Source of the DNA: Bacteroidales bacterium
Lineage (GTDB): Bacteria > Bacteroidota > Bacteroidia > Bacteroidales > P3
NCBI GenBank assembly: GCA_017960475.1
Contig: JAGCZH010000008.1
Coordinates: forward strand, 1-64,000
Length of the DNA stretch: 64,000 bases
Direction of reading: 5' to 3'
The notes under the pieces were generated by a model. It did no database searches, had not been told where the DNA came from, and was given only the letters and a program-made list of their open reading frames with translations. Positions within the stretch are counted from its first letter, which is position 1, and the number at the start of each line of letters is the position of its first letter. Shown here piece after piece: positions 1 through 64,000 of the stretch. The position numbers and the translations under genes were made by a program.

Positions 1-385
1 CTCCGTCGTCCAGGCATGCAACTCATACTCCTGGCAGAACACTGTCTTTACGAGCAACGCCTTCATCAGCGACACAACTCACATGAACGACGGCTGCGAC
101 AGCATTCATTTCCTCGACCTCACCGTCTTCCATTGCTCAACATCCGACACCACGGCGGCGGACAGCCTTATCATCGGCGGCGGCACAATCTATGCCGACA
201 CAACGCTGATTTTCGACCACGACACTATCATTGTCAACATCTGTCACACGCTGCGTGACACCTCCGTCGTCCAGGCATGCAACTCATACTCCTGGCAGAA
301 CACTGTCTTTACGAGCAACGCCTTCATCAGCGACACAACCCACATGAACGACGGCTGCGACAGCATTCATTTCCTCGACCTCACC
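1..385. repeat. 124-bp near-identical direct repeat inside the secreted-protein gene
   Basis: Bases 1-124 recur at 262-385 (offset 261 bp = 87 codons, in frame) with a single difference (T at 79, C at 340). The repeat encodes the same 41 residues twice. The other repeats in this gene are highly diverged in DNA, so this pair is a recent in-frame duplication or gene conversion. The copy may continue upstream of the window. Confidence 0.95.
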
Positions 386-2473
386 ATACACCCAATGACA
401 TTCAGCGACACTAACATCATTGCATGCGACACATACACATGGATTGATGGGATAACATACAACAGTAGTACATCGCCTCAAAACGCACCGACATTCACCA
501 TACCAAACGGTGACATTTTCGGCTGCGATAGCACAATAACTCTTTACCTCACAATAAACCATAGCACAACTTCAGACACCGTCGCTGTTGCTTGCGACAA
601 CTTTACAATCTTCGATTCAACCTTCTACACCAGCGTTGCAAACGCAGCTCTTGTTATCCCCAATTATGTAGGATGCGATAGTTCGGTATCGCTCTCACTT
701 ACCATTCTCCAAAGCTCTAGTATCCACTTGGTTGATACAATCATCGAGGCAAATTTGCCATATACCTTCTCAAACAACAGCTATTCTATCAATCAGTTGA
801 CACCGATAAGTGTGACAACATCACAGATTCTCGACACCATTAATCTTATCAATACCTATGGTTGCGACAGCATAATCTATTATCAACTCACAGTTTTGAT
901 GAACCGTACAGACACCCTTCACCAGACTGTGTGCAACAACCAGCTACCCTATATCTGGGATGACAGTACCTTCACCGAAGCCTCTACCAAAACCAGCATT
1001 CTCCAAACCAGTTATGGTACCGACAGCATTGTTGTCAGAATTCTGCATGTGAATAATGTCTCATCAAGTCACGACTCCACCAGTATATGTTCCGACTATC
1101 TGCCTTTTGTCTGGCACGATACAGTCTTTGCCCAAGGCACTACATCGGGTTCATTCATACTCCATCGCATCAACAGCGGCGGTTGTGACAGTACTGTCTT
1201 TCTAACTCTAACAGTTGCTCCTTCCTATGAGTTTACTGAATCGTATGAGATCTGTCAGGACCAATTGCCTTTCATATGGCACGAAACAACCTTCAACTCG
1301 GAAACAGCAACAACGCTGTCATCTTCTGTTACATTGACTTCATCAGCTAATTGCGACAGCACATTAAATCTAAGTCTCACTATTAGGCCCACCCATCACA
1401 CCACAGATTATCAATCGCATTGCGAAAGCTATATGTGGATTGACGGTAACATCTACTCCGAAAGCACGGACCAGCCCTCTGTATCTCTTTACAACCAATA
1501 TGACTGCGACAGCGTTGTCACACTAAATCTTGTGATTAATCACCCAGCCATTACGGAAATAACCGACAGTTTCTGCGTGGGAAGTCAATATATCTACAAT
1601 GGTCAAACTCTTACTGACGGAGGTTACTTCGTAGATACTTTGTCGACAATTCATGGATGCGACAGTGTTGTAAGACTTGCATTGACCTTACTGCAAAAAC
1701 CCGTCATAAATATCGAACAGCACCCTGACTGTGAAACAAAACTACATTTTATACATCTAGCAACCAACGTGGACTACATCCAATGGTCCACTAATGGCAA
1801 TTGGAACAACGCATGGGGGCCAGACAACAGCAGGGACCTTGTCGTCAACGCACCTCAACCCATTGTGCTTAGTCTCTTTGTCGACTACAACGACTACCCA
1901 TCATGTCCCAACACTGCCACGGTAACTTTGGATCCTATCATTATGCCCACTGCCATTATCAAAGCGACTCCAGAGTTCCTCACCAACGACGAAAACACTC
2001 TCAACGCCATCTCCAATAGCACAGGAGCTGATTGGCTGCAATGGTATATAAATTCGGAAGATGCCGGTGGCGCAAATTCGATACAGTACACCATTGACCG
2101 CAACGAAGACTCGGTGGTACTACTACTTATCGCCCACAACAGTACCAACAATAACGCCTGTTCCGACTCAACCACCAAAACCATCTACGTCCGCAAACAG
2201 ACTCTATATGCGCCAAACGCCTTTACCCCCGACGAGTCTACCAACAACATCTTCAATATATTTTATGATGGTATCATAGAATATGAAATAAATATTTATA
2301 ACCGAGAGGGGCTCCATGTTTTCCATAGTTCTACAAACGGTGAAGGTTGGGACGGAACCCACAATGGCAAACGATGTCCACAAGCCAGCTATGTTTGGAT
2401 AGTTCGCTACCGCAGCGAGGTAGACCCTCAGAACTGGCATACTGAAAAAGGCACAGTCATATTGATACGATGA
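2..2473 (+). CDS. Repeat-containing secreted protein with type B T9SS sorting domain (5' truncated)
   Basis: The reading frame is open from base 2, so the gene begins before the window; the first ATG (83) is internal. About 800 residues are visible. They consist of divergent repeats of roughly 70-90 residues, each ending in a motif like GCDSIHFLDLT or CDSVVTLNL, which fits extracellular repeat domains of secreted Bacteroidota proteins. The last ~88 residues (from about 2204) start LYAPNAFTPDE and contain a YNREG..VF..W-DGT pattern ending in VILIR. This matches the gliding-motility-associated C-terminal domain, a type B signal for type IX secretion. The protein is therefore inferred to be exported across the outer membrane and released or surface-attached. 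Its function is unknown; adhesin is possible. A perfect hairpin terminator follows. Confidence 0.85.
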   Translation, partial: SVVQACNSYSWQNTVFTSNAFISDTTHMNDGCDSIHFLDLTVFHCSTSDTTAADSLIIGGGTIYADTTLIFDHDTIIVNICHTLRDTSVVQACNSYSWQNTVFTSNAFISDTTHMNDGCDSIHFLDLTIHPMTFSDTNIIACDTYTWIDGITYNSSTSPQNAPTFTIPNGDIFGCDSTITLYLTINHSTTSDTVAVACDNFTIFDSTFYTSVANAALVIPNYVGCDSSVSLSLTILQSSSIHLVDTIIEANLPYTFSNNSYSINQLTPISVTTSQILDTINLINTYGCDSIIYYQLTVLMNRTDTLHQTVCNNQLPYIWDDSTFTEASTKTSILQTSYGTDSIVVRILHVNNVSSSHDSTSICSDYLPFVWHDTVFAQGTTSGSFILHRINSGGCDSTVFLTLTVAPSYEFTESYEICQDQLPFIWHETTFNSETATTLSSSVTLTSSANCDSTLNLSLTIRPTHHTTDYQSHCESYMWIDGNIYSESTDQPSVSLYNQYDCDSVVTLNLVINHPAITEITDSFCVGSQYIYNGQTLTDGGYFVDTLSTIHGCDSVVRLALTLLQKPVINIEQHPDCETKLHFIHLATNVDYIQWSTNGNWNNAWGPDNSRDLVVNAPQPIVLSLFVDYNDYPSCPNTATVTLDPIIMPTAIIKATPEFLTNDENTLNAISNSTGADWLQWYINSEDAGGANSIQYTIDRNEDSVVLLLIAHNSTNNNACSDSTTKTIYVRKQTLYAPNAFTPDESTNNIFNIFYDGIIEYEINIYNREGLHVFHSSTNGEGWDGTHNGKRCPQASYVWIVRYRSEVDPQNWHTEKGTVILIR

Positions 2474-2491
2474 TCCCTGTGATCATAAACA

Positions 2492-2528
2492 AAAAAGGGC
2501 TCCGAACAAATTATTCAGAGCCCTTTTT
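2492..2528. terminator. Bidirectional intrinsic terminator
   Basis: A perfect 11-bp stem (2492-2502 with 2518-2528) has a 15-nt loop, an A-run on the left and a T-run on the right. It sits between the convergent ends of the T9SS-sorted protein gene and lpxA, and can terminate both. Confidence 0.9.
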
Positions 2529-2550
2529 ATTTATATACGATAAGCCTTGA

Positions 2551-3351
2551 CTACCCTTCTGGGTTGTGTTCACGGCTCATATAGGTATAGCCTTTCATCA
2601 AACCTGTATTGGCATTGCCTATGAAGCTGAGGACAATCTTCCCCTCGTCGGTGTTACCGTATTGTTCTTTGATAAGCTCGACAGCGTGAGATACGATAAG
2701 GCCACGTTGATAAAGTATGCGATAGATGTCCTGAATGTTGTTGATTTCTTTTGGTGAGAAGCCCCTGCGCTGCAATCCCAAAGCGTTGACACCAGCGAAA
2801 GAGATTGGATAGCGACCAGCTTTGACAAAAGGTGGTATATCCTTGTTCACCAATGAGCCGCCCATAGTGATCACGTGTGAGCCTATATGGACAAACTGCA
2901 GGATAGCTGTTTTGCCACCCAATACCACCCAGTCGCCAACGATGATATGTCCCGCCAACGTAGTGTTGTTGGCAAAGACACAGTTATGACCGACGACACA
3001 GTCGTGAGCCACATGGGAGTAGGCCATAATGAGGTTATTGTCACCAATAACAGTCTTGCCAGAAGCCGAAGTGCCACGGTTGATAGTGCAACATTCGCGA
3101 ATGACATTGTTATCACCGATCTCTACTGTGGTGTACTCGCCGTTGAATTTAAGATCTTGAGGAATTGCCGCGATAACGCTACCAGGAAAAATCTTACAGT
3201 TTTTGCCTATTCTAGCGCCAGGGAATATCGTGACATTGGGACCTATCCAAGTGTTGTCGCCTATGACAACATCTTCATATATTGTGGTGAAATTTGAAAT
3301 CTTGACATTGTCGCCGATTTTGGCTTCAGGATGTAGATCGTAAAGTATCAT
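2551..3351 (-). CDS. lpxA: UDP-N-acetylglucosamine O-acyltransferase
   Basis: First enzyme of lipid A synthesis: it transfers a 3-hydroxyacyl chain from acyl-ACP to the 3-OH of UDP-GlcNAc in the cytoplasm. The 266-residue length is typical. Residues 1-190 are left-handed beta-helix hexapeptide repeats (IGDN, IGPN, IGKN, VIGDNN). The HVAHDC motif (H113 and H116) corresponds to the catalytic histidine motif of LpxA, and NRGT (91-94) and GLQRRGF are family signatures. The C-terminal helical domain follows. The ATG start at 3351 begins directly with the first hexapeptide turn. It lies 71 bp downstream of lpxC on the same strand, so the two lipid A genes are probably cotranscribed. Confidence 0.97.
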   Translation of the reverse strand: MILYDLHPEAKIGDNVKISNFTTIYEDVVIGDNTWIGPNVTIFPGARIGKNCKIFPGSVIAAIPQDLKFNGEYTTVEIGDNNVIRECCTINRGTSASGKTVIGDNNLIMAYSHVAHDCVVGHNCVFANNTTLAGHIIVGDWVVLGGKTAILQFVHIGSHVITMGGSLVNKDIPPFVKAGRYPISFAGVNALGLQRRGFSPKEINNIQDIYRILYQRGLIVSHAVELIKEQYGNTDEGKIVLSFIGNANTGLMKGYTYMSREHNPEG

Positions 3352-3422
3352 TAATAAAGCGTTTTGATATACGGATTAATTGGTTTCTGAGGTGATGTGT
3401 GAAGATAATAACGCCGTAAAAA

Positions 3423-4340
3423 TTATTTTATTATGTGAGAACGTATTATTTTTGCCAACTCGGTATTAGCGTGGTGACCAGGACAACGCAACCTGAAATG
3501 ACCCTGTAGAGGTTTGCCGCAAAGGTATATGTCGCCCATGAAATCGAGCAATTTGTGACGTGCCGGCTCGTTGTCGAAGAAAGGCTCCACAGTATTCAGA
3601 ACCCCGTTGCGGACCTGTATGGAAGACTTATCCCTACCATAGAGAGCCGCAAGTCGGCTTTTCTCCTCCTCACCCAAAGGTTTGTCGACAAAAACAAGCG
3701 CATTGTCAAGGTCTCCTCCCTTGATGAGGTTCAATGCCAGGAGCTGCTCCACCTCGTGAAGGAAGACAAATGTACGACAACATGAGATACCGTCACGATA
3801 TTCGTTGTATGACGACAACAAAGCGTTCTGGGTTCCAATAAGCTTGCTAGTGAAAACTATTTCGCACTCAACACTGAATCCATCTGCAGGTTCAGCATAA
3901 AGTTCAACACCATTCTTAGTATCGCACCATTCTAACCGCTGAGTTATGCGATAGTAATTACGGGGAGCGTCCAAGTCTTGAATACCCGATTTCACAATAC
4001 CGTCAACCCATAGACGGGCACTGCCGTCCAAAATAGGTATCTCTGGTCCGTCGACCTCGACGACGGCATTGTCAATCTTCATACCGTGTAGCGCCGACAT
4101 CAAGTGCTCGATAGTCGCCACCGAAACACCAGCATTGGTGACAGTGGTTCCGTGGTTGGTGTCGGTTACAAAATCAGCCACGGCGGGAATTGTCACTACG
4201 GGAGACAGGTCAGTACGGTGAAAGACAATGCCCGTGTCCGCCTCTGCAGGAAGAATAGTAGTGTGAGTATATTTACCTGTATGGAGCCCCGCACCCGCCA
4301 ATGAGAACGGCGCCTTTATAGTTGTCTGATATTCCTTCAT
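3423..4340 (-). CDS. lpxC: UDP-3-O-acyl-N-acetylglucosamine deacetylase, not fused to FabZ
   Basis: Zinc deacetylase for the committed step of lipid A synthesis. Zinc and catalytic residues are visible: E78-H79 in TIEHLMSALHG, H262 and D266 in HKLLDFMGD, and the GHHANTEL motif near residue 289. The protein has 305 residues and ends 15 residues after that last motif (SHIIK-stop). In many Bacteroidota LpxC is fused to a C-terminal FabZ dehydratase domain of about 150 residues; here there is none, and the 71 bp before lpxA carry no trace of one. A separate fabZ elsewhere in the genome is inferred. The ATG start is 87 bp from the end of the upstream LysM gene. Confidence 0.96.
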   Translation of the reverse strand: MKEYQTTIKAPFSLAGAGLHTGKYTHTTILPAEADTGIVFHRTDLSPVVTIPAVADFVTDTNHGTTVTNAGVSVATIEHLMSALHGMKIDNAVVEVDGPEIPILDGSARLWVDGIVKSGIQDLDAPRNYYRITQRLEWCDTKNGVELYAEPADGFSVECEIVFTSKLIGTQNALLSSYNEYRDGISCCRTFVFLHEVEQLLALNLIKGGDLDNALVFVDKPLGEEEKSRLAALYGRDKSSIQVRNGVLNTVEPFFDNEPARHKLLDFMGDIYLCGKPLQGHFRLRCPGHHANTELAKIIRSHIIK

Positions 4341-4427
4341 TAATTAGTGGTTTGAGGTGTGTGGTTATGGTTTTTCGTTATAAGGTTTGAATTGTGTGAT
4401 GAAATATAATTTGTTCAAGTATATAAA

Positions 4428-7265
4428 TTAATTCTTTATCAGTTTGTAGTCAATCATCTGGTATATGTCGGGCATTGTATTCTCGTATCCGCCCTGAGGT
4501 GTCGATTGTTTTAGTTTGAATGGAAACAGCATTTGAGAAGGAGCGTCGAACGATTGAGGATTTTGCCAGAAAGCAGCACCTTTCTGCCACAAGGCTGAGG
4601 CAAAAAACAACATGATGTCATGACCTGTGCCAGCATAGAGAGGATTGGGCTCAGTATGGAATTTCTCCTTATAGGTGTCGACAAACTGACGGTGCTTGGT
4701 GTTGCCGGCATAGTCGAGATAGCCTATAGTTGTCAAGGTATAGTTGACATACTGCAACTGGTCGTATTCGATGTTGGGGACATCCTTGATGTAATTCAAC
4801 AAAGTGAACACTGTAGGCACATCACTTTTCATTTGAGCCAATTTTGAAAGAAGAGACCTCATAAACAACGAATTCTGCTTAGGACCCTGATCATAGACAC
4901 TGACAATAACATTATTGTGAGTCGTTTTCAATGCCGAAACAAGTTTGTTGCTGGCATTCCAGTCAAACAATGTATATTTGATATCCTTACGGGCATCGAG
5001 TTGTTTTACAAATTCGTTACGATAAATGCTCTCCTCATAATTAGGATTTTTGCTGTTGGAATGGACGATATAGAGATGACCGTCCTTGTATTTCCTTGCC
5101 ACACGGTCCAAAATGCCCTCCACATTGCCTTCGACAGAGGGCATACATTTAACCACATAAGGATTGTCGGCGACAACTTCGACACGCGAGGAGAATGGAT
5201 TGATGACAAATACCTGATGTTTCTTAGCCAACTGAGCAAGCTTGTTGAAAGGTTTTTTTACCAGCAGCGCTATGATTATGTCAGAATTCTCCATTTGATG
5301 AGAATAGAAAGCCTCGACGACATCCTCGTCCTTTTCTTTGTCGGAGGGCAAGTCCACAACATTGAGAACAATATCTATTCCCTGAGCCTGAAGTTGGTCA
5401 AGAGCCATGAGAATGCCCTCGTAGAATTGTACAAACTCAAAGACCTTATATTCCTTTTTGCCACGCTGCTCAATATCGAATTTTGATGTGGATATCTCGT
5501 CTATTTTATCCAAATTGAGAGGCATGATGATAGAAACAAAGATTTTGTTTTTATCCTGACGGTCACGGATTTGGAATTTAAAATCAGAGGTAGTGTCACT
5601 CTCCAAGAATTTCGCCTTACGAATTGGGAACAAATCAATTTGCTCCTCAAATGGATACGGATTGACGACGACCTTCTGTTTTGAATCAGTGAGCGGAGTT
5701 GGGGTATCGGGAAGTGAGGATGGGAGAGCGGAGAGTATATCCGAAGCAGAGGCCGTGGGGTTTTCTGTCGTTTTCTCTGGCGCTGTTGAAGCTGCGGTTT
5801 TTGACAACTCTGTATCTTTGACAGCAACATCCTTTTGTGATTGACCTTCCACTGGTTTTATCGCCAATGAATCAGCAGCCTTACGATCAGCCTCCTTCTT
5901 GGCCTTACGTTCCGCCCTTTTCTCTGATCTACTCTTTTCTGAAGACTTATCGGAAGTCTTATCAGCAACCTGTATGATATTATTATCAACAGATTGCTCA
6001 TTCCCCTTCACTGAAATTGCATCGGATGGTTTCTCAGCAGGCTTCTCATCATGCTTAGGCGCAGCCTTGTCAGCTGACTTTGCTGAAGTAGAGTCCTTTT
6101 TCGAGACATCCGACTTTGCTTTTTCATATAAAGGCTTTGGTGCAAGCGTGTCTGCCGACTTTTTCTCTTTCTCTTTCTTAGCCTTCTTTTCTGCCTTGCT
6201 CTTATCGGCAAGCTTTTCCACTGGCTTTTCGGTGGCCTTAGCCTTTGGTTCTTCCGGTGCGGGTTTTTCCGTCGCTTTGGCGGCAGGCTTTTCAGCTGGC
6301 TTTTCGGTAACCTTAGCCTTTGTCTCTTCAGGTGCTGGCTTTTCCGTCGCTTTGGCGGCAGGCTTTTCAGCTGGTTTTTCGGTAACCTTAGCCTTTGTCT
6401 CTTCCGATGCAGGCTTTTCCGTCACCTTGGTGGCAGGCTTTTCAGCTGGCTTTTCGGAGGCCTTAGCCTTTGGCTCTTCAGGTGCCGGCTTTTCCATCAC
6501 CTTGGCGGCAGGCTTTTCAGCTGGCTTTTCGGTGGCTTTAGCCTTTGGCTCTTCAGGTGCGGGCTTTTCCGTCACTTTTGCGGCAGACTTTTCCACTGGC
6601 TTCTCGGTGGTCTTAGCCTTTGTCTCTTCCATAACTGGCTTTTCCGTCACCTTGGCGGCTGGCTTTTCCACTGGCTTTTCGGTAGTCTTTGTCTTTGTCT
6701 CTTCCGGTGCTTTTTTATCTACTGCTTTGGCGGCTGGCTTTTCCGCTGTCTTCTCAGTGGTCTTTACCTTTGGCTCTTCGGGGGCCGGTTTAAAATTGGG
6801 GTCTCGAGGCGGTATCTTTATCATCTGCCCCGCTTTCAACTGCTCGGTTTTCAGTTCTGGATTAGCCTCGACAATTTTCTCTATAGGGACACCATACAAT
6901 TTGGACAAGCCGTAAAGAGTCTGGCCCGGTTCAATTCGAATATAATGGACTGTGGTTTCAGGGGCTACAGCGGATTTGGCTCTGGCAGAAACAGCAGCAA
7001 CACTGTTGCTGTTCTTAGGGAGCCATACAGTGTCGCCAACTTTCATCAAATGAATGTCTGTTTTGATTATTGCGTCGTAATATTTCAATCCATAAGCTCT
7101 TGATATGGAGAATAGCGTTTGACCCTGACGCACAACATGGACATAATACTCCTTACCATTCTTCTTCTGCATTATGTCGGAGACTTCTATGGCAACCGTC
7201 TGCGTGCCTTGCGCAGAAACGATTCCAAAAAAGAGAACCATGAAAACTAATAGCAGACGTTTCAT
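4428..7265 (-). CDS. LysM-repeat protein with periplasmic-binding-protein-like C-terminus
   Basis: A 945-residue exported protein. Residues 1-19 form a signal peptide ending SAQ. Two LysM modules follow (about 41-84, YYVHVVRQGQTLFSIS; about 107-152, HYIRIEPGQTLYGLS), which should bind peptidoglycan. Residues 169-343 are seven 25-residue Lys/Pro/Glu/Ala repeats, followed by more Lys/Glu/Ser-rich linker to about 560. The last ~380 residues (from about FPIRKAKFLES) resemble the type 1 periplasmic binding fold of amino-acid ABC receptors (KIFVSIIMPLNLD, DIIIALLVKKP, GTGHDIMLFF). Such LysM/receptor-like fusions recur in Bacteroidota, and a role in envelope sensing or murein-associated function is only inferred. 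No ABC permease is nearby. It lies between guaA and lpxC on the same strand. Confidence 0.85.
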   Translation of the reverse strand: MKRLLLVFMVLFFGIVSAQGTQTVAIEVSDIMQKKNGKEYYVHVVRQGQTLFSISRAYGLKYYDAIIKTDIHLMKVGDTVWLPKNSNSVAAVSARAKSAVAPETTVHYIRIEPGQTLYGLSKLYGVPIEKIVEANPELKTEQLKAGQMIKIPPRDPNFKPAPEEPKVKTTEKTAEKPAAKAVDKKAPEETKTKTTEKPVEKPAAKVTEKPVMEETKAKTTEKPVEKSAAKVTEKPAPEEPKAKATEKPAEKPAAKVMEKPAPEEPKAKASEKPAEKPATKVTEKPASEETKAKVTEKPAEKPAAKATEKPAPEETKAKVTEKPAEKPAAKATEKPAPEEPKAKATEKPVEKLADKSKAEKKAKKEKEKKSADTLAPKPLYEKAKSDVSKKDSTSAKSADKAAPKHDEKPAEKPSDAISVKGNEQSVDNNIIQVADKTSDKSSEKSRSEKRAERKAKKEADRKAADSLAIKPVEGQSQKDVAVKDTELSKTAASTAPEKTTENPTASASDILSALPSSLPDTPTPLTDSKQKVVVNPYPFEEQIDLFPIRKAKFLESDTTSDFKFQIRDRQDKNKIFVSIIMPLNLDKIDEISTSKFDIEQRGKKEYKVFEFVQFYEGILMALDQLQAQGIDIVLNVVDLPSDKEKDEDVVEAFYSHQMENSDIIIALLVKKPFNKLAQLAKKHQVFVINPFSSRVEVVADNPYVVKCMPSVEGNVEGILDRVARKYKDGHLYIVHSNSKNPNYEESIYRNEFVKQLDARKDIKYTLFDWNASNKLVSALKTTHNNVIVSVYDQGPKQNSLFMRSLLSKLAQMKSDVPTVFTLLNYIKDVPNIEYDQLQYVNYTLTTIGYLDYAGNTKHRQFVDTYKEKFHTEPNPLYAGTGHDIMLFFASALWQKGAAFWQNPQSFDAPSQMLFPFKLKQSTPQGGYENTMPDIYQMIDYKLIKN
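6237..6761 (-). repeat. Seven tandem 75-bp coding repeats
   Basis: Seven in-frame 25-codon units with consensus TEKPAEKPAAKVTEKPAPEE plus TKAK, followed by a partial eighth. Units differ at several bases, so this is an older, diverged array. It forms the spacer between the murein-binding LysM pair and the receptor-like domain, and its length may vary between strains. Confidence 0.9.
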
Positions 7266-7356
7266 AAAATCATGATAGTTTAGAGATTCAATGTTTTAAG
7301 TTCCAGTGTGATTATCATAATGACATCGTCACGACACAAACAATACCATCAGAGGC

Positions 7357-8883
7357 TTATTCCCACTCTATTGTCGCAGGAGGTTTGGAACTTATATCGT
7401 ACACCACGCGGTTAACACCACGGACACAATTGATGATTTCGTTAGACACCTTGGCCAAGAAGTCAGAAGGCAGACGCGACCAATCGGCGGTCATTCCATC
7501 GACAGAGTCGACGGCGCGAAGTGCCACGACGCTCTCATAAGTGCGCTCATCGCCCATAACACCTACTGACTGAACAGGGAGTAGCATCGCTCCAGCCTGC
7601 CACACCTTGTCGTAAAGACCATAGTCTCTCAAGCCTTGGATGAAGATATCGTCAACCTCTTGAAGAATGCGGACTTTTTCGGCAGTGACATCACTAAGAA
7701 TACGAATAGCAAGGCCAGGACCCGGGAAAGGGTGACGACCTATGAGCTCTTCTTTGATGGCGAGCTGACGACCGACACGACGAACCTCGTCTTTGAACAG
7801 ACTGCGGAGAGGCTCTACAAGTTTCAACTTCATATAGTCGGGCAAACCGCCGACATTGTGGTGCGATTTGATAGTCTGAGATGGTCCTTTTACAGAGCTC
7901 GACTCGATAACATCCGGATAGATAGTACCCTGTGCTAACCATTTAGCGTCGACAACCTGTTTTGAGGCATCATCAAAAACATCGATGAAAGTCTTACCAA
8001 TAGCCTTGCGCTTCTTCTCAGGATCGGTGACACCAGCCAACACAGAATAGAAACGCTCTTTGGCATCAACACCTCGTACGTTCAGCCCCATATCTTTATA
8101 AGACTCAAGCACATTATTAAACTCATTTTTGCGCAGCAAACCATTGTCGACAAAAATGCAATGAAGATTGTGACCTATAGCCTTATGGAGCAAGACAGCA
8201 GCCACAGATGAGTCGACACCGCCTGAGAGACCCAGAATAACTTTGTCGTCTCCCACCTGTTCACGGATTTGACGCACTGTCATATCGATAAAAGACTCGG
8301 GAGTCCAGCTCTGATCACAATGGCAGATGTCAACCACAAAATTACGAAGAAGGGTCAGTCCGTCGACAGAATGGTGCACCTCAGGATGGAACTGAATAGC
8401 ATAGGTTTCCTCACCTTCAATCTGATATCCTGCATATTTTACGTTATCGGTAGAGCATATGCAATGATAGTTGTCGGGGACACGCTCAATTGTGTCTCCA
8501 TGGCTCATCCATACCTGAGAACCCGCATTGATTCCCTTCATGAGTGGAGACCCATTGTCGATGTACTGCAGGTTTGCACGGCCATACTCACGAATTTTAG
8601 ACTGCTGGACACTTCCACCACCCCATTTGGCCAGATACTGGGCTCCATAGCACACTGCAAGAAGAGGCAGTTTGCCTTTGATGTTAGACATGTCGGGAAC
8701 AGGGGCGTCAGGAGCATTGCAAGAAAACGGACTGCCTGAAAAAATGACACCCTTAACCTCGTCACCCAAAGTGGGAATCTTGTTATAAGGGTGGATTTCG
8801 CAATAAATATTAAGCTCTCGCACTTTACGTGCAATCAGTTGAGTGTATTGAGAACCAAAGTCTAAAATAATAATCGTATCCAT
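7357..8883 (-). CDS. guaA: GMP synthase (glutamine-hydrolysing)
   Basis: Converts XMP to GMP using glutamine and ATP in the cytoplasm. The 508 residues show a class I amidotransferase domain (nucleophile C78 in [10 protein letters not shown]166 and E168 in QFHPEVHH), an ATP-pyrophosphatase domain with P-loop SGGVDSS (220-226), and the conserved C-terminal dimerisation domain ending [13 protein letters not shown]. The ATG at 8883 starts directly with [17 protein letters not shown] as in the family. A consensus promoter lies 23-53 bp upstream. It is transcribed divergently from bamD. Confidence 0.98.
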
Positions 8884-8905
8884 ATTATACGTTTAAAATA
8901 AAATA

Positions 8906-8936
8906 CAAAAATACGAAAAAAAACATAACAGACAAA
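8906..8936 (-). promoter_or_regulatory. Bacteroidota-type promoter of guaA
   Basis: On the minus strand TTTG (8936-8933), a 19-bp spacer, then TATTTTTG (8913-8906), a full match to TTTG-N19-TAnnTTTG. Transcription should begin near 8900, about 17 nt before the guaA ATG. Confidence 0.75.
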
Positions 8937-8997
8937 TTTTATTTTGTTATAATAATATACAATAAAAAAGGAGGAAAGGCGTTAGAAAAGAAAAGTA

Positions 8998-9028
8998 ATT
9001 GGCAAAACTGAAAAAAAGTGTATCTTTG
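8998..9028 (+). promoter_or_regulatory. Promoter of bamD with -7 box almost abutting the start codon
   Basis: ATTG (8998-9001), 19 bp, then TATCTTTG (9021-9028). Only six bases separate the -7 element from the bamD ATG at 9035, so the transcript would have essentially no 5' leader. Confidence 0.7.
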
Positions 9029-9034
9029 CACCCC

Positions 9035-9850
9035 ATGAAAAAGACATCATATTTATTATTTCTCATCATAATATTCAGTATTTTAACAAGTTGCAACAAC
9101 ACTGAAAAATTACTGAAGAGCACCGATTATGAAGCGAAGTACAATGCCGCGGTAAAATATTACAACGAGGAACGTTATTCTCCAGCCCGACAATTGTTCG
9201 AAAACCTCATGCTCTACTATCGTGGCAATGAGCATGCCGAGGACATAGCATGGTACTACGCACAAAGTCTTTTAAAATCAACATACTACTATACTGCCTC
9301 ATATCAATTCAAGACATTTAGCAAACGCTATCCCTATAGCAGTAGAGCCGAGGAGGCCGTTTTCCTGTCCGCCTACTGCAAGTACATGGATTCTCCTTCA
9401 TACACCCTCGACCAAACCACAACAAAAGAGGCCATTACCGAGTTGGAGCAATTCGCAGACCGATATCCTCAAAGCACACATATACCTGAAGTCAACGAAT
9501 ACCTTGACGAGCTACGCAACAAGCTGATGCAAAAGGACTACGAAATCGCCTATGGATATTATAACACTGAGTCGTACCGCGCCGCCGTAGTGGCACTTAA
9601 CAATTTCATTAACGACTATCCAGAGTCACCACACCGTGAAGAGGCGATGTACTATATCATCAAAGCTGGCTACCAATACGCCATCAACAGTCGAGAAGAC
9701 AAGATGAAAGAACGCTTGCAGCAGGTCATCAACAACTTTGACAAATTCGCCACGACATTCAAAAACTCAAAATACATGTCCGACTGTCAGGCCATCTACA
9801 CCAACAGCAAAGCAATGCTACTGAAAATAGACACCCCAAACAGCAAATAG
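9035..9850 (+). CDS. bamD: Outer membrane protein assembly lipoprotein BamD
   Basis: Essential TPR lipoprotein of the BAM complex, which inserts beta-barrels into the outer membrane from its inner face. Residues 1-19 form a lipoprotein signal peptide with lipobox LTSC (C20). TPR-like repeats follow (YYNEERYSPARQLFENLM, FKTFSKRYPYSSRAEEAVF, LNNFINDYPESPHREEAMYY), typical of BamD. The frame extends 12 codons upstream to a TTG at 8999, but that stretch overlaps the promoter, and the ATG at 9035 gives a perfect signal peptide. Downstream rpoZ and coaBC follow closely, the usual Bacteroidota order. Confidence 0.93.
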   Translation: MKKTSYLLFLIIIFSILTSCNNTEKLLKSTDYEAKYNAAVKYYNEERYSPARQLFENLMLYYRGNEHAEDIAWYYAQSLLKSTYYYTASYQFKTFSKRYPYSSRAEEAVFLSAYCKYMDSPSYTLDQTTTKEAITELEQFADRYPQSTHIPEVNEYLDELRNKLMQKDYEIAYGYYNTESYRAAVVALNNFINDYPESPHREEAMYYIIKAGYQYAINSREDKMKERLQQVINNFDKFATTFKNSKYMSDCQAIYTNSKAMLLKIDTPNSK

Positions 9851-9917
9851 GGACATGGTCTGTCTGACGACAGACGACAAACGCCCAAGAAAAAAAATTA
9901 AAATCCGACATATACAA

Positions 9918-10316
9918 ATGGAAACCAAAAAAAACAGACCCGTTAACACTACCATTACCAGAAACACCGAATTGTTCAGCGAGGGTACAAACAACATCTA
10001 CGAGACTGTCGCCGTACTTTCAAAACGTTCCAACCAAATCGCCAGCGATATGAAAAGAGAGCTCCACAAGAAAATCGAGGAGTTTTCTTCGGGTATCGAC
10101 ACCATGGACGAGATCTATGAGAACCGCGAGCAGATCGAAGTTGTCCGTCACTATGAGCAACTGCCCAAGCCGACACTGCAGGCCACACAGGAATACCTGA
10201 ACAACGAGATATATTTTCGCAATCCCGCCAAAGAAGACCAAAACATGCAGCGCTTAGAAGCCATGGAGAATGAAGCCATAGCCGAGGGTGCAACAGAGAA
10301 GAAAAATGAAGAATGA
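9918..10316 (+). CDS. rpoZ: RNA polymerase omega (Rpb6-like) subunit
   Basis: A 132-residue protein resembling the Bacteroidota Rpb6/omega family of small RNA polymerase subunits that help assemble the core enzyme. Supporting motifs are NIYETVAVLSKRSNQIA near residue 27 and a LPKPTLQATQEYLNNEI segment. The start is taken at ATG 9918 because the residues encoded upstream (from GTG 9855) are not family-like. Its position between bamD and coaBC is the conserved Bacteroidota arrangement and supports the call. Its 3' end overlaps the coaBC start by 11 bp, suggesting translational coupling. Confidence 0.82.
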   Translation: METKKNRPVNTTITRNTELFSEGTNNIYETVAVLSKRSNQIASDMKRELHKKIEEFSSGIDTMDEIYENREQIEVVRHYEQLPKPTLQATQEYLNNEIYFRNPAKEDQNMQRLEAMENEAIAEGATEKKNEE

Positions 10317-11571
10317 TGAACCTGTTGTCGCCACACCGGCAACGACAGCTCCTCTACATGGCAAGCACATCATTGTCGGAATAACAGGCGGCATAGCTGC
10401 ATACAAGGCACCCCTGCTTGTCAGGTTGCTCATCAAAGCTGGTGCCGAGGTTCGTTGTGCCGTTACCGAACATGCAATGCAATTCGTAACGCCTTTGACT
10501 TTGGAAACGGTATCGAACAACAGCGTTTATTCCGACCTTTTCGACCGCGGCAACACCCACAGCACTGAGCATATAGCACTGAAAGACTGGGGTGACGCCA
10601 TTGTTGTGGCTCCAGCCACCGCCAACATCATCGGCAAGATGGCTAATGGCATCGCCGACGACGCACTTTCAACACTTCTCCTTTCCTTCAGGAAAGACAC
10701 CTTCGTTTGTCCTGCAATGAACACGAACATGCTGGATAGTCCAGCCTTCAAACGCAATGTCGCGATACTACGCAACGACGGAGTTTGTTTCATTGAAAGC
10801 GATAGCGGAGAACTTGCCTGCGGCACATATGGCAACGGTCGTATGGCAGAACCAGAGCATATAGCGAGAACTGTCATCGAGACATTGTCCAACAATAAAG
10901 ACTGTGACAACGTCCTGGCAGGAAAGAGGATTCTGATTACCGCCGGACCCACCTACGAAAAAATAGACTCGGTGCGTTTCATAGGCAATTTCTCTACAGG
11001 AAAAATGGGATTTGCCTTAGCAGAAGAGCTTGCCAGACGAGGATGCCAAGTGTCGCTGGTAACAGGACCGACAAGTCTGACAACATCACATCCAGCCATA
11101 GAACGTATCGATGTTCTTTCCGCACGACAAATGTTCGACGCCGCCACACATCTGTTTGAATCATGCGACGCCGCCATACTTAGCGCCGCTGTCGCCGACT
11201 TCCGTCCCGAAAACGAAGCCGACCACAAAATAAAAAAACAAAATGACCATGATGGAATGACAATCCACTTGGTTCAAAACCCCGACATACTGGCCACTCT
11301 GGGGAACAACAAACGAGAAGGGCAATATCTTGTGGGCTTTGCTTTGGAAACAGACAACGAGATTGACAACGCCAAAAAGAAACTCACAAAGAAAAACCTT
11401 GATTTCATAGTCCTAAACTCATTGCATGACAAAGGCGCCGGTTTCGGACACGACACCAACAAAGTCACCATAATAGACAGGGCCGGAACAGTGAATCACT
11501 GCCAACTTAAAAGCAAGAAAGCCGTGGCCTGTGATATCGCCGACAAACTGTCGGAGATTATGAGTGCCTAA
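10306..11571 (+). CDS. coaBC: Bifunctional phosphopantothenoylcysteine decarboxylase / phosphopantothenate-cysteine ligase
   Basis: Two consecutive coenzyme A biosynthesis steps in one 421-residue protein. The N-terminal CoaC flavoprotein shows GITGGIAAYKAP (25-36), catalytic H89 in EHIAL, PAMNTNML (137-143) and a substrate-clamp cysteine C172 in ELACGTYGNGRM. The C-terminal CoaB domain starts near 206 (GKRILITAGPTYEKIDSVR) with STGKMG and AAVADFRP. The ATG at 10306 is preferred over a GTG at 10288 because it is closer to the conserved domain; both lie within the end of rpoZ. Confidence 0.96.
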   Translation: MKNDEPVVATPATTAPLHGKHIIVGITGGIAAYKAPLLVRLLIKAGAEVRCAVTEHAMQFVTPLTLETVSNNSVYSDLFDRGNTHSTEHIALKDWGDAIVVAPATANIIGKMANGIADDALSTLLLSFRKDTFVCPAMNTNMLDSPAFKRNVAILRNDGVCFIESDSGELACGTYGNGRMAEPEHIARTVIETLSNNKDCDNVLAGKRILITAGPTYEKIDSVRFIGNFSTGKMGFALAEELARRGCQVSLVTGPTSLTTSHPAIERIDVLSARQMFDAATHLFESCDAAILSAAVADFRPENEADHKIKKQNDHDGMTIHLVQNPDILATLGNNKREGQYLVGFALETDNEIDNAKKKLTKKNLDFIVLNSLHDKGAGFGHDTNKVTIIDRAGTVNHCQLKSKKAVACDIADKLSEIMSA

Positions 11572-11604
11572 GAGGCTAAAAAAGGAATTGTGAGAGAATA
11601 CAAG

Positions 11605-11652
11605 TTGTACTCTCATACAGTCACAACAATATGAGAAAGGCTGAGAGTACAA
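11605..11652. repeat. Intergenic inverted repeat
   Basis: An 11-bp perfect inverted repeat (11605-11615 with 11642-11652, TTGTACTCTCA and its complement) spaced by 26 nt, between coaBC and the lytic transglycosylase gene. There is no clean T-run after it, so it may be a regulatory site or a weak terminator. Confidence 0.5.
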
Positions 11653-11686
11653 TATTTTGTAACGCTTTAAACCATTATCAGAGAGT

Positions 11687-12682
11687 ATGAAAGACAAAAA
11701 AAGCACCATAGCATTAGTCCTTTCCGTTGTAGCGATAGCAATGCTCACCTTTGTTTGCGCCACAAGCAAGAGCGCAGACTCAAAAGATGAAAATATCAAA
11801 CAACAGCTAAAAACGGGTCGCACACTACCAATAACCCTTTCTCCTATCCTACCCGACACACTAGACTTCTGTGGCGAGGCTGCACCCCTCGACGTCTACT
11901 ATGTACGCGAGGGACTTGACCGCGAACTGATTTCCTTCACTTATGGCCACACATCCACAATGATGTGTTTTAAAAGAGCATATCGCTATTTCCCTGTCAT
12001 TGAGCCAATCCTGAAGAAAAACGGAATACCTGAAGATTTCAAATATCTGTGTGTCATAGAAAGTAGCCTTACCAACGCCACCTCTCCAGCTAAAGCCCAA
12101 GGCTTTTGGCAATTCATGAAATCAACGGGACAGACTTACAATCTTGAGATCAACGACGAGATTGATATGCGCAACAACCTTGAAGCCTCTACCGAAGCCG
12201 CCTGCAAGTTTCTAAAATCACTATACAACCGTTTAGGCAGCTGGACTGCGGCAGCGGCATCGTACAACTGTGGCGAGGGAGGGCTCTCACGCAACATGGA
12301 CAAACAAAGCGCCAAAAGTTATTACCACACCAAACTCAATAACGAAACCAGCCGCTATGTTTTCCGCATTCTGGCCATGAAGCAAGTAATGCAACATCCA
12401 CAAGACTACGGATTCTTCTTGCGCCCCTGCGACCTCTATCCACCTATTCCGACACGCAGCGTGACTCTTAGCGGACAGAATGTAGACCTATATGACTTCG
12501 CACGCAAAAACGGGGTGTCCTACAAAGTGTTCCGTGAGTTGAACCCATGGATTACCACTGAGAAACTCACCAACCGTGCCAACAAGAAATACACCGTTAA
12601 GCTTCCTGCAGAAAGCGGCATAAGCCTGAGCAAGATACGCACCGACAAGGACAAAAGCACAGAATACATAAGCAAAATATAG
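11687..12682 (+). CDS. Membrane-anchored lytic transglycosylase (MltD-like)
   Basis: Cleaves peptidoglycan glycan strands to 1,6-anhydromuropeptides in the periplasm. The 331-residue protein has an N-terminal hydrophobic signal/anchor (about 8-26). An SLT domain spans about 110-240: catalytic Glu in LCVIESSLTNATSPAKAQGFWQF (shown here only as IESSL), then SYNCGEGG and SRYVFRILA. The C-terminal ~60 residues (VDLYDFARKNGVSYKVFRELNPWI) look like a single divergent LysM module for murein binding. The start is ATG 11687. It sits on the same strand as coaBC and uvrA, 31 bp before uvrA. Confidence 0.88.
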   Translation: MKDKKSTIALVLSVVAIAMLTFVCATSKSADSKDENIKQQLKTGRTLPITLSPILPDTLDFCGEAAPLDVYYVREGLDRELISFTYGHTSTMMCFKRAYRYFPVIEPILKKNGIPEDFKYLCVIESSLTNATSPAKAQGFWQFMKSTGQTYNLEINDEIDMRNNLEASTEAACKFLKSLYNRLGSWTAAAASYNCGEGGLSRNMDKQSAKSYYHTKLNNETSRYVFRILAMKQVMQHPQDYGFFLRPCDLYPPIPTRSVTLSGQNVDLYDFARKNGVSYKVFRELNPWITTEKLTNRANKKYTVKLPAESGISLSKIRTDKDKSTEYISKI

Positions 12683-12713
12683 AACATACATCAGATAATC
12701 CGAAAAGCACAAC

Positions 12714-15545
12714 ATGCAGAAACTCGAAATATTAGGAGCACGAGAACACAACCTGCAGAACATAGATATCGATTTGCCGCGCAACGCTCTTGTCGTTTTT
12801 ACTGGTCTTAGCGGCAGCGGCAAATCTTCTCTGGCCTTCGACACCATATATGCCGAAGGTCAGCGTCGCTATATGGAGACCTTCTCAGCCTATGCGCGCC
12901 ATTTCATAGGCAACATGGAACGTCCCGACGTGGACAGCATCAACGGCCTTAGTCCCGTTATATCCATAGAACAGAAAACGACAAATAAAAACCCCAGATC
13001 CACAGTAGGAACAGTAACTGAAATTTACGACTTCGTACGATTGCTTTTTGCCCGTGTCGCCGACGCCTATTCACATGTCAGCGGCAAAAAAATGATCAAA
13101 TACTCCGAGCAACAGATTCTGGATATCATCGTCGAGGAATACAACGGCAAAGAGATTCTCATCCTGGCACCATTAGTGCGAAGCCGCAAAGGGCACTACC
13201 GCGAACTGTTTCAGCAGATAGCAAAAAAAGGATACCTGCGTGTTCGTATTGATGGAGAGATACGAGAGCTGACCTACAACATGCAAGTAGACCGGTACAA
13301 AACCCACGACATAGAACTTGTCGTCGACCGTATACGAGTGGGAGAGAAAAGTATGCGGCGCCTCGAGGAGGCCATAAAGTCCGCCTTCAAACAAGGCAAA
13401 GGAATGCTGATGGTACTCGACAACGCCACAAGCGCTAACAACCCATCAATACGCTACTTCAGCCGTATGCTTATGGATCCGGATTCAGGCATATCCTATC
13501 CAGAACCAGAGCCCAACACATTCTCTTTCAATTCGCCCTATGGCGCATGCCCACACTGCAACGGTCTGGGAGAGATATCCGAAATAGACATCAAGAAAAT
13601 CATTCCCAACCCGCAAAAGAGCATCCGTGACGGAGCTCTGGACCTGCTTGGCAAATACTCCTCGACCAACTACCTATACCGTCAACTTGAGAATCTCGGT
13701 CACCAATATAATTTCACTGTCGACGATCCACTTAATACCCTTAGCGACGAAGCCATGAACGCAATCCTATACGGCACAAGCGACTATTTGGGTATCAACG
13801 ACGACGGCGAAAGTGGATACCGAGGCGGGTTCCCCGGAATTGCCAACTACATCAACGAGATGGCCACCGACGAACAGCCTGCCTCGCTTCAAAAATGGGC
13901 GGCAAGTTTCATGAACACCGTGCCCTGCCCCTCTTGTCATGGTCATCGGTTGAAAAAAGAGTCCCTCTGTTTCCTTGTCGACGGGAAAAACATAGGCGAA
14001 GTGGCCTCCATGAACCTTACCGAATTCTATGAGTGGAGCAGCAACTTGGAGGATAAATTGGAACCAAGCCGACGCACTGTCGCTCACGAAATCATACGAG
14101 AGATAAACACCCGCACCAGATTTCTGCTCGATGTCGGCGTAGGTTACCTCTCTTTGAACAGGACATCGAAAAGCTTAAGTGGAGGTGAAAGCCAGCGCAT
14201 TCGATTAGCAACACAAATCGGCGCCAAACTTGTCAACGTGCTCTATATCCTCGACGAGCCCTCGATAGGACTTCACCAACGCGACAACCGACGCCTTATT
14301 GACGCACTTAAAGAGTTGCGGGATCTGGGCAACTCAGTAATAGTTGTGGAGCACGACCGCGACATGATACTCTCTGCCGACTATGTCGTCGATATAGGGC
14401 CAGGGGCAGGAATAAGAGGAGGCAAAATAGTGGCCTCGGGACCATTGGACAAATTCCTGAAATACAAAACCCTGACATGTGACTACCTGAACAGGGTGCG
14501 CGACATCGAGATACCTATTCGTCGCAGCGCGGAACAGCGCAAACATATAGTCCTTGAAGGAGCCACAGGTAACAACTTGAAAAATGTGACACTCGACATT
14601 CCTCTGGGTTTGTTTGTGTGTGTCACCGGCGTCAGCGGCAGCGGCAAATCGAGCCTCATCAACGAGACTCTTCACCCCATCCTAAACCAACATTTCTATC
14701 ATTCACAGAAACGTCCACTTCCCTACAGCAAAATAACGGGTATAGACAACATTGACAAAGTCATAGAGATAGACCAGGCTCCTATTGGACGCACTCCTCG
14801 TTCCAATCCCGCCACCTATGTTGGGATTTTTGACGAGATAAGACAGCTTTTCGCCATGCTCCCCAGTGCGAAAATAAGAGGATATAAGCCCGGCCGATTC
14901 TCATTCAATGTCAGCGGTGGACGCTGTGACACATGCAAAGGCGCCGGTGTCCGCACCATAGAGATGAATTTCCTGCCAGATGTATATATCAACTGCGAGG
15001 TATGCAACGGCAAACGCTACAATAGAGAGACCCTCGAGATACGCTATAGAGGCAAATCCATCGCCGACGTTCTGGATATGACCATCAACGAGGCCGTGGA
15101 GTTCTTTGAACCATATCCCAAAATAGCCCGCAAACTTCAAGCCGTCAAAGACGTGGGGTTGGGTTATATTACCCTTGGGCAATCGTCGACAACACTGAGT
15201 GGAGGCGAGGCGCAACGCATAAAACTGGCGACAGAATTGGCGAAAAGCGATACTGGCAACACTTTATATATCCTCGACGAGCCAACAACAGGACTGCATT
15301 TCGAGGATATCCGCGTTCTGCTAGAAGTGCTTCAGAAGTTAGTCGACAAAGGAAACACCGTTCTTATCATTGAACACAACATGGATGTGATAAAAGTCGC
15401 CGACTGGATTATTGACATCGGACCCGACGGAGGCGTAAAAGGAGGAGAGATAGTCTTCGCCGGCACTCCGGAGGAACTAGCCAATAATACCGAAAACTAC
15501 ACAGGGATATACCTTAAAGAGGAACTGGAATCCATAAAAAAATAA
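12714..15545 (+). CDS. uvrA: Excinuclease ABC subunit A
   Basis: DNA damage-recognition ATPase of nucleotide excision repair, acting with UvrB and UvrC. The 943-residue length is normal. Two ABC ATPase modules are present: Walker A GLSGSGKSS (about 33-41) with signature SLSGGESQRIRLA, and Walker A GVSGSGKSS with signature LSGGEAQRIKLA. Zinc-finger pairs are intact (CPHCNGLG, CPSCHGHR, and CDTCKGAG with CEVCNGKR). ATG 12714 opens with the typical EILGAREHNLQNIDIDLPR. It is probably cotranscribed with the preceding transglycosylase. Confidence 0.98.
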   Translation: MQKLEILGAREHNLQNIDIDLPRNALVVFTGLSGSGKSSLAFDTIYAEGQRRYMETFSAYARHFIGNMERPDVDSINGLSPVISIEQKTTNKNPRSTVGTVTEIYDFVRLLFARVADAYSHVSGKKMIKYSEQQILDIIVEEYNGKEILILAPLVRSRKGHYRELFQQIAKKGYLRVRIDGEIRELTYNMQVDRYKTHDIELVVDRIRVGEKSMRRLEEAIKSAFKQGKGMLMVLDNATSANNPSIRYFSRMLMDPDSGISYPEPEPNTFSFNSPYGACPHCNGLGEISEIDIKKIIPNPQKSIRDGALDLLGKYSSTNYLYRQLENLGHQYNFTVDDPLNTLSDEAMNAILYGTSDYLGINDDGESGYRGGFPGIANYINEMATDEQPASLQKWAASFMNTVPCPSCHGHRLKKESLCFLVDGKNIGEVASMNLTEFYEWSSNLEDKLEPSRRTVAHEIIREINTRTRFLLDVGVGYLSLNRTSKSLSGGESQRIRLATQIGAKLVNVLYILDEPSIGLHQRDNRRLIDALKELRDLGNSVIVVEHDRDMILSADYVVDIGPGAGIRGGKIVASGPLDKFLKYKTLTCDYLNRVRDIEIPIRRSAEQRKHIVLEGATGNNLKNVTLDIPLGLFVCVTGVSGSGKSSLINETLHPILNQHFYHSQKRPLPYSKITGIDNIDKVIEIDQAPIGRTPRSNPATYVGIFDEIRQLFAMLPSAKIRGYKPGRFSFNVSGGRCDTCKGAGVRTIEMNFLPDVYINCEVCNGKRYNRETLEIRYRGKSIADVLDMTINEAVEFFEPYPKIARKLQAVKDVGLGYITLGQSSTTLSGGEAQRIKLATELAKSDTGNTLYILDEPTTGLHFEDIRVLLEVLQKLVDKGNTVLIIEHNMDVIKVADWIIDIGPDGGVKGGEIVFAGTPEELANNTENYTGIYLKEELESIKK

Positions 15546-15583
15546 AAAAAAGACATTCTGCCGTAATGTGAAAAACAATACAT

Positions 15584-16765
15584 ATGAACACTATCATTAC
15601 AACAATATATCTTCTCGGTGTTCCATTGCTAGTAATGCGTCTTTCTAAACGTTGGGAATGGATAGACAAAGTCAGTCCTATGACTGTACTCTACATTATT
15701 GGACTTGCCGTTGCAAACCTTATTCCAGACAATAATCCTGTTTTTAATGTCGACACGAACACAAACACCCTTTTCAGTAACCTCGCAGTACCCTTGGCGA
15801 TACCGCTCATGCTTATGGGATGTGACATGAACAACTGGAATGTCGGCAAAGCATTTAAAGTGTTCTTTTCCGGACTAATCGCCGTGTTGATAGCGACAGT
15901 CGCGGGATTCTATATTTTCCAGCCTTCTGAACACACACCCGAAAGTTATAAAGCCTTCGCTCAAGTGTGCGCCGTGGCAACAGGTATATACACAGGAGGC
16001 ATCCCTAACATGGGTGCAATAAAGCAAGCTGTCGGCATGCCCCACCAAACCTATCTTTATATTACAAGCTACGACCTCATTGTCACAGGGTTGTACCTCG
16101 TCTTTGTGATATTCTTCGGAAAAACGGTGTTTCGGAAACTGCTGCCGACCAAGTTGTCGCACAGCGAAAATTCAACACATGATGACAACAAAGAGGAAAG
16201 CGGGAATAAGAGTGTGAACCCGTTCGACAAAGAGCATCTGAAATCAACATTGTTGGCCGTTGGACTCACACTGGCCATAGCAGCAGTATCGTATATTGTG
16301 TCGCTGCTATTATCTAAAGATGGCGACCCCAACATGACAGTACTTATACTCCTGCTCACCACATTGGCTATAGCGGCGTCTTTTCTGCCACCCATGAAAA
16401 AGCAGCAGCACTCTTTCGACCTCGGACTATACTGCGTATATGTCTTCTGTCTCGCCATAGCCACAGCCTGCAATGTGCGAGAAATGGACATTGCTGGAAG
16501 CATGCCGATATTATACTACTTAGGGTTTATAATACTCGGCTCGCTGATACTGCAAATACTGTTCGCCAAACTACTTAAAATTGATGGCGACTCTGTAATG
16601 GTATGCAGTGTAGCCCTTATCAATTCGCCGCCTTTCGTTCCTCTTGCAGCAGCGCTGCTTAACAATAAAAACATCGTTGTCCTCGGAATCACCGTTGGAC
16701 TACTAGGTTATATGATAGGCAACTATTTAGGAATAGGACTATACCACATGTTGATGATACTCTGA
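15584..16765 (+). CDS. DUF819 family integral membrane protein
   Basis: A 393-residue polytopic inner-membrane protein with about ten hydrophobic segments. The motif CAVATGIYTGGIPNMGAIKQ and the late segment SVALINSPPFVPLAAALLN are characteristic of the DUF819 (YjcL-like) family. The substrate is unknown; a transporter-like role is inferred only from topology. A charged loop (about 195-220, HSENSTHDDNKEESGNK) separates two halves. It starts 38 bp after uvrA on the same strand and ends convergently with the thioesterase gene. Confidence 0.85.
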   Translation: MNTIITTIYLLGVPLLVMRLSKRWEWIDKVSPMTVLYIIGLAVANLIPDNNPVFNVDTNTNTLFSNLAVPLAIPLMLMGCDMNNWNVGKAFKVFFSGLIAVLIATVAGFYIFQPSEHTPESYKAFAQVCAVATGIYTGGIPNMGAIKQAVGMPHQTYLYITSYDLIVTGLYLVFVIFFGKTVFRKLLPTKLSHSENSTHDDNKEESGNKSVNPFDKEHLKSTLLAVGLTLAIAAVSYIVSLLLSKDGDPNMTVLILLLTTLAIAASFLPPMKKQQHSFDLGLYCVYVFCLAIATACNVREMDIAGSMPILYYLGFIILGSLILQILFAKLLKIDGDSVMVCSVALINSPPFVPLAAALLNNKNIVVLGITVGLLGYMIGNYLGIGLYHMLMIL

Positions 16766-16794
16766 GGCTTAAATCGTTATCGTTGCTAAGCCTC
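16764..16794. terminator. Hairpin at convergent gene ends
   Basis: An 8-bp perfect inverted repeat (GAGGCTTA 16764-16771 with 16787-16794) overlaps the last codons of both convergent genes. It lacks strong T-runs, so terminator function is tentative. Confidence 0.45.
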
Positions 16795-17196
16795 TCTGGA
16801 ATCAAATTCCATCACACGCTTTTTCACATCCTCAGGAATAGCCGCACTGGTGGCAGTACTACGGCAATATCCTGACAATACTGTACGACATGTTGCACAT
16901 GGCTGACCAGTCTCAGTATTTACAATCTGCTGTGTCACCTGCAAACTTTTGTTGCCCCAATGCGAGACAACCGATGTTACCGCTATGTTGTCGTTCCAAT
17001 GTATTTGACTGATAAAATCAACCTCCAGATGGACAATCATGACACAGAAATCACCCTCCTCAGGAGTCACAGGTATGCCTGCGTCAGCGAAATAACGGGA
17101 CTTGCCGAGGTCAAAAAATTCCATTATCACAGCATTGTTGACATGACCCATCATGTCGACATCATTGAAACGAAGTTGTAAAGGGAGAGTATGCAT
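16786..17196 (-). CDS. Hotdog-fold acyl-CoA thioesterase
   Basis: A 136-residue single hotdog domain of the YbgC/4-hydroxybenzoyl-CoA thioesterase type. The signature RFNDVDMMGHVNNAVIMEFF near the N-terminus carries the catalytic Asp (in NDVD) and the GHVNN turn. It is expected to hydrolyse acyl-CoA in the cytoplasm; the physiological substrate cannot be told. It is the last gene of a leftward cluster with a histidine kinase (24-bp gap) and response regulator. Confidence 0.88.
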   Translation of the reverse strand: MHTLPLQLRFNDVDMMGHVNNAVIMEFFDLGKSRYFADAGIPVTPEEGDFCVMIVHLEVDFISQIHWNDNIAVTSVVSHWGNKSLQVTQQIVNTETGQPCATCRTVLSGYCRSTATSAAIPEDVKKRVMEFDSREA

Positions 17197-17220
17197 AGAG
17201 AAGTTTTTTTGTTGTAATAA

Positions 17221-18069
17221 TTAATTCATTTTCTTTTTAAGAGAGAAGAAAAACTCCAGGCCTCCCTCATCTCTGTTTCTCACATAAATGTCGCCACCAT
17301 GGAAGAGCACAGCGTGCTTGACAATGGAGAGACCCAATCCTGTACCGCCATTACGTCTGCTTCTACCCTCGTCGATACGCAAAAAACGGTCAAAGAGTTT
17401 GGGTATATACTTGTTGTCCACACCTTTGCCCGTATCGAAAAAATGGATATAGTATTTGTCGTCATCCTTGCGATAGCATTCAATACTTGCGCTGACACCG
17501 TCACCTGCATACATTATCACATTCTCAAGCAAATTGCGGAAAATACTATATACCAGACTGTGATTCCCCATGATATTAATCGTTTCCGGCAAATTGTTGT
17601 TCACTGTGATTCCATTTTCCTTGCACAGGCTGTCTAATTCCAACACCGCCTCATCAGCGATGTCGCGCACATTGACAGACTCTGTCGGGAACAATGCCGA
17701 CGATTCCTCAAGCTTGTTAATTAAAGAGACATCATTGATAAGGTCGGAGAGGCGAAGTGTCTGGGAGTAACAGCGTTCCAGGAAGAAAGCCCTCTTTTCA
17801 TCATCGATGGGTTTGTCGCCCAGCAATATCTCAAGGTATCCCCGAATACTCGAAACGGGAGTCTTGAGTTCGTGAGCGATATTGTTTGTCATCTCTTGTT
17901 TCAGTTGCCTGTTACGCTCCTGCTCTTCAATAATCTGGCTTTTCGACTCTTCCAAAGATGCGGCGAGGTCAGTAAGCTTACGAATAAGTCTACGCTGTCG
18001 CAGATGATTTAAAACCAAAAAGACGACAGAAGCGACAACAACAGCACTGACAAGGTAAACAGTAAACAT
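17221..18069 (-). CDS. Sensor histidine kinase
   Basis: A 282-residue membrane-bound kinase with one N-terminal transmembrane helix (2-21) and no periplasmic sensor domain. A coiled-coil linker (30-60) leads to the HisKA box NIAHELKTPVSS with phospho-acceptor H66. The HATPase domain shows the N box (NLLENVIMY), G1 (DTGKGV), F box (LFDRFLR) and G2 (GGTGLGLSIVKH). It would phosphorylate the response regulator encoded 68 bp upstream. The lack of an input domain suggests it senses membrane state or a partner protein; the signal is unknown. Confidence 0.93.
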   Translation of the reverse strand: MFTVYLVSAVVVASVVFLVLNHLRQRRLIRKLTDLAASLEESKSQIIEEQERNRQLKQEMTNNIAHELKTPVSSIRGYLEILLGDKPIDDEKRAFFLERCYSQTLRLSDLINDVSLINKLEESSALFPTESVNVRDIADEAVLELDSLCKENGITVNNNLPETINIMGNHSLVYSIFRNLLENVIMYAGDGVSASIECYRKDDDKYYIHFFDTGKGVDNKYIPKLFDRFLRIDEGRSRRNGGTGLGLSIVKHAVLFHGGDIYVRNRDEGGLEFFFSLKKKMN

Positions 18070-18137
18070 TGGATTTTGTATCTATATTATTGACAATTCT
18101 TATATAAGACACTGATACTATATTACTTTAATCTTCA

Positions 18138-18818
18138 TCATTCTGTAACGAAAACATATCCGAAACCGGAGTGGTTGACAATCATGTCGGCGTAAGAACC
18201 GATTTTTTTCCTCAAGCGGGCTATATGAACATCCACAGAGCGTTCGCTGACGTATGTGTCGTCATCCCATACCGTGTCGATGATCTGCTGACGACTGAAA
18301 TGATCGCCATGATGTTGCAAAAGTAGCGAGAGAATTAGGAATTCCTTCTTGGTAAGCATGACAGGCTGTCCGTCAACAATGACGGACTTTCGAGGTATGT
18401 CAACTTCAAGACCCTCATATTTCAGAATCCCATCCTTCATACCATTGGAATCACTGGTACGTCTCAACACAGCCTTGATTCTGGCAAGTATGGCAGGGAA
18501 AGAGAAAGGCTTGGTAATGTAGTCGTCGGCGCCACAGTCGAATCCATCAAGCATATCCACTTCAGAACTCTTGGCTGTAAGGAAAACGATAGGAATCTGG
18601 TTCCCATTCGACCGGAGGTGTTTTGCCAAATCAAATCCCGACATAGAGTCCATCATGACATCGAGGAGAAGTAGGTCGTAATGCTGTCCATTATCAAAAC
18701 AAGCAAGAGCCTCCTCCGCAGAGAAAGCACGCTGAGTCTCGTACCCTTCGCTTTCAAGATTGAAACAAAGGATCTCACAAAGGTCTGGTTCATCGTCAAC
18801 GACGAGAATACGTGTCAT
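18138..18818 (-). CDS. OmpR/PhoB-family response regulator
   Basis: A 226-residue transcription factor. The receiver domain has the acidic pocket D8/D9, phospho-acceptor D53 (LLLDVMM), T81 and K103 (ITKPF). The C-terminal winged-helix domain (about 128-225) has the typical pattern LTKKEFLILSLLLQHHG and RSVDVHIARLRKKIG. It is paired with the kinase just downstream. It starts 3 bp after the end of the YqeY-like gene, so the two are likely cotranscribed and translationally coupled. It resembles RprY-type regulators of Bacteroides, but identity cannot be fixed from sequence alone. Confidence 0.94.
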   Translation of the reverse strand: MTRILVVDDEPDLCEILCFNLESEGYETQRAFSAEEALACFDNGQHYDLLLLDVMMDSMSGFDLAKHLRSNGNQIPIVFLTAKSSEVDMLDGFDCGADDYITKPFSFPAILARIKAVLRRTSDSNGMKDGILKYEGLEVDIPRKSVIVDGQPVMLTKKEFLILSLLLQHHGDHFSRQQIIDTVWDDDTYVSERSVDVHIARLRKKIGSYADMIVNHSGFGYVFVTE

Positions 18819-18820
18819 TC

Positions 18821-19276
18821 CTACTGATTAAGCAATGACTTCACAATCTCAGACACGACACGGTTATCCGCCTTGCCAGCGAAACGCTTTGATGCCTGGC
18901 CCATAACTTTGCCCATATCTTTAGGCGAAGAGGCTCCAACCTCAGTAATTATAGACTTCAAAGCCTCTTCAATTTCCTCACGACTCATCTGTTTCGGAAG
19001 ATAACGTTCAATAATGGAGGCTTGGAACAGTTCCTCGTCGGCCAAGTCCTGACGGTTTTGCTGAACATATATATCGGCAGCCTCACGGCGCTGTTTGACA
19101 AGCTTTTGGAGCATTGTTATCTGTGCTGACTCGCTAATCTCTCCGTTGACAGAATCCTTGCCTGTCTTTAAAAGCAAGATGGCTGATTTTATTGCGCGAA
19201 GCGACTCTAAAACATCCTTTTCCTTATTAAGCATTGCCTGCTTAATGTCGTTGTTGATTTGTGTTTCAAGATTCAT
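18821..19276 (-). CDS. GatB/YqeY domain-containing protein
   Basis: A 151-residue YqeY-like protein. The motifs SLRAIKSAILLLKT, ERYLPKQMSREEIEEAL and SPKDMGKVMGQASKRFAGKAD are family hallmarks. The fold is shared with the tail domain of the GatB subunit of tRNA amidotransferase, which binds tRNA, but free-standing YqeY has no settled role. It is the first gene of the leftward regulatory cluster. Confidence 0.92.
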   Translation of the reverse strand: MNLETQINNDIKQAMLNKEKDVLESLRAIKSAILLLKTGKDSVNGEISESAQITMLQKLVKQRREAADIYVQQNRQDLADEELFQASIIERYLPKQMSREEIEEALKSIITEVGASSPKDMGKVMGQASKRFAGKADNRVVSEIVKSLLNQ

Positions 19277-19303
19277 GATATATAAGGGTTTAAAGGGTAT
19301 TTC

Positions 19304-19404
19304 GAATTTTGAATTTTGAATTTTGAATTTTCACAGGTCACAAATTTTCAATTTTCAACTTTCCCAGGTCACTGGTCACAGGTACACAGGTCACTAATTT
19401 TCAG
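19304..19404. repeat. Low-complexity tandem repeats
   Basis: Four perfect GAATTTT units (19304-19331), then several CAGGTCAC-like words separated by TTTTCAA stretches. The region is non-coding, between the YqeY gene and tRNA-Phe. Similar AATTC/GAATT-rich DNA precedes tRNA-Gln at 33155-33205. Confidence 0.8.
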
Positions 19405-19495
19405 GTTTAGAGGGTTTGAAATAGTACAAGCTACTGTGGAGCGCGTAGAGCTGATTTTTGCGTGGAGTGTAAGCATAATTAGGCTAAAAGGAAAA

Positions 19496-19517
19496 GGGAA
19501 GTACTTGCGTACTTCCC
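19496..19517 (-). terminator. tRNA-Phe terminator
   Basis: Perfect 9-bp stem GGGAAGTAC/GTACTTCCC with a 4-nt loop. On the minus strand it is followed by TTTTCCTTTT, 10 nt after the tRNA 3' end. Confidence 0.8.
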
Positions 19518-19526
19518 TACCTTTTG

Positions 19527-19599
19527 TGGCATCGACTGGAATTGAACCAGTGACACAAGGATTTTCAGTCCTCGGCTCTACCAACTGAGCTACGACGCC
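19527..19599 (-). tRNA. tRNA-Phe (GAA)
   Basis: A 73-nt cloverleaf on the minus strand. The acceptor stem is GGCGTCG/CGATGCC with one G-U pair, the D stem is GCTC/GAGC and the anticodon loop is CTGAAAA (anticodon GAA). The T arm is ACTGG-TTCAATT-CCAGT with discriminator A. CCA is not encoded. Confidence 0.97.
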
Positions 19600-19625
19600 A
19601 TCATTTCATTTTCTGAAATCGATTG

Positions 19626-19656
19626 CAAAAGTACAACTTTTTCCATAACTGACAAA
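19626..19656 (-). promoter_or_regulatory. tRNA-Phe promoter
   Basis: Minus strand TTTG (19656-19653), 19-bp spacer, TACTTTTG (19633-19626): a full Bacteroidota sigma-A consensus 27 bp before the tRNA. Confidence 0.8.
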
Positions 19657-19765
19657 ATATTTTTTTCAAAGAACGAGATTATTAAAAATATACAATCAGA
19701 TTGTCAGCAATATATATAAAATATTTTTTTGTTTTTTTCGACAAGCATCAAACTTGAGAAAAGAA

Positions 19766-20449
19766 TTATTCTTCTTTTATTTCATCGGTAATCGAAGAAT
19801 TTTGGCTCTCTTCAGTCACGTTTTTCTTATCAGATGGACTAATAAAAAGTTGGTCAATGATAAGGAGTGCCACACCAGTGCATACCGCAGCGTCGGCGAT
19901 ATTGAAGATTGCGTTGAAGAACTCGGCATCATTGCCTCCTACCCATGGCACCCAATCAGGCCACACCCAATGACATATGGGGAAATAAAGCATATCCACA
20001 ACCTTGCCGAAAAAGAGAGGGGCATAGCCTCCACCATCAGGAAACATAGTAGCCACTGTCATGCGTGTACTCTCGCCAAAAACAATGCCATAAAAACAGC
20101 TGTCAATCAAATTGCCCACAGCACCCACAAAGATAAGCGAGACACTGACAATCATGGAATAGCGTGTATCCCGTTTAATCTGTTTGACAAGCAGGATCAT
20201 GATGAAAACGGAGGCAAGCAGGCGGAACAGGGAGAGGCATAATTTACCTATTTTGTCACCAAAAGAGACACCGAAAGCAATACCTTCGTTTTCCACAAAA
20301 TAGAGTTTGAACCAGCTACCGAAGATGTCAACGCCATCGCCGAGGGCGAAAGTCGTCTTTATCCATATCTTCAATGCCTGGTCAGCAAGAAGTAGTATGA
20401 GAATGATGCCAAAGCAGATATAATATTTATTTCGAATGGATTTGTTCAT
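19766..20449 (-). CDS. lspA: Lipoprotein signal peptidase (signal peptidase II)
   Basis: Inner-membrane aspartyl protease that removes signal peptides from lipidated prolipoproteins. The catalytic aspartates are visible: D116 in GNLIDSCFYG and D186 in FNIADAA. Four transmembrane segments are evident, plus the NEGIAFG motif. At 227 residues it is longer than the ~165 of E. coli because of a ~40-residue Trp/Pro-rich periplasmic insertion (about 125-175) and an acidic C-terminal tail; the long form is usual in Bacteroidota. ATG 20449 is chosen over a TTG two codons upstream. The many lipoproteins in this window are its substrates. Confidence 0.95.
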   Translation of the reverse strand: MNKSIRNKYYICFGIILILLLADQALKIWIKTTFALGDGVDIFGSWFKLYFVENEGIAFGVSFGDKIGKLCLSLFRLLASVFIMILLVKQIKRDTRYSMIVSVSLIFVGAVGNLIDSCFYGIVFGESTRMTVATMFPDGGGYAPLFFGKVVDMLYFPICHWVWPDWVPWVGGNDAEFFNAIFNIADAAVCTGVALLIIDQLFISPSDKKNVTEESQNSSITDEIKEE

Positions 20450-20589
20450 AATCAAGTTTTAAAAGCACTAGGATAATCGCTATTATTGTAATAAGAATCT
20501 GTCTCCAAACAGTTGAGGACATCCACTTTATTATATATCAGTCACTAACAAAGTCATCACTGTTCAGAAACGGAATACAAAGTTACAAA

Positions 20590-21153
20590 TTATTTTCTAT
20601 TCTCACACTGTTGGCATAGTTCGTCATACCACTGCTGCCCGAAACGGCGCACCAGAGGGTTGCGAAGATACTTATACAAAGGGATCCCCGCACTCCTACC
20701 CTTAGCCAAAGCGCATTTACATATATCCCATTGGTGATAATTGACAGCTTTGAACTCACCATAATCCTCAATACGGAGAGGATACAGATGGCAGGAGATG
20801 GGTTTTTGAAAGTCTATAGCGCCATCAAGCCAGGCCTTTTCTATGGCACATAGAGTAAGTCCGTTCTCTTGGATAGCATAGGCACACTCACGGTTGTTGA
20901 CAAGCGGTGTGCACGGTTGTTTATCGACATCAAGCGAAGAGACACCCTCGCTGTCAACAACGGCGACGCCTTCATCGCACATATATGACTTCACTACAGG
21001 GTAAATTCGTTCAAGGACAGGAATCTCATCTTTGTCGAGTGGTGCGCCACAATCGCCATCAACGCAGCAGGCTCCTTTGCATTGAGCAAGGTCGCATGAG
21101 AAACACACATCGACAATATTGTCGGATATTATACAGTCATCAACTATGAGCAT
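20590..21153 (-). CDS. DUF3109 family cysteine-rich protein
   Basis: A 187-residue cytoplasmic protein with a cysteine cluster in the first third (CFSCDLAQCKGACCVDGDC). Further cysteines occur in CTPLVNNRECAY, ISCHLYPLR, WDICKCA and ELCQQC. The pattern matches the DUF3109/YkgJ-like Zn- or Fe-S-binding families common in Bacteroidota, but function is unknown. It begins 40 bp after the S8-type peptidase gene on the same strand. Confidence 0.85.
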   Translation of the reverse strand: MLIVDDCIISDNIVDVCFSCDLAQCKGACCVDGDCGAPLDKDEIPVLERIYPVVKSYMCDEGVAVVDSEGVSSLDVDKQPCTPLVNNRECAYAIQENGLTLCAIEKAWLDGAIDFQKPISCHLYPLRIEDYGEFKAVNYHQWDICKCALAKGRSAGIPLYKYLRNPLVRRFGQQWYDELCQQCENRK

Positions 21154-21193
21154 TACAATGAATGAATTCTAATATACTTACCGAATAAAAACA

Positions 21194-22828
21194 TTAATAA
21201 TCTGATGATTCTTTAACCAAACACACCGAGAATCTGCAACATTTACCATCATCCATCATGTTGGTGCCATGGGTTCCGAAATTTATACACCACGCAAAGA
21301 ATTCATCACTGGAGGCAGAAGTCCAAATTTGGCCACCATCGTCATTCTGATCGAAAAAGTCATTACAATCGTAATAGCCGAGACCGAAAGGTAGAGTTAA
21401 TGTATTGCCGTTAGGTCCTGTGAGCACACAGCCGTAATTAGTAATGGTCGCTGTACAATTATTTACAAGTTCACGGGCCTGCTCAACAGTGGGCAATTCG
21501 TCGCCAAACCTATCTTTTGCTCCCAAATAGTCGAAAGACCCTGGTTCAAATCTCTCTTTCCATAGAGTTCCACTGGGAAGACCGAGATCAACATAACCTT
21601 TCACCTCTGGCTTTTCTGGTATCGAAGGCTGTTCTACTTTAGCTTTGCCCCCCATCAACGCCTCAAGTTCCGAGTATACCAACAGGTGATTTTTATTCTT
21701 ACGAGTGGCCTGTTTAGCCAATTCAAGAGCCTTCAAAGCTGTAATGTCATAATCATTAATAAGCTTGGAGAGGAATCCCGCGACCCTTGGCGACGAGAAA
21801 GAGGTGCCGTGCATCATAGTACTATTAAAACGCAAATCGCTGATATCGGTCATAGATACAGCCTGGTTATAAGAACCCTCGCTCATCTCATTGGAGTAGG
21901 ACGGATCATTGTCATCCTTGGCAGCGACCAACAGAAAATGTCTGTTAAAAATCTTTTTCTCCTCACTGGACAGTGATTTAAGCAGAGGTTTCATGATGTC
22001 AACATCAAATTTTTTAACACCTTCGTTGCCGAGAGACTTCACTATGACAAAGTCTTTTTTGTCGTAATTACTCACCAAGGCGATAAGCTCTTTGATTCCA
22101 TTTATATATGATTGGACATAATCACTGCGAACCTCATTCGGCGCATCATTCCATAACCCATAATAGCCGCCTCTGAAGCCACAACCAAAAGACATATTTA
22201 TTACAGGGCTCCGTTTTTTGTTGGCTTTTTCCAAAATAGGTATGAGTTTCTCCTCCACCAAAGCACTCATAATATAGCCACCGTCAGGAATACCGACATT
22301 AACAAGGTCAATAGAGAGGTCCCCACCTCCTTGTTTATACGAATAGTCGACCATCTCGCCATGCGACGCGGAAACATCCTCATATATATACCTAAAGTTA
22401 TCAAGGACAACTGGTTTTGCCATGCTGACCTTGGATACAGCATTGGGGTAAATGAAGATAGTCGACGACTCTCGCTGTACTTTTTGCATGAAGTCACCTT
22501 CTGTGCCGGCAGCTACAGAAGCAATATAGTAGCGATTTTTCGGTCGTTGGGCTATGATTTTACCACCATGGTTTTTAATGATCTTGGTGGCTTCCCTGTG
22601 GCTCGTTTTATTGTTGAAGATTACAATAACCTCACCAGGTATAGCGTCAACATTATAGGATACCCCTTCTTGAGAATATTCGACAGAAGCTGGCTGTTTA
22701 TCCGTCGAGTCATAATGTATGTTCTTGGGGACAAGAAGAAATATCGCTCCAAAAAACAATACAGCCGCCAGAGAAGCGATGATGGCGTAATAAAAGCCTT
22801 TGGGTCTATCGTTTTTTGTTGGCTTCAT
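21194..22828 (-). CDS. Membrane-anchored subtilisin-like (S8) peptidase with C-terminal YVDLGLPSGTLW domain
   Basis: A 544-residue protein. Residues 12-33 form a transmembrane anchor, so the rest is extracytoplasmic. Residues 62-134 resemble an I9-type propeptide (AIPGEVIVIFNNK). The peptidase domain shows a likely catalytic triad: D143 (VVLDNF), H156 (SHGEMV) and S343 (HGTSFSSPRVAG), with oxyanion N268 (SLGNEG) and INMSFGCGF. The spacing between Asp and His is short, so activity is probable but not certain. After a Pro-rich linker (400-410) comes GYVDLGLPSGTLW (411-423), the hallmark of a secreted paralogous domain widespread in Bacteroidales and Fibrobacter. The cleavage target is unknown. 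It follows the dehydrogenase gene after 18 bp. Confidence 0.8.
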   Translation of the reverse strand: MKPTKNDRPKGFYYAIIASLAAVLFFGAIFLLVPKNIHYDSTDKQPASVEYSQEGVSYNVDAIPGEVIVIFNNKTSHREATKIIKNHGGKIIAQRPKNRYYIASVAAGTEGDFMQKVQRESSTIFIYPNAVSKVSMAKPVVLDNFRYIYEDVSASHGEMVDYSYKQGGGDLSIDLVNVGIPDGGYIMSALVEEKLIPILEKANKKRSPVINMSFGCGFRGGYYGLWNDAPNEVRSDYVQSYINGIKELIALVSNYDKKDFVIVKSLGNEGVKKFDVDIMKPLLKSLSSEEKKIFNRHFLLVAAKDDNDPSYSNEMSEGSYNQAVSMTDISDLRFNSTMMHGTSFSSPRVAGFLSKLINDYDITALKALELAKQATRKNKNHLLVYSELEALMGGKAKVEQPSIPEKPEVKGYVDLGLPSGTLWKERFEPGSFDYLGAKDRFGDELPTVEQARELVNNCTATITNYGCVLTGPNGNTLTLPFGLGYYDCNDFFDQNDDGGQIWTSASSDEFFAWCINFGTHGTNMMDDGKCCRFSVCLVKESSDY

Positions 22829-22846
22829 AAAAGTAGTATTAATATG

Positions 22847-23788
22847 TTATTGCAATACGTTGATTATCTTTTCAGCCAAGACTGCGGCGAGTTTATATTT
22901 CGATTCCACTGTCCAACCAGCCACATGGGGGGTCATCACCGTAAGCGGCGAGCCAAGGAGATAACGGAAATCGTCAGGTTGCGACTCGACATCTATGCCG
23001 TCTTTTGTCATATCCTCATATTCAATGACATCGAGAGCGGCGCCCAACACCTTACCCGATTGCATTGCCGCAGCCAAGTCTGTTGTTTTCACCACAGCCC
23101 CACGGGAGGTATTGATAAGGTAGAAAGGATGGTCAAAAGCAGCGATGAAAGTGGAATCAACCATATAATGAGTCTCCTCGGTCAGAGGAACATGAAGGCT
23201 CACCACATCGGCGCAACGCTGCAGTTCTGACAGCGACACCTCTTTGACATAGGAGGGAGCATAACCTGAGGGCTTATATTTGTCGTATGCCACAATCTGG
23301 CACTCAAAACCTTGCAGTCGCTGGGCAAACGCACCGCCCATATTGCCAAAACCGATAATGCCTATAGTTCTACCTTTTACTTCGAGGCCACGATTGCCTT
23401 CGCGTCTCCAAAGACCTTGACGAACCTCCTTGTCCGCTACAGCTATTTTGTCGAAGAGAGCGAGCAGAAGCCCCAACGCATGTTCCCCAACGGCGTCACG
23501 ATTGCCTTCAGGAGAGTTAAGACAGCGGATGCCAACGCTTTCAGCATAGTCGACATCGATAGTCTCCATACCAGCGCCGACACGCCCAATACACTTCAGA
23601 TGGCGTGCGTGATCTATAAAATTGCGGTCGATATTGATTTTACTACGCACGACAATCGCATCGTATTGTTTCGTCTCCTCAAGCAGCGAGTCGTAAGTGC
23701 ATTCGGTCCATACACGGCACTGATGACCGGCGGATTCAAGCTTTTCGACAAGGACAGGATGGGTTCTATCTGTTATGAGGACTCTCAT
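22847..23788 (-). CDS. D-isomer-specific 2-hydroxyacid dehydrogenase (phosphoglycerate dehydrogenase-like)
   Basis: A 313-residue NAD-dependent oxidoreductase. The Rossmann motif is GIIGFGNMGGAFAQ (about 143-156). Catalytic residues are Arg in NTSRGAVV, Glu in ALDVIEYE and His in TPHVAGWT. The similarity is to SerA without the ACT regulatory domain, but serine biosynthesis is not proven; other 2-hydroxy acids are possible. Its ATG overlaps the stop of the DUF4249 gene in an ATGA arrangement, so translation is coupled, an odd partner for an uptake lipoprotein. Confidence 0.9.
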   Translation of the reverse strand: MRVLITDRTHPVLVEKLESAGHQCRVWTECTYDSLLEETKQYDAIVVRSKINIDRNFIDHARHLKCIGRVGAGMETIDVDYAESVGIRCLNSPEGNRDAVGEHALGLLLALFDKIAVADKEVRQGLWRREGNRGLEVKGRTIGIIGFGNMGGAFAQRLQGFECQIVAYDKYKPSGYAPSYVKEVSLSELQRCADVVSLHVPLTEETHYMVDSTFIAAFDHPFYLINTSRGAVVKTTDLAAAMQSGKVLGAALDVIEYEDMTKDGIDVESQPDDFRYLLGSPLTVMTPHVAGWTVESKYKLAAVLAEKIINVLQ

Positions 23789-24849
23789 TTCTTCTTCTTT
23801 TTATAGTAGTAGTTATCAGAGTTATTATGATTAAAATGTTCGAAACGTGGCGCCGGAAGAGACAGTTTCCTCAAACTTGAGGCTCCAAAAATACCTATAC
23901 CGCCATCGATGTTGCAATGCACCTGCACAGGCTCACTGAAGAATATATCCGCCTCCGACTGACGCTGGGTCGTCATGGTGTAGAGATATAGGTCGCGAGA
24001 GAGGGAGCGCACAAACAGACGCACAGGTATTTTCGAATAGTCAAGCTTATTATATCCGTAACTGTCGCCAGCCCATTGGCTGAACTCGATAGTGAACTCA
24101 TGTTCTCCACTTTGGAACATCTCATTGCTGAACGCCATGTTGTCGCCATAGAAACTGCTGCTGGCTTCACCATCAATGAGATTTTCAATATCTGAGGTGT
24201 TGACAACAGGGTCGTTGCATTCAAAAAAGATATATGTGAACGATGCCTCGTTGGTATCCCAGCTAAAATTGGCAGTATCATTTTCGTCAAGAACGTTCGA
24301 CATTGATGCCATCACCGAGAAAAACTGTTTAGGTAATGTGCTTCTAATCCTGAATTTTATTCGATAATAGTAGTTCTCTCTCACCCATGTGCTGTCCCAC
24401 TCCCGAAAATAACAATCATTTGTGTCGATAACGAAATCTGTCACCTCCACCTGCGGCATTACCGGCATCTTTGTTGCCGCAGAGACAGTATGGTCAAATC
24501 CAGGCACCACAGCCGATACTCGCATACTGTCGCCGGGCTGAGGGACGACAGAGAAAACGTATTTGTTGTAATTCTGACTGGCGGGATTATTGTCGAAGAC
24601 ACCAACATAGGTGTTCCCGTTGACATCGAGGGTTACAGAGGCATCGCCTATGGCTGATGGATAGTTGTCCTCGTCGAGAAAGAAACGGCTTCGCGATATA
24701 TACACACACACCACCGAATCCCCGCTGTCGGGTTTGGAGATAAGAACAGGATAGGGATTGATCTCACCAGGGTCGAAATCAAGCACTTCTTGGCAGGAGC
24801 AGAAAATGACTCCAAGCAAAGAAAAGAGGATATATTTCAAAATTCGCAT
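23785..24849 (-). CDS. DUF4249 family lipoprotein
   Basis: A 354-residue lipoprotein with lipobox VIFCSC (lipid-modified C19). The conserved start QEVLDFD and the pattern with VYISRSRFF, ASVTLDVNG and AATKMPVMPQV fit DUF4249. Genes of this family are usually next to a TonB-dependent receptor, as here (70-bp gap upstream). By analogy with SusD-type partners it is inferred to be a surface-exposed accessory of the receptor; the ligand is unknown. The C-terminus ends in a Lys-rich tail (YYYKKKKK). Confidence 0.85.
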   Translation of the reverse strand: MRILKYILFSLLGVIFCSCQEVLDFDPGEINPYPVLISKPDSGDSVVCVYISRSRFFLDEDNYPSAIGDASVTLDVNGNTYVGVFDNNPASQNYNKYVFSVVPQPGDSMRVSAVVPGFDHTVSAATKMPVMPQVEVTDFVIDTNDCYFREWDSTWVRENYYYRIKFRIRSTLPKQFFSVMASMSNVLDENDTANFSWDTNEASFTYIFFECNDPVVNTSDIENLIDGEASSSFYGDNMAFSNEMFQSGEHEFTIEFSQWAGDSYGYNKLDYSKIPVRLFVRSLSRDLYLYTMTTQRQSEADIFFSEPVQVHCNIDGGIGIFGASSLRKLSLPAPRFEHFNHNNSDNYYYKKKKK

Positions 24850-24919
24850 AATCTATTGACAGAAAATGGGGTTAAAGTTTTTATTATCAGCATCGGCAAT
24901 CTTTTCAGATCATTTGTCG

Positions 24920-27316
24920 TCAAAACTTGAAACTATATGAAACCGATGGTATTATTGGGAACAAAGAGACTTTCATCAGAGCCGACGGGTAGTGCTGGCC
25001 GTTGTAGTAGTAATGGTGTCCGTAGCTCTTGTAAACCATAAATGGGTTTTTACGGTTGTAGAGATTGTATACACTGAGGCTCCATGTACGCACTCCATGT
25101 TTCTTTTGCTTGTGGAAATTGACACCGACATCGAGGCGGTGGTATGGTGGCATACGGAAATTGTTGCGGTTCTCGACATAAGAGACAACTCCTACCCCCT
25201 CATTGTCGACGAACTCCTGCATAGCCAGAGTTGCCACGTTGCCTGATGAGAATACCCATGCCGCGCTGCAATCGAATTCCTTGTTAGGCTTGTAACTGAC
25301 CATAATAGACAGATCGTGGCGACGGTCATATTTGGCTGGAAAAGGTTTTCCCTCGTTGATTGTCTGACCCTCACGATCAAACTGACGCATTGTGCGACTC
25401 CAAGTGTAGCCAATCCATCCGGTGATGTCGCCAACAGTACGCTGAGCCAGCAATTCCAATCCATACGACCATCCGTCGCCCATACACACCTTGTCCTCCC
25501 ACCCCTCGGAAGAGCCAAAGAAACTAGCACCGTCCTTGTACTCAATCATATTGTTCATACGCTTATAGTAGCCCTCAGCCGACAGTTCAGCAATACCCGA
25601 CCAGTTGTAGAATACCCCTGCCGCCACCTGATGGGCATACATAGGCTCTATACGCGCGGTGACCGGCACCCACAGGTCGGTAGGCAAACTTATTGAGCTG
25701 TTGGAAAGCTGGTGCATATACTGTGTCATAAATGAATATCCGGCTTTGAACGACAAATCCTCACTCAACATCCAACGGCCACTTAGACGAGGCTGCAACG
25801 AAGGATAGAATTTACTCTGCACGGCGAAACCAGTCACGTTGACACCAGCATTAATCTTGAAAGCATCGCTGATAGTCCAGTCGTCCTCAATAAACATTGT
25901 CATTTCATTGGCATGAACTATGCTCTGACCCAGCACAGTATCAAAAACAACATGGTTTGTGCCGTCATCCTCTTCCATCTTGTTGCCAGTGACATCAGGC
26001 TGGAAGATATGGTGCACCATGGCGGCTCCGAACTTCACAGTGTGGTCTGGATTGGGCTGGTAGTCAAAATCCACTTTTGCCGTGATGTCGCGTATACCCG
26101 ATTTATAAAACATCTCGGCGCTATAGAATGACGATGTGCCATCGCCGAAATAGTTTTCCTCAATAGTCATGTTTATGTCGTTGCGATAGCGAGTGAACGC
26201 ACCAGTGACATTCATGAATATTTTGGGTGTCAACTCGTAGTTCCAGCGCAACGACCCCACCAAGTTGCCCCAGTTGTATCCCAACTTCATGCTCTCATCC
26301 CACTGCCCGTAACCGTTGAATTTCACCTTGGCGTAAATCCTGTCATCACCAGAGTACCAGCTGCCTATGAGACGGCTTCGGTTGCTGAAACGATGTGTAA
26401 CCTTGGCATTGAGGTCATAGAAATAATAGCCGAAGTTGGTTCTCCCCTCACCTTCCGACACAGCAGCGCCCATAGCCATAATCATAGGCTGCATCAGCAG
26501 GTCGAAATAGGTTCGGCGATAGCTGACATTGAATGTGGTTTTGTCCTTCCACAATGGACCCTCGAGGTTGACTTTGGCGGCAATCACACCTATCGATGCG
26601 TTACCGTGCAACTTCTTGTCGTTGCCGTCATTGGTGGTGATGTCAAGCACACTTGACAGCCGTCCTCCAAAGTGGGCCGGGAAACTACCTTTGTAAAGCG
26701 TCACATTCTTTATGGCGTCGGCGTTGAAAGCCGAGAAGAAGCCTCCAAGATGGTTGACATTGTATAGGGGCACTCCATCCAAAAGGAAAAGGTTTTGGTC
26801 AGGGCCGCCACCGCGCACATAGATGCCCGACATTCCTTCTGTGCCGCTCTGCACTCCTGGCAGTAGTTGAAGAGCTTTAAGCACATCTGTCTCACCGAAA
26901 AGCACAGGAACAGATTTAATGTTCTCGACAGGTATGTCAATGGCACTCATCTGTGACGACTTGTGCGAACTTATACGATCGGCGGAAATAGTGACTGTCT
27001 TTAACTGAGAGCTGGACTCCAACGACACATTGACTTCCTTGTTGGCGTCAAGTTGAAAGGTGTCATAATAAGTCGCATAACCCACATACGAAACCCGAAG
27101 AATCACCTGCCCTTCCGGAATTGTCAGCGAATAGCGTCCCTGGGCATTGGTGAGTGCTCCTTTGCCTGACAACACATCATAAACCGTGGCGCTTATAAGC
27201 GTCTCGCCTGATGTCTTCGCGCGTATGGTTCCGCTAATAGTATGGTTCTGTGCCGATGCCGACAGAAACAACACCAGCATCGTTATCAATATCAAAAACT
27301 TACGATAAAAAAGCAT
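24920..27316 (-). CDS. TonB-dependent outer membrane receptor
   Basis: A 798-residue receptor. A signal peptide ends ASAQ near residue 23. A carboxypeptidase-regulatory-like domain (about 24-110, ISGTIRAKTSGETLISATV) is followed by the plug (VRGGGPDQNLFLLDGVPLYN, about 165-185) and a 22-strand-type barrel rich in aromatic alternations, ending SVSYSFKF with a C-terminal Phe. ATG 27316 is used rather than a TTG four codons upstream. Uptake is powered by TonB/ExbBD, which are not encoded here. The substrate is unknown. It is paired with the DUF4249 lipoprotein rather than a SusD. Confidence 0.95.
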   Translation of the reverse strand: MLFYRKFLILITMLVLFLSASAQNHTISGTIRAKTSGETLISATVYDVLSGKGALTNAQGRYSLTIPEGQVILRVSYVGYATYYDTFQLDANKEVNVSLESSSQLKTVTISADRISSHKSSQMSAIDIPVENIKSVPVLFGETDVLKALQLLPGVQSGTEGMSGIYVRGGGPDQNLFLLDGVPLYNVNHLGGFFSAFNADAIKNVTLYKGSFPAHFGGRLSSVLDITTNDGNDKKLHGNASIGVIAAKVNLEGPLWKDKTTFNVSYRRTYFDLLMQPMIMAMGAAVSEGEGRTNFGYYFYDLNAKVTHRFSNRSRLIGSWYSGDDRIYAKVKFNGYGQWDESMKLGYNWGNLVGSLRWNYELTPKIFMNVTGAFTRYRNDINMTIEENYFGDGTSSFYSAEMFYKSGIRDITAKVDFDYQPNPDHTVKFGAAMVHHIFQPDVTGNKMEEDDGTNHVVFDTVLGQSIVHANEMTMFIEDDWTISDAFKINAGVNVTGFAVQSKFYPSLQPRLSGRWMLSEDLSFKAGYSFMTQYMHQLSNSSISLPTDLWVPVTARIEPMYAHQVAAGVFYNWSGIAELSAEGYYKRMNNMIEYKDGASFFGSSEGWEDKVCMGDGWSYGLELLAQRTVGDITGWIGYTWSRTMRQFDREGQTINEGKPFPAKYDRRHDLSIMVSYKPNKEFDCSAAWVFSSGNVATLAMQEFVDNEGVGVVSYVENRNNFRMPPYHRLDVGVNFHKQKKHGVRTWSLSVYNLYNRKNPFMVYKSYGHHYYYNGQHYPSALMKVSLFPIIPSVSYSFKF

Positions 27317-27354
27317 ATCTGATTGCAAAGAATATCAATTTTTGGGGAATGTTT

Positions 27355-28512
27355 TTATTCGCCGTGGAAGAAATCGCTAATCCATCCCTTGGGCTGGCTT
27401 TTCTGAAGCAAGGTTCCACAGTAACGGCAGAAACGAGCCGCCTCGTCGGTCTCAGAATGGCCGCAACGAGGGCATACACGTAATTCTGCCGAATCTGTGT
27501 CGGTGGCGTCAGGCACTGATTCCGTCGTAGCCTGCCTGTCATCATAATCACTAAAATCCTCGGGGATAGGAATGTCGACATCATTGTCACCATTGCGATA
27601 TTCGCGTACCGTTTCTCCAACCACAATACCAGTAGGCACAGCTATGATAGAGTAACCCAGCAACATAACCAACGTGGAGATAAACTGACCCATGGGAGTG
27701 ACAGGTGTAATGTCGCCATAACCCACCGTGGTAATAGTGACAACAGCCCAGTAGATAGCTGTGGGTATGCTTGTCATTGCCGGATTCTTGCCACTTTCAA
27801 ACATGTATATCACAGCACCCAGGATAATAGCAATAATAAACACAAAAAGCATGAAAATCAAAATCTTGGTAATACTGCGACGCATAGCGTTGATAAGGTG
27901 GAAACTCTCTCGCAGGAAGCGTTGCATATTGAATATCCTGAATATACGCAGAGTTCTAAGCACACGAAGCACTGTAAGGGTCTGAGTGGCAGGAATAAGA
28001 AGACTAAGATAGGCTGGGAAAATAGAGAGAAAATCGATTATGCCATAGAACGAGAAAACATATTTCCATGGGCGCTGCAGACAATATATACGCAGATAAT
28101 ATTCAAGTGTGAATGCGATGGTGAAAAACCACTCCAATCCTTTGAGCACCCAACGCAAGTTGGTGTGGACAGCCTCGAAACTGTCAAGAATAATAACCAG
28201 CAGATTGATACCAATAAAGATAAGCAGCCACACGTCGAACTTTTTTCCCGCCGGAGTATCGGCCCTGAAAATTATCCTGTAAATCTCCTTTTTTGTGATA
28301 TTGCGATATTTCTTTGGCAACAACACCTTGAATATCACCCAATGAAGAAAATTGCCAACAGAATGGACTATTCTGCTTGCCGTTTTACGATAGTTGATAC
28401 GTGATAAGAAAGCGTATAGTTTTTTCCCTATCCATATCAACGGATGGCTCACAGCATACCACAAGAGCATGAGCAGCTTGACAAAGATGTTTGGACTTAT
28501 ATTTGGTGACAT
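27355..28512 (-). CDS. Voltage-gated-type potassium channel with C-terminal zinc ribbon
   Basis: A 385-residue ion channel subunit with six transmembrane segments (about 90-300). The S4 helix has regularly spaced arginines (LRVLRTLRIFRIF). The pore has the potassium selectivity signature TTVGYGD, followed by S6. A ~75-residue cytoplasmic N-terminus precedes S1. The acidic C-terminal tail ends in a zinc ribbon with two Cys pairs (CPRCGH and CRYCG). It presumably forms a tetramer in the inner membrane. It lies 38 bp upstream of the TonB-dependent receptor on the same strand. Confidence 0.92.
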   Translation of the reverse strand: MSPNISPNIFVKLLMLLWYAVSHPLIWIGKKLYAFLSRINYRKTASRIVHSVGNFLHWVIFKVLLPKKYRNITKKEIYRIIFRADTPAGKKFDVWLLIFIGINLLVIILDSFEAVHTNLRWVLKGLEWFFTIAFTLEYYLRIYCLQRPWKYVFSFYGIIDFLSIFPAYLSLLIPATQTLTVLRVLRTLRIFRIFNMQRFLRESFHLINAMRRSITKILIFMLFVFIIAIILGAVIYMFESGKNPAMTSIPTAIYWAVVTITTVGYGDITPVTPMGQFISTLVMLLGYSIIAVPTGIVVGETVREYRNGDNDVDIPIPEDFSDYDDRQATTESVPDATDTDSAELRVCPRCGHSETDEAARFCRYCGTLLQKSQPKGWISDFFHGE

Positions 28513-28584
28513 TTTTTGCAGATAGCTTATTATGGGTTGAAAAGGGTTGAAAAGTTTGAAAGGTTAAAAGGCAGATAAATCGAA

Positions 28585-29826
28585 TTACACACTACAGGTC
28601 TTATATAGAAGCGCCGACTGGTTCTCTGTTCGGAACATGTTTGAGGCCACACGATGGATGTCGTCTTCCGTCACTTGGCGGTATAGTTTCGGCTCGATGT
28701 TTATCCAATCAATATTGCCGAGCCATTCATAGTAGCATAGCAATTGGGCGCGGTCCAACGCTTTGTAATATCCATACACAAAGGTAGACTCAAAACGGTT
28801 CTGGACCTTTTCAAGCTCTCCCTGATACAAAGGCTCCGAAGCAAGCGACACCAATTCCTTCTGCACCGCAGCCATGGCGTCATCAAAAGCAACGCCATCA
28901 CATAGTTTACCGGCGACGAGGAAGAGGCCCGGATCGACATCGCCCGTAATAAAGGCATCAATTTCCGTAAAGAGACCTTTCCCTTTGACCAACCTGTTGT
29001 ATAAACGCGAGGATCGGCCATTGGAGAGAATATCGCTAATCAAGTCCGCGGCCCTCAAATCGGGATTCAAACGTTCTGGTGCATGGTAAGCAAGATAGAG
29101 AGCGTCGGAGGGGACCTCACGACTCACTGTGAGCGAACGTGATTCTGTTTGGCATGGTTCAACGGGCAGGTTACGTTGCGGCCTACCGCCAGCAGGTATG
29201 TTTCCATAGTGTTTCTCGGCAAGACGGAGCACCTCATCGCTTTTGACATTTCCGACAACGGCGACAATGGCATTGTCGGGACAATAGTAACGGCTATAGA
29301 ACGCCGCGACATCGTCAAGTGTGGCCTCCTGTACATGGGCGATGTCAGCGCCGATAGTGCACCAGCGATAAGGATGGACATGATAGCACAGCGGACGAAG
29401 CAATAGCCACATGTCACCGTAAGGACGATTAAGGTAGCGGTAATTGTATTCCTCGGTGACCACCGACTGCTGAACGGCAAGGCTACGAGGCGACAAGTCA
29501 AGATTGCACATACGGTCACTCTCTAGTCGGAATGCCGTTTCCAGGAAACGAGCAGGAACAGTGAGGTGGTACTGGGTGAAATCGTTGTTGGTGCTAGCAT
29601 TGGAGTCTCCACCTATTTCGGTGACGACCTTATCGTAGTCCGGAACACTGGTCGTGCCGCCAAACATCAGATGTTCAAAAAGATGGGCGAAGCCTGTGCG
29701 CGACGGATTCTCATCGCGTGCACCGACACCAAACAAAGTATTTACTGACACCAATGGCGTCGATGAATCCTCAACGACCAATAGAGTCAGCCCATTATCA
29801 AGAATATACTTTTTGTATTCAACCAT
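28585..29826 (-). CDS. M16 family zinc metallopeptidase
   Basis: A 413-residue protein with the inverted zinc motif HLFEH (H48, E51, H52) and the downstream acidic ligand region VTEEYNYR (E124/E125). The N-terminal (1-200) and C-terminal (about 200-410) halves fit the two-domain M16B architecture that pairs with itself or a partner. No signal peptide is seen from ATG 29826; a TTG seven codons upstream would add residues without a family match. Small-peptide degradation is inferred. It begins the leftward run that includes the channel and TonB receptor genes. Confidence 0.93.
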   Translation of the reverse strand: MVEYKKYILDNGLTLLVVEDSSTPLVSVNTLFGVGARDENPSRTGFAHLFEHLMFGGTTSVPDYDKVVTEIGGDSNASTNNDFTQYHLTVPARFLETAFRLESDRMCNLDLSPRSLAVQQSVVTEEYNYRYLNRPYGDMWLLLRPLCYHVHPYRWCTIGADIAHVQEATLDDVAAFYSRYYCPDNAIVAVVGNVKSDEVLRLAEKHYGNIPAGGRPQRNLPVEPCQTESRSLTVSREVPSDALYLAYHAPERLNPDLRAADLISDILSNGRSSRLYNRLVKGKGLFTEIDAFITGDVDPGLFLVAGKLCDGVAFDDAMAAVQKELVSLASEPLYQGELEKVQNRFESTFVYGYYKALDRAQLLCYYEWLGNIDWINIEPKLYRQVTEDDIHRVASNMFRTENQSALLYKTCSV

Positions 29827-30105
29827 TAATCTACCGATAAAAAACAATCGTCATGAATCTGCATTGAAAATCAAACAAAAATGATTTTCAAAAGCAAAAC
29901 CATGCTATATTTTTTACAATGATAACGACATTAATAAAAAAAAATTTTACATGCTTGTAAAAGAAAAAAGCGAATAATTGTACTAATACAATAAGAACCG
30001 CAGAAAAATCTTGCGGCGGTGTTTTTATTATATAGCAGTTACACACAACTATCCATCTGATTATCTAATATTTCAATCAAAATAACTAAATTATTTCCCA
30101 ACACA

Positions 30106-32790
30106 ATGAAGATTCGGAACATAACTTTTTTCATCATCGCGACCCTTTTCACATTAGCTCTTAACGCACAGCCCGGCCGTCCTGGAGGTGGTCCTGGTGG
30201 TTTCCCTGGTAGTCCCGGAGGTTTCCCTGGTGGTCCAAGAGGAGACAAGCAGATGCAACAAACCGGACAGAAAAGCTCGACAGTAAAGCAGAAAAAGAAA
30301 GTCAAAGAAGGCTCCACATTCAAAATTGTCGGCTCCCTTGTCGACAGTGCCAAGAACGAGCCCATGATGTATGTCAACCTGGCCCTGCTTGAGAAAGAGG
30401 ACAGCACCTTTGTGAAAGGAGCGCGAAGCGATGCAAAAGGCTACTTCGAAGTTCTTCAAGTGCCTGCAGGAGAATATCTGTTACGCATCAGCTATGTGGG
30501 CTACCCAACCCGATTCATACCCGTCAGTGTAACCAACAACACTGCCTTGGGCGTCATCAATATGAAACAGGGGGCCGAAACCCTTAAAACAGTGAAAATC
30601 ACCGCAGCAAGACCACTTTACGCCATGGACGGCGAGAAAATGATCTACAATGTTGCCGACGACCCAACCATCCAGACGGGTACTACCGAGGACGCACTCC
30701 AAAACGCACCAGGTGTGGAGGTCGACGTTGAGGGCAATATCACCCTACGCGGCGTTAGCAGCGTCGAGATATGGGTCAACGACAAGCCGTCAAAGCTCAC
30801 CGAGGAAAACCTGAAGACTTACCTTCAGACACTGCCGGCCAATGCGTTGGACCGCATCGAGACCATCACCAACCCCTCGGCGAAATATGCAACCGACGCC
30901 GAAGCCGTGATAAACATTATCACATCGGCGCATATCAAGAAGAACCACTTCATCAGTTTTGGCGTCAACGCCGCAACGCAGCCTAACATCAGCCCTTGGG
31001 CAAGCTACACATGGGCAAACGAGAAGCTCAGCATCAACCTCTTCACCAGCTTCCGTTACAACACCAGTGATAACGACTCGTGGAGCTGGAGCCTTACCCG
31101 CCAGAAAAACCCTCTCTACCCAGACAACCTCGATTCTCTGCAGGATGTTATGTATGAGAAGGACAGCTCATGGAGCAACTCACGCAACTACGGTGGCATG
31201 CTGGGCGTCCATATCGACTACGAGATAGACAGCATGACCGACGTAGGAGTATGGGGCAACTTCCACCTCAACGGTTCCAGTTCCGAAAGCTCACGCTGGC
31301 ACAACCGCGAGGTGTACCTCCCAACACCTAGCATCTACCAGTACGACATGTCAAACGATGCCTCCTCAACAAGCCTCTTCGGCATGTTCGGCGGCACCTA
31401 CAGCAAAAAGTTCGACCGTGAAGGGCACAATATGCGCATCTTCCTCTTCGGATCCACCAACAACAACAGCAGCGAGACCATATACAGCCGTCTCTACAAT
31501 CAGACCGACAACACAGGCAGCGACACCAACACTTTCAAATACTACGATAACTTCAGCCGCGGCACCGATGTCAGCGTCCGCGCCCGCTACAACCGTCCCT
31601 ATAGCAAAGACGGCGAGATGAGCTACGGCCTCAACTTCGGCACCGACAACAGTTATCGCGACTATCGCCCCTACTTGCTCGACACCACCTACGAGGACGG
31701 TGTTACCGTTCTCGACGCTTCGCTCTACGATGCTCTGCGCCGCTACACCTTCGAAGACCATGAGAATGAGATCGGCGCCGACGTTGAATGGACACACCGC
31801 TGGGGCGGATTCACACTCCAGCTGGGCATGGGTGCCAACCTAAGCCATAATCATTTCTCATTCACCGAGACCGATACCCCTGACGACTACGAGAAAACAT
31901 TCATCACCTACAACCCCTCCATCCACCTCAGCTACCGCACCGAGAAGATGCACAACTACAAACTCAACTACTCGCTTCGTATGCGCAACCCTAGTGGAAA
32001 CCAGCTCACCACCCACCGCACATATACCGAGGACAACTACAGCACCGGTAACCGCGACCTGACCCAGAGCTTCACCCACAACACCGAAGCCGGATGGACC
32101 AAGTTTTTCATGTGGGGCAGCCTCGGACTGGAAGGCTATGGACGTCTGTCCACTGGCGAGATCGACAACCTCACCGATGTCACCGACGCCATCGACCCAT
32201 ACATCGGCCGCATCATCCAGTACTCTACACCATATAACATCGGCTCTTCATGGCGCTATGGCGTATCGGCCAATGCAACCTACCGCCCTAGCGGATTCTT
32301 CAACATGCGCCTCTATGCTAACCTCTACGACTATGGCTACTCGATGCAGTACGACAAACTGGGGCAAGAGGCATATACCGACAGCAAATGGAGCTACAGC
32401 ATCCGTCTCAACATGTGGACCAAAGTTTGGAGCAAATACTCCATCCACGCTTCAGCCAACTACAGCTCTCCCACCCTCGGTCTGATGAGCACACGCAGTG
32501 CACGCTACTGGGTCAATATGGGCGTACGCGCCGACTTCTTCAACCGTAAGATGAGCGCCTTCATAAACATCCAGGACATCTTCAACTGGGGCAAGAACAT
32601 CGGCAACACCTCATCGAACACCAATCCCTACAACCTAAGCGAGAGCAAGAGCCGCACCCTCAACAGCCGCTATATCAGCGCCGGCATCACCTTCCGCTTC
32701 GGCAGGATGGAACTTGAGAAGAATTCCCAGAGCGGCAGCGAAGCTGATGGCACCTCGTCGACCAGTAGCTCTTCGACAATCACCGAATAG
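30106..32790 (+). CDS. Outer membrane beta-barrel protein (TonB-receptor-like) with Gly/Pro-rich N-terminus
   Basis: An 894-residue protein with a signal peptide (1-22, ending LNAQ). A mature N-terminal stretch of about 25 residues is almost only Gly, Pro and Phe/Arg (GRPGGGPGGFPGSPGGFPGG). A Lys-rich segment and a carboxypeptidase-regulatory-like domain (about 75-165, FKIVGSLVDSAKNEPMMYV) follow. The plug-like region includes ALQNAPGVEVDVEGNITLRGV. A long barrel follows, ending ITFRFG, and then a Ser/Thr-rich tail of about 30 residues. It fits the outer-membrane beta-barrel family seen as SusC-like orphans in Bacteroidales. Codon choice is strongly skewed to C-ending codons, hinting at high expression. 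No SusD partner is present. Confidence 0.88.
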   Translation: MKIRNITFFIIATLFTLALNAQPGRPGGGPGGFPGSPGGFPGGPRGDKQMQQTGQKSSTVKQKKKVKEGSTFKIVGSLVDSAKNEPMMYVNLALLEKEDSTFVKGARSDAKGYFEVLQVPAGEYLLRISYVGYPTRFIPVSVTNNTALGVINMKQGAETLKTVKITAARPLYAMDGEKMIYNVADDPTIQTGTTEDALQNAPGVEVDVEGNITLRGVSSVEIWVNDKPSKLTEENLKTYLQTLPANALDRIETITNPSAKYATDAEAVINIITSAHIKKNHFISFGVNAATQPNISPWASYTWANEKLSINLFTSFRYNTSDNDSWSWSLTRQKNPLYPDNLDSLQDVMYEKDSSWSNSRNYGGMLGVHIDYEIDSMTDVGVWGNFHLNGSSSESSRWHNREVYLPTPSIYQYDMSNDASSTSLFGMFGGTYSKKFDREGHNMRIFLFGSTNNNSSETIYSRLYNQTDNTGSDTNTFKYYDNFSRGTDVSVRARYNRPYSKDGEMSYGLNFGTDNSYRDYRPYLLDTTYEDGVTVLDASLYDALRRYTFEDHENEIGADVEWTHRWGGFTLQLGMGANLSHNHFSFTETDTPDDYEKTFITYNPSIHLSYRTEKMHNYKLNYSLRMRNPSGNQLTTHRTYTEDNYSTGNRDLTQSFTHNTEAGWTKFFMWGSLGLEGYGRLSTGEIDNLTDVTDAIDPYIGRIIQYSTPYNIGSSWRYGVSANATYRPSGFFNMRLYANLYDYGYSMQYDKLGQEAYTDSKWSYSIRLNMWTKVWSKYSIHASANYSSPTLGLMSTRSARYWVNMGVRADFFNRKMSAFINIQDIFNWGKNIGNTSSNTNPYNLSESKSRTLNSRYISAGITFRFGRMELEKNSQSGSEADGTSSTSSSSTITE

Positions 32791-33092
32791 AAAAAAACAT
32801 AAAACAATCGGAAGTAATAAAAGGAAGTTAATCTTCGATGGAAGTTAAATAGGAAGTTATGCGCTGCGCGCAGGACAATACATTTTCATTTGTCCACTTT
32901 TACTCCCTCTTTAACTTCCATTTTAACTTCAGAATAATTGTACATTTTTTACAATCCCTTAGCAAAACAAAAAGAGGGCTGAAAACACATTTATCCAACA
33001 CTGAAAAGCGATATTATGGTTCCCATATATCGCTTTTCTTCATTATAGAAATCTCACACTGACAGCAAAATAACAAAAAGAATAAAAAAAAT
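32791..33092. other. Non-coding region with nested palindromes
   Basis: No convincing gene. It holds GGAAGTTA words at 32823, 32840 and 32852 and inverse copies TAACTTCC/TAACTTC at 32912-32930. Together they give a perfect 12-bp inverted repeat (ATGGAAGTTAAA 32838-32849 with 32910-32921). Inside lies a smaller GGACAA/TTGTCC pair around 32872-32894 and the GC-rich TGCGCTGCGCGCA. The rest is AT-rich. Confidence 0.7.
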
Positions 33093-33123
33093 TTTGCTGA
33101 AATGGAAAAAGTATGTACTTTTG
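33093..33123 (+). promoter_or_regulatory. tRNA-Gln promoter
   Basis: TTTG (33093-33096), 19 bp, TACTTTTG (33116-33123): full consensus, 89 bp before the tRNA. Confidence 0.8.
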
Positions 33124-33211
33124 CAGCCGATTTCGAGAGAAAAAGAAAGTGCAATTCGAAGTTCAGAATTCAGCATTCTGAATTCAAAATTCATAATTCG
33201 AAATTGATAAT

Positions 33212-33282
33212 GTCCTATGGTGTAACGGTAGCACATCTGACTCTGGATCAGCTTGTCTAGGTTCGAATCCTGGTAGGACAAC
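33212..33282 (+). tRNA. tRNA-Gln (CTG)
   Basis: A 71-nt cloverleaf with perfect acceptor stem TGTCCTA/TAGGACA, anticodon loop CTCTGGA (anticodon CTG) and T arm CTAGG-TTCGAAT-CCTGG, discriminator A. CCA is encoded at 33283-33285, unlike the other tRNAs in this window. The outermost anticodon-stem pair is a T-C mismatch. Confidence 0.94.
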
Positions 33283-33286
33283 CAGA

Positions 33287-33314
33287 AGCCCTGATTATCA
33301 GGGCTTTTTTTTGT
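33287..33314 (+). terminator. tRNA-Gln terminator
   Basis: Perfect 9-bp stem AAGCCCTGA/TCAGGGCTT (33287-33295, 33299-33307) followed by a run of T. Confidence 0.9.
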
Positions 33315-33425
33315 AATCATTTTGCAACTTATTTTACTAAAGAACAATATGATTATTAAAAACTTATCCATTATTTTTACTTTCAAGACTCTCTCGTTTT
33401 GCATCTGAATATATTTTACCAATGG

Positions 33426-33503
33426 TATAGTATATCATACTATATTATTATCACATACAAAAAGAAGGTTCATATTCCCAATGGAATTTGAACCTTCTTT
33501 TTT
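33426..33503. terminator. Orphan strong terminator preceded by a palindrome
   Basis: A palindrome TATAGTAT-ATC-ATACTATA (33426-33444) is followed by a perfect 14-bp stem (AAAAAGAAGGTTCA 33459-33472 with 33489-33502) and T residues. A-run and T-run flank both sides, so it can act in either direction. No gene ends nearby: tRNA-Gln already has its own terminator 150 bp upstream, and ogt ends 550 bp away on the other strand. Confidence 0.8.
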
Positions 33504-34049
33504 GCAAATATTAAATATAATCACTCTTCATGTAAGATTTGACCCAAATTTTGCGTCTTTTATTATAAGATGTCTTCTTGTGCACTTCTTCTGTGCAATC
33601 ATCTTATTGTTAATTATAAGCATAAATAATCAATATATGATTATTTATGCATTTCAAATGCAAAATACAACTTTCTCCTCATTCCACAACATCACCTATT
33701 GATTATATTTTTACATAACTGATATGCAGTAAATTATCATTTTAAAAATATTGTTAGTAGAAACTCATTTTCCCCACTCGTACAAAATATTTTGAACATT
33801 TACACACAACAAAATAAGAAGAAAAGAATTTATTATTTTCCAAAGACAATGAATTTTACCACCCTTGCAAATATTTTGCAATGTAGGACTTCATATCGGT
33901 GACATTTTCCCGCACACAATTGTTAAAAAAAAAACAAATCATCACACCTCAGTTACCTTGTTCCCAAAATTGTGGTTATTATGTAAAGTTATGGTTTACA
34001 GTTTAATGTTTAAAGATTTATTTAAAATGACAATCAATGTATTATCCTG
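33504..34049. other. AT-rich non-coding region
   Basis: About 550 bp, strongly AT-rich. Short reading frames here lack recognisable domains or start context. No tRNA, repeat or clear promoter was found by eye. It may be the site of an RNA gene connected with the terminator at 33459. Confidence 0.5.
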
Positions 34050-34505
34050 TCATTCCTCCATCCTGTTTCCGCTTTGCCGCTCTAATTCCAACAGGCGGCG
34101 TTTCACATCAACACCATAGGCATAGCCTCCTATGCCGGTGGCGGCAACAACACGATGACAGGGTATGATGATGGCTACTGGATTGCGCCCTACCGCTTGA
34201 CCGACCGCCTGCGCCGAGCGACAGCCGACACGACGGGCCAGTTCACCATAGGTAATGGTTTGCCCATAAGGTACTTCCATCAGCGAACGCCACACTTTCT
34301 CCTGGAAGTGTGTACCATGCACGGCAAGCTGTGGCAAAAAGTCGGGCTCGTATCCTCCAAAGTACAAATCCAGCCAACGGACAACCTCACAATCATTGAG
34401 AGACTGGCTTGCTGAAGCCGACAGGACAGATGGAAACCGCAACGCACAAAGCCTATCGCAATCGAAGGCGAGCTCGAGAGTGCCGATAGGTGAACAGTAT
34501 ATCAT
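34050..34505 (-). CDS. ogt: Methylated-DNA-protein-cysteine methyltransferase
   Basis: Suicide DNA repair protein that transfers the alkyl group of O6-alkylguanine to its own cysteine. The active site is IIPCHRVV with C116. The DNA-binding helix region VPYGQTITYGELARRVG and the GGYAYGVDVKRRLLELE tail are typical. At 151 residues it has the short form of the N-terminal domain. ATG 34505; it is the last gene of a leftward group after the C69 dipeptidase. Confidence 0.96.
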   Translation of the reverse strand: MIYCSPIGTLELAFDCDRLCALRFPSVLSASASQSLNDCEVVRWLDLYFGGYEPDFLPQLAVHGTHFQEKVWRSLMEVPYGQTITYGELARRVGCRSAQAVGQAVGRNPVAIIIPCHRVVAATGIGGYAYGVDVKRRLLELERQSGNRMEE

Positions 34506-34574
34506 CGCTATATTATCACGATTATGGTCTTGGAATAATGTGGCAGGTGGCGGCTATTGATTGTCCAGGAAAAA

Positions 34575-36314
34575 CTATCTTTCCCTGCGGTCAATTACCT
34601 TCTTAAGGCGATAGCGGTCGCCTGTGGCGGCGGGTATGGCGTCGATGAAAGGCTGGCTGTAGCCGGGTGTGTCGTAGCCCCAACGCAGGAAGTTGCCCTG
34701 ATTGTCGACACGCTTGACGACCTGGTCGTTGTATTTCACAATCAAGTATTTTGCCAAACGATCCCAACGTTTCATCATGCGGTCGGCATAGTCGATCGAT
34801 TTGCGGTTGAGAAAGCTACGGCGCTCGTCGGGAGTGAGCTTATCGATGGCAGCAAGGACACTGTCTTGATCGGCGATGTAGTATTCCTCGAGTTCACGCT
34901 GAGCCATGCGGAGGTCGCCGATCATCATAGAATAGCGAGGATAGATCATGTTAGCCACCCAGTTGTTCATCCAGAAAGCCGACTCGAAGCTGAACTCGTT
35001 GCGAGGATTGTTCTCCTGACGGAAAGGGTCGGGCACTTGAGTTATGCAGCAATAGAGAGGCACATAAGCCACCATGTCGGCGTCGTCGCAGTTGAACCAA
35101 GTGACGCCGCCGACATCGTCGGGGAGCCACGAGCGCATCTGGCACGTCATGGTGAAGCCACTTTGCTGAGTAGCAATGGGGCGTTCACGGAAGAAGTCGA
35201 CGCTGTCGCTGGATTGGAAATGCATAGGCAACGGCCTGATGGGCATACCCCATGGCCCTGCGGTCATGTCAGCAGTCATATCGAGTGGAGTGCCCTCGAA
35301 ATGGTCGCGCATGTCGCGCTGCACGTCGCTCAACGAGAGAAGATCATCGGGTCTCACCCACAACGGCATGTGGTCGCATTTCTCGAAATCGCCGTTGATA
35401 TAAGGTAAATACTGGTCCATATCGGAGCGATGGTGACGGAAGAAACTCCACACACGGGCATCGGCATAGCGCACATTTTCGAAGTCGATAGGACAGTAGG
35501 CGTCACGGAACGAGAACTCCTCGTCCCTGCCACTGAAAAAGCCCTTCTCGCGGGCAAAAGAGATGACATCCCAAGCGTACACACATTCCACCTGAGGGTT
35601 GTCGACAACAAGCTGTAAGTGTTTGCTGTTTACACTTTTAAATTCTTTCAGCTTTTTGGTTTTCTGTTTGACAATAGAGCCTCCATTCCAACATTCTCCC
35701 TCATGTGGGAAACGGCGTATGCGGCTTAGGTTTGCATGAGCAGATATACAGTCGTCGGGAATGCGCAGCGCAACCCAGACAGCGCCATTACGGCCGGGTC
35801 CTTTGCCCACAATCTCCATAATCCAGGCTTCGTTGGGGTCGCATATGGTGATGCTTTCGCCGCTGCTGTTGTAGCCGTATTTATCAACCAATTCCGCCAT
35901 ACAACGGATGGCTTCGCGTGCCGAGGCGGAACGCTGAAGGGCAAGGCGCATGAGGCTGAAATAATCGAGAAGGCCGTCGTTGTTTTGCAGTTCCAAGCGG
36001 CCGTCGAAGGTGCTTTCGACGATGGTAACCTGATGGTCGTTCATAAAACCGACCACATTGTATGTATATTCCACCTGCTCGACAAAGCGCCCTTCATGGG
36101 ATGGACCCCATCCTCGTATGGCTATTTTCTCCCCCTTCTCGTGACGGCCTGCAGGGGTATAGAAAAGTGATCCCGCAAATCCGAAACCGTCACAATTGTA
36201 GGTACATATCACACTGCCGTCTTTCGACGCCTTCTTGCCGACAATGAGATTGGTGCATGCATAGCCATAGAAGGCGAAGGCCAAAAGAGCGGCAAATATC
36301 ATCAGTTTTCTCAT
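34575..36314 (-). CDS. Secreted C69 family dipeptidase
   Basis: A 579-residue Ntn-hydrolase. The signal peptide ends directly before C20 in ACTNLIVGKKAS, so signal removal or self-processing exposes the N-terminal cysteine nucleophile expected for family C69. Other conserved stretches are NSSGESITICDPNEAWIMEI and SAHANLSRIRRF. It is likely periplasmic and cleaves dipeptides or short peptides. The C-terminal ~100 residues are helical and charged. It lies 69 bp upstream of ogt. Confidence 0.9.
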   Translation of the reverse strand: MRKLMIFAALLAFAFYGYACTNLIVGKKASKDGSVICTYNCDGFGFAGSLFYTPAGRHEKGEKIAIRGWGPSHEGRFVEQVEYTYNVVGFMNDHQVTIVESTFDGRLELQNNDGLLDYFSLMRLALQRSASAREAIRCMAELVDKYGYNSSGESITICDPNEAWIMEIVGKGPGRNGAVWVALRIPDDCISAHANLSRIRRFPHEGECWNGGSIVKQKTKKLKEFKSVNSKHLQLVVDNPQVECVYAWDVISFAREKGFFSGRDEEFSFRDAYCPIDFENVRYADARVWSFFRHHRSDMDQYLPYINGDFEKCDHMPLWVRPDDLLSLSDVQRDMRDHFEGTPLDMTADMTAGPWGMPIRPLPMHFQSSDSVDFFRERPIATQQSGFTMTCQMRSWLPDDVGGVTWFNCDDADMVAYVPLYCCITQVPDPFRQENNPRNEFSFESAFWMNNWVANMIYPRYSMMIGDLRMAQRELEEYYIADQDSVLAAIDKLTPDERRSFLNRKSIDYADRMMKRWDRLAKYLIVKYNDQVVKRVDNQGNFLRWGYDTPGYSQPFIDAIPAATGDRYRLKKVIDRRER

Positions 36315-36386
36315 AGCTGGTAACGTTTAATGTTTTCTCTTGGCTCACAGTTGATAGACTCTAAAACCGCAAGCCTTATGCCCTTG

Positions 36387-37736
36387 TTACATCAACTCGA
36401 CAACTATAGCATGTTTTGATTTCTTTTTGACACGGTACACGTAGCCATTAATCTCGATACGTGAAGGAGCGATCTCACCCTCCTCAAGCAGATAGATGGC
36501 ATAGCGGTGCATGCCGTCTTTGCTTTGGGTATAACGCACACGGCCCTGTGCGTATGGTTTCAGCGGACGAGTGCCGTAGATGGCATAACCGTTGTCGCGA
36601 AGCCATTGACCTATCTCTTCCATTCGTTTCAGACAAGGCTCAGGTATCTCGCCATTGGCGTCAGGACCCACATTGAGCAACAGGTTGCCGCCCTTGGCGA
36701 CAACATCGCAAAGCATGTGTATCAATTCGTTGGTCGACTTGTAATTGTCGTTATAAACAAACGACCAGCTGTCACCCATAGTCATACATGTCTCCCAAGG
36801 ATATGGCAACAACGTGTCGGGAATTTGTTTCTCCGGGGTACGATAGTTTTCATATTTGCCGCCGACACTGCGATCCACTATCAACAAGTCGGGATTTTTC
36901 TCACGCGCCATGCGTGCTATCTTTGGCATGTTGATATCCTGAATCTGCCCACTGCATCCAAGCCATTCCGCCGACTCCTCGTTGACGCTCCATGCAGGAC
37001 GTACCCAGCCACCGTCAAGCCATAGAATATCAATGTCGCCATAGTTGTGGGTAAGCTCGCGGATCTGGTTGTATGTGAAGTCGCAATAACTGCGCCACCT
37101 GTCGGGATAATCAGCAATGTTGTAGTTGACATTGCGGTCGGGTGTGGCCCATTCCGGAGCCCAATAGTCGGGACAATGCCAGTCCGGCTTCGAGAAATAG
37201 TAGCCTATCCACATGTTCTGCTCACGGAAGGCATCAGTCAAAGCTTTGGTGATGTCGCTATATTTGTTTTTGAAGAAGGGGCAGCTGCTGTGCGCCGACG
37301 AATAGGAGGTCTCTTCGGTGGCATACATGCAAAAACCGTCATGGTGCTTAGTGGTGAACACCATATATTTCATACCAGCGTTGGCAGCGGCTTTGGCCCA
37401 TTTTGCCGGATTGAAACGTTTCGGATTGAATGTTGTGTTCAATGCCTGGTACTGTCTTTTGTACTCATCATAGGGCACACCTTTACGGTCTATCCAAGGC
37501 TCACTGCAAATACTCCATGACTCTACCGTGGCCCACTGGGTATATATGCCCCAATGCGCCATGAAACCAAATTTCAAATCCTGCCACTCATCAAGACGAC
37601 GCAGAATAACAGGGTCGGTTTCGGCGCGCTGTTCATCGCCAACGCTGAGAACAGTAGCCGCCATGTCTTTTGTGTTCTGTGCCACGGCAGTGGCAAGGCA
37701 TGAAAATGCCAACAAAGAAATGATGATTTTTTTCAA
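36387..37736 (-). CDS. Alpha-L-fucosidase, glycoside hydrolase family 29
   Basis: A 449-residue exported hydrolase. Residues 1-19 form a signal peptide (ends AVAQ). GH29 motifs are FGFMAHWGIYTQW (56-68), FTTKHHDGF (127-135) and the nucleophile D241 in DILWLDGGW. It releases terminal fucose from plant or host glycans, presumably in the periplasm. The start is TTG at 37736: the frame has a stop at 37773-37775 and no ATG or GTG before the signal peptide, so a TTG start is forced. No polysaccharide-utilisation partners are adjacent. Confidence 0.93.
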   Translation of the reverse strand: MKKIIISLLAFSCLATAVAQNTKDMAATVLSVGDEQRAETDPVILRRLDEWQDLKFGFMAHWGIYTQWATVESWSICSEPWIDRKGVPYDEYKRQYQALNTTFNPKRFNPAKWAKAAANAGMKYMVFTTKHHDGFCMYATEETSYSSAHSSCPFFKNKYSDITKALTDAFREQNMWIGYYFSKPDWHCPDYWAPEWATPDRNVNYNIADYPDRWRSYCDFTYNQIRELTHNYGDIDILWLDGGWVRPAWSVNEESAEWLGCSGQIQDINMPKIARMAREKNPDLLIVDRSVGGKYENYRTPEKQIPDTLLPYPWETCMTMGDSWSFVYNDNYKSTNELIHMLCDVVAKGGNLLLNVGPDANGEIPEPCLKRMEEIGQWLRDNGYAIYGTRPLKPYAQGRVRYTQSKDGMHRYAIYLLEEGEIAPSRIEINGYVYRVKKKSKHAIVVELM

Positions 37737-37870
37737 AGCTAACTTAGAAAGGTTAAAATGGTTAAAGGGGGTTCAAAGGTTAAAGGGGGTGCGAACTCCA
37801 GTGAGTCGCAGCGTTTGTATACACAAGCCTTAATAGAGTAATTAGCTCGTTATAATATATGATTGGTGGT

Positions 37871-37902
37871 AAAAAAGGGTCGCCGCACATGCAGCGACCC
37901 TT
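37871..37902 (-). terminator. rocD terminator
   Basis: Perfect 9-bp stem (37875-37883 with 37894-37902, AAGGGTCGC) with 10-nt loop. On the minus strand it is followed by six T, 22 bp after the rocD stop. Confidence 0.85.
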
Positions 37903-37923
37903 GGTATTGAACACTTCGCGGAA

Positions 37924-39144
37924 TTATTCAAACGAAGCGATGGCTTTCTTGATGATTTCGATAGCCTCGCGGAGCTGCTCCTCGGTGATAACCAGAGGAG
38001 GTGCGAAACGGATGATGTGCTGGTGGGTGGGCTTTGCCAAAACGCCCATATCGCGCATCTTCAAGCAGACATCCCAAGCCTCTTTGCCATTGTGAGGCTT
38101 GATGATAACGGCGTTGAGCAGACCTTTACCACGCACTTTCTCAATCATGGGGCTATTGAATTTGGTCATCTCCTCACGGAAGATTTTACCCAGACGGTCT
38201 GCATTCTCCATCAGATGCTCTTCCTTGATAACCTCAAGGGCGGCGATGGAAACTTTGGCGGCAATGGGGTTGCCACCGAAAGTGGAGCCGTGTTCACCGG
38301 GTTTGATATTAAGCATGATATCGTCGTCGGCCAGAACAGCGCTGACAGGCATTACGCCACCGCCAAGGGCCTTGCCGAGAATGACGATGTCGGGACGAAC
38401 ACCCTCATGGTCACAAGCCAGCATCTTACCGGTACGGGCAATACCGCACTGCACCTCGTCGGCCATGAAAAGAACGTTGTATTTCTTGCAGATGTCATAG
38501 CATTTCTTCAGATAGCCTTCATCGGGAACATAGACACCAGCCTCGCCCTGGATGGGTTCGAGAAGGAATCCTGCGACTTTCTTGCCATGCTCGGCGAGAC
38601 ATTTCTCAAGGGCGTCGGGATCGTTGTAAGGTATGCGGATGAAACCAGGAGTCATAGGACCGTAGTTGGCATAGCTCTCGGGATCGTTGCTCATAGTGAT
38701 GATAGTGATGGTACGGCCGTGGAAGTTGCCCTCGCAGCAGACAATCATAACCTCGTCGTTTGGAATGCCTTTTTTCACCACACCCCAGCGGCGAGCCAGC
38801 TTCAGGGCTGTTTCGTCGGCCTCGGCACCAGTGTTCATAGGCAGAACCTTGTCGTATCCGAAATATTCGGTGACATATTTTTCCCATTCACCAAGGCAGT
38901 TGTTATAGAAAGCGCGGCTGCTGAGAGTCAGCTCGTGAGCCTGATCACACATGGCCTTGACAATCTTGGGATGGCAATGACCTTGGTTGACAGCTGAATA
39001 TGCCGAAAGAAAGTCGAAATATTTCTTTCCTTCACAGTCCCAAACAAAAGCACCTTCGCCTTTGGCGAGGACTACTGGTAGTGGATGATAATTATGGGCG
39101 CCGTATTTGGCTTCCATTTCCATGAATTGTTCTGATTTCGTCAT
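37924..39144 (-). CDS. rocD: Ornithine aminotransferase
   Basis: PLP-dependent class III aminotransferase converting ornithine and 2-oxoglutarate to glutamate semialdehyde and glutamate, linking arginine/ornithine and proline metabolism. The 406-residue length is typical. PLP-binding residues: K258 in ILGKALGGG, the [13 protein letters not shown] motif with the PLP-contacting Asp, and [15 protein letters not shown]. The N-terminal [15 protein letters not shown] is characteristic of OAT rather than acetylornithine aminotransferase. It stands alone between its own promoter and terminator. Confidence 0.95.
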
Positions 39145-39189
39145 AGTTAGATTATTTTTATAGAATATTTACTCAATTACAAAACTCTG

Positions 39190-39197
39190 CAAATTTA
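39190..39197 (-). promoter_or_regulatory. -7 element of rocD
   Basis: TAAATTTG on the minus strand, 46 bp upstream of the rocD ATG. No clear TTTG was seen at the expected upstream position. Confidence 0.5.
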
Positions 39198-39515
39198 CAA
39201 AAAATCCTTGACATAAACATCGGCTTACAAAAATATTCATCAATATTTTTCTCGGTTATTCATAAATAGTCACAAAACCGCAGGCGCCTGAGAGCAACAA
39301 AAGAAATTGCCTGGTGACAAAATTTTCAGCGCTAAAATGCGTTATTTTGTACACGTTTAAAGATTAACGTGTAACGTTTAAAGATTTTTCTCAACTCACA
39401 ATCAATATTTTATATATAATTATCGTTTTACCTATTTTTTACGATATCTTAACGGCAAAAACAGTTCGCTCATCAAATTCGAGGATCTACAGCCCTTTTC
39501 AAACCCTTCAACACC
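39198..39515. other. Intergenic region with palindrome and direct repeats
   Basis: Between the divergent rocD and ABC-ATPase genes. ACACGTT-TAAAGATT-AACGTGT (39351-39372) is a 7-bp inverted repeat, and ACGTTTAAAGATT occurs at 39353-39365 and again at 39374-39386. This looks like an operator or a pair of protein-binding sites. No gene was seen. Confidence 0.55.
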
Positions 39516-41228
39516 TTGGACGAAGAAAACACAATATTAGAAGTCAGAGACCTGACAGTGACTTTCGACCATCGCACCGTCGTAGAGAAGGTGAACTATT
39601 CCCTTGCCAGTGGCAAGACTCTTGGCATTGTCGGTGAAAGTGGTTCCGGCAAGAGTGTCAGCACTCTGGCTCTCATGGGTCTGCTGCCAAAGAACGCCAC
39701 TGTGAGCGGAAGCGCTATCTTAAGAAGGGATAACGGAGACCAGAAAAAAAAGAATGTCGAATTGTTGTCACTTGACGAAGAGGGCTTCCGAGACATTCGA
39801 GGCAACCTTATCTCCATGATTTTTCAAGAGCCCATGACATCGCTCAACCCCGTCCACCGTTGCGGCAAACAGGTAATGGAAATGCTGCAACAACACGAGA
39901 ATGTCAGCGATGCGGAGGCTCGCAAGCGCACTCTTGAGCTCTTCGAAGAGGTTTTGCTTCCACGACCCGAGAAAATCTTCGACAGCTATCCTCATGAGAT
40001 CAGTGGCGGACAAAAACAGCGTGTGATAATTGCCATGGCACTGATATGCAAGCCACAAGTGATTATCGCCGACGAACCCACAACAGCCCTCGATGTCACC
40101 GTACAGAAAACCATACTTGACCTTTTGCGACAACTGCAGAAGCGCCACAACCTCTCCATCATCTTTATCACCCACGACCTCGGTGTGGTCGCCAACATTG
40201 CCGACGACATCGCAGTGATGTACCATGGTGAGATAGTGGAATACGGGCCTGCCAATAATATACTTCACAACCCTCAACATCCTTACACCCGTGGGCTTCT
40301 GGCATGCCGCCCACCCCTCGAAGGACGTCCTGAACGGCTTCATACTGTATCCGACTTCCTGTCGGCTCAAGGCGAGCAACTCGCACCTCCAACGCCGTCA
40401 ACGCCGCAAAGGGAAAACAAAAAGGCCTCGCCTGACGACATCATCCTATCGGTTCGCAACCTCAACGTCGCCTTCCCGATAGAGAAAAACTTTTTCGGAA
40501 AAACAAAGAAGGTGCTTAATGCCGTCGACGACATCAATTTTGACGTCATGCGAGGCGAGACCCTTGGTCTCGTCGGCGAGTCAGGCTGTGGCAAAACGAC
40601 TTTGGGCAGGGCCTTGCTGCGGCTTGTCGACAGCGCCTCTGGCAATGTCACCTTCAACGGTCAGCGCCTTGACACCCTCTCCAAATCGGCGTTACGACAA
40701 TTGCGTCCCAAGATGCAGATTATCTTCCAAGACCCCTACTCCTCGCTCAATCCACGTCTTACCATAGGCCAAGCTATCATGGAGCCGCTGGCAGTATATT
40801 CCAAAGGCACCAGCAATGCGTCACGCCGCGACAAGGTCATAGACCTTATGCAACGTGTAGGTCTCGAACCAGGATGGTTCGACAGATATCCCCATGAGTT
40901 TTCTGGAGGCCAACGTCAGCGTGTATGCATTGCACGCGCTTTGGTTCTCAATCCCGAACTGGTGATTTGCGACGAGTCGGTGTCGGCACTCGACGTCTCG
41001 GTGCAGGCTCAGGTTCTCAACTTGCTCAACGAGTTGAAAGCCGACTTCGGATATACATATATCTTTATCTCGCACGACCTATCGGTAGTGCACTTCATCT
41101 CTGACAGAATAATGGTTATGAGGTCTGGTAGAAAAATAGAACTTGCCGACGCCGACCAGCTTTTCAATAATCCTGAAAGCGATTACACACGTCAACTTAT
41201 CGACGCCATTCCCCGAATAGATCTCTAA
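39516..41228 (+). CDS. Fused dipeptide/oligopeptide ABC transporter ATPase (DppD-DppF type)
   Basis: A 570-residue protein with two complete ABC ATPase domains. The first (about 5-260) has Walker A GESGSGKSV, signature ISGGQKQRV and Walker B VIIADEPTTALDV. The second (about 305-565) has Walker A GESGCGKTT, signature FSGGQRQRV and Walker B LVICDESVSALDV. The order and the post-ATPase peptide-transporter segment fit YejF/GsiA-like fused ATPases. No permease or binding protein is adjacent, so partners are encoded elsewhere. The start is TTG 39516, as no ATG or GTG lies between the upstream stop (39450) and the first domain. Confidence 0.93.
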   Translation: MDEENTILEVRDLTVTFDHRTVVEKVNYSLASGKTLGIVGESGSGKSVSTLALMGLLPKNATVSGSAILRRDNGDQKKKNVELLSLDEEGFRDIRGNLISMIFQEPMTSLNPVHRCGKQVMEMLQQHENVSDAEARKRTLELFEEVLLPRPEKIFDSYPHEISGGQKQRVIIAMALICKPQVIIADEPTTALDVTVQKTILDLLRQLQKRHNLSIIFITHDLGVVANIADDIAVMYHGEIVEYGPANNILHNPQHPYTRGLLACRPPLEGRPERLHTVSDFLSAQGEQLAPPTPSTPQRENKKASPDDIILSVRNLNVAFPIEKNFFGKTKKVLNAVDDINFDVMRGETLGLVGESGCGKTTLGRALLRLVDSASGNVTFNGQRLDTLSKSALRQLRPKMQIIFQDPYSSLNPRLTIGQAIMEPLAVYSKGTSNASRRDKVIDLMQRVGLEPGWFDRYPHEFSGGQRQRVCIARALVLNPELVICDESVSALDVSVQAQVLNLLNELKADFGYTYIFISHDLSVVHFISDRIMVMRSGRKIELADADQLFNNPESDYTRQLIDAIPRIDL

Positions 41229-41237
41229 GACACGCCA

Positions 41238-41639
41238 TTAGCGGCGCTTGTTCATCATTTCCTTGGCCTCGATGGTCATGGTGGTATGTGGCACAGCGCG
41301 CAGACGTTCTTTCGGAATGAGCTTGCCTGTCACTTTGCAAATACCATAGGTCTTGTTCTCTATGCGGATAAGAGCAGCCTCGAGGTCTTTGATAAACTTC
41401 TGCTGACGGGCTGCCAATTTGGAATTCTCCTCTTTAGAAAGGACCGAACTGCCTTCCTCAAGGGTTTTGAAGGTTGGAGATGTATCAGTAACGTCATTGC
41501 CGGCATTGGCCACGGCGGCATTCAAAAGATCAAGATTTTTCTTGGCTTCTTCTATTTTTTTCAGTATTAACTCCTTGAATTCCTGCAGTTCCTCAGAAGT
41601 ATAATACTTCTTTTCTTCTGTTTTGTCGTGTGTTGCCAT
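41238..41639 (-). CDS. DksA/TraR-family protein with incomplete zinc-finger
   Basis: A 133-residue cytoplasmic protein. A coiled-coil N-terminal half (15-95) leads to the DksA-type C-terminal motif YGICKVTGKLIPKERLRAVPHTT. Canonical DksA has four zinc cysteines; here only the first is present. Such Cys-poor variants occur in Bacteroidota. By family it may bind the RNA polymerase secondary channel and modulate transcription; this is inference. It ends 9 bp from the convergent ABC-ATPase gene. Confidence 0.85.
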   Translation of the reverse strand: MATHDKTEEKKYYTSEELQEFKELILKKIEEAKKNLDLLNAAVANAGNDVTDTSPTFKTLEEGSSVLSKEENSKLAARQQKFIKDLEAALIRIENKTYGICKVTGKLIPKERLRAVPHTTMTIEAKEMMNKRR

Positions 41640-41679
41640 ATTCTCTTGGTGTTCGTTATTAACTCTAGTAACAACTTTG

Positions 41680-41687
41680 CAAAGTTA
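41680..41687 (-). promoter_or_regulatory. -7 element of the dksA-like gene
   Basis: TAACTTTG on the minus strand, 41 bp before the start codon, with a TTGC-like -33 word about 21 bp further upstream. Confidence 0.5.
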
Positions 41688-41923
41688 CGTTAAAAAAATC
41701 GACTTTTGCAAGTTAACACAAAAAAAAATCCTATCATACGAAAAAACATGGCTTTAAAAAAAACAGACATGCTATTACAATGTCCATTTTTTGCCTTTTC
41801 GAAGTCTCTTTCGTGCAAAATAATCACCTTACAGTGAAAAAAGACTGCATCCTACAAAAGACACAATATGTCTCCACTTGTTGCGTTATAACACTAACAA
41901 ATCCTGCGCCAACGTTTCCTCCA

Positions 41924-42583
41924 ATGAAAAACGCAATAATCGCCATATTTCTGTTTCTTTTTGCCGCCTCAGCCTCCGCCCAGTGGGACATTGACACGCT
42001 TGGATATACAAGACAATACAAATCAAAGTATCACATAGGGACTCCGTGGCACCCCGCTAATAATGAAGAGTTTTATCTTCATACGGCCGGTGATAATTTT
42101 ATCACTTGCAAGGGCGGCTACATTGCTAACTTCGCTATGCTTCCGCTAAAGGCTCGCAAATCAATCGCCTCAATGCGGTGCAAAAGCTCGGAAGTGTCTA
42201 AGGTTGTCTGCACTCAGGACGAGTATCACATCAGACCTTGGCCTGAAGAGGACCGAAAGGTCGCAAGTAGACATTGGTGGGTCGTTCTTGCCGACAGCAC
42301 CTGTCTTTGTTTCGACAGGCACGGACGGTTCCAGATGGTTGAACATTATTATGACGGCTTGGGAGAACGATGGACTTCTATGATTCCCGAGAAAGCTCTG
42401 TCGCATATAAAGCAGGAATGCACTGCAGAACAGAAATACCACATTCTTAGGATATCGGTGTCCGACAAGGGCTATCGTGTCTATTATTGGATTGAAACAC
42501 CTGGCTTAATAACCATAGGACTTCCACCATCTTATCTGTATGACCGGAACTGGAACGTCATCATTCACAGCCGACCAATATAA
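41924..42583 (+). CDS. Secreted protein of unknown function
   Basis: A 219-residue protein with a signal peptide (1-20, ends ASAQ). The mature part contains many aromatics and mixed beta-type sequence (HRISVS-like strands, YRVYYWIE) but no family was recognised. The frame opens upstream at 41780, but ATG 41924 gives a clean signal peptide and is preferred. A shared terminator separates it from tRNA-Leu on the other strand. Confidence 0.7.
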   Translation: MKNAIIAIFLFLFAASASAQWDIDTLGYTRQYKSKYHIGTPWHPANNEEFYLHTAGDNFITCKGGYIANFAMLPLKARKSIASMRCKSSEVSKVVCTQDEYHIRPWPEEDRKVASRHWWVVLADSTCLCFDRHGRFQMVEHYYDGLGERWTSMIPEKALSHIKQECTAEQKYHILRISVSDKGYRVYYWIETPGLITIGLPPSYLYDRNWNVIIHSRPI

Positions 42584-42587
42584 AAGA

Positions 42588-42612
42588 AAACGAGGGCATT
42601 AAGCCCTCGTTT
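42588..42612. terminator. Bidirectional terminator
   Basis: Perfect 10-bp stem AAACGAGGGC/GCCCTCGTTT with a 5-nt loop, serving the secreted-protein gene (+) and tRNA-Leu (-). Confidence 0.85.
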
Positions 42613-42621
42613 GTTGTTTTG

Positions 42622-42703
42622 TGCGGATGGGGGGACTCGAACCCCCACTCCGTGAGGAACTAGATCCTAAGTCTAGCGCGGCTACCAATTACGCCACATC
42701 CGC
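42622..42703 (-). tRNA. tRNA-Leu (TAG)
   Basis: An 82-nt cloverleaf with acceptor GCGGATG/CATCCGC, anticodon stem CTAGA/TCTAG, loop CTTAGGA (anticodon TAG), long variable arm typical of Leu, T arm GGGGG-TTCGAGT-CCCCC and discriminator A. CCA is not encoded. A -7-like TATTTTTG lies at 42727-42720 on the minus strand. Confidence 0.96.
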
Positions 42704-42913
42704 CTCGAAAAACGAAATGCAAAAATACACAAAAAATCCAATTGCCAGACATCTTTATGAAAAAGAAAATATACCTCTCATATTATCACCATATTACAAA
42801 AGTCGGAAAATAGAAGAAAAAGGCTGACGGCCATCTCTTTTACCTTCCTTAGACAATAAAAAAGCGACTTTTTAGTTATTGTTCGTGCAGTTTTCCTTCT
42901 GCGTTTTTTTGAT

Positions 42914-44185
42914 ATGAAACGACTATCTTTATTTATACTGACACTTTTTTTGGCGATACTGCCGCATGTCCAGGCCTCATACCTCCTCATCCCTATGGAC
43001 GAGACCCAACGCAACCACCTGAAAGCCTACGGCATAGCCTACTACGCCCTTGAGCGTGAGGTTGAGGTGACATGGCTGCTCAACTACCGCGGCGGTGCCT
43101 TTATGATGAAATACGCCGACGCCATTGAGCGCCAAGCCAAACTTCGTGGCGTCACCAGCGAGGTCATAGCCGACGGTCAGTCGACAGCGATACTGTCGGA
43201 AATTGCCGACGCCTCTGTCAACATGGATGCCGTAAAACTGCAAAAAGCCCCCAAAATAGCGGTTTATTCACCCAAGACCAAGCTTCCCTGGGACGACGCC
43301 GTAACCCTTGTCATGACATACGCCGAGATACCTTACGATGTGGTGTACGACGAAGAGGTTATGGCCGGAGTGCTGCCCACATACGATTGGCTGCACCTGC
43401 ACCACGAGGACTTCACAGGACAATACGGAAAATTCTGGGGCAACTACCGCAACGCTCAATGGTATATCGAGGATGTCCGAGACCAAGAGGCGCGAGCACA
43501 CAAACTCGGATTCTCGAAAGTGTCGCAACTCAAACTTGCCGTATGCCACAAGATACGCGACTTCGTCATGGGCGGAGGTTTCCTCTTCGCCATGTGCAGC
43601 GCCCCCGACAGCTACGACATAGCCCTGGCCGCCGAGAATGTGGACATCTGCGACGTGATGTTTGACGGCGACCCCATGCAGCCCAACGCCCAGCAGCTAC
43701 TAGACTTCTCGAAATGTTTCGCCTTCAAAGACTTTAAAATAAGCACAAACCCGTCGGAATATGAGGTCTCGACCATAGACATCGACGACCGTATACGCTC
43801 TCGGAAAATCAACGAGAAAAACGATTTCTTCACCCTCTTTGAATTCTCCGCCAAATGGGACTGGATTCCCACCATGCTGACTCAAAACCACACACGCATC
43901 ATTCACGGTTTCATGGGTCAGACGACGGCATTCCGCCGCTCGACAGTGAAAAGCAGCGCTCTGATAATGGGCGAGAACAAAGAACTCGACGAGGTGCGTT
44001 ACCTGCACGGCGAATATGGCAAAGGAACATGGACCTTCCTCGGCGGCCACGACCCCGAGGACTACCGCCACTTTGTCGGCGACCCTCCCACAGACCTCTC
44101 ACTCTATCCTAACTCGCCAGGGTATAGACTTATCTTGAACAACATACTCTTCCCTGCAGCAAAAAAAGAAAAACACAAAACCTAA
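42914..44185 (+). CDS. Secreted protein of the Bacteroidales 'asparagine synthetase B' label (amidotransferase-like fold)
   Basis: A 423-residue protein with a signal peptide (1-21). Conserved stretches such as LLIPMDETQRNHLKAYGIAY, YDWLHLHHEDFTGQYGKF and GGGFLFAMCSAPDSYDIAL match a Bacteroidales family often labelled asparagine synthetase B. True AsnB motifs are absent, and a signal peptide argues against that role. The GGGFLFAMCS segment resembles the nucleophile elbow of class I amidotransferase-like folds. HGEYGKGTWTFLGGHDPEDY near the C-terminus is also conserved. Function is unknown, probably periplasmic. Confidence 0.7.
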   Translation: MKRLSLFILTLFLAILPHVQASYLLIPMDETQRNHLKAYGIAYYALEREVEVTWLLNYRGGAFMMKYADAIERQAKLRGVTSEVIADGQSTAILSEIADASVNMDAVKLQKAPKIAVYSPKTKLPWDDAVTLVMTYAEIPYDVVYDEEVMAGVLPTYDWLHLHHEDFTGQYGKFWGNYRNAQWYIEDVRDQEARAHKLGFSKVSQLKLAVCHKIRDFVMGGGFLFAMCSAPDSYDIALAAENVDICDVMFDGDPMQPNAQQLLDFSKCFAFKDFKISTNPSEYEVSTIDIDDRIRSRKINEKNDFFTLFEFSAKWDWIPTMLTQNHTRIIHGFMGQTTAFRRSTVKSSALIMGENKELDEVRYLHGEYGKGTWTFLGGHDPEDYRHFVGDPPTDLSLYPNSPGYRLILNNILFPAAKKEKHKT

Positions 44186-44236
44186 TTACTAGTCCAAATA
44201 GTCTGACTAGTAAAATTGCATGACTAGTGAGACTAG
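44186..44236. repeat. ACTAG cluster with inverted repeat
   Basis: Four ACTAG words (44188, 44206, 44223, 44232). The first two form a perfect 9-bp inverted repeat TTACTAGTC/GACTAGTAA with a 10-nt loop, in the short gap between two secreted-protein genes. Confidence 0.6.
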
Positions 44237-44256
44237 AAAAAACCACCCCACACAAA

Positions 44257-45702
44257 ATGAAAAAAACTCTCCTACTCCATACCTTTTTTCTTTTCACCTT
44301 CTGTCTTTCATTCGCCCAGCAGAACTGGAGCCGCTTTACAATGCAGAACTCCGAGCTTGGCAACTCCATCCTCGCCATGACCAGCGACAACAAAAACGAC
44401 AAATGGTTTGGCACTGAGCTGGGTATGGCCCGCCTCAAAGGCAAGACCTGGACCGATTTCTCTATGTTCAACGACAAACTCAAGGGTCAATATGTCAACT
44501 GCCTTACCGTCGATGACCGCAACGTGCTATGGATTGGCACCGACGACTATGGTGTCATCGAGTTCGACGGCTCTCGATGGACTGAGCATAAGGAGCAGAT
44601 GAAAAAACTTCAGATGAAGTTTATTTCCAAGATTGCCATCGACCGCAACGATGTGAAATGGATTGGTGTGACCCTAGGCGGATTGGTGCGCTACGACGGT
44701 CGCGACTGGAAAAAATATACATCCTCCAATTCCGAGCTCTTGAGCGATTTCATTCTCTGCGTCGCCATCGACCGCCGCAACCGCAAATGGATAGGCACCA
44801 ACGACGGTCTCTCCGTCTTCGACGACAACAAGTGGGTCTCCTACACCCGTCACAACTCCAAACTGCCACACAACATAGTCCCCGCCGTCATCATCGACAA
44901 AAACGACGTGAAATGGCTGGGCACACTTGGAGGCCTTGTGAAGATTGAGGGCGACAAATGGACTGTCTTCAACACCACCAACAGCGCCTTGCCCGACAAC
45001 CAAGTCAACGACATAGCTTTCGACCCCTCTGGAGCTCTTTGGATTGTCACCGACAACGGTGCAGCCATCTTCGACGGCGTTGACCGCTGGCATGTCTACA
45101 ACAATAAAAACAGCGTGCTCCCTGCCGACAAACACCGCCGTGTGATGGTCGACAACCAAGGCAGCAAGTGGTTCGGCAGCGAACTGAAAGGGCTCACCCG
45201 CCTCAACGCCCATCCCGTCATAGGACGTATCGTTGACGACAACGGCAAGGCTCTCAAAGGCATCACCCTCACCGACGGCACCAACAACGCCGTCACCGAC
45301 GACGAGGGCTTCTTTTATTTCGAGGTCGCTCATGGTGGCAGCATAACCATAAAACCCACTGACGAGATGCGCCAATTCGAGCCTGCAGAAATAAAACTCC
45401 AGCAAGTGACACAAGCCAAACTACACTGCGACATAGTAGCCTCGTCGGGCATGGTTGCCGAAGGCAAATCAAACGAAAAAGTGGTTGTAACCCCTTATCT
45501 TGACGAGGGATACATAACCATCTCTATGGAAAGCCCCGTGGCAGAAGTGGAATTCGTAAGCCCCAACGGCGACAGTGTTCGCAAACTGCCTCAATATCGC
45601 AATGGTGCCAAGATAACGATAAGCAAGATGCCGCGCATGAACTATACTCTGTTCATACGCACCGAAAAAGGGGAAAAGAAACTACTGTTCAACCTCAAAT
45701 AG
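44257..45702 (+). CDS. Secreted two-component-regulator-type beta-propeller protein
   Basis: A 481-residue protein with a signal peptide (1-20, ends SFAQ). Residues about 25-320 are propeller repeats of about 44 residues with the signature [VDR]xxxxKWIGTxxG (NVLWIGTDDYGV, VKWIGVTLGG, RKWIGTNDGL, VKWLGTLGG). A carboxypeptidase-regulatory-like domain follows (about 325-390, GRIVDDNGKALKGITL), then a C-terminal beta domain. In hybrid two-component sensors such propellers precede a kinase; none is present here, so this is a free-standing extracytoplasmic propeller of unknown ligand. ATG 44257 is chosen over a GTG ten codons upstream because it starts the signal peptide. Confidence 0.82.
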   Translation: MKKTLLLHTFFLFTFCLSFAQQNWSRFTMQNSELGNSILAMTSDNKNDKWFGTELGMARLKGKTWTDFSMFNDKLKGQYVNCLTVDDRNVLWIGTDDYGVIEFDGSRWTEHKEQMKKLQMKFISKIAIDRNDVKWIGVTLGGLVRYDGRDWKKYTSSNSELLSDFILCVAIDRRNRKWIGTNDGLSVFDDNKWVSYTRHNSKLPHNIVPAVIIDKNDVKWLGTLGGLVKIEGDKWTVFNTTNSALPDNQVNDIAFDPSGALWIVTDNGAAIFDGVDRWHVYNNKNSVLPADKHRRVMVDNQGSKWFGSELKGLTRLNAHPVIGRIVDDNGKALKGITLTDGTNNAVTDDEGFFYFEVAHGGSITIKPTDEMRQFEPAEIKLQQVTQAKLHCDIVASSGMVAEGKSNEKVVVTPYLDEGYITISMESPVAEVEFVSPNGDSVRKLPQYRNGAKITISKMPRMNYTLFIRTEKGEKKLLFNLK

Positions 45703-45721
45703 AGGTCCCCTCACATAAAAA

Positions 45722-45943
45722 TCACCGAGGAGCATTCTCGCACACGACACCGGAAAGTGGTTCGGCGACAGCCACAGTGTCCAGCTCGCTACATTTGCTG
45801 TGACTTTCTTTGTCCAGGACAATATCCTCATGGATGACTGTGACATATCCGTCGTAATAAGTTGTGCATTGGCAACGCTTGGTGCACGAGGAGACACCGA
45901 GCGCCAAAACAGCGGCAGAGAGAAAAAAAATGAGTTTTCTCAT
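45722..45943 (-). CDS. Small Cys-rich lipoprotein
   Basis: A 73-residue lipoprotein: signal peptide with lipobox VSSC (C20), then TKRCQC (C24, C26), C51 and C68. The spacing of the first three and the two later cysteines matches the neighbour encoded at 46008-46208, so the two are likely paralogues. No family was recognised. ATG 45943 is used; a TTG three codons upstream is not needed. Confidence 0.72.
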   Translation of the reverse strand: MRKLIFFLSAAVLALGVSSCTKRCQCTTYYDGYVTVIHEDIVLDKESHSKCSELDTVAVAEPLSGVVCENAPR

Positions 45944-45961
45944 TCGACACAATAAAGAAAA

Positions 45962-45982
45962 GCCGCCGACATTGTCAGCGGC
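45962..45982. terminator. Terminator between the two small lipoprotein genes
   Basis: A 9-bp stem with one G-U pair on the minus strand (GCCGCTGAC/GTCGGCGGC) and 3-nt loop, flanked by A- and T-runs, 25 bp after the 46008-46208 gene. The two small genes are thus probably separate transcripts. Confidence 0.75.
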
Positions 45983-46007
45983 CTTTTTTCTGTGAGTAGA
46001 CTAATTA

Positions 46008-46208
46008 TTAGCTGCACTCTACAATACCGGAAATATTCAGGTCGGTGCATTTGTCAATCTGAACACCGTACTGTTTGAATTGCTCGTTCATTTCATCAAG
46101 GTCGTAGGTAACTTCGCCAGTAGGCATTTTGCAAGTGCATTTTTTGCTGCAGCTGCTGAAGCAAGCCACGGTAGCGATAACGGCAAGAGCCAAAACAATC
46201 TTCTTCAT
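46008..46208 (-). CDS. Small Cys-rich lipoprotein (paralogue)
   Basis: A 66-residue lipoprotein with lipobox FSSC (C20), SKKCTC (C24, C26), C54 and C65. The mature part is only about 46 residues. It shares the SSC[ST]K[KR]CxC start and the KC..L and V.C end with the 45722-45943 product. Function is unknown; the conserved cysteines suggest disulfides or metal binding in the envelope. A -7 box TATTTTTG lies on the minus strand at 46283-46276, about 68 bp upstream. Confidence 0.75.
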   Translation of the reverse strand: MKKIVLALAVIATVACFSSCSKKCTCKMPTGEVTYDLDEMNEQFKQYGVQIDKCTDLNISGIVECS

Positions 46209-46275
46209 TTTATTTTGTTGATTTAAATAGTTTTACGCCTACTCTATATGGTTTTCGGCAACCCCATAAACATTG

Positions 46276-46283
46276 CAAAAATA
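46276..46283 (-). promoter_or_regulatory. -7 element of the small lipoprotein gene
   Basis: TATTTTTG on the minus strand, giving a leader of about 60 nt before the ATG at 46208. Confidence 0.5.
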
Positions 46284-46367
46284 ACATTTTTTTCTAAATT
46301 AGTAAACGTTTCCCTATTTTTTTTACACCATATCTTTTTTTTTCTTCATTTTTTTTTAAAAAGTGTG

Positions 46368-46375
46368 TAATTTTG
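46368..46375 (+). promoter_or_regulatory. -7 element of dsbD
   Basis: TAATTTTG, 49 bp before the dsbD ATG. The -33 TTTG is not evident in the T-rich sequence upstream. Confidence 0.5.
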
Positions 46376-46424
46376 CAATCTTATTTATAACATTCTCACA
46401 ACACGTAATATATTGTATAACAAA

Positions 46425-48515
46425 ATGAATAGACTCAAGACGCTCTTCTTAGCACTATGTATGATGGTGACAGCCACCCTGTCAGCACAATTGAATCCTG
46501 CACATTGGAAATTCAACGTCAAGGAGTTATCAGCCACAGAAGTTGAGCTTCAGTTCCAACTCAAACTCGATGACGGCTGGCATATTTATTCACAGAAATC
46601 CGATCCTAACGGTCCTATTCCCGCTGAATTCACATTCACCGAAGACAAGAACTACAAACGCATAGGTGGCGTAGCAGAAGCCAAGCCCCATGAGGAGATG
46701 GACGACATCTTCAAGTGTGTGGTGCGCTCGTTCAGCGGCAAGACCACTTTCCGCCAGAAAATTAAACGCAACACCGACAAGGCCTTCGAAGTCAAAGGCT
46801 CCATGTACTACCAACTTTGCAACGACGGCAGCTGTATCGCTCCAGACGACATGCCCTTTACTTTCAAGGTTCCAGAATCCTCTATAGCGCCAGCCGCAGA
46901 AGATACCGCCAATGTTGAACAGACCGATACGGACACAACCGACCAAGCCGCTGCCATTGACACCATGGCAAAACCTGAAGAGCCAAAGGCCGAACTAAAT
47001 GAAGCCCAGGATGTCCCCGAGGACAAAAAACAGCAATCGCTTTTTGGTTTATTCTTCGGCGCCCTTTTGGCAGGCATACTAACCATGTTCACACCCTGTG
47101 TGTTCCCAATGATTCCAATGACCGTCAACTTCTTCATGCACAGCAGCGACAACAAACGCAAAAACCGTCGCCAGGCATGGGCCTTTGGACTTTCCATTGT
47201 ATTCATCTTTGCCGTCATTGGAGCGCTGCTCTCGCTGGTTTTCGGTCCCGACTCACTCAATTTCATAGGCACCCACGGCATACCCAACCTCATATTCTTT
47301 GTGATTTTCTTTATCTTCTCGCTCTCATTCTTCGGCCTCTTCGAAATCAAGATGCCCGAGAAGTGGGTCAACGCCAGTGACGCCCAGGCCGACAAAGGCG
47401 GTCTCATGGCTCCTTTCTTCATAGCCCTGACAACAGTGTTGGTGTCGTTTTCATGCACAGGTCCTATCATTAGTGCCGCATTGGTCGAGTTCGCCACATC
47501 CACCACCAACCGCTGGATAGGATTGGTCTCCATGCTGGGCTTCGGATTAGGCTTTGCACTGCCTTTCACACTGCTTGCCTTCTTCCCGACGGTGCTTAAG
47601 AACATGAAATCGGGCGGATGGCTCAATTCTGTCAAGATTGTCTTCGCCTTCCTGGAGCTGGCATTCGGATTGAAGTTCCTATCCATGGCCGACCTATTCT
47701 ATGGATGGCGCTTGCTCGACCGTGAGGTTTATCTGGCCCTGTGGATCGTCATCTTCACTTTGATGGGCATCTACCTGATGGGAAAAATCAAGTTCAAAGG
47801 CGACGAGGATGTCCATCATATCGGCATCATCCGTCTTTTCCTCATCATCGCCACATTCAGCTTTGTGGTTTATATGGTACCCGGCATGTTCGGCGCACCC
47901 CTTAAAGCCATCTCCGGATTCATTCCGCCCATGAACACGCAAGACTTCAACATTGAGCGTCTTGTTAGCGAAAACAACTATTATGTTGTAGAAGGAAGTA
48001 GCAGCACCGACGCAACAGAATTCCCCTCAAATGTCAAGTTCAAAGACCAGCTGCACAAATACAGTGTCCCCGGCTATCACGAATTCTACGACCTCGATGA
48101 GGCCAAAGCCTATGCAAAACAGCAAAACAAACCTATTTTCATCGACTTCACAGGCATCAACTGCGGCAACTGCCGACAGATGGAACAAGCCGTATGGACC
48201 GACGACGCCGTTAAAAAAATGCTCAACGAGAAATTCGTCCTTTGCGCACTCTACTGCGACGCCAATAGTATAGAGCTCGACGAAGCCGATTGCATCACTG
48301 ACGACAATGGCCGCACACTCAACAAACTGGGCAAGAAAAACCTTTACTTCCAACGCAGCCATTACAAAATGAACGCCCAACCCTATTATGTCATCATCGA
48401 TGCCAACGATCCTGAAAACAAACCGTTGACGAAAGACAACTATTCTTATTCGCCTGATGTAGACAAATTCATGGGTTTCCTGAACGAAGGTCTCGAAAAT
48501 TACAGCAAAAAATAA
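46425..48515 (+). CDS. dsbD: Thiol:disulfide interchange protein DsbD
   Basis: A 696-residue inner-membrane protein that passes electrons from cytoplasmic thioredoxin to periplasmic substrates. After a signal peptide (1-21, ends LSAQ), the N-terminal periplasmic domain (about 22-155) has C110-range and C134-range cysteines (IFKCVV, QLCNDGSC). A Pro/Glu-rich linker leads to about eight transmembrane segments (205-500) with redox cysteines C225 (FTPCVFPMIP) and C344 (SFSCTGPII). The C-terminal thioredoxin-like domain has CGNC (C580/C583). ATG 46425 is preferred over a TTG four codons upstream. Confidence 0.93.
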   Translation: MNRLKTLFLALCMMVTATLSAQLNPAHWKFNVKELSATEVELQFQLKLDDGWHIYSQKSDPNGPIPAEFTFTEDKNYKRIGGVAEAKPHEEMDDIFKCVVRSFSGKTTFRQKIKRNTDKAFEVKGSMYYQLCNDGSCIAPDDMPFTFKVPESSIAPAAEDTANVEQTDTDTTDQAAAIDTMAKPEEPKAELNEAQDVPEDKKQQSLFGLFFGALLAGILTMFTPCVFPMIPMTVNFFMHSSDNKRKNRRQAWAFGLSIVFIFAVIGALLSLVFGPDSLNFIGTHGIPNLIFFVIFFIFSLSFFGLFEIKMPEKWVNASDAQADKGGLMAPFFIALTTVLVSFSCTGPIISAALVEFATSTTNRWIGLVSMLGFGLGFALPFTLLAFFPTVLKNMKSGGWLNSVKIVFAFLELAFGLKFLSMADLFYGWRLLDREVYLALWIVIFTLMGIYLMGKIKFKGDEDVHHIGIIRLFLIIATFSFVVYMVPGMFGAPLKAISGFIPPMNTQDFNIERLVSENNYYVVEGSSSTDATEFPSNVKFKDQLHKYSVPGYHEFYDLDEAKAYAKQQNKPIFIDFTGINCGNCRQMEQAVWTDDAVKKMLNEKFVLCALYCDANSIELDEADCITDDNGRTLNKLGKKNLYFQRSHYKMNAQPYYVIIDANDPENKPLTKDNYSYSPDVDKFMGFLNEGLENYSKK

Positions 48516-48579
48516 GATTTTTAGCGGCAAATAACGAGTTTTCATCTCTTTTGACACTATTTTTTGCCAAAAACAAAAT

Positions 48580-48630
48580 AAGCTCCTGCCACCGAAGAAT
48601 CAACAGGTTACAATGGCAGGAGCTTTTTTT
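48580..48630 (+). terminator. dsbD terminator
   Basis: Perfect 12-bp stem AAGCTCCTGCCA/TGGCAGGAGCTT (48580-48591, 48614-48625) followed by TTTTT. Confidence 0.9.
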
Positions 48631-48642
48631 ATGCCAAAATAT

Positions 48643-48673
48643 TTTGTCAATTCGCAAAAAGTGTATAATTTTG
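48643..48673 (+). promoter_or_regulatory. Initiator tRNA promoter
   Basis: TTTG (48643-48646), 19 bp, TAATTTTG (48666-48673): full consensus, 35 bp before the tRNA. Confidence 0.8.
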
Positions 48674-48707
48674 CACTCGCTTTTTAGGAAATCTAAAATT
48701 CATATAG

Positions 48708-48779
<72 letters not shown>

Positions 48780-48782
48780 CCT

Positions 48783-48817
48783 AAAAACGGACAAGTTATT
48801 CATGCTTGTCCGTTTTT
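48783..48817 (+). terminator. tRNA-fMet terminator
   Basis: Perfect 13-bp stem AAAAACGGACAAG/CTTGTCCGTTTTT with a 9-nt loop, ending in T residues. Confidence 0.92.
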
Positions 48818-48825
48818 CTATTACG

Positions 48826-48938
48826 GGGGGGGGAACTCAAAATCCAAAGACCGGAGGTTGGCTCGTCAAGCTCACTCGACAAGCTCGTGGGGCTCACCAT
48901 GCCAGCCGCAACACAATTCCATCCCCCTCTACCTAAAA
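48826..48938 (+). pseudogene. Decayed tRNA-fMet-like copy or copies
   Basis: 48836-48859 matches tRNA-fMet 48738-48761 (anticodon loop to T stem) at 20 of 24 bases. 48914-48938 matches 48762-48786 (T loop through the 3' end and the following CTAAAA) at 23 of 25. The ~54 bases between them include AGCTCGT-GGGGCTCA, again like the D-stem/anticodon start of the tRNA (14 of 15). This suggests one copy disrupted by an insertion, or two overlapping partial copies. No cloverleaf can form, so it is non-functional. Confidence 0.65.
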
Positions 48939-48978
48939 TCTGACAGGCAGGTTGCTAGCGCAACCTGCCTGTCAGATT
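48937..48978. terminator. 19-bp perfect hairpin
   Basis: AATCTGACAGGCAGGTTGC (48937-48955) pairs perfectly with 48960-48978 over a 4-nt loop. It lies 12 bp past the stop of the minus-strand DUF2442 gene. On that strand only a short TTTT follows, so it may be that gene's terminator or an unrelated stable RNA structure. Confidence 0.6.
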
Positions 48979-48989
48979 GACACAATTCT

Positions 48990-49250
48990 TCAATCGCAGT
49001 ACTCCAAATCGCCCGAATAAAGAGCTTCCACTGGGAAACTTAAATCAGCATGCTTGCCCCAGATAAGGTTACCACAGCGGATATAAAACTGCTTGAACAG
49101 TGACGGTTTGCTGTATTTGTTATATTGTGGGTGTGGATGACGGGCGATGAACTCTCCAAAGTCAATCACCCTGTCTGTTTTGTCACTGAAAAATATCCTT
49201 AGCGACAATCCGTCGACGTAATCAGCTCGTGTAACTGTAATGTTTTCCAT
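48990..49250 (-). CDS. DUF2442 domain protein
   Basis: An 86-residue cytoplasmic protein. The pattern VDGLSLRIFFSDKTDRVIDFGEFI and DLSFPVEALYSGD is typical of DUF2442. It starts 2 bp after the DUF4160 gene, which is its usual partner. Such pairs behave as mobile small two-gene modules and have been suggested to be toxin-antitoxin-like, but no activity is established; here that is inference. Confidence 0.82.
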   Translation of the reverse strand: MENITVTRADYVDGLSLRIFFSDKTDRVIDFGEFIARHPHPQYNKYSKPSLFKQFYIRCGNLIWGKHADLSFPVEALYSGDLEYCD

Positions 49251-49252
49251 GG

Positions 49253-49549
49253 TTATAGTTTTTTCTTAATGTCGGTGCAACGGACTCTTTTCTTATATAC
49301 AAAGAAATTGACCCACTTGTCAACAATGTTTTCCCAATATTTTTCGATGAAAGCCCTAGCCACCTTATCGTCTTTCGACGAAAGGGGATTGCCCTTGTCG
49401 CGCTGGCGTATTTCCATCAACTCGCCATTACATACATAAATGTCATATATGGACATTCTGTTTTGATGTTCCACGTGTACATGTATTGGCTCGTGCTCGT
49501 TGGAGTAAAACGAGAAAATAAAACCAAAATAGGTAAAGATATCAGGCAT
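49253..49549 (-). CDS. DUF4160 domain protein
   Basis: A 98-residue protein with the DUF4160 signature: an early FSFYSNEHEPIHVHVEHQN stretch holding the conserved His-rich HxHV motif, then a C-terminal AFIEKYWENIVDKW helix. Immediately upstream of DUF2442 with a 2-bp gap, so they are one transcription unit. Confidence 0.85.
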   Translation of the reverse strand: MPDIFTYFGFIFSFYSNEHEPIHVHVEHQNRMSIYDIYVCNGELMEIRQRDKGNPLSSKDDKVARAFIEKYWENIVDKWVNFFVYKKRVRCTDIKKKL

Positions 49550-49810
49550 AACATTATTCTTTATTAATAGAACGCAAAAATGATAAAAATATTGTAGTGG
49601 GAATTGCGTTTGTGTGTGTTTATTGATTTACTTTTTTTTATTCAAATTCAGCGGTGATATTGGGTTTGTTGTAAATGGAATGAGATTCCGAAGGTTCCAT
49701 ATTTTCTCCAAATCTTCAAGGAATTGGTGCGAAAAGATAACGGTTAAGCCGACCCCAAAGGGAACAGGCAACTCCAATGAGGTGCCTGTCGTGATGTTCA
49801 TTTACCAATC

Positions 49811-50404
49811 TCATATCCGAATGGAGTATTCTTTGAAGACATACTCCTTGTCGCTTTCATACTTCGCTTCGTCTTCATTGATACATATAGATTTGGTATA
49901 GTACAACACGCCATTCTTGACTCGGATTTTTGATACACCATCTTCATCGGCAACTATATTCGAAGCCACCATCTTGATCTTGTCGGTATATACATTGACA
50001 CAATAAAGACTGTTCCCTCCTCGATAGAATGTTTCGGTGAAATATAGCTTTCCTTTCTCATAATGGTAGAAATCTATAAAGCCACTGCCGTCGACGTTTG
50101 TCGTCTCAAAGCATCGGAGGGTGTCTTTCTTTTTTGTCTGGACATTGAAGACTATCAGGAAAGTGGAATCGAAAAAATCTTCATCGACATCTTTGTAACT
50201 TTCCTTGACATTATTGGCCATATAAAGTTTCTGGCTTTTGGCATCTTTGTACTCTCCCAGAATCACATATGGTTTGGTATGATCACCGCATATGGCTGTG
50301 ACTTTGGACAATAAACATTCACTATTGTCGTCTTTTGTTGTGGTGACAGACATGACCATAGCTGCTAAAAGCAGAAATGCCGCGATTTTGATAGTGCTTT
50401 TCAT
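49811..50404 (-). CDS. Exported protein of unknown function
   Basis: A 197-residue protein with an N-terminal signal-like hydrophobic segment (3-20). The mature region has repeated Tyr/Lys-rich beta-type strands (GKLYFTETFYRGGNSLYCVN, KNGVLYYTKS) reminiscent of propeller blades, but no family was identified. ATG 50404 gives the signal peptide; the upstream extension to a TTG at 50443 is rejected. A -7 box TATTTTTG lies at 50448-50441 on the minus strand. Confidence 0.65.
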   Translation of the reverse strand: MKSTIKIAAFLLLAAMVMSVTTTKDDNSECLLSKVTAICGDHTKPYVILGEYKDAKSQKLYMANNVKESYKDVDEDFFDSTFLIVFNVQTKKKDTLRCFETTNVDGSGFIDFYHYEKGKLYFTETFYRGGNSLYCVNVYTDKIKMVASNIVADEDGVSKIRVKNGVLYYTKSICINEDEAKYESDKEYVFKEYSIRI

Positions 50405-50536
50405 TGTGATTGTTTTTTGGTTTTTGTAATAATTATTGTGCAAAAATACACATTATTTCTCAAACCAGAATGTCTAACCTCATAATAATATATAAAAAAA
50501 TTAGTTATACCCTGAGAACGCAATAACAACAATACC

Positions 50537-51412
50537 GTGAGCCACATCAACTACCATACCCATTCGCACTATTGTGACGGCAAAGGCGAGTTACGAGAAT
50601 ATGTGGAATATGCCATAGCTCATGACTTTAAGTCTTTGGGCTTTTCCGGTCACGCTCCTGTGCCTTTCCCCAACAATTTCTCGATAAAAGACGACCAATA
50701 CCTTGACTATTGCAACGAGATCCGTGCTCTGAAAGAGGAATACAAAGACAGATTGGACATCCACCTAGGGCTGGAAATAGACTACATCCCAGGACTCCTG
50801 GAAGACTTCACTCCTCTAATATCTCAAGGCGGTCTGGAATACACCATAGGGAGCGTCCACCTGATACCCAATCCCGACAACGTCGAGACTCTCAGAAATC
50901 TGAACAGCACCGCCGTTGGCGATGAACGCAAAAAAATACCATATAATCTGTGGTTTATCGACGGTCCCCGCCAAGAGAGCTACGACAACGGACTGAGGCA
51001 TATTTTCCACGACGACATCAAAGCCGGCGTTCGAGCATTCTTTTATCAGAACAACGCCATGATTGAGCGCAACCGACCCACTATTGTCGGCCACTTCGAC
51101 AAAATAGTCATGCACAACCACGACCGCTATTTCACCTACGAGGAACCCTGGTTCCTGGATTTAGTGCACGAAACCGTACAACTTATTCACGAATCAGGTT
51201 GTATTGCGGAAATAAACACACGTGGTCTCTACAAAGGCCGCCACAACGATTACTATCCCGCAAAAAAAACGATTCAGTACATGAAGGAGCTGAACATCCC
51301 TGTTTTGGTCGGTACTGACGCCCATGAGCCCTCAAACCTTGACCAATTTGAAGGTGCATATGAATTTTTGAAAGAAATTGGCTACCGCAACGTCGTAACA
51401 AACCTTTTTTGA
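50537..51412 (+). CDS. PHP-domain phosphatase (HisK-type histidinol phosphatase-like)
   Basis: A 291-residue metal-dependent hydrolase. The PHP signature HTHSHYCDG (7-15) supplies first metal ligands; further ligands are in GFSGHAP, GLEIDYIP, SVHLIPN, VGHFDKI and GTDAHEP. This is the pattern of HisK-type histidinol phosphatases, which hydrolyse histidinol phosphate, although no other his genes are near and another phosphoester is possible. The start is GTG 50537: an in-frame stop lies 24 bp upstream and no ATG precedes the motif. Confidence 0.88.
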   Translation: MSHINYHTHSHYCDGKGELREYVEYAIAHDFKSLGFSGHAPVPFPNNFSIKDDQYLDYCNEIRALKEEYKDRLDIHLGLEIDYIPGLLEDFTPLISQGGLEYTIGSVHLIPNPDNVETLRNLNSTAVGDERKKIPYNLWFIDGPRQESYDNGLRHIFHDDIKAGVRAFFYQNNAMIERNRPTIVGHFDKIVMHNHDRYFTYEEPWFLDLVHETVQLIHESGCIAEINTRGLYKGRHNDYYPAKKTIQYMKELNIPVLVGTDAHEPSNLDQFEGAYEFLKEIGYRNVVTNLF

Positions 51413-51422
51413 ACAAACAGAT

Positions 51423-51545
51423 AGCCCTGTAGGCACGACACTTCGATTATCAGATCTGTGTCGCCCCTACAGGGCTCGGTGGTTATGTCCTTTTGATACC
51501 GTGGGCTCACGTCCACGGCTGTGTTATATCGCCCTTTCAGGGCTC
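51423..51545. repeat. Dispersed palindromic repeat, copy 1
   Basis: Left arm AGCCCTGTAGGCACGACAC (51423-51441) pairs with 51458-51476 at 17 of 19 positions. A TGGGCTCACGTCCACGGCTG-type middle and a third arm GCCCTTTCAGGGCT (51531-51544) follow. The same ~123-bp arrangement recurs at 61924-62047. It lies between a PHP phosphatase and a lipoprotein gene and is non-coding. Confidence 0.85.
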
Positions 51546-51577
51546 TGAGGACTCGTTCTTGACAATTCTTTCTCTTA

Positions 51578-52012
51578 TCAGAAGTTGCCTATAACGCTGA
51601 CCTTGAATTCCAATGTACCTATATTCTGCAATGATTGAGTGGTGTTGAAATCCGAATCTTTGAACTTGAATGTTATCAGACCTGTCTGAACATCGAATTC
51701 AAATCGTTCCTGATAGTTTTTGCCAGTAGGATCAGTGAAATAGAAGGTGTAGGGCAGCAAATTGTCACGCCCGTCTTGATCTATCATATAGACAAGAACA
51801 ACACCATTGTCGATTACTTCGGGTGTGATGTCTATGTTCTCCCATGTTGAATAGGCATAATCAACATAAAGATTTCCTGATCCATCAACTGCGGTGGCCA
51901 ACTGCCATTTGTTGGGCTGAACGGTGTAATAAGAGGTTATAACTCTTGCCTTTTCACTGCAACCAGCAAGCAACATAACCAAAGCGATGAGGGGTAATAG
52001 AAACTTTTTCAT
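51578..52012 (-). CDS. Lipoprotein of unknown function
   Basis: A 144-residue lipoprotein with lipobox LAGC (C18). The mature part is rich in beta-type stretches (VDYAYSTWENIDITPEVI, YTFYFTDPTG, LEFKVSVIG) and ends in IGNF. No family was recognised. A -7 box TACCTTTG lies on the minus strand at 52066-52059, about 47 bp upstream of the ATG. Confidence 0.75.
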   Translation of the reverse strand: MKKFLLPLIALVMLLAGCSEKARVITSYYTVQPNKWQLATAVDGSGNLYVDYAYSTWENIDITPEVIDNGVVLVYMIDQDGRDNLLPYTFYFTDPTGKNYQERFEFDVQTGLITFKFKDSDFNTTQSLQNIGTLEFKVSVIGNF

Positions 52013-52058
52013 TATATTACGTTTTTAATGTTTATTTTTTTGACTTGATTTATTTCTG

Positions 52059-52066
52059 CAAAGGTA
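52059..52066 (-). promoter_or_regulatory. -7 element of the lipoprotein gene
   Basis: TACCTTTG on the minus strand 47 bp upstream of the start codon. A second match, TACTTTTG, lies further upstream at 52177-52170. Confidence 0.45.
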
Positions 52067-52250
52067 ACTATTTTTTTTGACATGGGGAGCGTTTCTCTTT
52101 TTTTTGTCTTCTCGGCGCAATACACATCGCCTCCATCCACACATTTTTTCACTCCTCTTTTTCACGATGCAAAAGTACAACGACTTTTCAAAGTAAAACC
52201 CTACCTATAGACATATTTTTCCTCTTTTCTCTGGATTTTTCCGGAAATGG

Positions 52251-54737
52251 TCATCGGAGATGCACTACTGTTATGCCATCGCCACCAATTTCCACAGGGG
52301 CGGAATGGAAAGATTTCACCTCTTGTGTCGACTGCAGGTATTGCCTGATCACTGTTTTAAGTATTCCGTAACCTTTGCCATGCAATATCTGAAGTTCTTT
52401 CTCGCCAAGCAATGTTGCGTCGTCCAAAAAACTCTGCAATGCCGACAAAGCCTCTTCAGCTCTCTGTCCCCTCAAGTCGAGTGTGGTATTGAAATATTTC
52501 CTTTTCTCGTTGATGTCGTCATAGATGGACTGGAAGCGTGAGTTTTGGCGTTTGGTTTTATCGACGGGAATGTTTTTCTTGGCGGTCTTGGCAATACGGT
52601 CTAATGCTATTGTCATGCGCAAGCTGTTGCTCTCCACCACAGCTTTCTTGCCTTTAAGCTCGACAAGTTGTCCGTAGGTGTCGCCATCATCTATACGTAC
52701 AATATCGCCGATGGCCAGAGGACCCGTGGCTACAGCCTCATCCTCCTTGTCGACATTGGAGCTCTCCACCTCTTCGGCGACCAGGGCTTTGCGATTTTGT
52801 TTCCGTTGCTGCTCACGCTGACGAGTGTGCTCCGCCTGTTGCTGCTCAATGTGCTCAGCGTCGAGTCTCATCTGCTCTCTGGCCTGTTGAGTGCGTTCCT
52901 TTTCAGCGTTGGCCTCCTTGATGTCGGCAATGGTGCGCTCCACGGTGCGGTTGGCGTCGGCGATAATCTGACGAGCCTGCTGCCGCGCATCGCTGAGGAT
53001 ATCATATTTTTTGCTCTCCAGCTTTTCCGTCAGACGTTGATATTTCGTCACCACCTCGTTGAGGAATTCGTCGGAGGCCTCCAACTCACGGCGCTGACGG
53101 GATATCTCCTGCTTGTCGAGTTCTATCTGCTGGAGCTGGTGCTCAAAATTGAGCATCTCTTTGCCGACCTTTCCCTCGGCAGCTTCAAGGATGTCAAGAG
53201 GAAAGCCTATCTTTGTGGCAATCTCGAAAGCGAAAGAGCTGCCTGGATGGCCTATAGCCAGACGGAATAGTGGAAGCATCCGCTCTGTGTCGTATAGCAT
53301 GGCGCCGTTCTGCATACCCTCATAGCGGTCGGCAAGCAGTTTCAGGTCGGCGAAATGAGTGGTGACGACGCCGAAAGAGCCGCGACGATACAGCTCCTCG
53401 AGTAAAGCCTCGGCTATGGCGCAACCGGAGCGTGGTTCCGTGCCGCCTCCGAGTTCGTCGAGAAGAAAGAGTGTTCCTTCATCGGCAACGGAAAGCAACG
53501 CTTTCATGTTCTGAAGGTGCGAGGAATAGGTACTGAGGTCGTTCTCTAGCGACTGCTGGTCTCCGATGTCGATACAGACACGGTTGAATATGCCGAATTC
53601 CGATGTCTCACGACAAGGGACAAGCAATCCGCACTGAAGCATATACTGTATCAAGCCCACGGCTTTTAGACATACCGACTTGCCTCCCGCATTAGGTCCA
53701 GAGATTATCAGAATACGCGCTGGTGTCTTTGCGCCTTCGCTCCCCTCTCCCACCCCGTCGAGATTCAAGTCAAAGGGAACAACATCCCTGCCCTGCGCTC
53801 TGTGGCTGAGGAAAAGCAGGGGGTGCCGCGCGTCGAGCCATCCTATCATGGGTCGGTCGTTGACTATAGGTTTCACTCCGCCGATATTTATCGCGAAACG
53901 GGCTTTCGCACGAACAAAGTCTATACGAGCCAGAAACCAGTAGGCATCCAACAGCATATCTATACGAGGACGCAGAAAATCGGTAAACGATGCCAATATA
54001 CGCTGTATCTCGTGTCTTTCGGCAAACTCAAGCTCACGCAGGTCGTTGTTGAGTTCCACAACCTCGGCGGGTTCGAGGAAGGCGGTTTGTCGTGTGGCCG
54101 ACTCATCCTGGATAATACCTTTCATCTTGCGACGATGAGTGTCAAGCATGGGTATCACCAGACGGCCATTGCGGATAGTGACCTCGGCATTGTCAGGAGC
54201 CCAGCCCTCACGCTTGGCTTTCGTCAGCGATCGGCCTATCTGAGCGTCGACCTCGCCACGTTTACGCATCATTGCCCGACGTATCTCGAGCAACTCGGGT
54301 GATGCATTGTCGAATATCTCGCCTTTGTCATCGATGATTTTGTCGAGACGCTTCAACAGTTCCGGGTCGAGGTCTACACGCTGAGAAAGAGCAAACAGAG
54401 AGGGGTATTTCTCGCCTGCGTCGCCCTGCAGGAAACGAAGACATTGCGACAAGGTACGCAACGAGGCTCTAAAGTCGACCATTGCGGTGAGATCTATTAC
54501 GGTGCCCACCACACGAAGGCGTGTCAGCTCCTCGCTGAGGTCGTAAAAGTCCTGCGACGGGAAATTGTTCTCCATCAACAGGATTTGTCTGAACTCGTCG
54601 GTTTGCCGCAGTTGCTCCTCGACAGTCGCCTTGTCGCTGCTGAACGACATCTCTTCAACCATGCGTTCCGCAAGGCGGTTGGTGGTCTCAGCAGCCACAA
54701 GCTCTTGTATTTTGTCAAAAGATAGTTTTTGTTCCAT
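52251..54737 (-). CDS. mutS2: MutS2 family ATPase/endonuclease
   Basis: An 828-residue MutS2. The N-terminal core/clamp region (1-320) lacks the mismatch-binding domain of MutS. The ATPase has Walker A SGPNAGGKS (about 340-348) and Walker B LFLLDELGGGTEP, with the STYSSHLQNM signature. A long coiled coil (about 520-640, Gln/Glu/Arg-rich) leads to the C-terminal Smr nuclease-like domain with LDLRGQRAEEAL and LHGKGYGILK. In other bacteria MutS2 limits recombination or splits collided ribosomes. It is the last gene of the leftward ribF/LRR/omega-amidase/mutS2 group. Confidence 0.95.
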   Translation of the reverse strand: MEQKLSFDKIQELVAAETTNRLAERMVEEMSFSSDKATVEEQLRQTDEFRQILLMENNFPSQDFYDLSEELTRLRVVGTVIDLTAMVDFRASLRTLSQCLRFLQGDAGEKYPSLFALSQRVDLDPELLKRLDKIIDDKGEIFDNASPELLEIRRAMMRKRGEVDAQIGRSLTKAKREGWAPDNAEVTIRNGRLVIPMLDTHRRKMKGIIQDESATRQTAFLEPAEVVELNNDLRELEFAERHEIQRILASFTDFLRPRIDMLLDAYWFLARIDFVRAKARFAINIGGVKPIVNDRPMIGWLDARHPLLFLSHRAQGRDVVPFDLNLDGVGEGSEGAKTPARILIISGPNAGGKSVCLKAVGLIQYMLQCGLLVPCRETSEFGIFNRVCIDIGDQQSLENDLSTYSSHLQNMKALLSVADEGTLFLLDELGGGTEPRSGCAIAEALLEELYRRGSFGVVTTHFADLKLLADRYEGMQNGAMLYDTERMLPLFRLAIGHPGSSFAFEIATKIGFPLDILEAAEGKVGKEMLNFEHQLQQIELDKQEISRQRRELEASDEFLNEVVTKYQRLTEKLESKKYDILSDARQQARQIIADANRTVERTIADIKEANAEKERTQQAREQMRLDAEHIEQQQAEHTRQREQQRKQNRKALVAEEVESSNVDKEDEAVATGPLAIGDIVRIDDGDTYGQLVELKGKKAVVESNSLRMTIALDRIAKTAKKNIPVDKTKRQNSRFQSIYDDINEKRKYFNTTLDLRGQRAEEALSALQSFLDDATLLGEKELQILHGKGYGILKTVIRQYLQSTQEVKSFHSAPVEIGGDGITVVHLR

Positions 54738-54778
54738 CTATCTATAATGTGTCAGGGGGAAAAACAATTAAAATGGCA

Positions 54779-55576
54779 TTACTGAATGTCGAAATCCAGG
54801 TTGAAAGGCCAATGCTCACGGAATGTGTCAAGTTTTTCGGCGTCGAGTTCGGCGACAATGACACGTTCCGACGTGTCGTTTGCGGCATCACGAGGCTCAA
54901 TCTGGCACATTGGAAGACCTTTGAAATCGACTATCGCCGAACAGCCGGCGTATTCTATTCCCGTGCTGTCGCAACCGGTGCGATTGCATCCCACGGCATA
55001 CGACAGGTTTTCTATTGCCCTGGCCTTCAACAAGGTTGTCCATGCATGGTGGCGAGACCCCGGCCAGTTGGCACAAACCATAAGCAAGTCATAGTCCCAA
55101 TCGGCACTGTTGCGCAGCCACAGAGGGAAACGCAGGTCGTAGCACACAGCAGGGCGAATGCGCCACCCACGCCATTCCACAGTAACACGGCGCTGTCCGC
55201 GAAGCACCTGCGACGCCTCGCTGCTCATGCGGAAAGTGTGACCCTTGTCGTAGTATTCAAAACTGCCGTCGGGACGCACAAGGTGCATACGGTTGTACAC
55301 CCCCTCGGGCTGGCACACTGTCCAGCTGCCTACAAAAAGGGCGTTATGTTTTTGTGCCATAGCGTGGGCAAAGCCGAAAGTAGCGCCGCAAGGTTTTTCT
55401 GCCTGACGAGCCATGTGGTCGCCAAAGCCTGTACTGAAAGTTTCAGGAACAACAAGTATGTCAACGGGCTGTGACAGCATAGAAAAAGCCTTCTCAACCT
55501 TGTCGAAATTGGCCTGAGGGTCCTCCCAGACAATATCCTGCTGATATAGCGCCACACGCAATTTGTTCTGCTTCAT
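54779..55576 (-). CDS. Omega-amidase / carbon-nitrogen hydrolase
   Basis: A 265-residue nitrilase-superfamily enzyme with the Glu-Lys-Cys triad E45 (VVPETFSTGF), K111 (YYDKGHTF) and C145 (AVCYDLRFP). The closest pattern is the YafV/omega-amidase branch, which deamidates 2-oxoglutaramate and related metabolites in the cytoplasm. ATG 55576 gives the family length and a 13-bp gap to the upstream gene; an ATG at 55609 would overlap that gene's end and adds residues without a family match. Confidence 0.9.
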   Translation of the reverse strand: MKQNKLRVALYQQDIVWEDPQANFDKVEKAFSMLSQPVDILVVPETFSTGFGDHMARQAEKPCGATFGFAHAMAQKHNALFVGSWTVCQPEGVYNRMHLVRPDGSFEYYDKGHTFRMSSEASQVLRGQRRVTVEWRGWRIRPAVCYDLRFPLWLRNSADWDYDLLMVCANWPGSRHHAWTTLLKARAIENLSYAVGCNRTGCDSTGIEYAGCSAIVDFKGLPMCQIEPRDAANDTSERVIVAELDAEKLDTFREHWPFNLDFDIQ

Positions 55577-55589
55577 ATCTTCGATATAA

Positions 55590-56159
55590 TCATTGGCAAT
55601 TGCAGACATAGTCCCATCGTTTGCGAGGCGTCGGAAGAAGCTCCTCAATAGCCTGCTGATTGTCCCATGTCAGCGGACAGACACGGAGGTCTATGACTTT
55701 TAAAGTGTAGTTAAGAGCCACAAACGATGGAGGGAATGAGATGATTCCTGTGCACCAAAGTATCAGCTCCTCGAGTTTGGTTAGCGACGACATCTCATCG
55801 GGCAAATCGAGAATGGGGTTTCTGCTTAGGTTCAAGTATTTGAGATTCACCAAGCGACCCAATTCAGGAGGAACCACCCGTATACGGTTTCTTCTGATGT
55901 CGAGTCTTTCAAGGTGTGTGAGGGTACCTATCTCAGGCGGTATGCTGTCGATGAAGTTGCGGCCCAGATCGAGGGTGCGCAGGTTGCGCATCTGAAAGAC
56001 CTTGGGAGGTATCTGTCGCAGACGTTTATAGTTGAGACGTAGGATGTACACCGAGTCGGGATTGCGCACATCTTTCAGCGACTTATAGACCTTGTCGCGC
56101 TGGGCGTTGAGGCCGAGAATCGCCCCGAGGAAAAACAGAAAAACTACGATTTTCTTCAT
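55590..56159 (-). CDS. Secreted leucine-rich repeat protein
   Basis: A 189-residue protein with a signal peptide (1-19, ends LNAQ). At least five LRRs of 23 residues follow with pattern LxxLxLxxNxIxxIPxEIG (LRTLDLGRNFIDSIPPEIG, LERLDIRRNRIRVVPPELG, LKYLNLSRNPILDLPDEM). The bacterial LRR class is the short, SDS22/ribosomal-inhibitor-like type. Protein-protein interaction in the periplasm is inferred; no partner is known. It ends with a Cys-rich short tail (YVCNCQ). Confidence 0.85.
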   Translation of the reverse strand: MKKIVVFLFFLGAILGLNAQRDKVYKSLKDVRNPDSVYILRLNYKRLRQIPPKVFQMRNLRTLDLGRNFIDSIPPEIGTLTHLERLDIRRNRIRVVPPELGRLVNLKYLNLSRNPILDLPDEMSSLTKLEELILWCTGIISFPPSFVALNYTLKVIDLRVCPLTWDNQQAIEELLPTPRKRWDYVCNCQ

Positions 56160-56185
56160 TATGCATCAAAGGGATTGGAGTATTT

Positions 56186-57136
56186 TCACCCATTCGCCGT
56201 ATCGTATGGGCTATTGGTATTTAATGCTTTCACTTTACGGCAGTCATCATGGAGCTGCGCCACCAGGGCCTGCGGTGAGTCGAAAGTCTCTATGTCTCTG
56301 ATTTTGTCAATGAACTCCACCGTCACCTTTTTGCCATAAATGTCCGACGAGAAGTCTATGATATGTACTTCGAGGGCAGACACCGACATATGGAATGTGG
56401 GCTGGACACCCAGATTGGCCATGGCTGCATAACGGCGACCGTCGACAATGGCGACCATGGCATACACTCCGGCGGCAGGCAACATCTTGTTTCTGTCGCC
56501 TACGGCGATATTAGCGGTAGGGAACCCTAATCCGCTGCCCACATGGCGCCCGTGGACCACCTCACCACTCACACTATAGGGAACTCCAAGCATGCTGTTG
56601 GCAAGGCGCATATCGCCAGAGGCAAGGGCACGTCGTATTTTTGTAGAGCTAACCTCGACACCGTCAAGAACAACAGCCTCGTCGCGACATATCTCGAAAC
56701 CACGTCGTCGGGACAAATCGGGAAGGAGATCAAAGTCGTTTCTGTCACGGCTGCCAAACATATTGTCGTAACCCAACAGCAGAACCTTCATATTGAGGTT
56801 GCCACATAAGAACCGCTCAGCAAAAGTGCATGCCGACAATGAAGCTGTCTCTTTATCGAAATTGATAATGGCGACATTCTCAACGCCGCACGATTCAAGC
56901 TGCGTCATACGCTCCTCGAAAGTGGAGAGCAGCGGCACCGAGTCGTCGGGCCTAAGCACCATACGGGGATGCCTGTCGAATGTCACCACGACAGGAAGCA
57001 GAGCACGCTCCTTTGCCTCCTTCCGCAAACGACACAGCAAATGTCGATGGCCGACATGGACACCGTCAAACATGCCTACAGTGACAATACTCTCGGATTG
57101 TAAATCACTGAAATTATCTATATTGAACAGCTTCAT
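56186..57136 (-). CDS. ribF: Bifunctional riboflavin kinase / FAD synthetase
   Basis: A 316-residue enzyme making FMN from riboflavin and FAD from FMN. The N-terminal FAD synthetase (nucleotidyltransferase) shows GMFDGVHVGHRHLL (about 21-34) and SSTKIRRAL (about 162-170). The C-terminal flavokinase has GLGFPTANI and the conserved FxxAALGVQPTF-type stretch (AMANLGVQPTF). ATG 57136 is chosen over a TTG two codons upstream. It shares a compact divergent promoter region with rpsP. Confidence 0.96.
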   Translation of the reverse strand: MKLFNIDNFSDLQSESIVTVGMFDGVHVGHRHLLCRLRKEAKERALLPVVVTFDRHPRMVLRPDDSVPLLSTFEERMTQLESCGVENVAIINFDKETASLSACTFAERFLCGNLNMKVLLLGYDNMFGSRDRNDFDLLPDLSRRRGFEICRDEAVVLDGVEVSSTKIRRALASGDMRLANSMLGVPYSVSGEVVHGRHVGSGLGFPTANIAVGDRNKMLPAAGVYAMVAIVDGRRYAAMANLGVQPTFHMSVSALEVHIIDFSSDIYGKKVTVEFIDKIRDIETFDSPQALVAQLHDDCRKVKALNTNSPYDTANG

Positions 57137-57154
57137 CGTCAAAAAAAAGATTTA

Positions 57155-57162
57155 CAAAAGTA
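57155..57162 (-). promoter_or_regulatory. -7 element of ribF
   Basis: TACTTTTG on the minus strand, 18 bp before the ribF ATG. It lies only 8 bp from the -33 box of the divergent rpsP promoter. Confidence 0.6.
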
Positions 57163-57169
57163 CAAAAAA

Positions 57170-57200
57170 TTTGTCATATTGAAAAAAAGTAGTACTTTTG
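57170..57200 (+). promoter_or_regulatory. rpsP promoter
   Basis: TTTG (57170-57173), 19 bp, TACTTTTG (57193-57200): full consensus, 53 bp before the rpsP ATG. Confidence 0.8.
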
Positions 57201-57253
57201 CATTCTCAAACGAAAAACAAAAATCATTTTAAAACCATTTAAAACAATTAGTT

Positions 57254-57805
57254 ATGCCTGCAAGAATTAGATTGCAACGTCATGGTAAAAAGAATCAACC
57301 TTTTTATCACATCGTCGTAGCGGATGGTCGTGCACCTCGCGATGGAAAATTTGTCGAGAAGTTAGGCACTTACAACCCTATGACCAACCCCGCCAGCATC
57401 GAACTCAATGAAGAGAGAGCCTGCCAATGGCTTAAAAACGGTGCCGAGCCCAGTCCTACCTGCCGTCGAATCCTCTCCTACAAGGGTGTCCTTCTGAAAC
57501 GCCACCTCCAGATTGGTGTTGAGAAAGGCGCTATCAGCCAGGAACAAGCCGACGTGAAATACAATGAGTGGAAACAGGCCAAGGACGCAAAAATCGCCAA
57601 TAAAGTTAGCGAGTTGAACAACAACGCTCGCAACGAGGCAAAATCCCGCCTTGAGGCTGAGAAGAAAGCCAACGAGACCAAAGCCGCCGCTATCGACGCT
57701 AAACGTCGCGCCGCCGCTGAGGCCGAGGCAGCAGCCAAGGCTGAGGCCACTGCCGAAAACACTGAGAACGAAGCCCCCGCAGCTGAAGAAAACACTGAAG
57801 CATAA
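57254..57805 (+). CDS. rpsP: Ribosomal protein bS16 with long acidic/Ala-rich C-terminal extension
   Basis: A 183-residue S16 of the small ribosomal subunit. The N-terminal ~85 residues are the canonical domain (PARIRLQRHGKKNQPFYHIV, GKFVEKLGTYNP). About 95 further residues are a helical, Lys/Ala/Glu-rich extension ending NEAPAAEENTEA; long tails on S16 are usual in Bacteroidota, while E. coli S16 has about 80 residues. It has its own strong promoter and terminator; rimM follows in the usual order. Confidence 0.97.
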   Translation: MPARIRLQRHGKKNQPFYHIVVADGRAPRDGKFVEKLGTYNPMTNPASIELNEERACQWLKNGAEPSPTCRRILSYKGVLLKRHLQIGVEKGAISQEQADVKYNEWKQAKDAKIANKVSELNNNARNEAKSRLEAEKKANETKAAAIDAKRRAAAEAEAAAKAEATAENTENEAPAAEENTEA

Positions 57806-57827
57806 ACAGCGTGGACTGACTCATAAC

Positions 57828-57861
57828 AAAAAAGGACATGCACAACAGCATGTCCTTTTTT
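57828..57861 (+). terminator. rpsP terminator
   Basis: Perfect 14-bp stem AAAAAAGGACATGC/GCATGTCCTTTTTT with a 6-nt loop, between rpsP and rimM. It should uncouple rimM from most rpsP transcription. Confidence 0.92.
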
Positions 57862-57902
57862 GATAGAATTAATGTCTGACAGCCTTTCAACAAAAAAAAC
57901 AG

Positions 57903-58424
57903 ATGACACAAGACGAATGCTACAGACTGGGCAAAATCACAAAGCCTTTCGGTTTCAAAGGTCAGGTGATTTTCTTCCTTGACGTGGACAGTCCTGAAGA
58001 CTACGAAGAACTCGACTCCGTGTTTGTCGAGGTCAAAGGGGCCTTGGTGCCTTACTTCATCAAAGAGATAAACATCAACGGCAACAAGGCCACTGTCACC
58101 TTCGAGGATTTGACTCCACAAGAGGCTCAGGCTCTTGTCGGCAACGACCTATACCTGCCTCTCGACCTGCTGCCAAAGCTCGACGGCAACCGATTTTACT
58201 ACCACGAGGTTGTTGGCTGGCATGTGGTCGACGACGAGAAAGGCGACATTGGAACAATAGCCTCTGTCATCGACTACCCCGCACAGGCTCTGTTTCAGAT
58301 CATGTTGGGCGACAAAGAGATTCTCATTCCCGTCATCGACCAAGTTATCGTGAAAGTGGACCGTGACACCAAAACGATGTTCATTCATGCCCCCGACGGG
58401 CTCATAGATTTGTATCTGGGATGA
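57903..58424 (+). CDS. rimM: Ribosome maturation factor RimM
   Basis: A 173-residue protein assisting 30S head assembly by binding S19. The N-terminal RimM domain starts YRLGKITKPFGFKGQVIFFLD, and the C-terminal PRC-barrel contains FYYHEVVGWHVVD and EILIPVIDQVIVKVD. The order rpsP-rimM is conserved in many bacteria and supports the call. ATG 57903 lies 41 bp after the rpsP terminator. Confidence 0.95.
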   Translation: MTQDECYRLGKITKPFGFKGQVIFFLDVDSPEDYEELDSVFVEVKGALVPYFIKEININGNKATVTFEDLTPQEAQALVGNDLYLPLDLLPKLDGNRFYYHEVVGWHVVDDEKGDIGTIASVIDYPAQALFQIMLGDKEILIPVIDQVIVKVDRDTKTMFIHAPDGLIDLYLG

Positions 58425-58526
58425 TTCCCTCCCCCTATTCCACTCTAATCACAACCCTCTATCTTGTTTCTCCACTCCTTCCGAAACTTATAAATATAAT
58501 ACAATATAAATACATTATTTTTTGTG

Positions 58527-58534
58527 TATCTTTG
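58527..58534 (+). promoter_or_regulatory. -7 element of parE
   Basis: TATCTTTG, 71 bp before the parE ATG. No TTTG is present at the expected -33 position. Confidence 0.5.
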
Positions 58535-58605
58535 CAAGATGTAATAGAACCTAGACAACTCCTTTATCTCTCGAAAATACAACATCTTACGTCATAAGCA
58601 AGCAC

Positions 58606-60501
58606 ATGGAAGAAGATATCATAAATCCTATCACCAACGATTACGGGGACGACAGCATTGTGCATCTTGAAGACATGGTGCACATCAGGCTGCGTCCTGG
58701 CATGTATATAGGCAAGCTGGGTGACGGCTCGTCGCACGACGATGGTATTTACGTCCTTATCAAAGAGGTCATCGACAATGCCATCGATGAGTTCACTTCA
58801 GGCTACGGAAAACGTATCAATGTGAAGATTGACTTCGGCGAGCGTCGGGTTAGCATACGTGATTTCGGACGCGGCATTCCTCTGGGCAAAATGATTGACG
58901 CCGTGAGCAAACTGAACACCGGCGCCAAATACGACAGCAAAGTGTTTCAGAAATCGGTGGGTCTCAACGGTGTCGGCACCAAGGCAGTCAATGCGCTCAG
59001 CAGCTATTTCAAGGTCATGGCTGTGCGCGACGGCAAATGCCGTATCGCAGAATTCTCTGAAGGCAACCTCACCAACGACAGCGGAATCATAGAATGCAAA
59101 GAGGAAAACGGCACTCTCGTCGAATTCATCCCCGACCAAACCCTTTTCGGCAACTACCATTTCGTCAACGAATATGTGGAACGTCGTGTGTGGAACTACG
59201 CCTACCTTAACCGAGGCCTCACCCTTTACTATAACGACAAACGCTACTATTCCAAAAACGGTCTCCTCGACCTTCTGGAGCACAACATGGATGGCGAAGG
59301 TCTCTACCCCGTGGTCCACATCAAAGAGGATGACTTTGAATGTGCCTTCACTCATGTCAACGGTCAAAGTAGCGACTACTACTATAGCTTTGTCAATGGA
59401 CAGCATACCACCGAGGGCGGCACACACCAAAGCGCCTTCCGCGAAGGCTTCGCCCGTGTGGTTCGCGAGTTCTATAAAAAAGACTATGAGCCTTCCGACA
59501 TACGCCAAGGACTGGTATGCGCCTTGTGTGTACGCATTCAGGAACCTGTCTTCGAAGCCCAGACAAAAACCAAGCTGGGTTCTACCCATCTGGCGCCAAA
59601 CAAAGCCGACGGCACCAACGACAGTCCCTTCCTCAAGACCTATGTCCTAGACATCCTAAAACGTCATCTCGACAACTATCTCCACATCCACTCCGAAACC
59701 GCCGACGCCCTCCTCGCCAAGATAACCCAGAACGAGAAGGAACGCAAAGAAATCGCCGGCATAAAAAAAGAGGCCAAGGCCGCCAACAAGAAAGCCAGCC
59801 TCAACAACCGCAAGCTGCGCGACTGCCACATTCACTACAACAGCAACAACGCACGCCGATTGGAGACCACCATTTTCATCACCGAGGGAGACTCGGCAAG
59901 CGGCAGCATAACCAAAAGCCGCGACGTGGCGACACAAGCGGTATTCAGCCTGCGAGGCAAACCCAAAAACACATACAATATCAGCAAGGTCGAAGTGTAT
60001 AAAAACGAGGAGCTGAACCTGCTTCATAATGCCCTCGATATCGACGACGGCATGGATGGCCTCCGCTACAACAACGTTGTCATCGCCACCGATGCCGATG
60101 TCGACGGTATGCACATACGCCTTCTGCTGCTCACTTTCTTCCTCCGCTTCTACCCCGACCTTATACGCACGGGGCATGTATACATTCTGCAGACACCGCT
60201 CTTCAGAGTCCGCAACAAACAAAAAACTCACTATTGCTACACCGACGAGGAACGCATAGAGGCCATCCACAACACTCCTAACGCGGAAATAACCCGATTC
60301 AAAGGTCTCGGCGAGATTTCTCCCGACGAATTCAAAAATTTCATCGGCAAAGACATGCGCCTCGACCCCGTACTGCTTCACAAAGACTTCGACACCAAAG
60401 GGGTTCTGAGTTTCTATATGGGTGAGAACACCATGGAACGACGCGAGTTTATCATGGACAACCTACGTGTTGAAGACGACGAAAGTATCGTTGTCGCGTA
60501 A
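58606..60501 (+). CDS. parE: DNA topoisomerase IV subunit B
   Basis: A 631-residue type IIA topoisomerase ATPase subunit. The GHKL domain has [19 protein letters not shown] and [14 protein letters not shown]. The transducer carries QTKTKLG. The TOPRIM domain has EGDSASGS (from E427) and [10 protein letters not shown]. The total length and lack of a GyrB insertion fit the ParE/GyrB-like protein typical of Bacteroidota. It would partner a parC product encoded elsewhere to decatenate chromosomes; the next gene is not parC. Confidence 0.92.
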
Positions 60502-60516
60502 TTTTTTAAAAAAAAT

Positions 60517-60547
60517 TTTGCCCATTAATATAATCTTGCTATACTTG
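60517..60547 (+). promoter_or_regulatory. Promoter of the H1-like-tail protein gene
   Basis: TTTG (60517-60520), 19 bp, TATACTTG (60540-60547), one mismatch to consensus, 16 bp before the ATG at 60564. Confidence 0.65.
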
Positions 60548-60563
60548 CAAAAATTTTTTAGCA

Positions 60564-61835
60564 ATGATAGACCATAGAAATCGCAAGAAAAAACTGATAA
60601 TCAGCTACAAAAACTTACCCGATAATATACGGGAACTCTTTAAAGACGCTTATCCCGACGGATATAAGGACTATCTGCAGAAGACCATTAAACCTAATGG
60701 CGAACCAATCTTCGTTGTTCCTCTGGAGACCGACGACACCTCATACATGGTTAAATTCGACGTCAAAATTGACACCGGACTTGTTGAAGAGGATCTCGAC
60801 AAGGATCTCTATGGCGGAGACGAAGAGCAGAGCGAAGGGGAATTCGCACCCCTGTCGGAAGCCATCGACAAAGAAGAGGGCAACGAGCACGCTGTAGGCA
60901 AAATGCGCCATGGCGCACTGGAAGAGGTCTTCGAGGGTCTCCCCGAAGACAAAAAGGAATTCGAGATGGCAAACCAAGACATCGAGGATGAATATGGCGA
61001 TCGACCCGACGAAGACGACGACATTGACAGCTATATTGACGGAGAGAAAGATGGCGACGATGATATCGAACCCGACGACGACGAGTTGCTTGACATCGAG
61101 GCCCTTCTTAATGAAGCCGACTCCGGCGAAGGTATGTTACGCGAGAACAACCCTCCCGAGGAGAAACGTGGCCGCAAACGCAAATCGCTCAATCCCGACA
61201 TCGAAGCTGTCAAAGCTGTCGGAAGCGAGGCGAAAGCATTGAAAAAGAGCTCTAAAGCAAAAACAACCGTAAAAATCAAAAAAAGCGAAATATCATCGAC
61301 AACAAAGGTAAAAGCCGTCAAAGTGACCAAGGCTGTTAAAGAGCCCAAAGCTGTCAAGGTGACCAAGGCTATCAAAGAGCCTAAAGCCGTCAAGGTAACT
61401 AAGGCTGTTAAAGAACCCAAAGCCGTCAAGGTGACTAAGGCTGTTAAAGAACCCAAAGCCGTCAAAGTGACCAAGGCTGTTAAAGAGCCCAAAGCCGTCA
61501 AAGTGACCAAGGCTGTCAAAGAGCCCAAAGCCGTCAAGGTGACCAAGGCTGTCAAAGAGCCCAAAGCCGTTAAGGTGACCAAGGCTGTCAAAGAGCCCAA
61601 AGCCGTCAAGATGACCAAGGCTGTCAAAGAGCCCAAAGCCGTTAAGGTGACAAAGGCTGTTAAAGAGACCAAAGCCGTCAAAGTGACCAAGGCTGTCAAA
61701 GAGCCCAAAGCCGTCAAGGTGACCAAGGCTGTCAAAGAACCCAAAATGTCAACCAAGAAAGTGACCTACACCAAGGCCGTAAAAGCATCCAAGGCGACAA
61801 CCAAGGCGACAAAAACGACGAAATCCAAGAAATAA
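60564..61835 (+). CDS. Conserved Bacteroidota protein with acidic middle and histone-H1-like Lys-rich repeat tail
   Basis: A 423-residue cytoplasmic protein of three parts. Residues 1-80 form a compact domain (LIISYKNLPDNIRELFKDAY, GEPIFVVPLETDDTSYMVKF) that resembles an unnamed Bacteroidota-conserved family. Residues 80-215 are very acidic (DDDIDSYIDG, DDDIEPDDDELL). Residues 216-423 are basic: twelve 12-residue repeats of KAVKVTKAVKEP (250-393) ending in KATKTTKSKK. The tail resembles histone H1 or HC2-like DNA-condensing tails, so nucleic-acid binding is inferred. Its gene follows parE by 62 bp with its own promoter. Confidence 0.75.
   Translation: MIDHRNRKKKLIISYKNLPDNIRELFKDAYPDGYKDYLQKTIKPNGEPIFVVPLETDDTSYMVKFDVKIDTGLVEEDLDKDLYGGDEEQSEGEFAPLSEAIDKEEGNEHAVGKMRHGALEEVFEGLPEDKKEFEMANQDIEDEYGDRPDEDDDIDSYIDGEKDGDDDIEPDDDELLDIEALLNEADSGEGMLRENNPPEEKRGRKRKSLNPDIEAVKAVGSEAKALKKSSKAKTTVKIKKSEISSTTKVKAVKVTKAVKEPKAVKVTKAIKEPKAVKVTKAVKEPKAVKVTKAVKEPKAVKVTKAVKEPKAVKVTKAVKEPKAVKVTKAVKEPKAVKVTKAVKEPKAVKMTKAVKEPKAVKVTKAVKETKAVKVTKAVKEPKAVKVTKAVKEPKMSTKKVTYTKAVKASKATTKATKTTKSKK
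61311..61742 (+). repeat. Twelve tandem 36-bp coding repeats
   Basis: Twelve in-frame 12-codon units encoding KAVKVTKAVKEP with few substitutions (AIKEP in unit 2, KMT in unit 9, KET in unit 10). Third-position differences between units show mild divergence. Copy number is likely to vary between strains. Confidence 0.95.
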
Positions 61836-62152
61836 ACAAAAAGGGACATCCCAAGAGTCCCCAACGGGGACGGTATATATTAGCCGTAGGCATCAGGCCA
61901 CGGATTTGAAACAAAATAATCTGAGCCCTGAAGGGGCGACATACTGACTATCTGTTCTGTGCCGCCCCTTCAGGGCTCAGTGTTTCTGTCATCTTTGTAC
62001 CATGGGCTCACGCCCACGACTGTATTATGTCACCCTTACAGGGTTTTAGCCTCAGCCCACGCAGACAGCATCTCAGTCGGGTTCACACCCACGACTTTTT
62101 TCGTCTTTTGTGGCGTTTGAAATATCCTTGTGTTTATTCTCGCGGAGATGCA
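61836..62152. other. Intergenic region with dispersed repeat
   Basis: Between the H1-like gene (+) and nadD (-), convergent. It carries the second full copy of the palindromic repeat (61924-62047) and a partial piece around 62082-62098 (GGTTCACACCCACGAC). No gene is supported here. Confidence 0.75.
61924..62047. repeat. Dispersed palindromic repeat, copy 2
   Basis: Arms AGCCCTGAAGGGGCG (61924-61938) and 61963-61977 pair perfectly over 15 bp. They are followed by TGGGCTCACGCCCACGACTG and a third arm-like CCTTACAGGG. It matches copy 1 at 51423-51545 in order and spacing, with scattered substitutions. Confidence 0.85.
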
Positions 62153-62731
62153 CTATTTCTCATAGAAATGCATCTCTGTCAGATATTGGAACACCGGTTC
62201 TGTAAGCATATATTTGGGTGAATGACCTTGAGCTATCATACTACGTATGTAGCTCGACGAGATATCCATCATCGGCACATCCACAATATGCACATGAGGA
62301 TGGTCGGCAAGATCACCAAGCTCGCTCCCTGGTCTTGGATAGACAAAGAGGTCATAATGTTCAAGGATGTATTCATAGTTGCGCCAACGGCGGAAATTCT
62401 CCAAATTGTCGCCACCCATTATTATCGAGAAACGTTTGTCAGGATATTTGTCCGCCAGATGTGCCAAAGTCACCACGGTATAGCTTGGTATTGGCAAGTG
62501 CATCTCGACATCGCTGGCGCGCATATTGTAATTATCCTCTATGGCCACACGCACCATCTGAAGCCTGTGGTGATCGGCGAGCAGGGTCTTGCGTTCCTTA
62601 AAGGGATTCTGTGGAGACACAACAAACCACACCTCATCGAGGTCTGTCAACTCAAGCATGGAGTTGGCAACAATGAGATGGCCCACATGTATTGGGTTGA
62701 AGGAGCCGAAAAAGAGACCCACATTTTTCAT
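62153..62731 (-). CDS. nadD: Nicotinate-nucleotide adenylyltransferase
   Basis: Makes deamido-NAD from nicotinate mononucleotide and ATP. The 192-residue protein has GLFFGSFNPIHVGHLIVA (about 5-22) with the HxGH nucleotidyltransferase motif and the C-terminal ISSSYIRSMIAQG, the ISSTxIR signature. ATG 62731. It ends near the dispersed repeat and follows the 62754-63350 gene by 22 bp on the same strand, so they are likely cotranscribed. Confidence 0.96.
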   Translation of the reverse strand: MKNVGLFFGSFNPIHVGHLIVANSMLELTDLDEVWFVVSPQNPFKERKTLLADHHRLQMVRVAIEDNYNMRASDVEMHLPIPSYTVVTLAHLADKYPDKRFSIIMGGDNLENFRRWRNYEYILEHYDLFVYPRPGSELGDLADHPHVHIVDVPMMDISSSYIRSMIAQGHSPKYMLTEPVFQYLTEMHFYEK

Positions 62732-62753
62732 CTACAACACGGCGTAGTGTAGA

Positions 62754-63350
62754 TTAATAGTATTTGTACTTAGAGATGATGCCGATATGGCGAAGCTTGT
62801 TGCCACGGAAAGTGTAAATCTCGCCCACCTCACCGGCTCCACTGATGACTTTGAGAACAGCGATGTCGGCGACGTATGATTTGGGAAAACGTTTGAAGAC
62901 AACACGGAACACATCCTCTTTGCTCATTCCCACATGGACACCATTGTCAAGCTTAACCTCAGGGTCGGTGATCTTACCCGCAATCATCTCGACACGTCCT
63001 GTGGTTATGCTGCGATACATGTCAAGATAGCTGTCGTCAAGTCGACGCAAGGTGTTTACCGACACCGACATAGAGTCATAGTAATTCTTATAGCCCACCT
63101 CGCGATACCATTGCAGTTGAGTGTTGGTGATATATTGCTCGACATTCTCCCATTTACCTATAGGATAAATGACGAAGTCAGTCAAAGAGTAAACTATCAT
63201 GGTATCCGCCAGAACTTTGACATCTTTGACCATATATTCCGGCTTAGCATAAGTCAACATACGCATGGCCTTGGCTCGTGAGCTAATCTCCTGGGCTTGA
63301 AGCGTCAGCATTGAAGAGAAAACTATCAGGGCAAGAGCTATTTTTTTCAT
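62754..63350 (-). CDS. Secreted protein of unknown function
   Basis: A 198-residue protein with a signal peptide (1-19, ends LQAQ). The C-terminal half (VHVGMSKEDVFRVVFKRFPKSY, then IYTFRGNKLRHIGI) vaguely recalls SmpA/OmlA-like folds, where a G-S-xx-V turn precedes a helix, but this is weak. It is encoded just upstream of nadD. Role unknown. Confidence 0.7.
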   Translation of the reverse strand: MKKIALALIVFSSMLTLQAQEISSRAKAMRMLTYAKPEYMVKDVKVLADTMIVYSLTDFVIYPIGKWENVEQYITNTQLQWYREVGYKNYYDSMSVSVNTLRRLDDSYLDMYRSITTGRVEMIAGKITDPEVKLDNGVHVGMSKEDVFRVVFKRFPKSYVADIAVLKVISGAGEVGEIYTFRGNKLRHIGIISKYKYY

Positions 63351-63511
63351 GATGTGCTAAATAATATTATTCTCTTTAACGAAGAGTAAGCCATTTTATT
63401 ATAAACACCAGAAAAAAAATTAGCTAATGAAAAAAAACAAATAGAAAAATTGCTTCTTTTGTTCATCTCTGTGAGTCAACTTTTTTCAGGGGAATACACA
63501 TTATCAGAAGT

Positions 63512-63539
63512 TTTGTTTCCGTTTTTTTTCGTAAATTTG
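63512..63539 (+). promoter_or_regulatory. tex promoter
   Basis: TTTG (63512-63515), 16-bp spacer, TAAATTTG (63532-63539), 58 bp before the tex ATG. The spacer is shorter than the usual 19 bp. Confidence 0.55.
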
Positions 63540-63597
63540 TAATCTCAAATACAAACCCTCATCCAACTCAACTAAATATTTATCAACACAAAAGGCA

Positions 63598-64000
63598 ATG
63601 GATTACGCTTCCGTCATCGCTCAACAGCTGAACATTGGCACTCGACAAGTGCAAAAAACCATAGAGCTCCTCGAACAGGGGGCCACTGTGCCCTTCGTGG
63701 CACGCTATCGCAAAGAAGTCACCGGCAACCTCAACGAGGTACAGATCGCCGCCATTCGCGACATATTGCTGAAACTGAAAGAGATTGACAAACGCCGCGA
63801 GGCAATAATGCAAAGCATTGACGAGCAGGGCAAGATGACCGACGAGCTTAAAGCTCAGCTGCTTAATGCCATGACGATGACAGAACTCGAGGATCTGTAT
63901 CTGCCCTATAAGCCCAAACGCAAAACACGTGCCAGCATGGCCGTAGAGCGTGGCCTCGCTCCTTTAGCAGAAGCTTTGCTCAAGCAATATCAATGCGATG
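63598..64000 (+). CDS. tex: Transcription accessory protein Tex, 3' truncated
   Basis: The frame opens at ATG 63598 and runs off the window after 134 codons. The visible part is the conserved Tex N-terminal domain (IAQQLNIGTRQVQKTIELLE, ATVPFVARYRKEVTGNLNEV, LEDLYLPYKPKRKTRA). The full protein should add a YqgF-like nuclease fold, helix-hairpin-helix and C-terminal S1 domain, which bind RNA and the transcription complex. Those parts lie beyond the window. Confidence 0.95.
   Translation, partial: MDYASVIAQQLNIGTRQVQKTIELLEQGATVPFVARYRKEVTGNLNEVQIAAIRDILLKLKEIDKRREAIMQSIDEQGKMTDELKAQLLNAMTMTELEDLYLPYKPKRKTRASMAVERGLAPLAEALLKQYQCD

Follow-up and report, generated by a model that had tools for sequence, protein, structure and literature searches.

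A core-plus-acidic protein family of Bacteroidia with a recently expanded histone H1-like tail in a Bacteroidales bacterium

A gene for a protein composed of a conserved core, a highly acidic stretch and a basic histone H1-like tail was analysed in a 64,000-nucleotide stretch of DNA from a Bacteroidales bacterium (the whole stretch is called the window). The tail contains an array of twelve units that arose by recent in-frame tandem expansion, and such tails are not peculiar to one species, since they are present at the C- or N-terminal end in several genera. By analogy with CarD of Myxococcus xanthus, we propose with moderate confidence that the protein may work as a three-part adaptor with a docking core, an acidic spacer and an exchangeable DNA-binding tail.

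Gene anatomy and the 36-bp repeat array

The gene begins 62 bp after the end of parE (60501), and the following features were assigned to it and to its upstream region.

60564..61835, + strand, whole gene, 423 amino acids (core, acidic stretch and basic tail), ATG start, closed open reading frame
60585..60776, + strand, conserved core domain, residues 8-71, from the family profile and a structure model of residues 5-75
60780..61163, + strand, acidic, probably disordered stretch, residues 73-200, net charge -43 by charge count
61164..61184, + strand, KRGRKRK motif with which the basic tail begins, similar to an AT-hook except for the missing P, read from the sequence
61164..61832, + strand, basic histone H1-like tail, residues 201-423, net charge +59, rich in K, V, A and T, from charge and composition
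61311..61742, + strand, tandem array of twelve in-frame 36-bp units, KAVKVTKAVKEP, from repeat finding and protein-level units
60517..60547, + strand, promoter-like site TTTG-N19-TATACTTG, from a pattern search with the Bacteroidota consensus
58606..60501, + strand, parE-like topoisomerase subunit B gene, upstream neighbour outside the protein

Residues 1-72, which include the core, have a net charge of +1, and 72 lysines were counted in residues 200-423, where the tail shows the H1-like composition of the AlgP and PhaF kind (a long, K-rich repeat tail). No signal-peptide-like start was seen by eye, and residues 1-195 gave a single match in the genome from which the window was taken. An earlier note, made from the same DNA, had described a conserved N-terminal domain, a highly acidic middle and an H1-like tail with twelve repeats, and all three were borne out by the core at residues of about 8-71, the charges of the two following segments and the twelve 36-bp units. 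Matches of the tail to Pfam MgtE_N and to NCBIfam EntB and IcmW, located on low-complexity sequence and below the curated cut-offs, were rejected as composition artefacts.

One array was reported in the gene by Tandem Repeats Finder (61311-61745, period 36, 12.1 copies, 91% matches, score 709); the unit number is approximate, since the assembly consists of 40 contigs and the reads may have been shorter than the array. At the protein level nine of the twelve units are exactly KAVKVTKAVKEP, and three have one substitution each. Codons differing from the consensus unit numbered 23 between units (20 silent and 3 replacement), and the amino-acid sequence of the units therefore seems to have been kept. 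The nearest relative found (locus L032) showed 89.6% DNA identity over 2.7 kb counted from the parE start, and the first 109 residues of the two proteins are 98% identical, but the L032 protein consists of 291 residues and holds only a degenerate trace of the array unit. Because the twelve-unit array is absent from so similar a relative, its expansion is recent. A search for further copies of the tail elsewhere in the genome returned the array itself only.

A second charged, low-complexity array was observed elsewhere in the window, in a 945-residue protein (4428-7265, - strand) with an export signal and LysM-like repeats recognised by eye; it is a 75-bp tandem array (6206-6779) encoding K/E/P/A-rich repeats of the APEETKAKVTEKPAEKPAAKATEKP type.

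The core family and the distribution of its tails

Of 149 genomes sampled from the family of the window organism, 138 contained the core by sequence search. At the order level 88 of 247 genomes matched by profile (89 by a single-sequence query), and across the phylum the core was found in 49 of 345 genomes, 47 of which belong to the same class as the window. A few order-level genomes (G190, G292, G294 and G374) gave two core matches each; the two copies of G294 differ, L291 having a basic C-terminal tail and L262 being scored as tail-less. The core passed no curated Pfam cut-off and had no convincing match in NCBIfam. A structure model of residues 5-75 (mean pLDDT 80.7) predicted the order strand-helix-strand-strand-strand, and a Foldseek search of the PDB with either of two models gave no match at E up to 0.001. 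Fold comparison by VIA returned chiefly chains of the glyoxalase/VOC type, with Z no higher than 3.3, a range that unrelated folds also give; these searches rule out no family, and the best match of the core model (Z 3.3, rmsd 3.8, 50 aligned) was to a family other than PepSY_like. PepSY_like proteins (PF11396), which are usually exported, matched 9 of 27 core sequences weakly (best E 0.0015), but the window core scored 14.3 bits and did not reach the gathering cut-off of 28.3. Comparison of the core profile with 21 PepSY_like domains aligned 38 columns at E 0.00059 with a probability of only 29%, and a PepSY_like ancestry of the core is suggestive only.

For the classification of tails, 234 distinct homologues were scored by a script for a basic tail and for an acidic stretch, defined as 30 residues with a net charge of -8 or lower after the core. 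The own-genus set was obtained by collapsing 30 + 54 + 20 loci into 79 distinct proteins, the relatives in the set of 54 coming mostly from metagenomes of rumen or gut, and the remaining genera of the family are represented by 40 loci, a subset of those matched; L297 was dropped (no profile match), and three weak order-level matches were left out. The acidic stretch followed the core in 231 of the 234 homologues, the remaining three being without a basic tail, and every protein scored with a basic tail, at either end, also has the acidic stretch.

In the window's own genus (g1) the C-terminal basic tail passed the threshold in 77 of 79 distinct proteins, and it was also found in g5 (4/4) and g2 (3/4, the fourth cut by a contig end; the L179 sequence ends at a contig end). 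Tails on the N-terminal side were detected in g4 (2/8), g6 (4/4), g9 (2/2) and g11 (5/6), and all ten proteins from g3, g8, g10 and g12 were tail-less. Seven loci (L210, L211 and L213-L217) have long N-terminal H1-like tails before the same core and acidic end, of up to 312 residues (L214), a length that depends on the start codon chosen (155 or 317 residues for L211). Of 88 distinct order-level proteins, four have C-terminal tails (L273, L280, L291 and L292), one has a true N-terminal tail (L093) and 82 were scored as tail-less; the script also called L096 N-tailed, which was rejected by eye because a nearer start codon gives a plain core, and two proteins counted under the order, L088 and L089, come from g3, a genus within the family. 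The tail is also seen in four further families of the order, and all 29 class-level homologues were scored as tail-less. Outside g1 and two neighbouring genera the homologues therefore mostly consist of core and acidic stretch only, so that the N-terminal family does not always carry a basic tail, as the earlier note had proposed to check. Homologues lacking the basic tail, which that note had named as a refutation of its reading, thus exist, and DNA binding by the tail cannot be the only job of the family.

The best tree, which has 71 columns, is weakly resolved and includes only 24 own-genus and 12 class-level rows, needs at least nine changes of tail state; well-supported branches alone force only two changes for C-terminal and one for N-terminal tails, and such counts cannot separate gain from loss. 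Two tails that scored weakly (L056 and L023) were assigned the C-terminal state by hand, L023 not being among the tree rows. Since the widespread form is tail-less, the simplest reading, which is not proven, is repeated gain of the basic tail, now at one end of the core and now at the other; independent gains are supported by this weakly resolved tree.

Own-genus tails were of several types, namely KAVKVTKAVKEP, KKAAPAKKAAP-type repeats, AKPAAKKETAKP units, KPTKP-type stretches, irregular K/A/T sequence and short ends with KKGRPRK. The units KKAAPAKKAAP, AKPAAKKETAKP, KPTKPA and KAVKVTKAVKEP vary between relatives while the basic charge stays. The motif [KR]GRP[KR] occurred in 14 of 79 distinct own-genus tails (0.04 expected when each tail was shuffled) and [KR]RGR[KR] in 17 of 79 (0.025 expected), counts that ignore shared ancestry and represent related sequences rather than independent origins; both motifs were absent from all eight tails of g2 and g5. 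The window's own tail has KRGRKRK and lacks GRP, including RGRP. Pfam AT_hook (PF02178) did not match the window protein up to E 1, and among ten relatives scanned it matched one, below the cut-off, at E 0.83. In a subgroup of the genus, AT-hook-like KKGRPRK motifs stand where the others have the H1-like repeat.

These data bear on two explanations in which the tail would have no dedicated nucleic-acid ligand. The tail could be a tolerated slippage product of low complexity, with no particular ligand and with a unit number that has no function, as might be expected from a recent array missing in L032, from the 32 to 342 residues that follow the most acidic stretch in the genus, and from the tail ends of L058, L080 and L083, which look frame-shifted or cut by eye. 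This is improbable in view of the 20 silent to 3 replacement changes between units, the basic charge that 77 of 79 own-genus proteins keep above the threshold although their units turn over, and the tails carried at the opposite end by other lineages. The three irregular tail ends themselves suggest that the repeats slipped or acquired small indels, whether in the living cells or during assembly. Alternatively, the acidic and basic stretches might bind each other, giving self-shielding or condensates. Charges of -43 and +59 in one chain and the acidic stretch present in all basic-tailed proteins would fit such a polyampholyte; nevertheless, many tail-less homologues keep the acidic stretch, which points to another role for it, and AT-hook-like motifs would be needless, so that we regard mutual binding as unlikely.

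Gene neighbourhood and promoter-like site

The position of parE was recorded only for proteins with 700 bp or more of upstream sequence, and parE was sought within 900 bp upstream. It was found before 54 of 61 own-genus proteins without the GRP motif versus 1 of 15 with GRP, and before all homologues counted in g2 (4/4) and g5 (4/4). No parE was present within this distance in the other genera of the family (0/30), the order (0/84) or the class (0/29). The earlier note had asked whether the gene stays near parE and had derived a role in chromosome organisation from this position; the adjacency proved to be confined to g1, g2 and g5 and to be mostly missing with GRP, and the proposed role is left without wider comparative support. 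An adjacency seen in three genera only, and seldom in their AT-hook-like subgroup, provides no argument for a topoisomerase role. A partnership with topoisomerase IV in chromosome organisation would accord with the 54 of 61 own-genus cases without GRP and the eight of eight in g2 and g5, but it is very improbable given the 14 of 15 own-genus cases with GRP and the 30 of 30 (other genera), 84 of 84 (order) and 29 of 29 (class) in which upstream parE is missing, together with the promoter-like site located between parE and the gene.

That site, at 60517-60547, is in line with the promoter evidence from which the earlier note concluded that the gene can be transcribed alone. Of the 79 distinct upstream regions from the genus, 28 contain its loose form, TTTG-N18-22-TANN[TC]TTG, against 0.08 expected when mononucleotides are shuffled; the strict form with TAnnTTTG, which follows the Bacteroidota consensus and which the window lacks, was detected in only 1 of 79 (0.04 expected).

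Other neighbours varied by lineage, and among the neighbourhoods examined there was no family-wide partner and no neighbour pointing to transcription or chromosome work. TPR models were the commonest Pfam matches of 71 order-level neighbouring ORFs, and none of them occurred in more than 7 (among 25 of the 62 families listed). A gene for a CHU_C type IX secretion protein lies upstream in four of four picked loci (genera g3, g4, g10 and g12), and UvrA domains were found in the last of ten neighbours picked for recurring size and place. In five of five chosen class-level loci (L120, L121, L134, L138 and L144) a deoxyhypusine-synthase-like gene (PF01916) directly precedes the homologue, which could link the highly acidic class-level version to polyamine metabolism.

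Within the window, a gene for ribosomal protein S16 (57254-57805, + strand) encodes a C-terminal Ala/Lys/Glu-rich extension of about 110 residues, and its product matched NCBIfam NF011094 above the cut-off. Inverted copies of AGCCCTGAAGGGGCG lie at 61924-61977, downstream of the gene, and at 51462-51544; four matches with up to two mismatches were counted in the window (0.11 expected), and the 13-base core of the sequence was found at 15 places in the genome with up to one mismatch (reversed control, 0). Judging from these copies, AGCCCTGAAGGGGCG looks like a dispersed palindromic repeat element.

Lysine-rich disordered tails can bind any polyanion, and the tail might accordingly grip RNA or ribosomes instead of DNA, with the core as a translation- or RNA-linked factor. 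The tail itself suits this reading, as do the deoxyhypusine-synthase-like gene in the five chosen class-level loci and the S16 gene near the window gene, but the neighbours differ between lineages, so that neither guides strongly, and relatives have AT-hook-like motifs in the same place, which favour AT-rich DNA according to published accounts. We consider binding to RNA unlikely.

Proposed mode of action and relation to known proteins

In the three-part adaptor that we prefer, the core (beta-alpha-beta-beta-beta) would dock on a protein partner, and the acidic stretch would be a spacer that tunes the basic tail by competing with nucleic acid. The acidic part may also shield the tail, as the earlier note suggested. 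The disordered basic tail would serve as an anchor on the nucleoid, binding DNA through its charge and largely regardless of sequence, and in the own-genus subgroup AT-hook-like motifs would stand in its place. Tails would have been added to the core on several occasions, now in front of it and now behind it, and the present twelve units are a recent in-frame tandem expansion. Most likely, the freshly expanded tail of the window copy ties the protein to DNA. Binding of nucleic acid by the tail, already suggested in the earlier note, is the best inference, and is helped by the AT-hook-like motifs in the same place in relatives. No published experiments on any family member were found in the literature searched.

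The closest analogue is CarD, in which, according to published descriptions (PMC4374960, PMC8156234), a folded N-terminal module is followed by a highly acidic segment and a disordered basic DNA-binding tail; the order is the same here, and the tail would be expected to bind DNA. The same sources state that HMGA-like and H1-like tails of CarD are interchangeable by experiment and that CarD is still functional when its tail is swapped for histone H1 or the H1 tail (PMC8156234, PMC4374960); the window genus has tails of both kinds. CarD differs in its core, with which the present core has no sequence match: CarD_CdnL_TRCF (PF02559) was absent from the Pfam matches of the window protein (E up to 1) and of 27 core sequences (E up to 0.1). 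A link to RNA polymerase is not shown for the window family, and in this family the tail can also be N-terminal.

AlgP and PhaF of Pseudomonas resemble the window protein in their long Lys/Ala/Pro-rich repeat tails of H1-like make-up, and KPAA-repeat peptides of AlgP bind DNA, as described in passages of PMC9239181. Those passages give AlgP a putatively alpha-helical N-terminal domain, in which it differs from the window protein, make no mention of a long acidic stretch, and report that the long KPAA-repeat H1-like tail is required for even spacing of polyphosphate granules (PMC9239181). A storage-granule binder with such a tail would be an obvious counterpart, as AlgP associates with polyphosphate granules (PMC9239181), but polyphosphate kinase 1 (TIGR03705) was unmatched in the window genome, which differs in this from the AlgP setting. 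The genome is estimated to be 98.29% complete, and the same search, which covered ppk1 only, gave matches in 7 of 14 controls. Given this lack of a ppk1 match, a polyphosphate role is extremely improbable.

Mycobacterial HupB has HU as its folded part and actinobacterial TopA has topoisomerase I, and neither of these was among the Pfam matches of the window core. The likeness is that both are DNA-binding proteins with special tails, eukaryotic-like in HupB and with lysine repeats in TopA (PMC5676037, PMC7398561). Literature searched on Bacteroidetes and bacterial H1-like, lysine-rich, AT-hook and nucleoid proteins contained no description of the window family. To the extent searched, a folded module with an exchangeable H1/HMGA-like tail is a known kind of protein, and the core, the lineage and the swap of the tail between ends are new.

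The analysis warns that function is not to be read from a neighbour such as parE. If the proposal is true, one protein family would have repeatedly gained H1-like and AT-hook-like tails on either end of its core within one bacterial family and order, the interchangeability of such tails as anchors, suggested by the CarD experiments, would become testable, and a family that neither Pfam nor NCBIfam models convincingly would have a clear hypothesis. A broader, tentative reading is that a core-plus-acidic protein of Bacteroidia may have served as a base to which tails resembling those of chromatin proteins, either H1-like or AT-hook-like, were repeatedly added in evolution, at one end or the other, so that a free adaptor became bound to the nucleoid. 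If so, the family would be a natural replay experiment on the origin of disordered DNA-binding tails, and would extend the bacterial parallels to eukaryotic H1 and HMGA beyond Myxobacteria and Pseudomonas.
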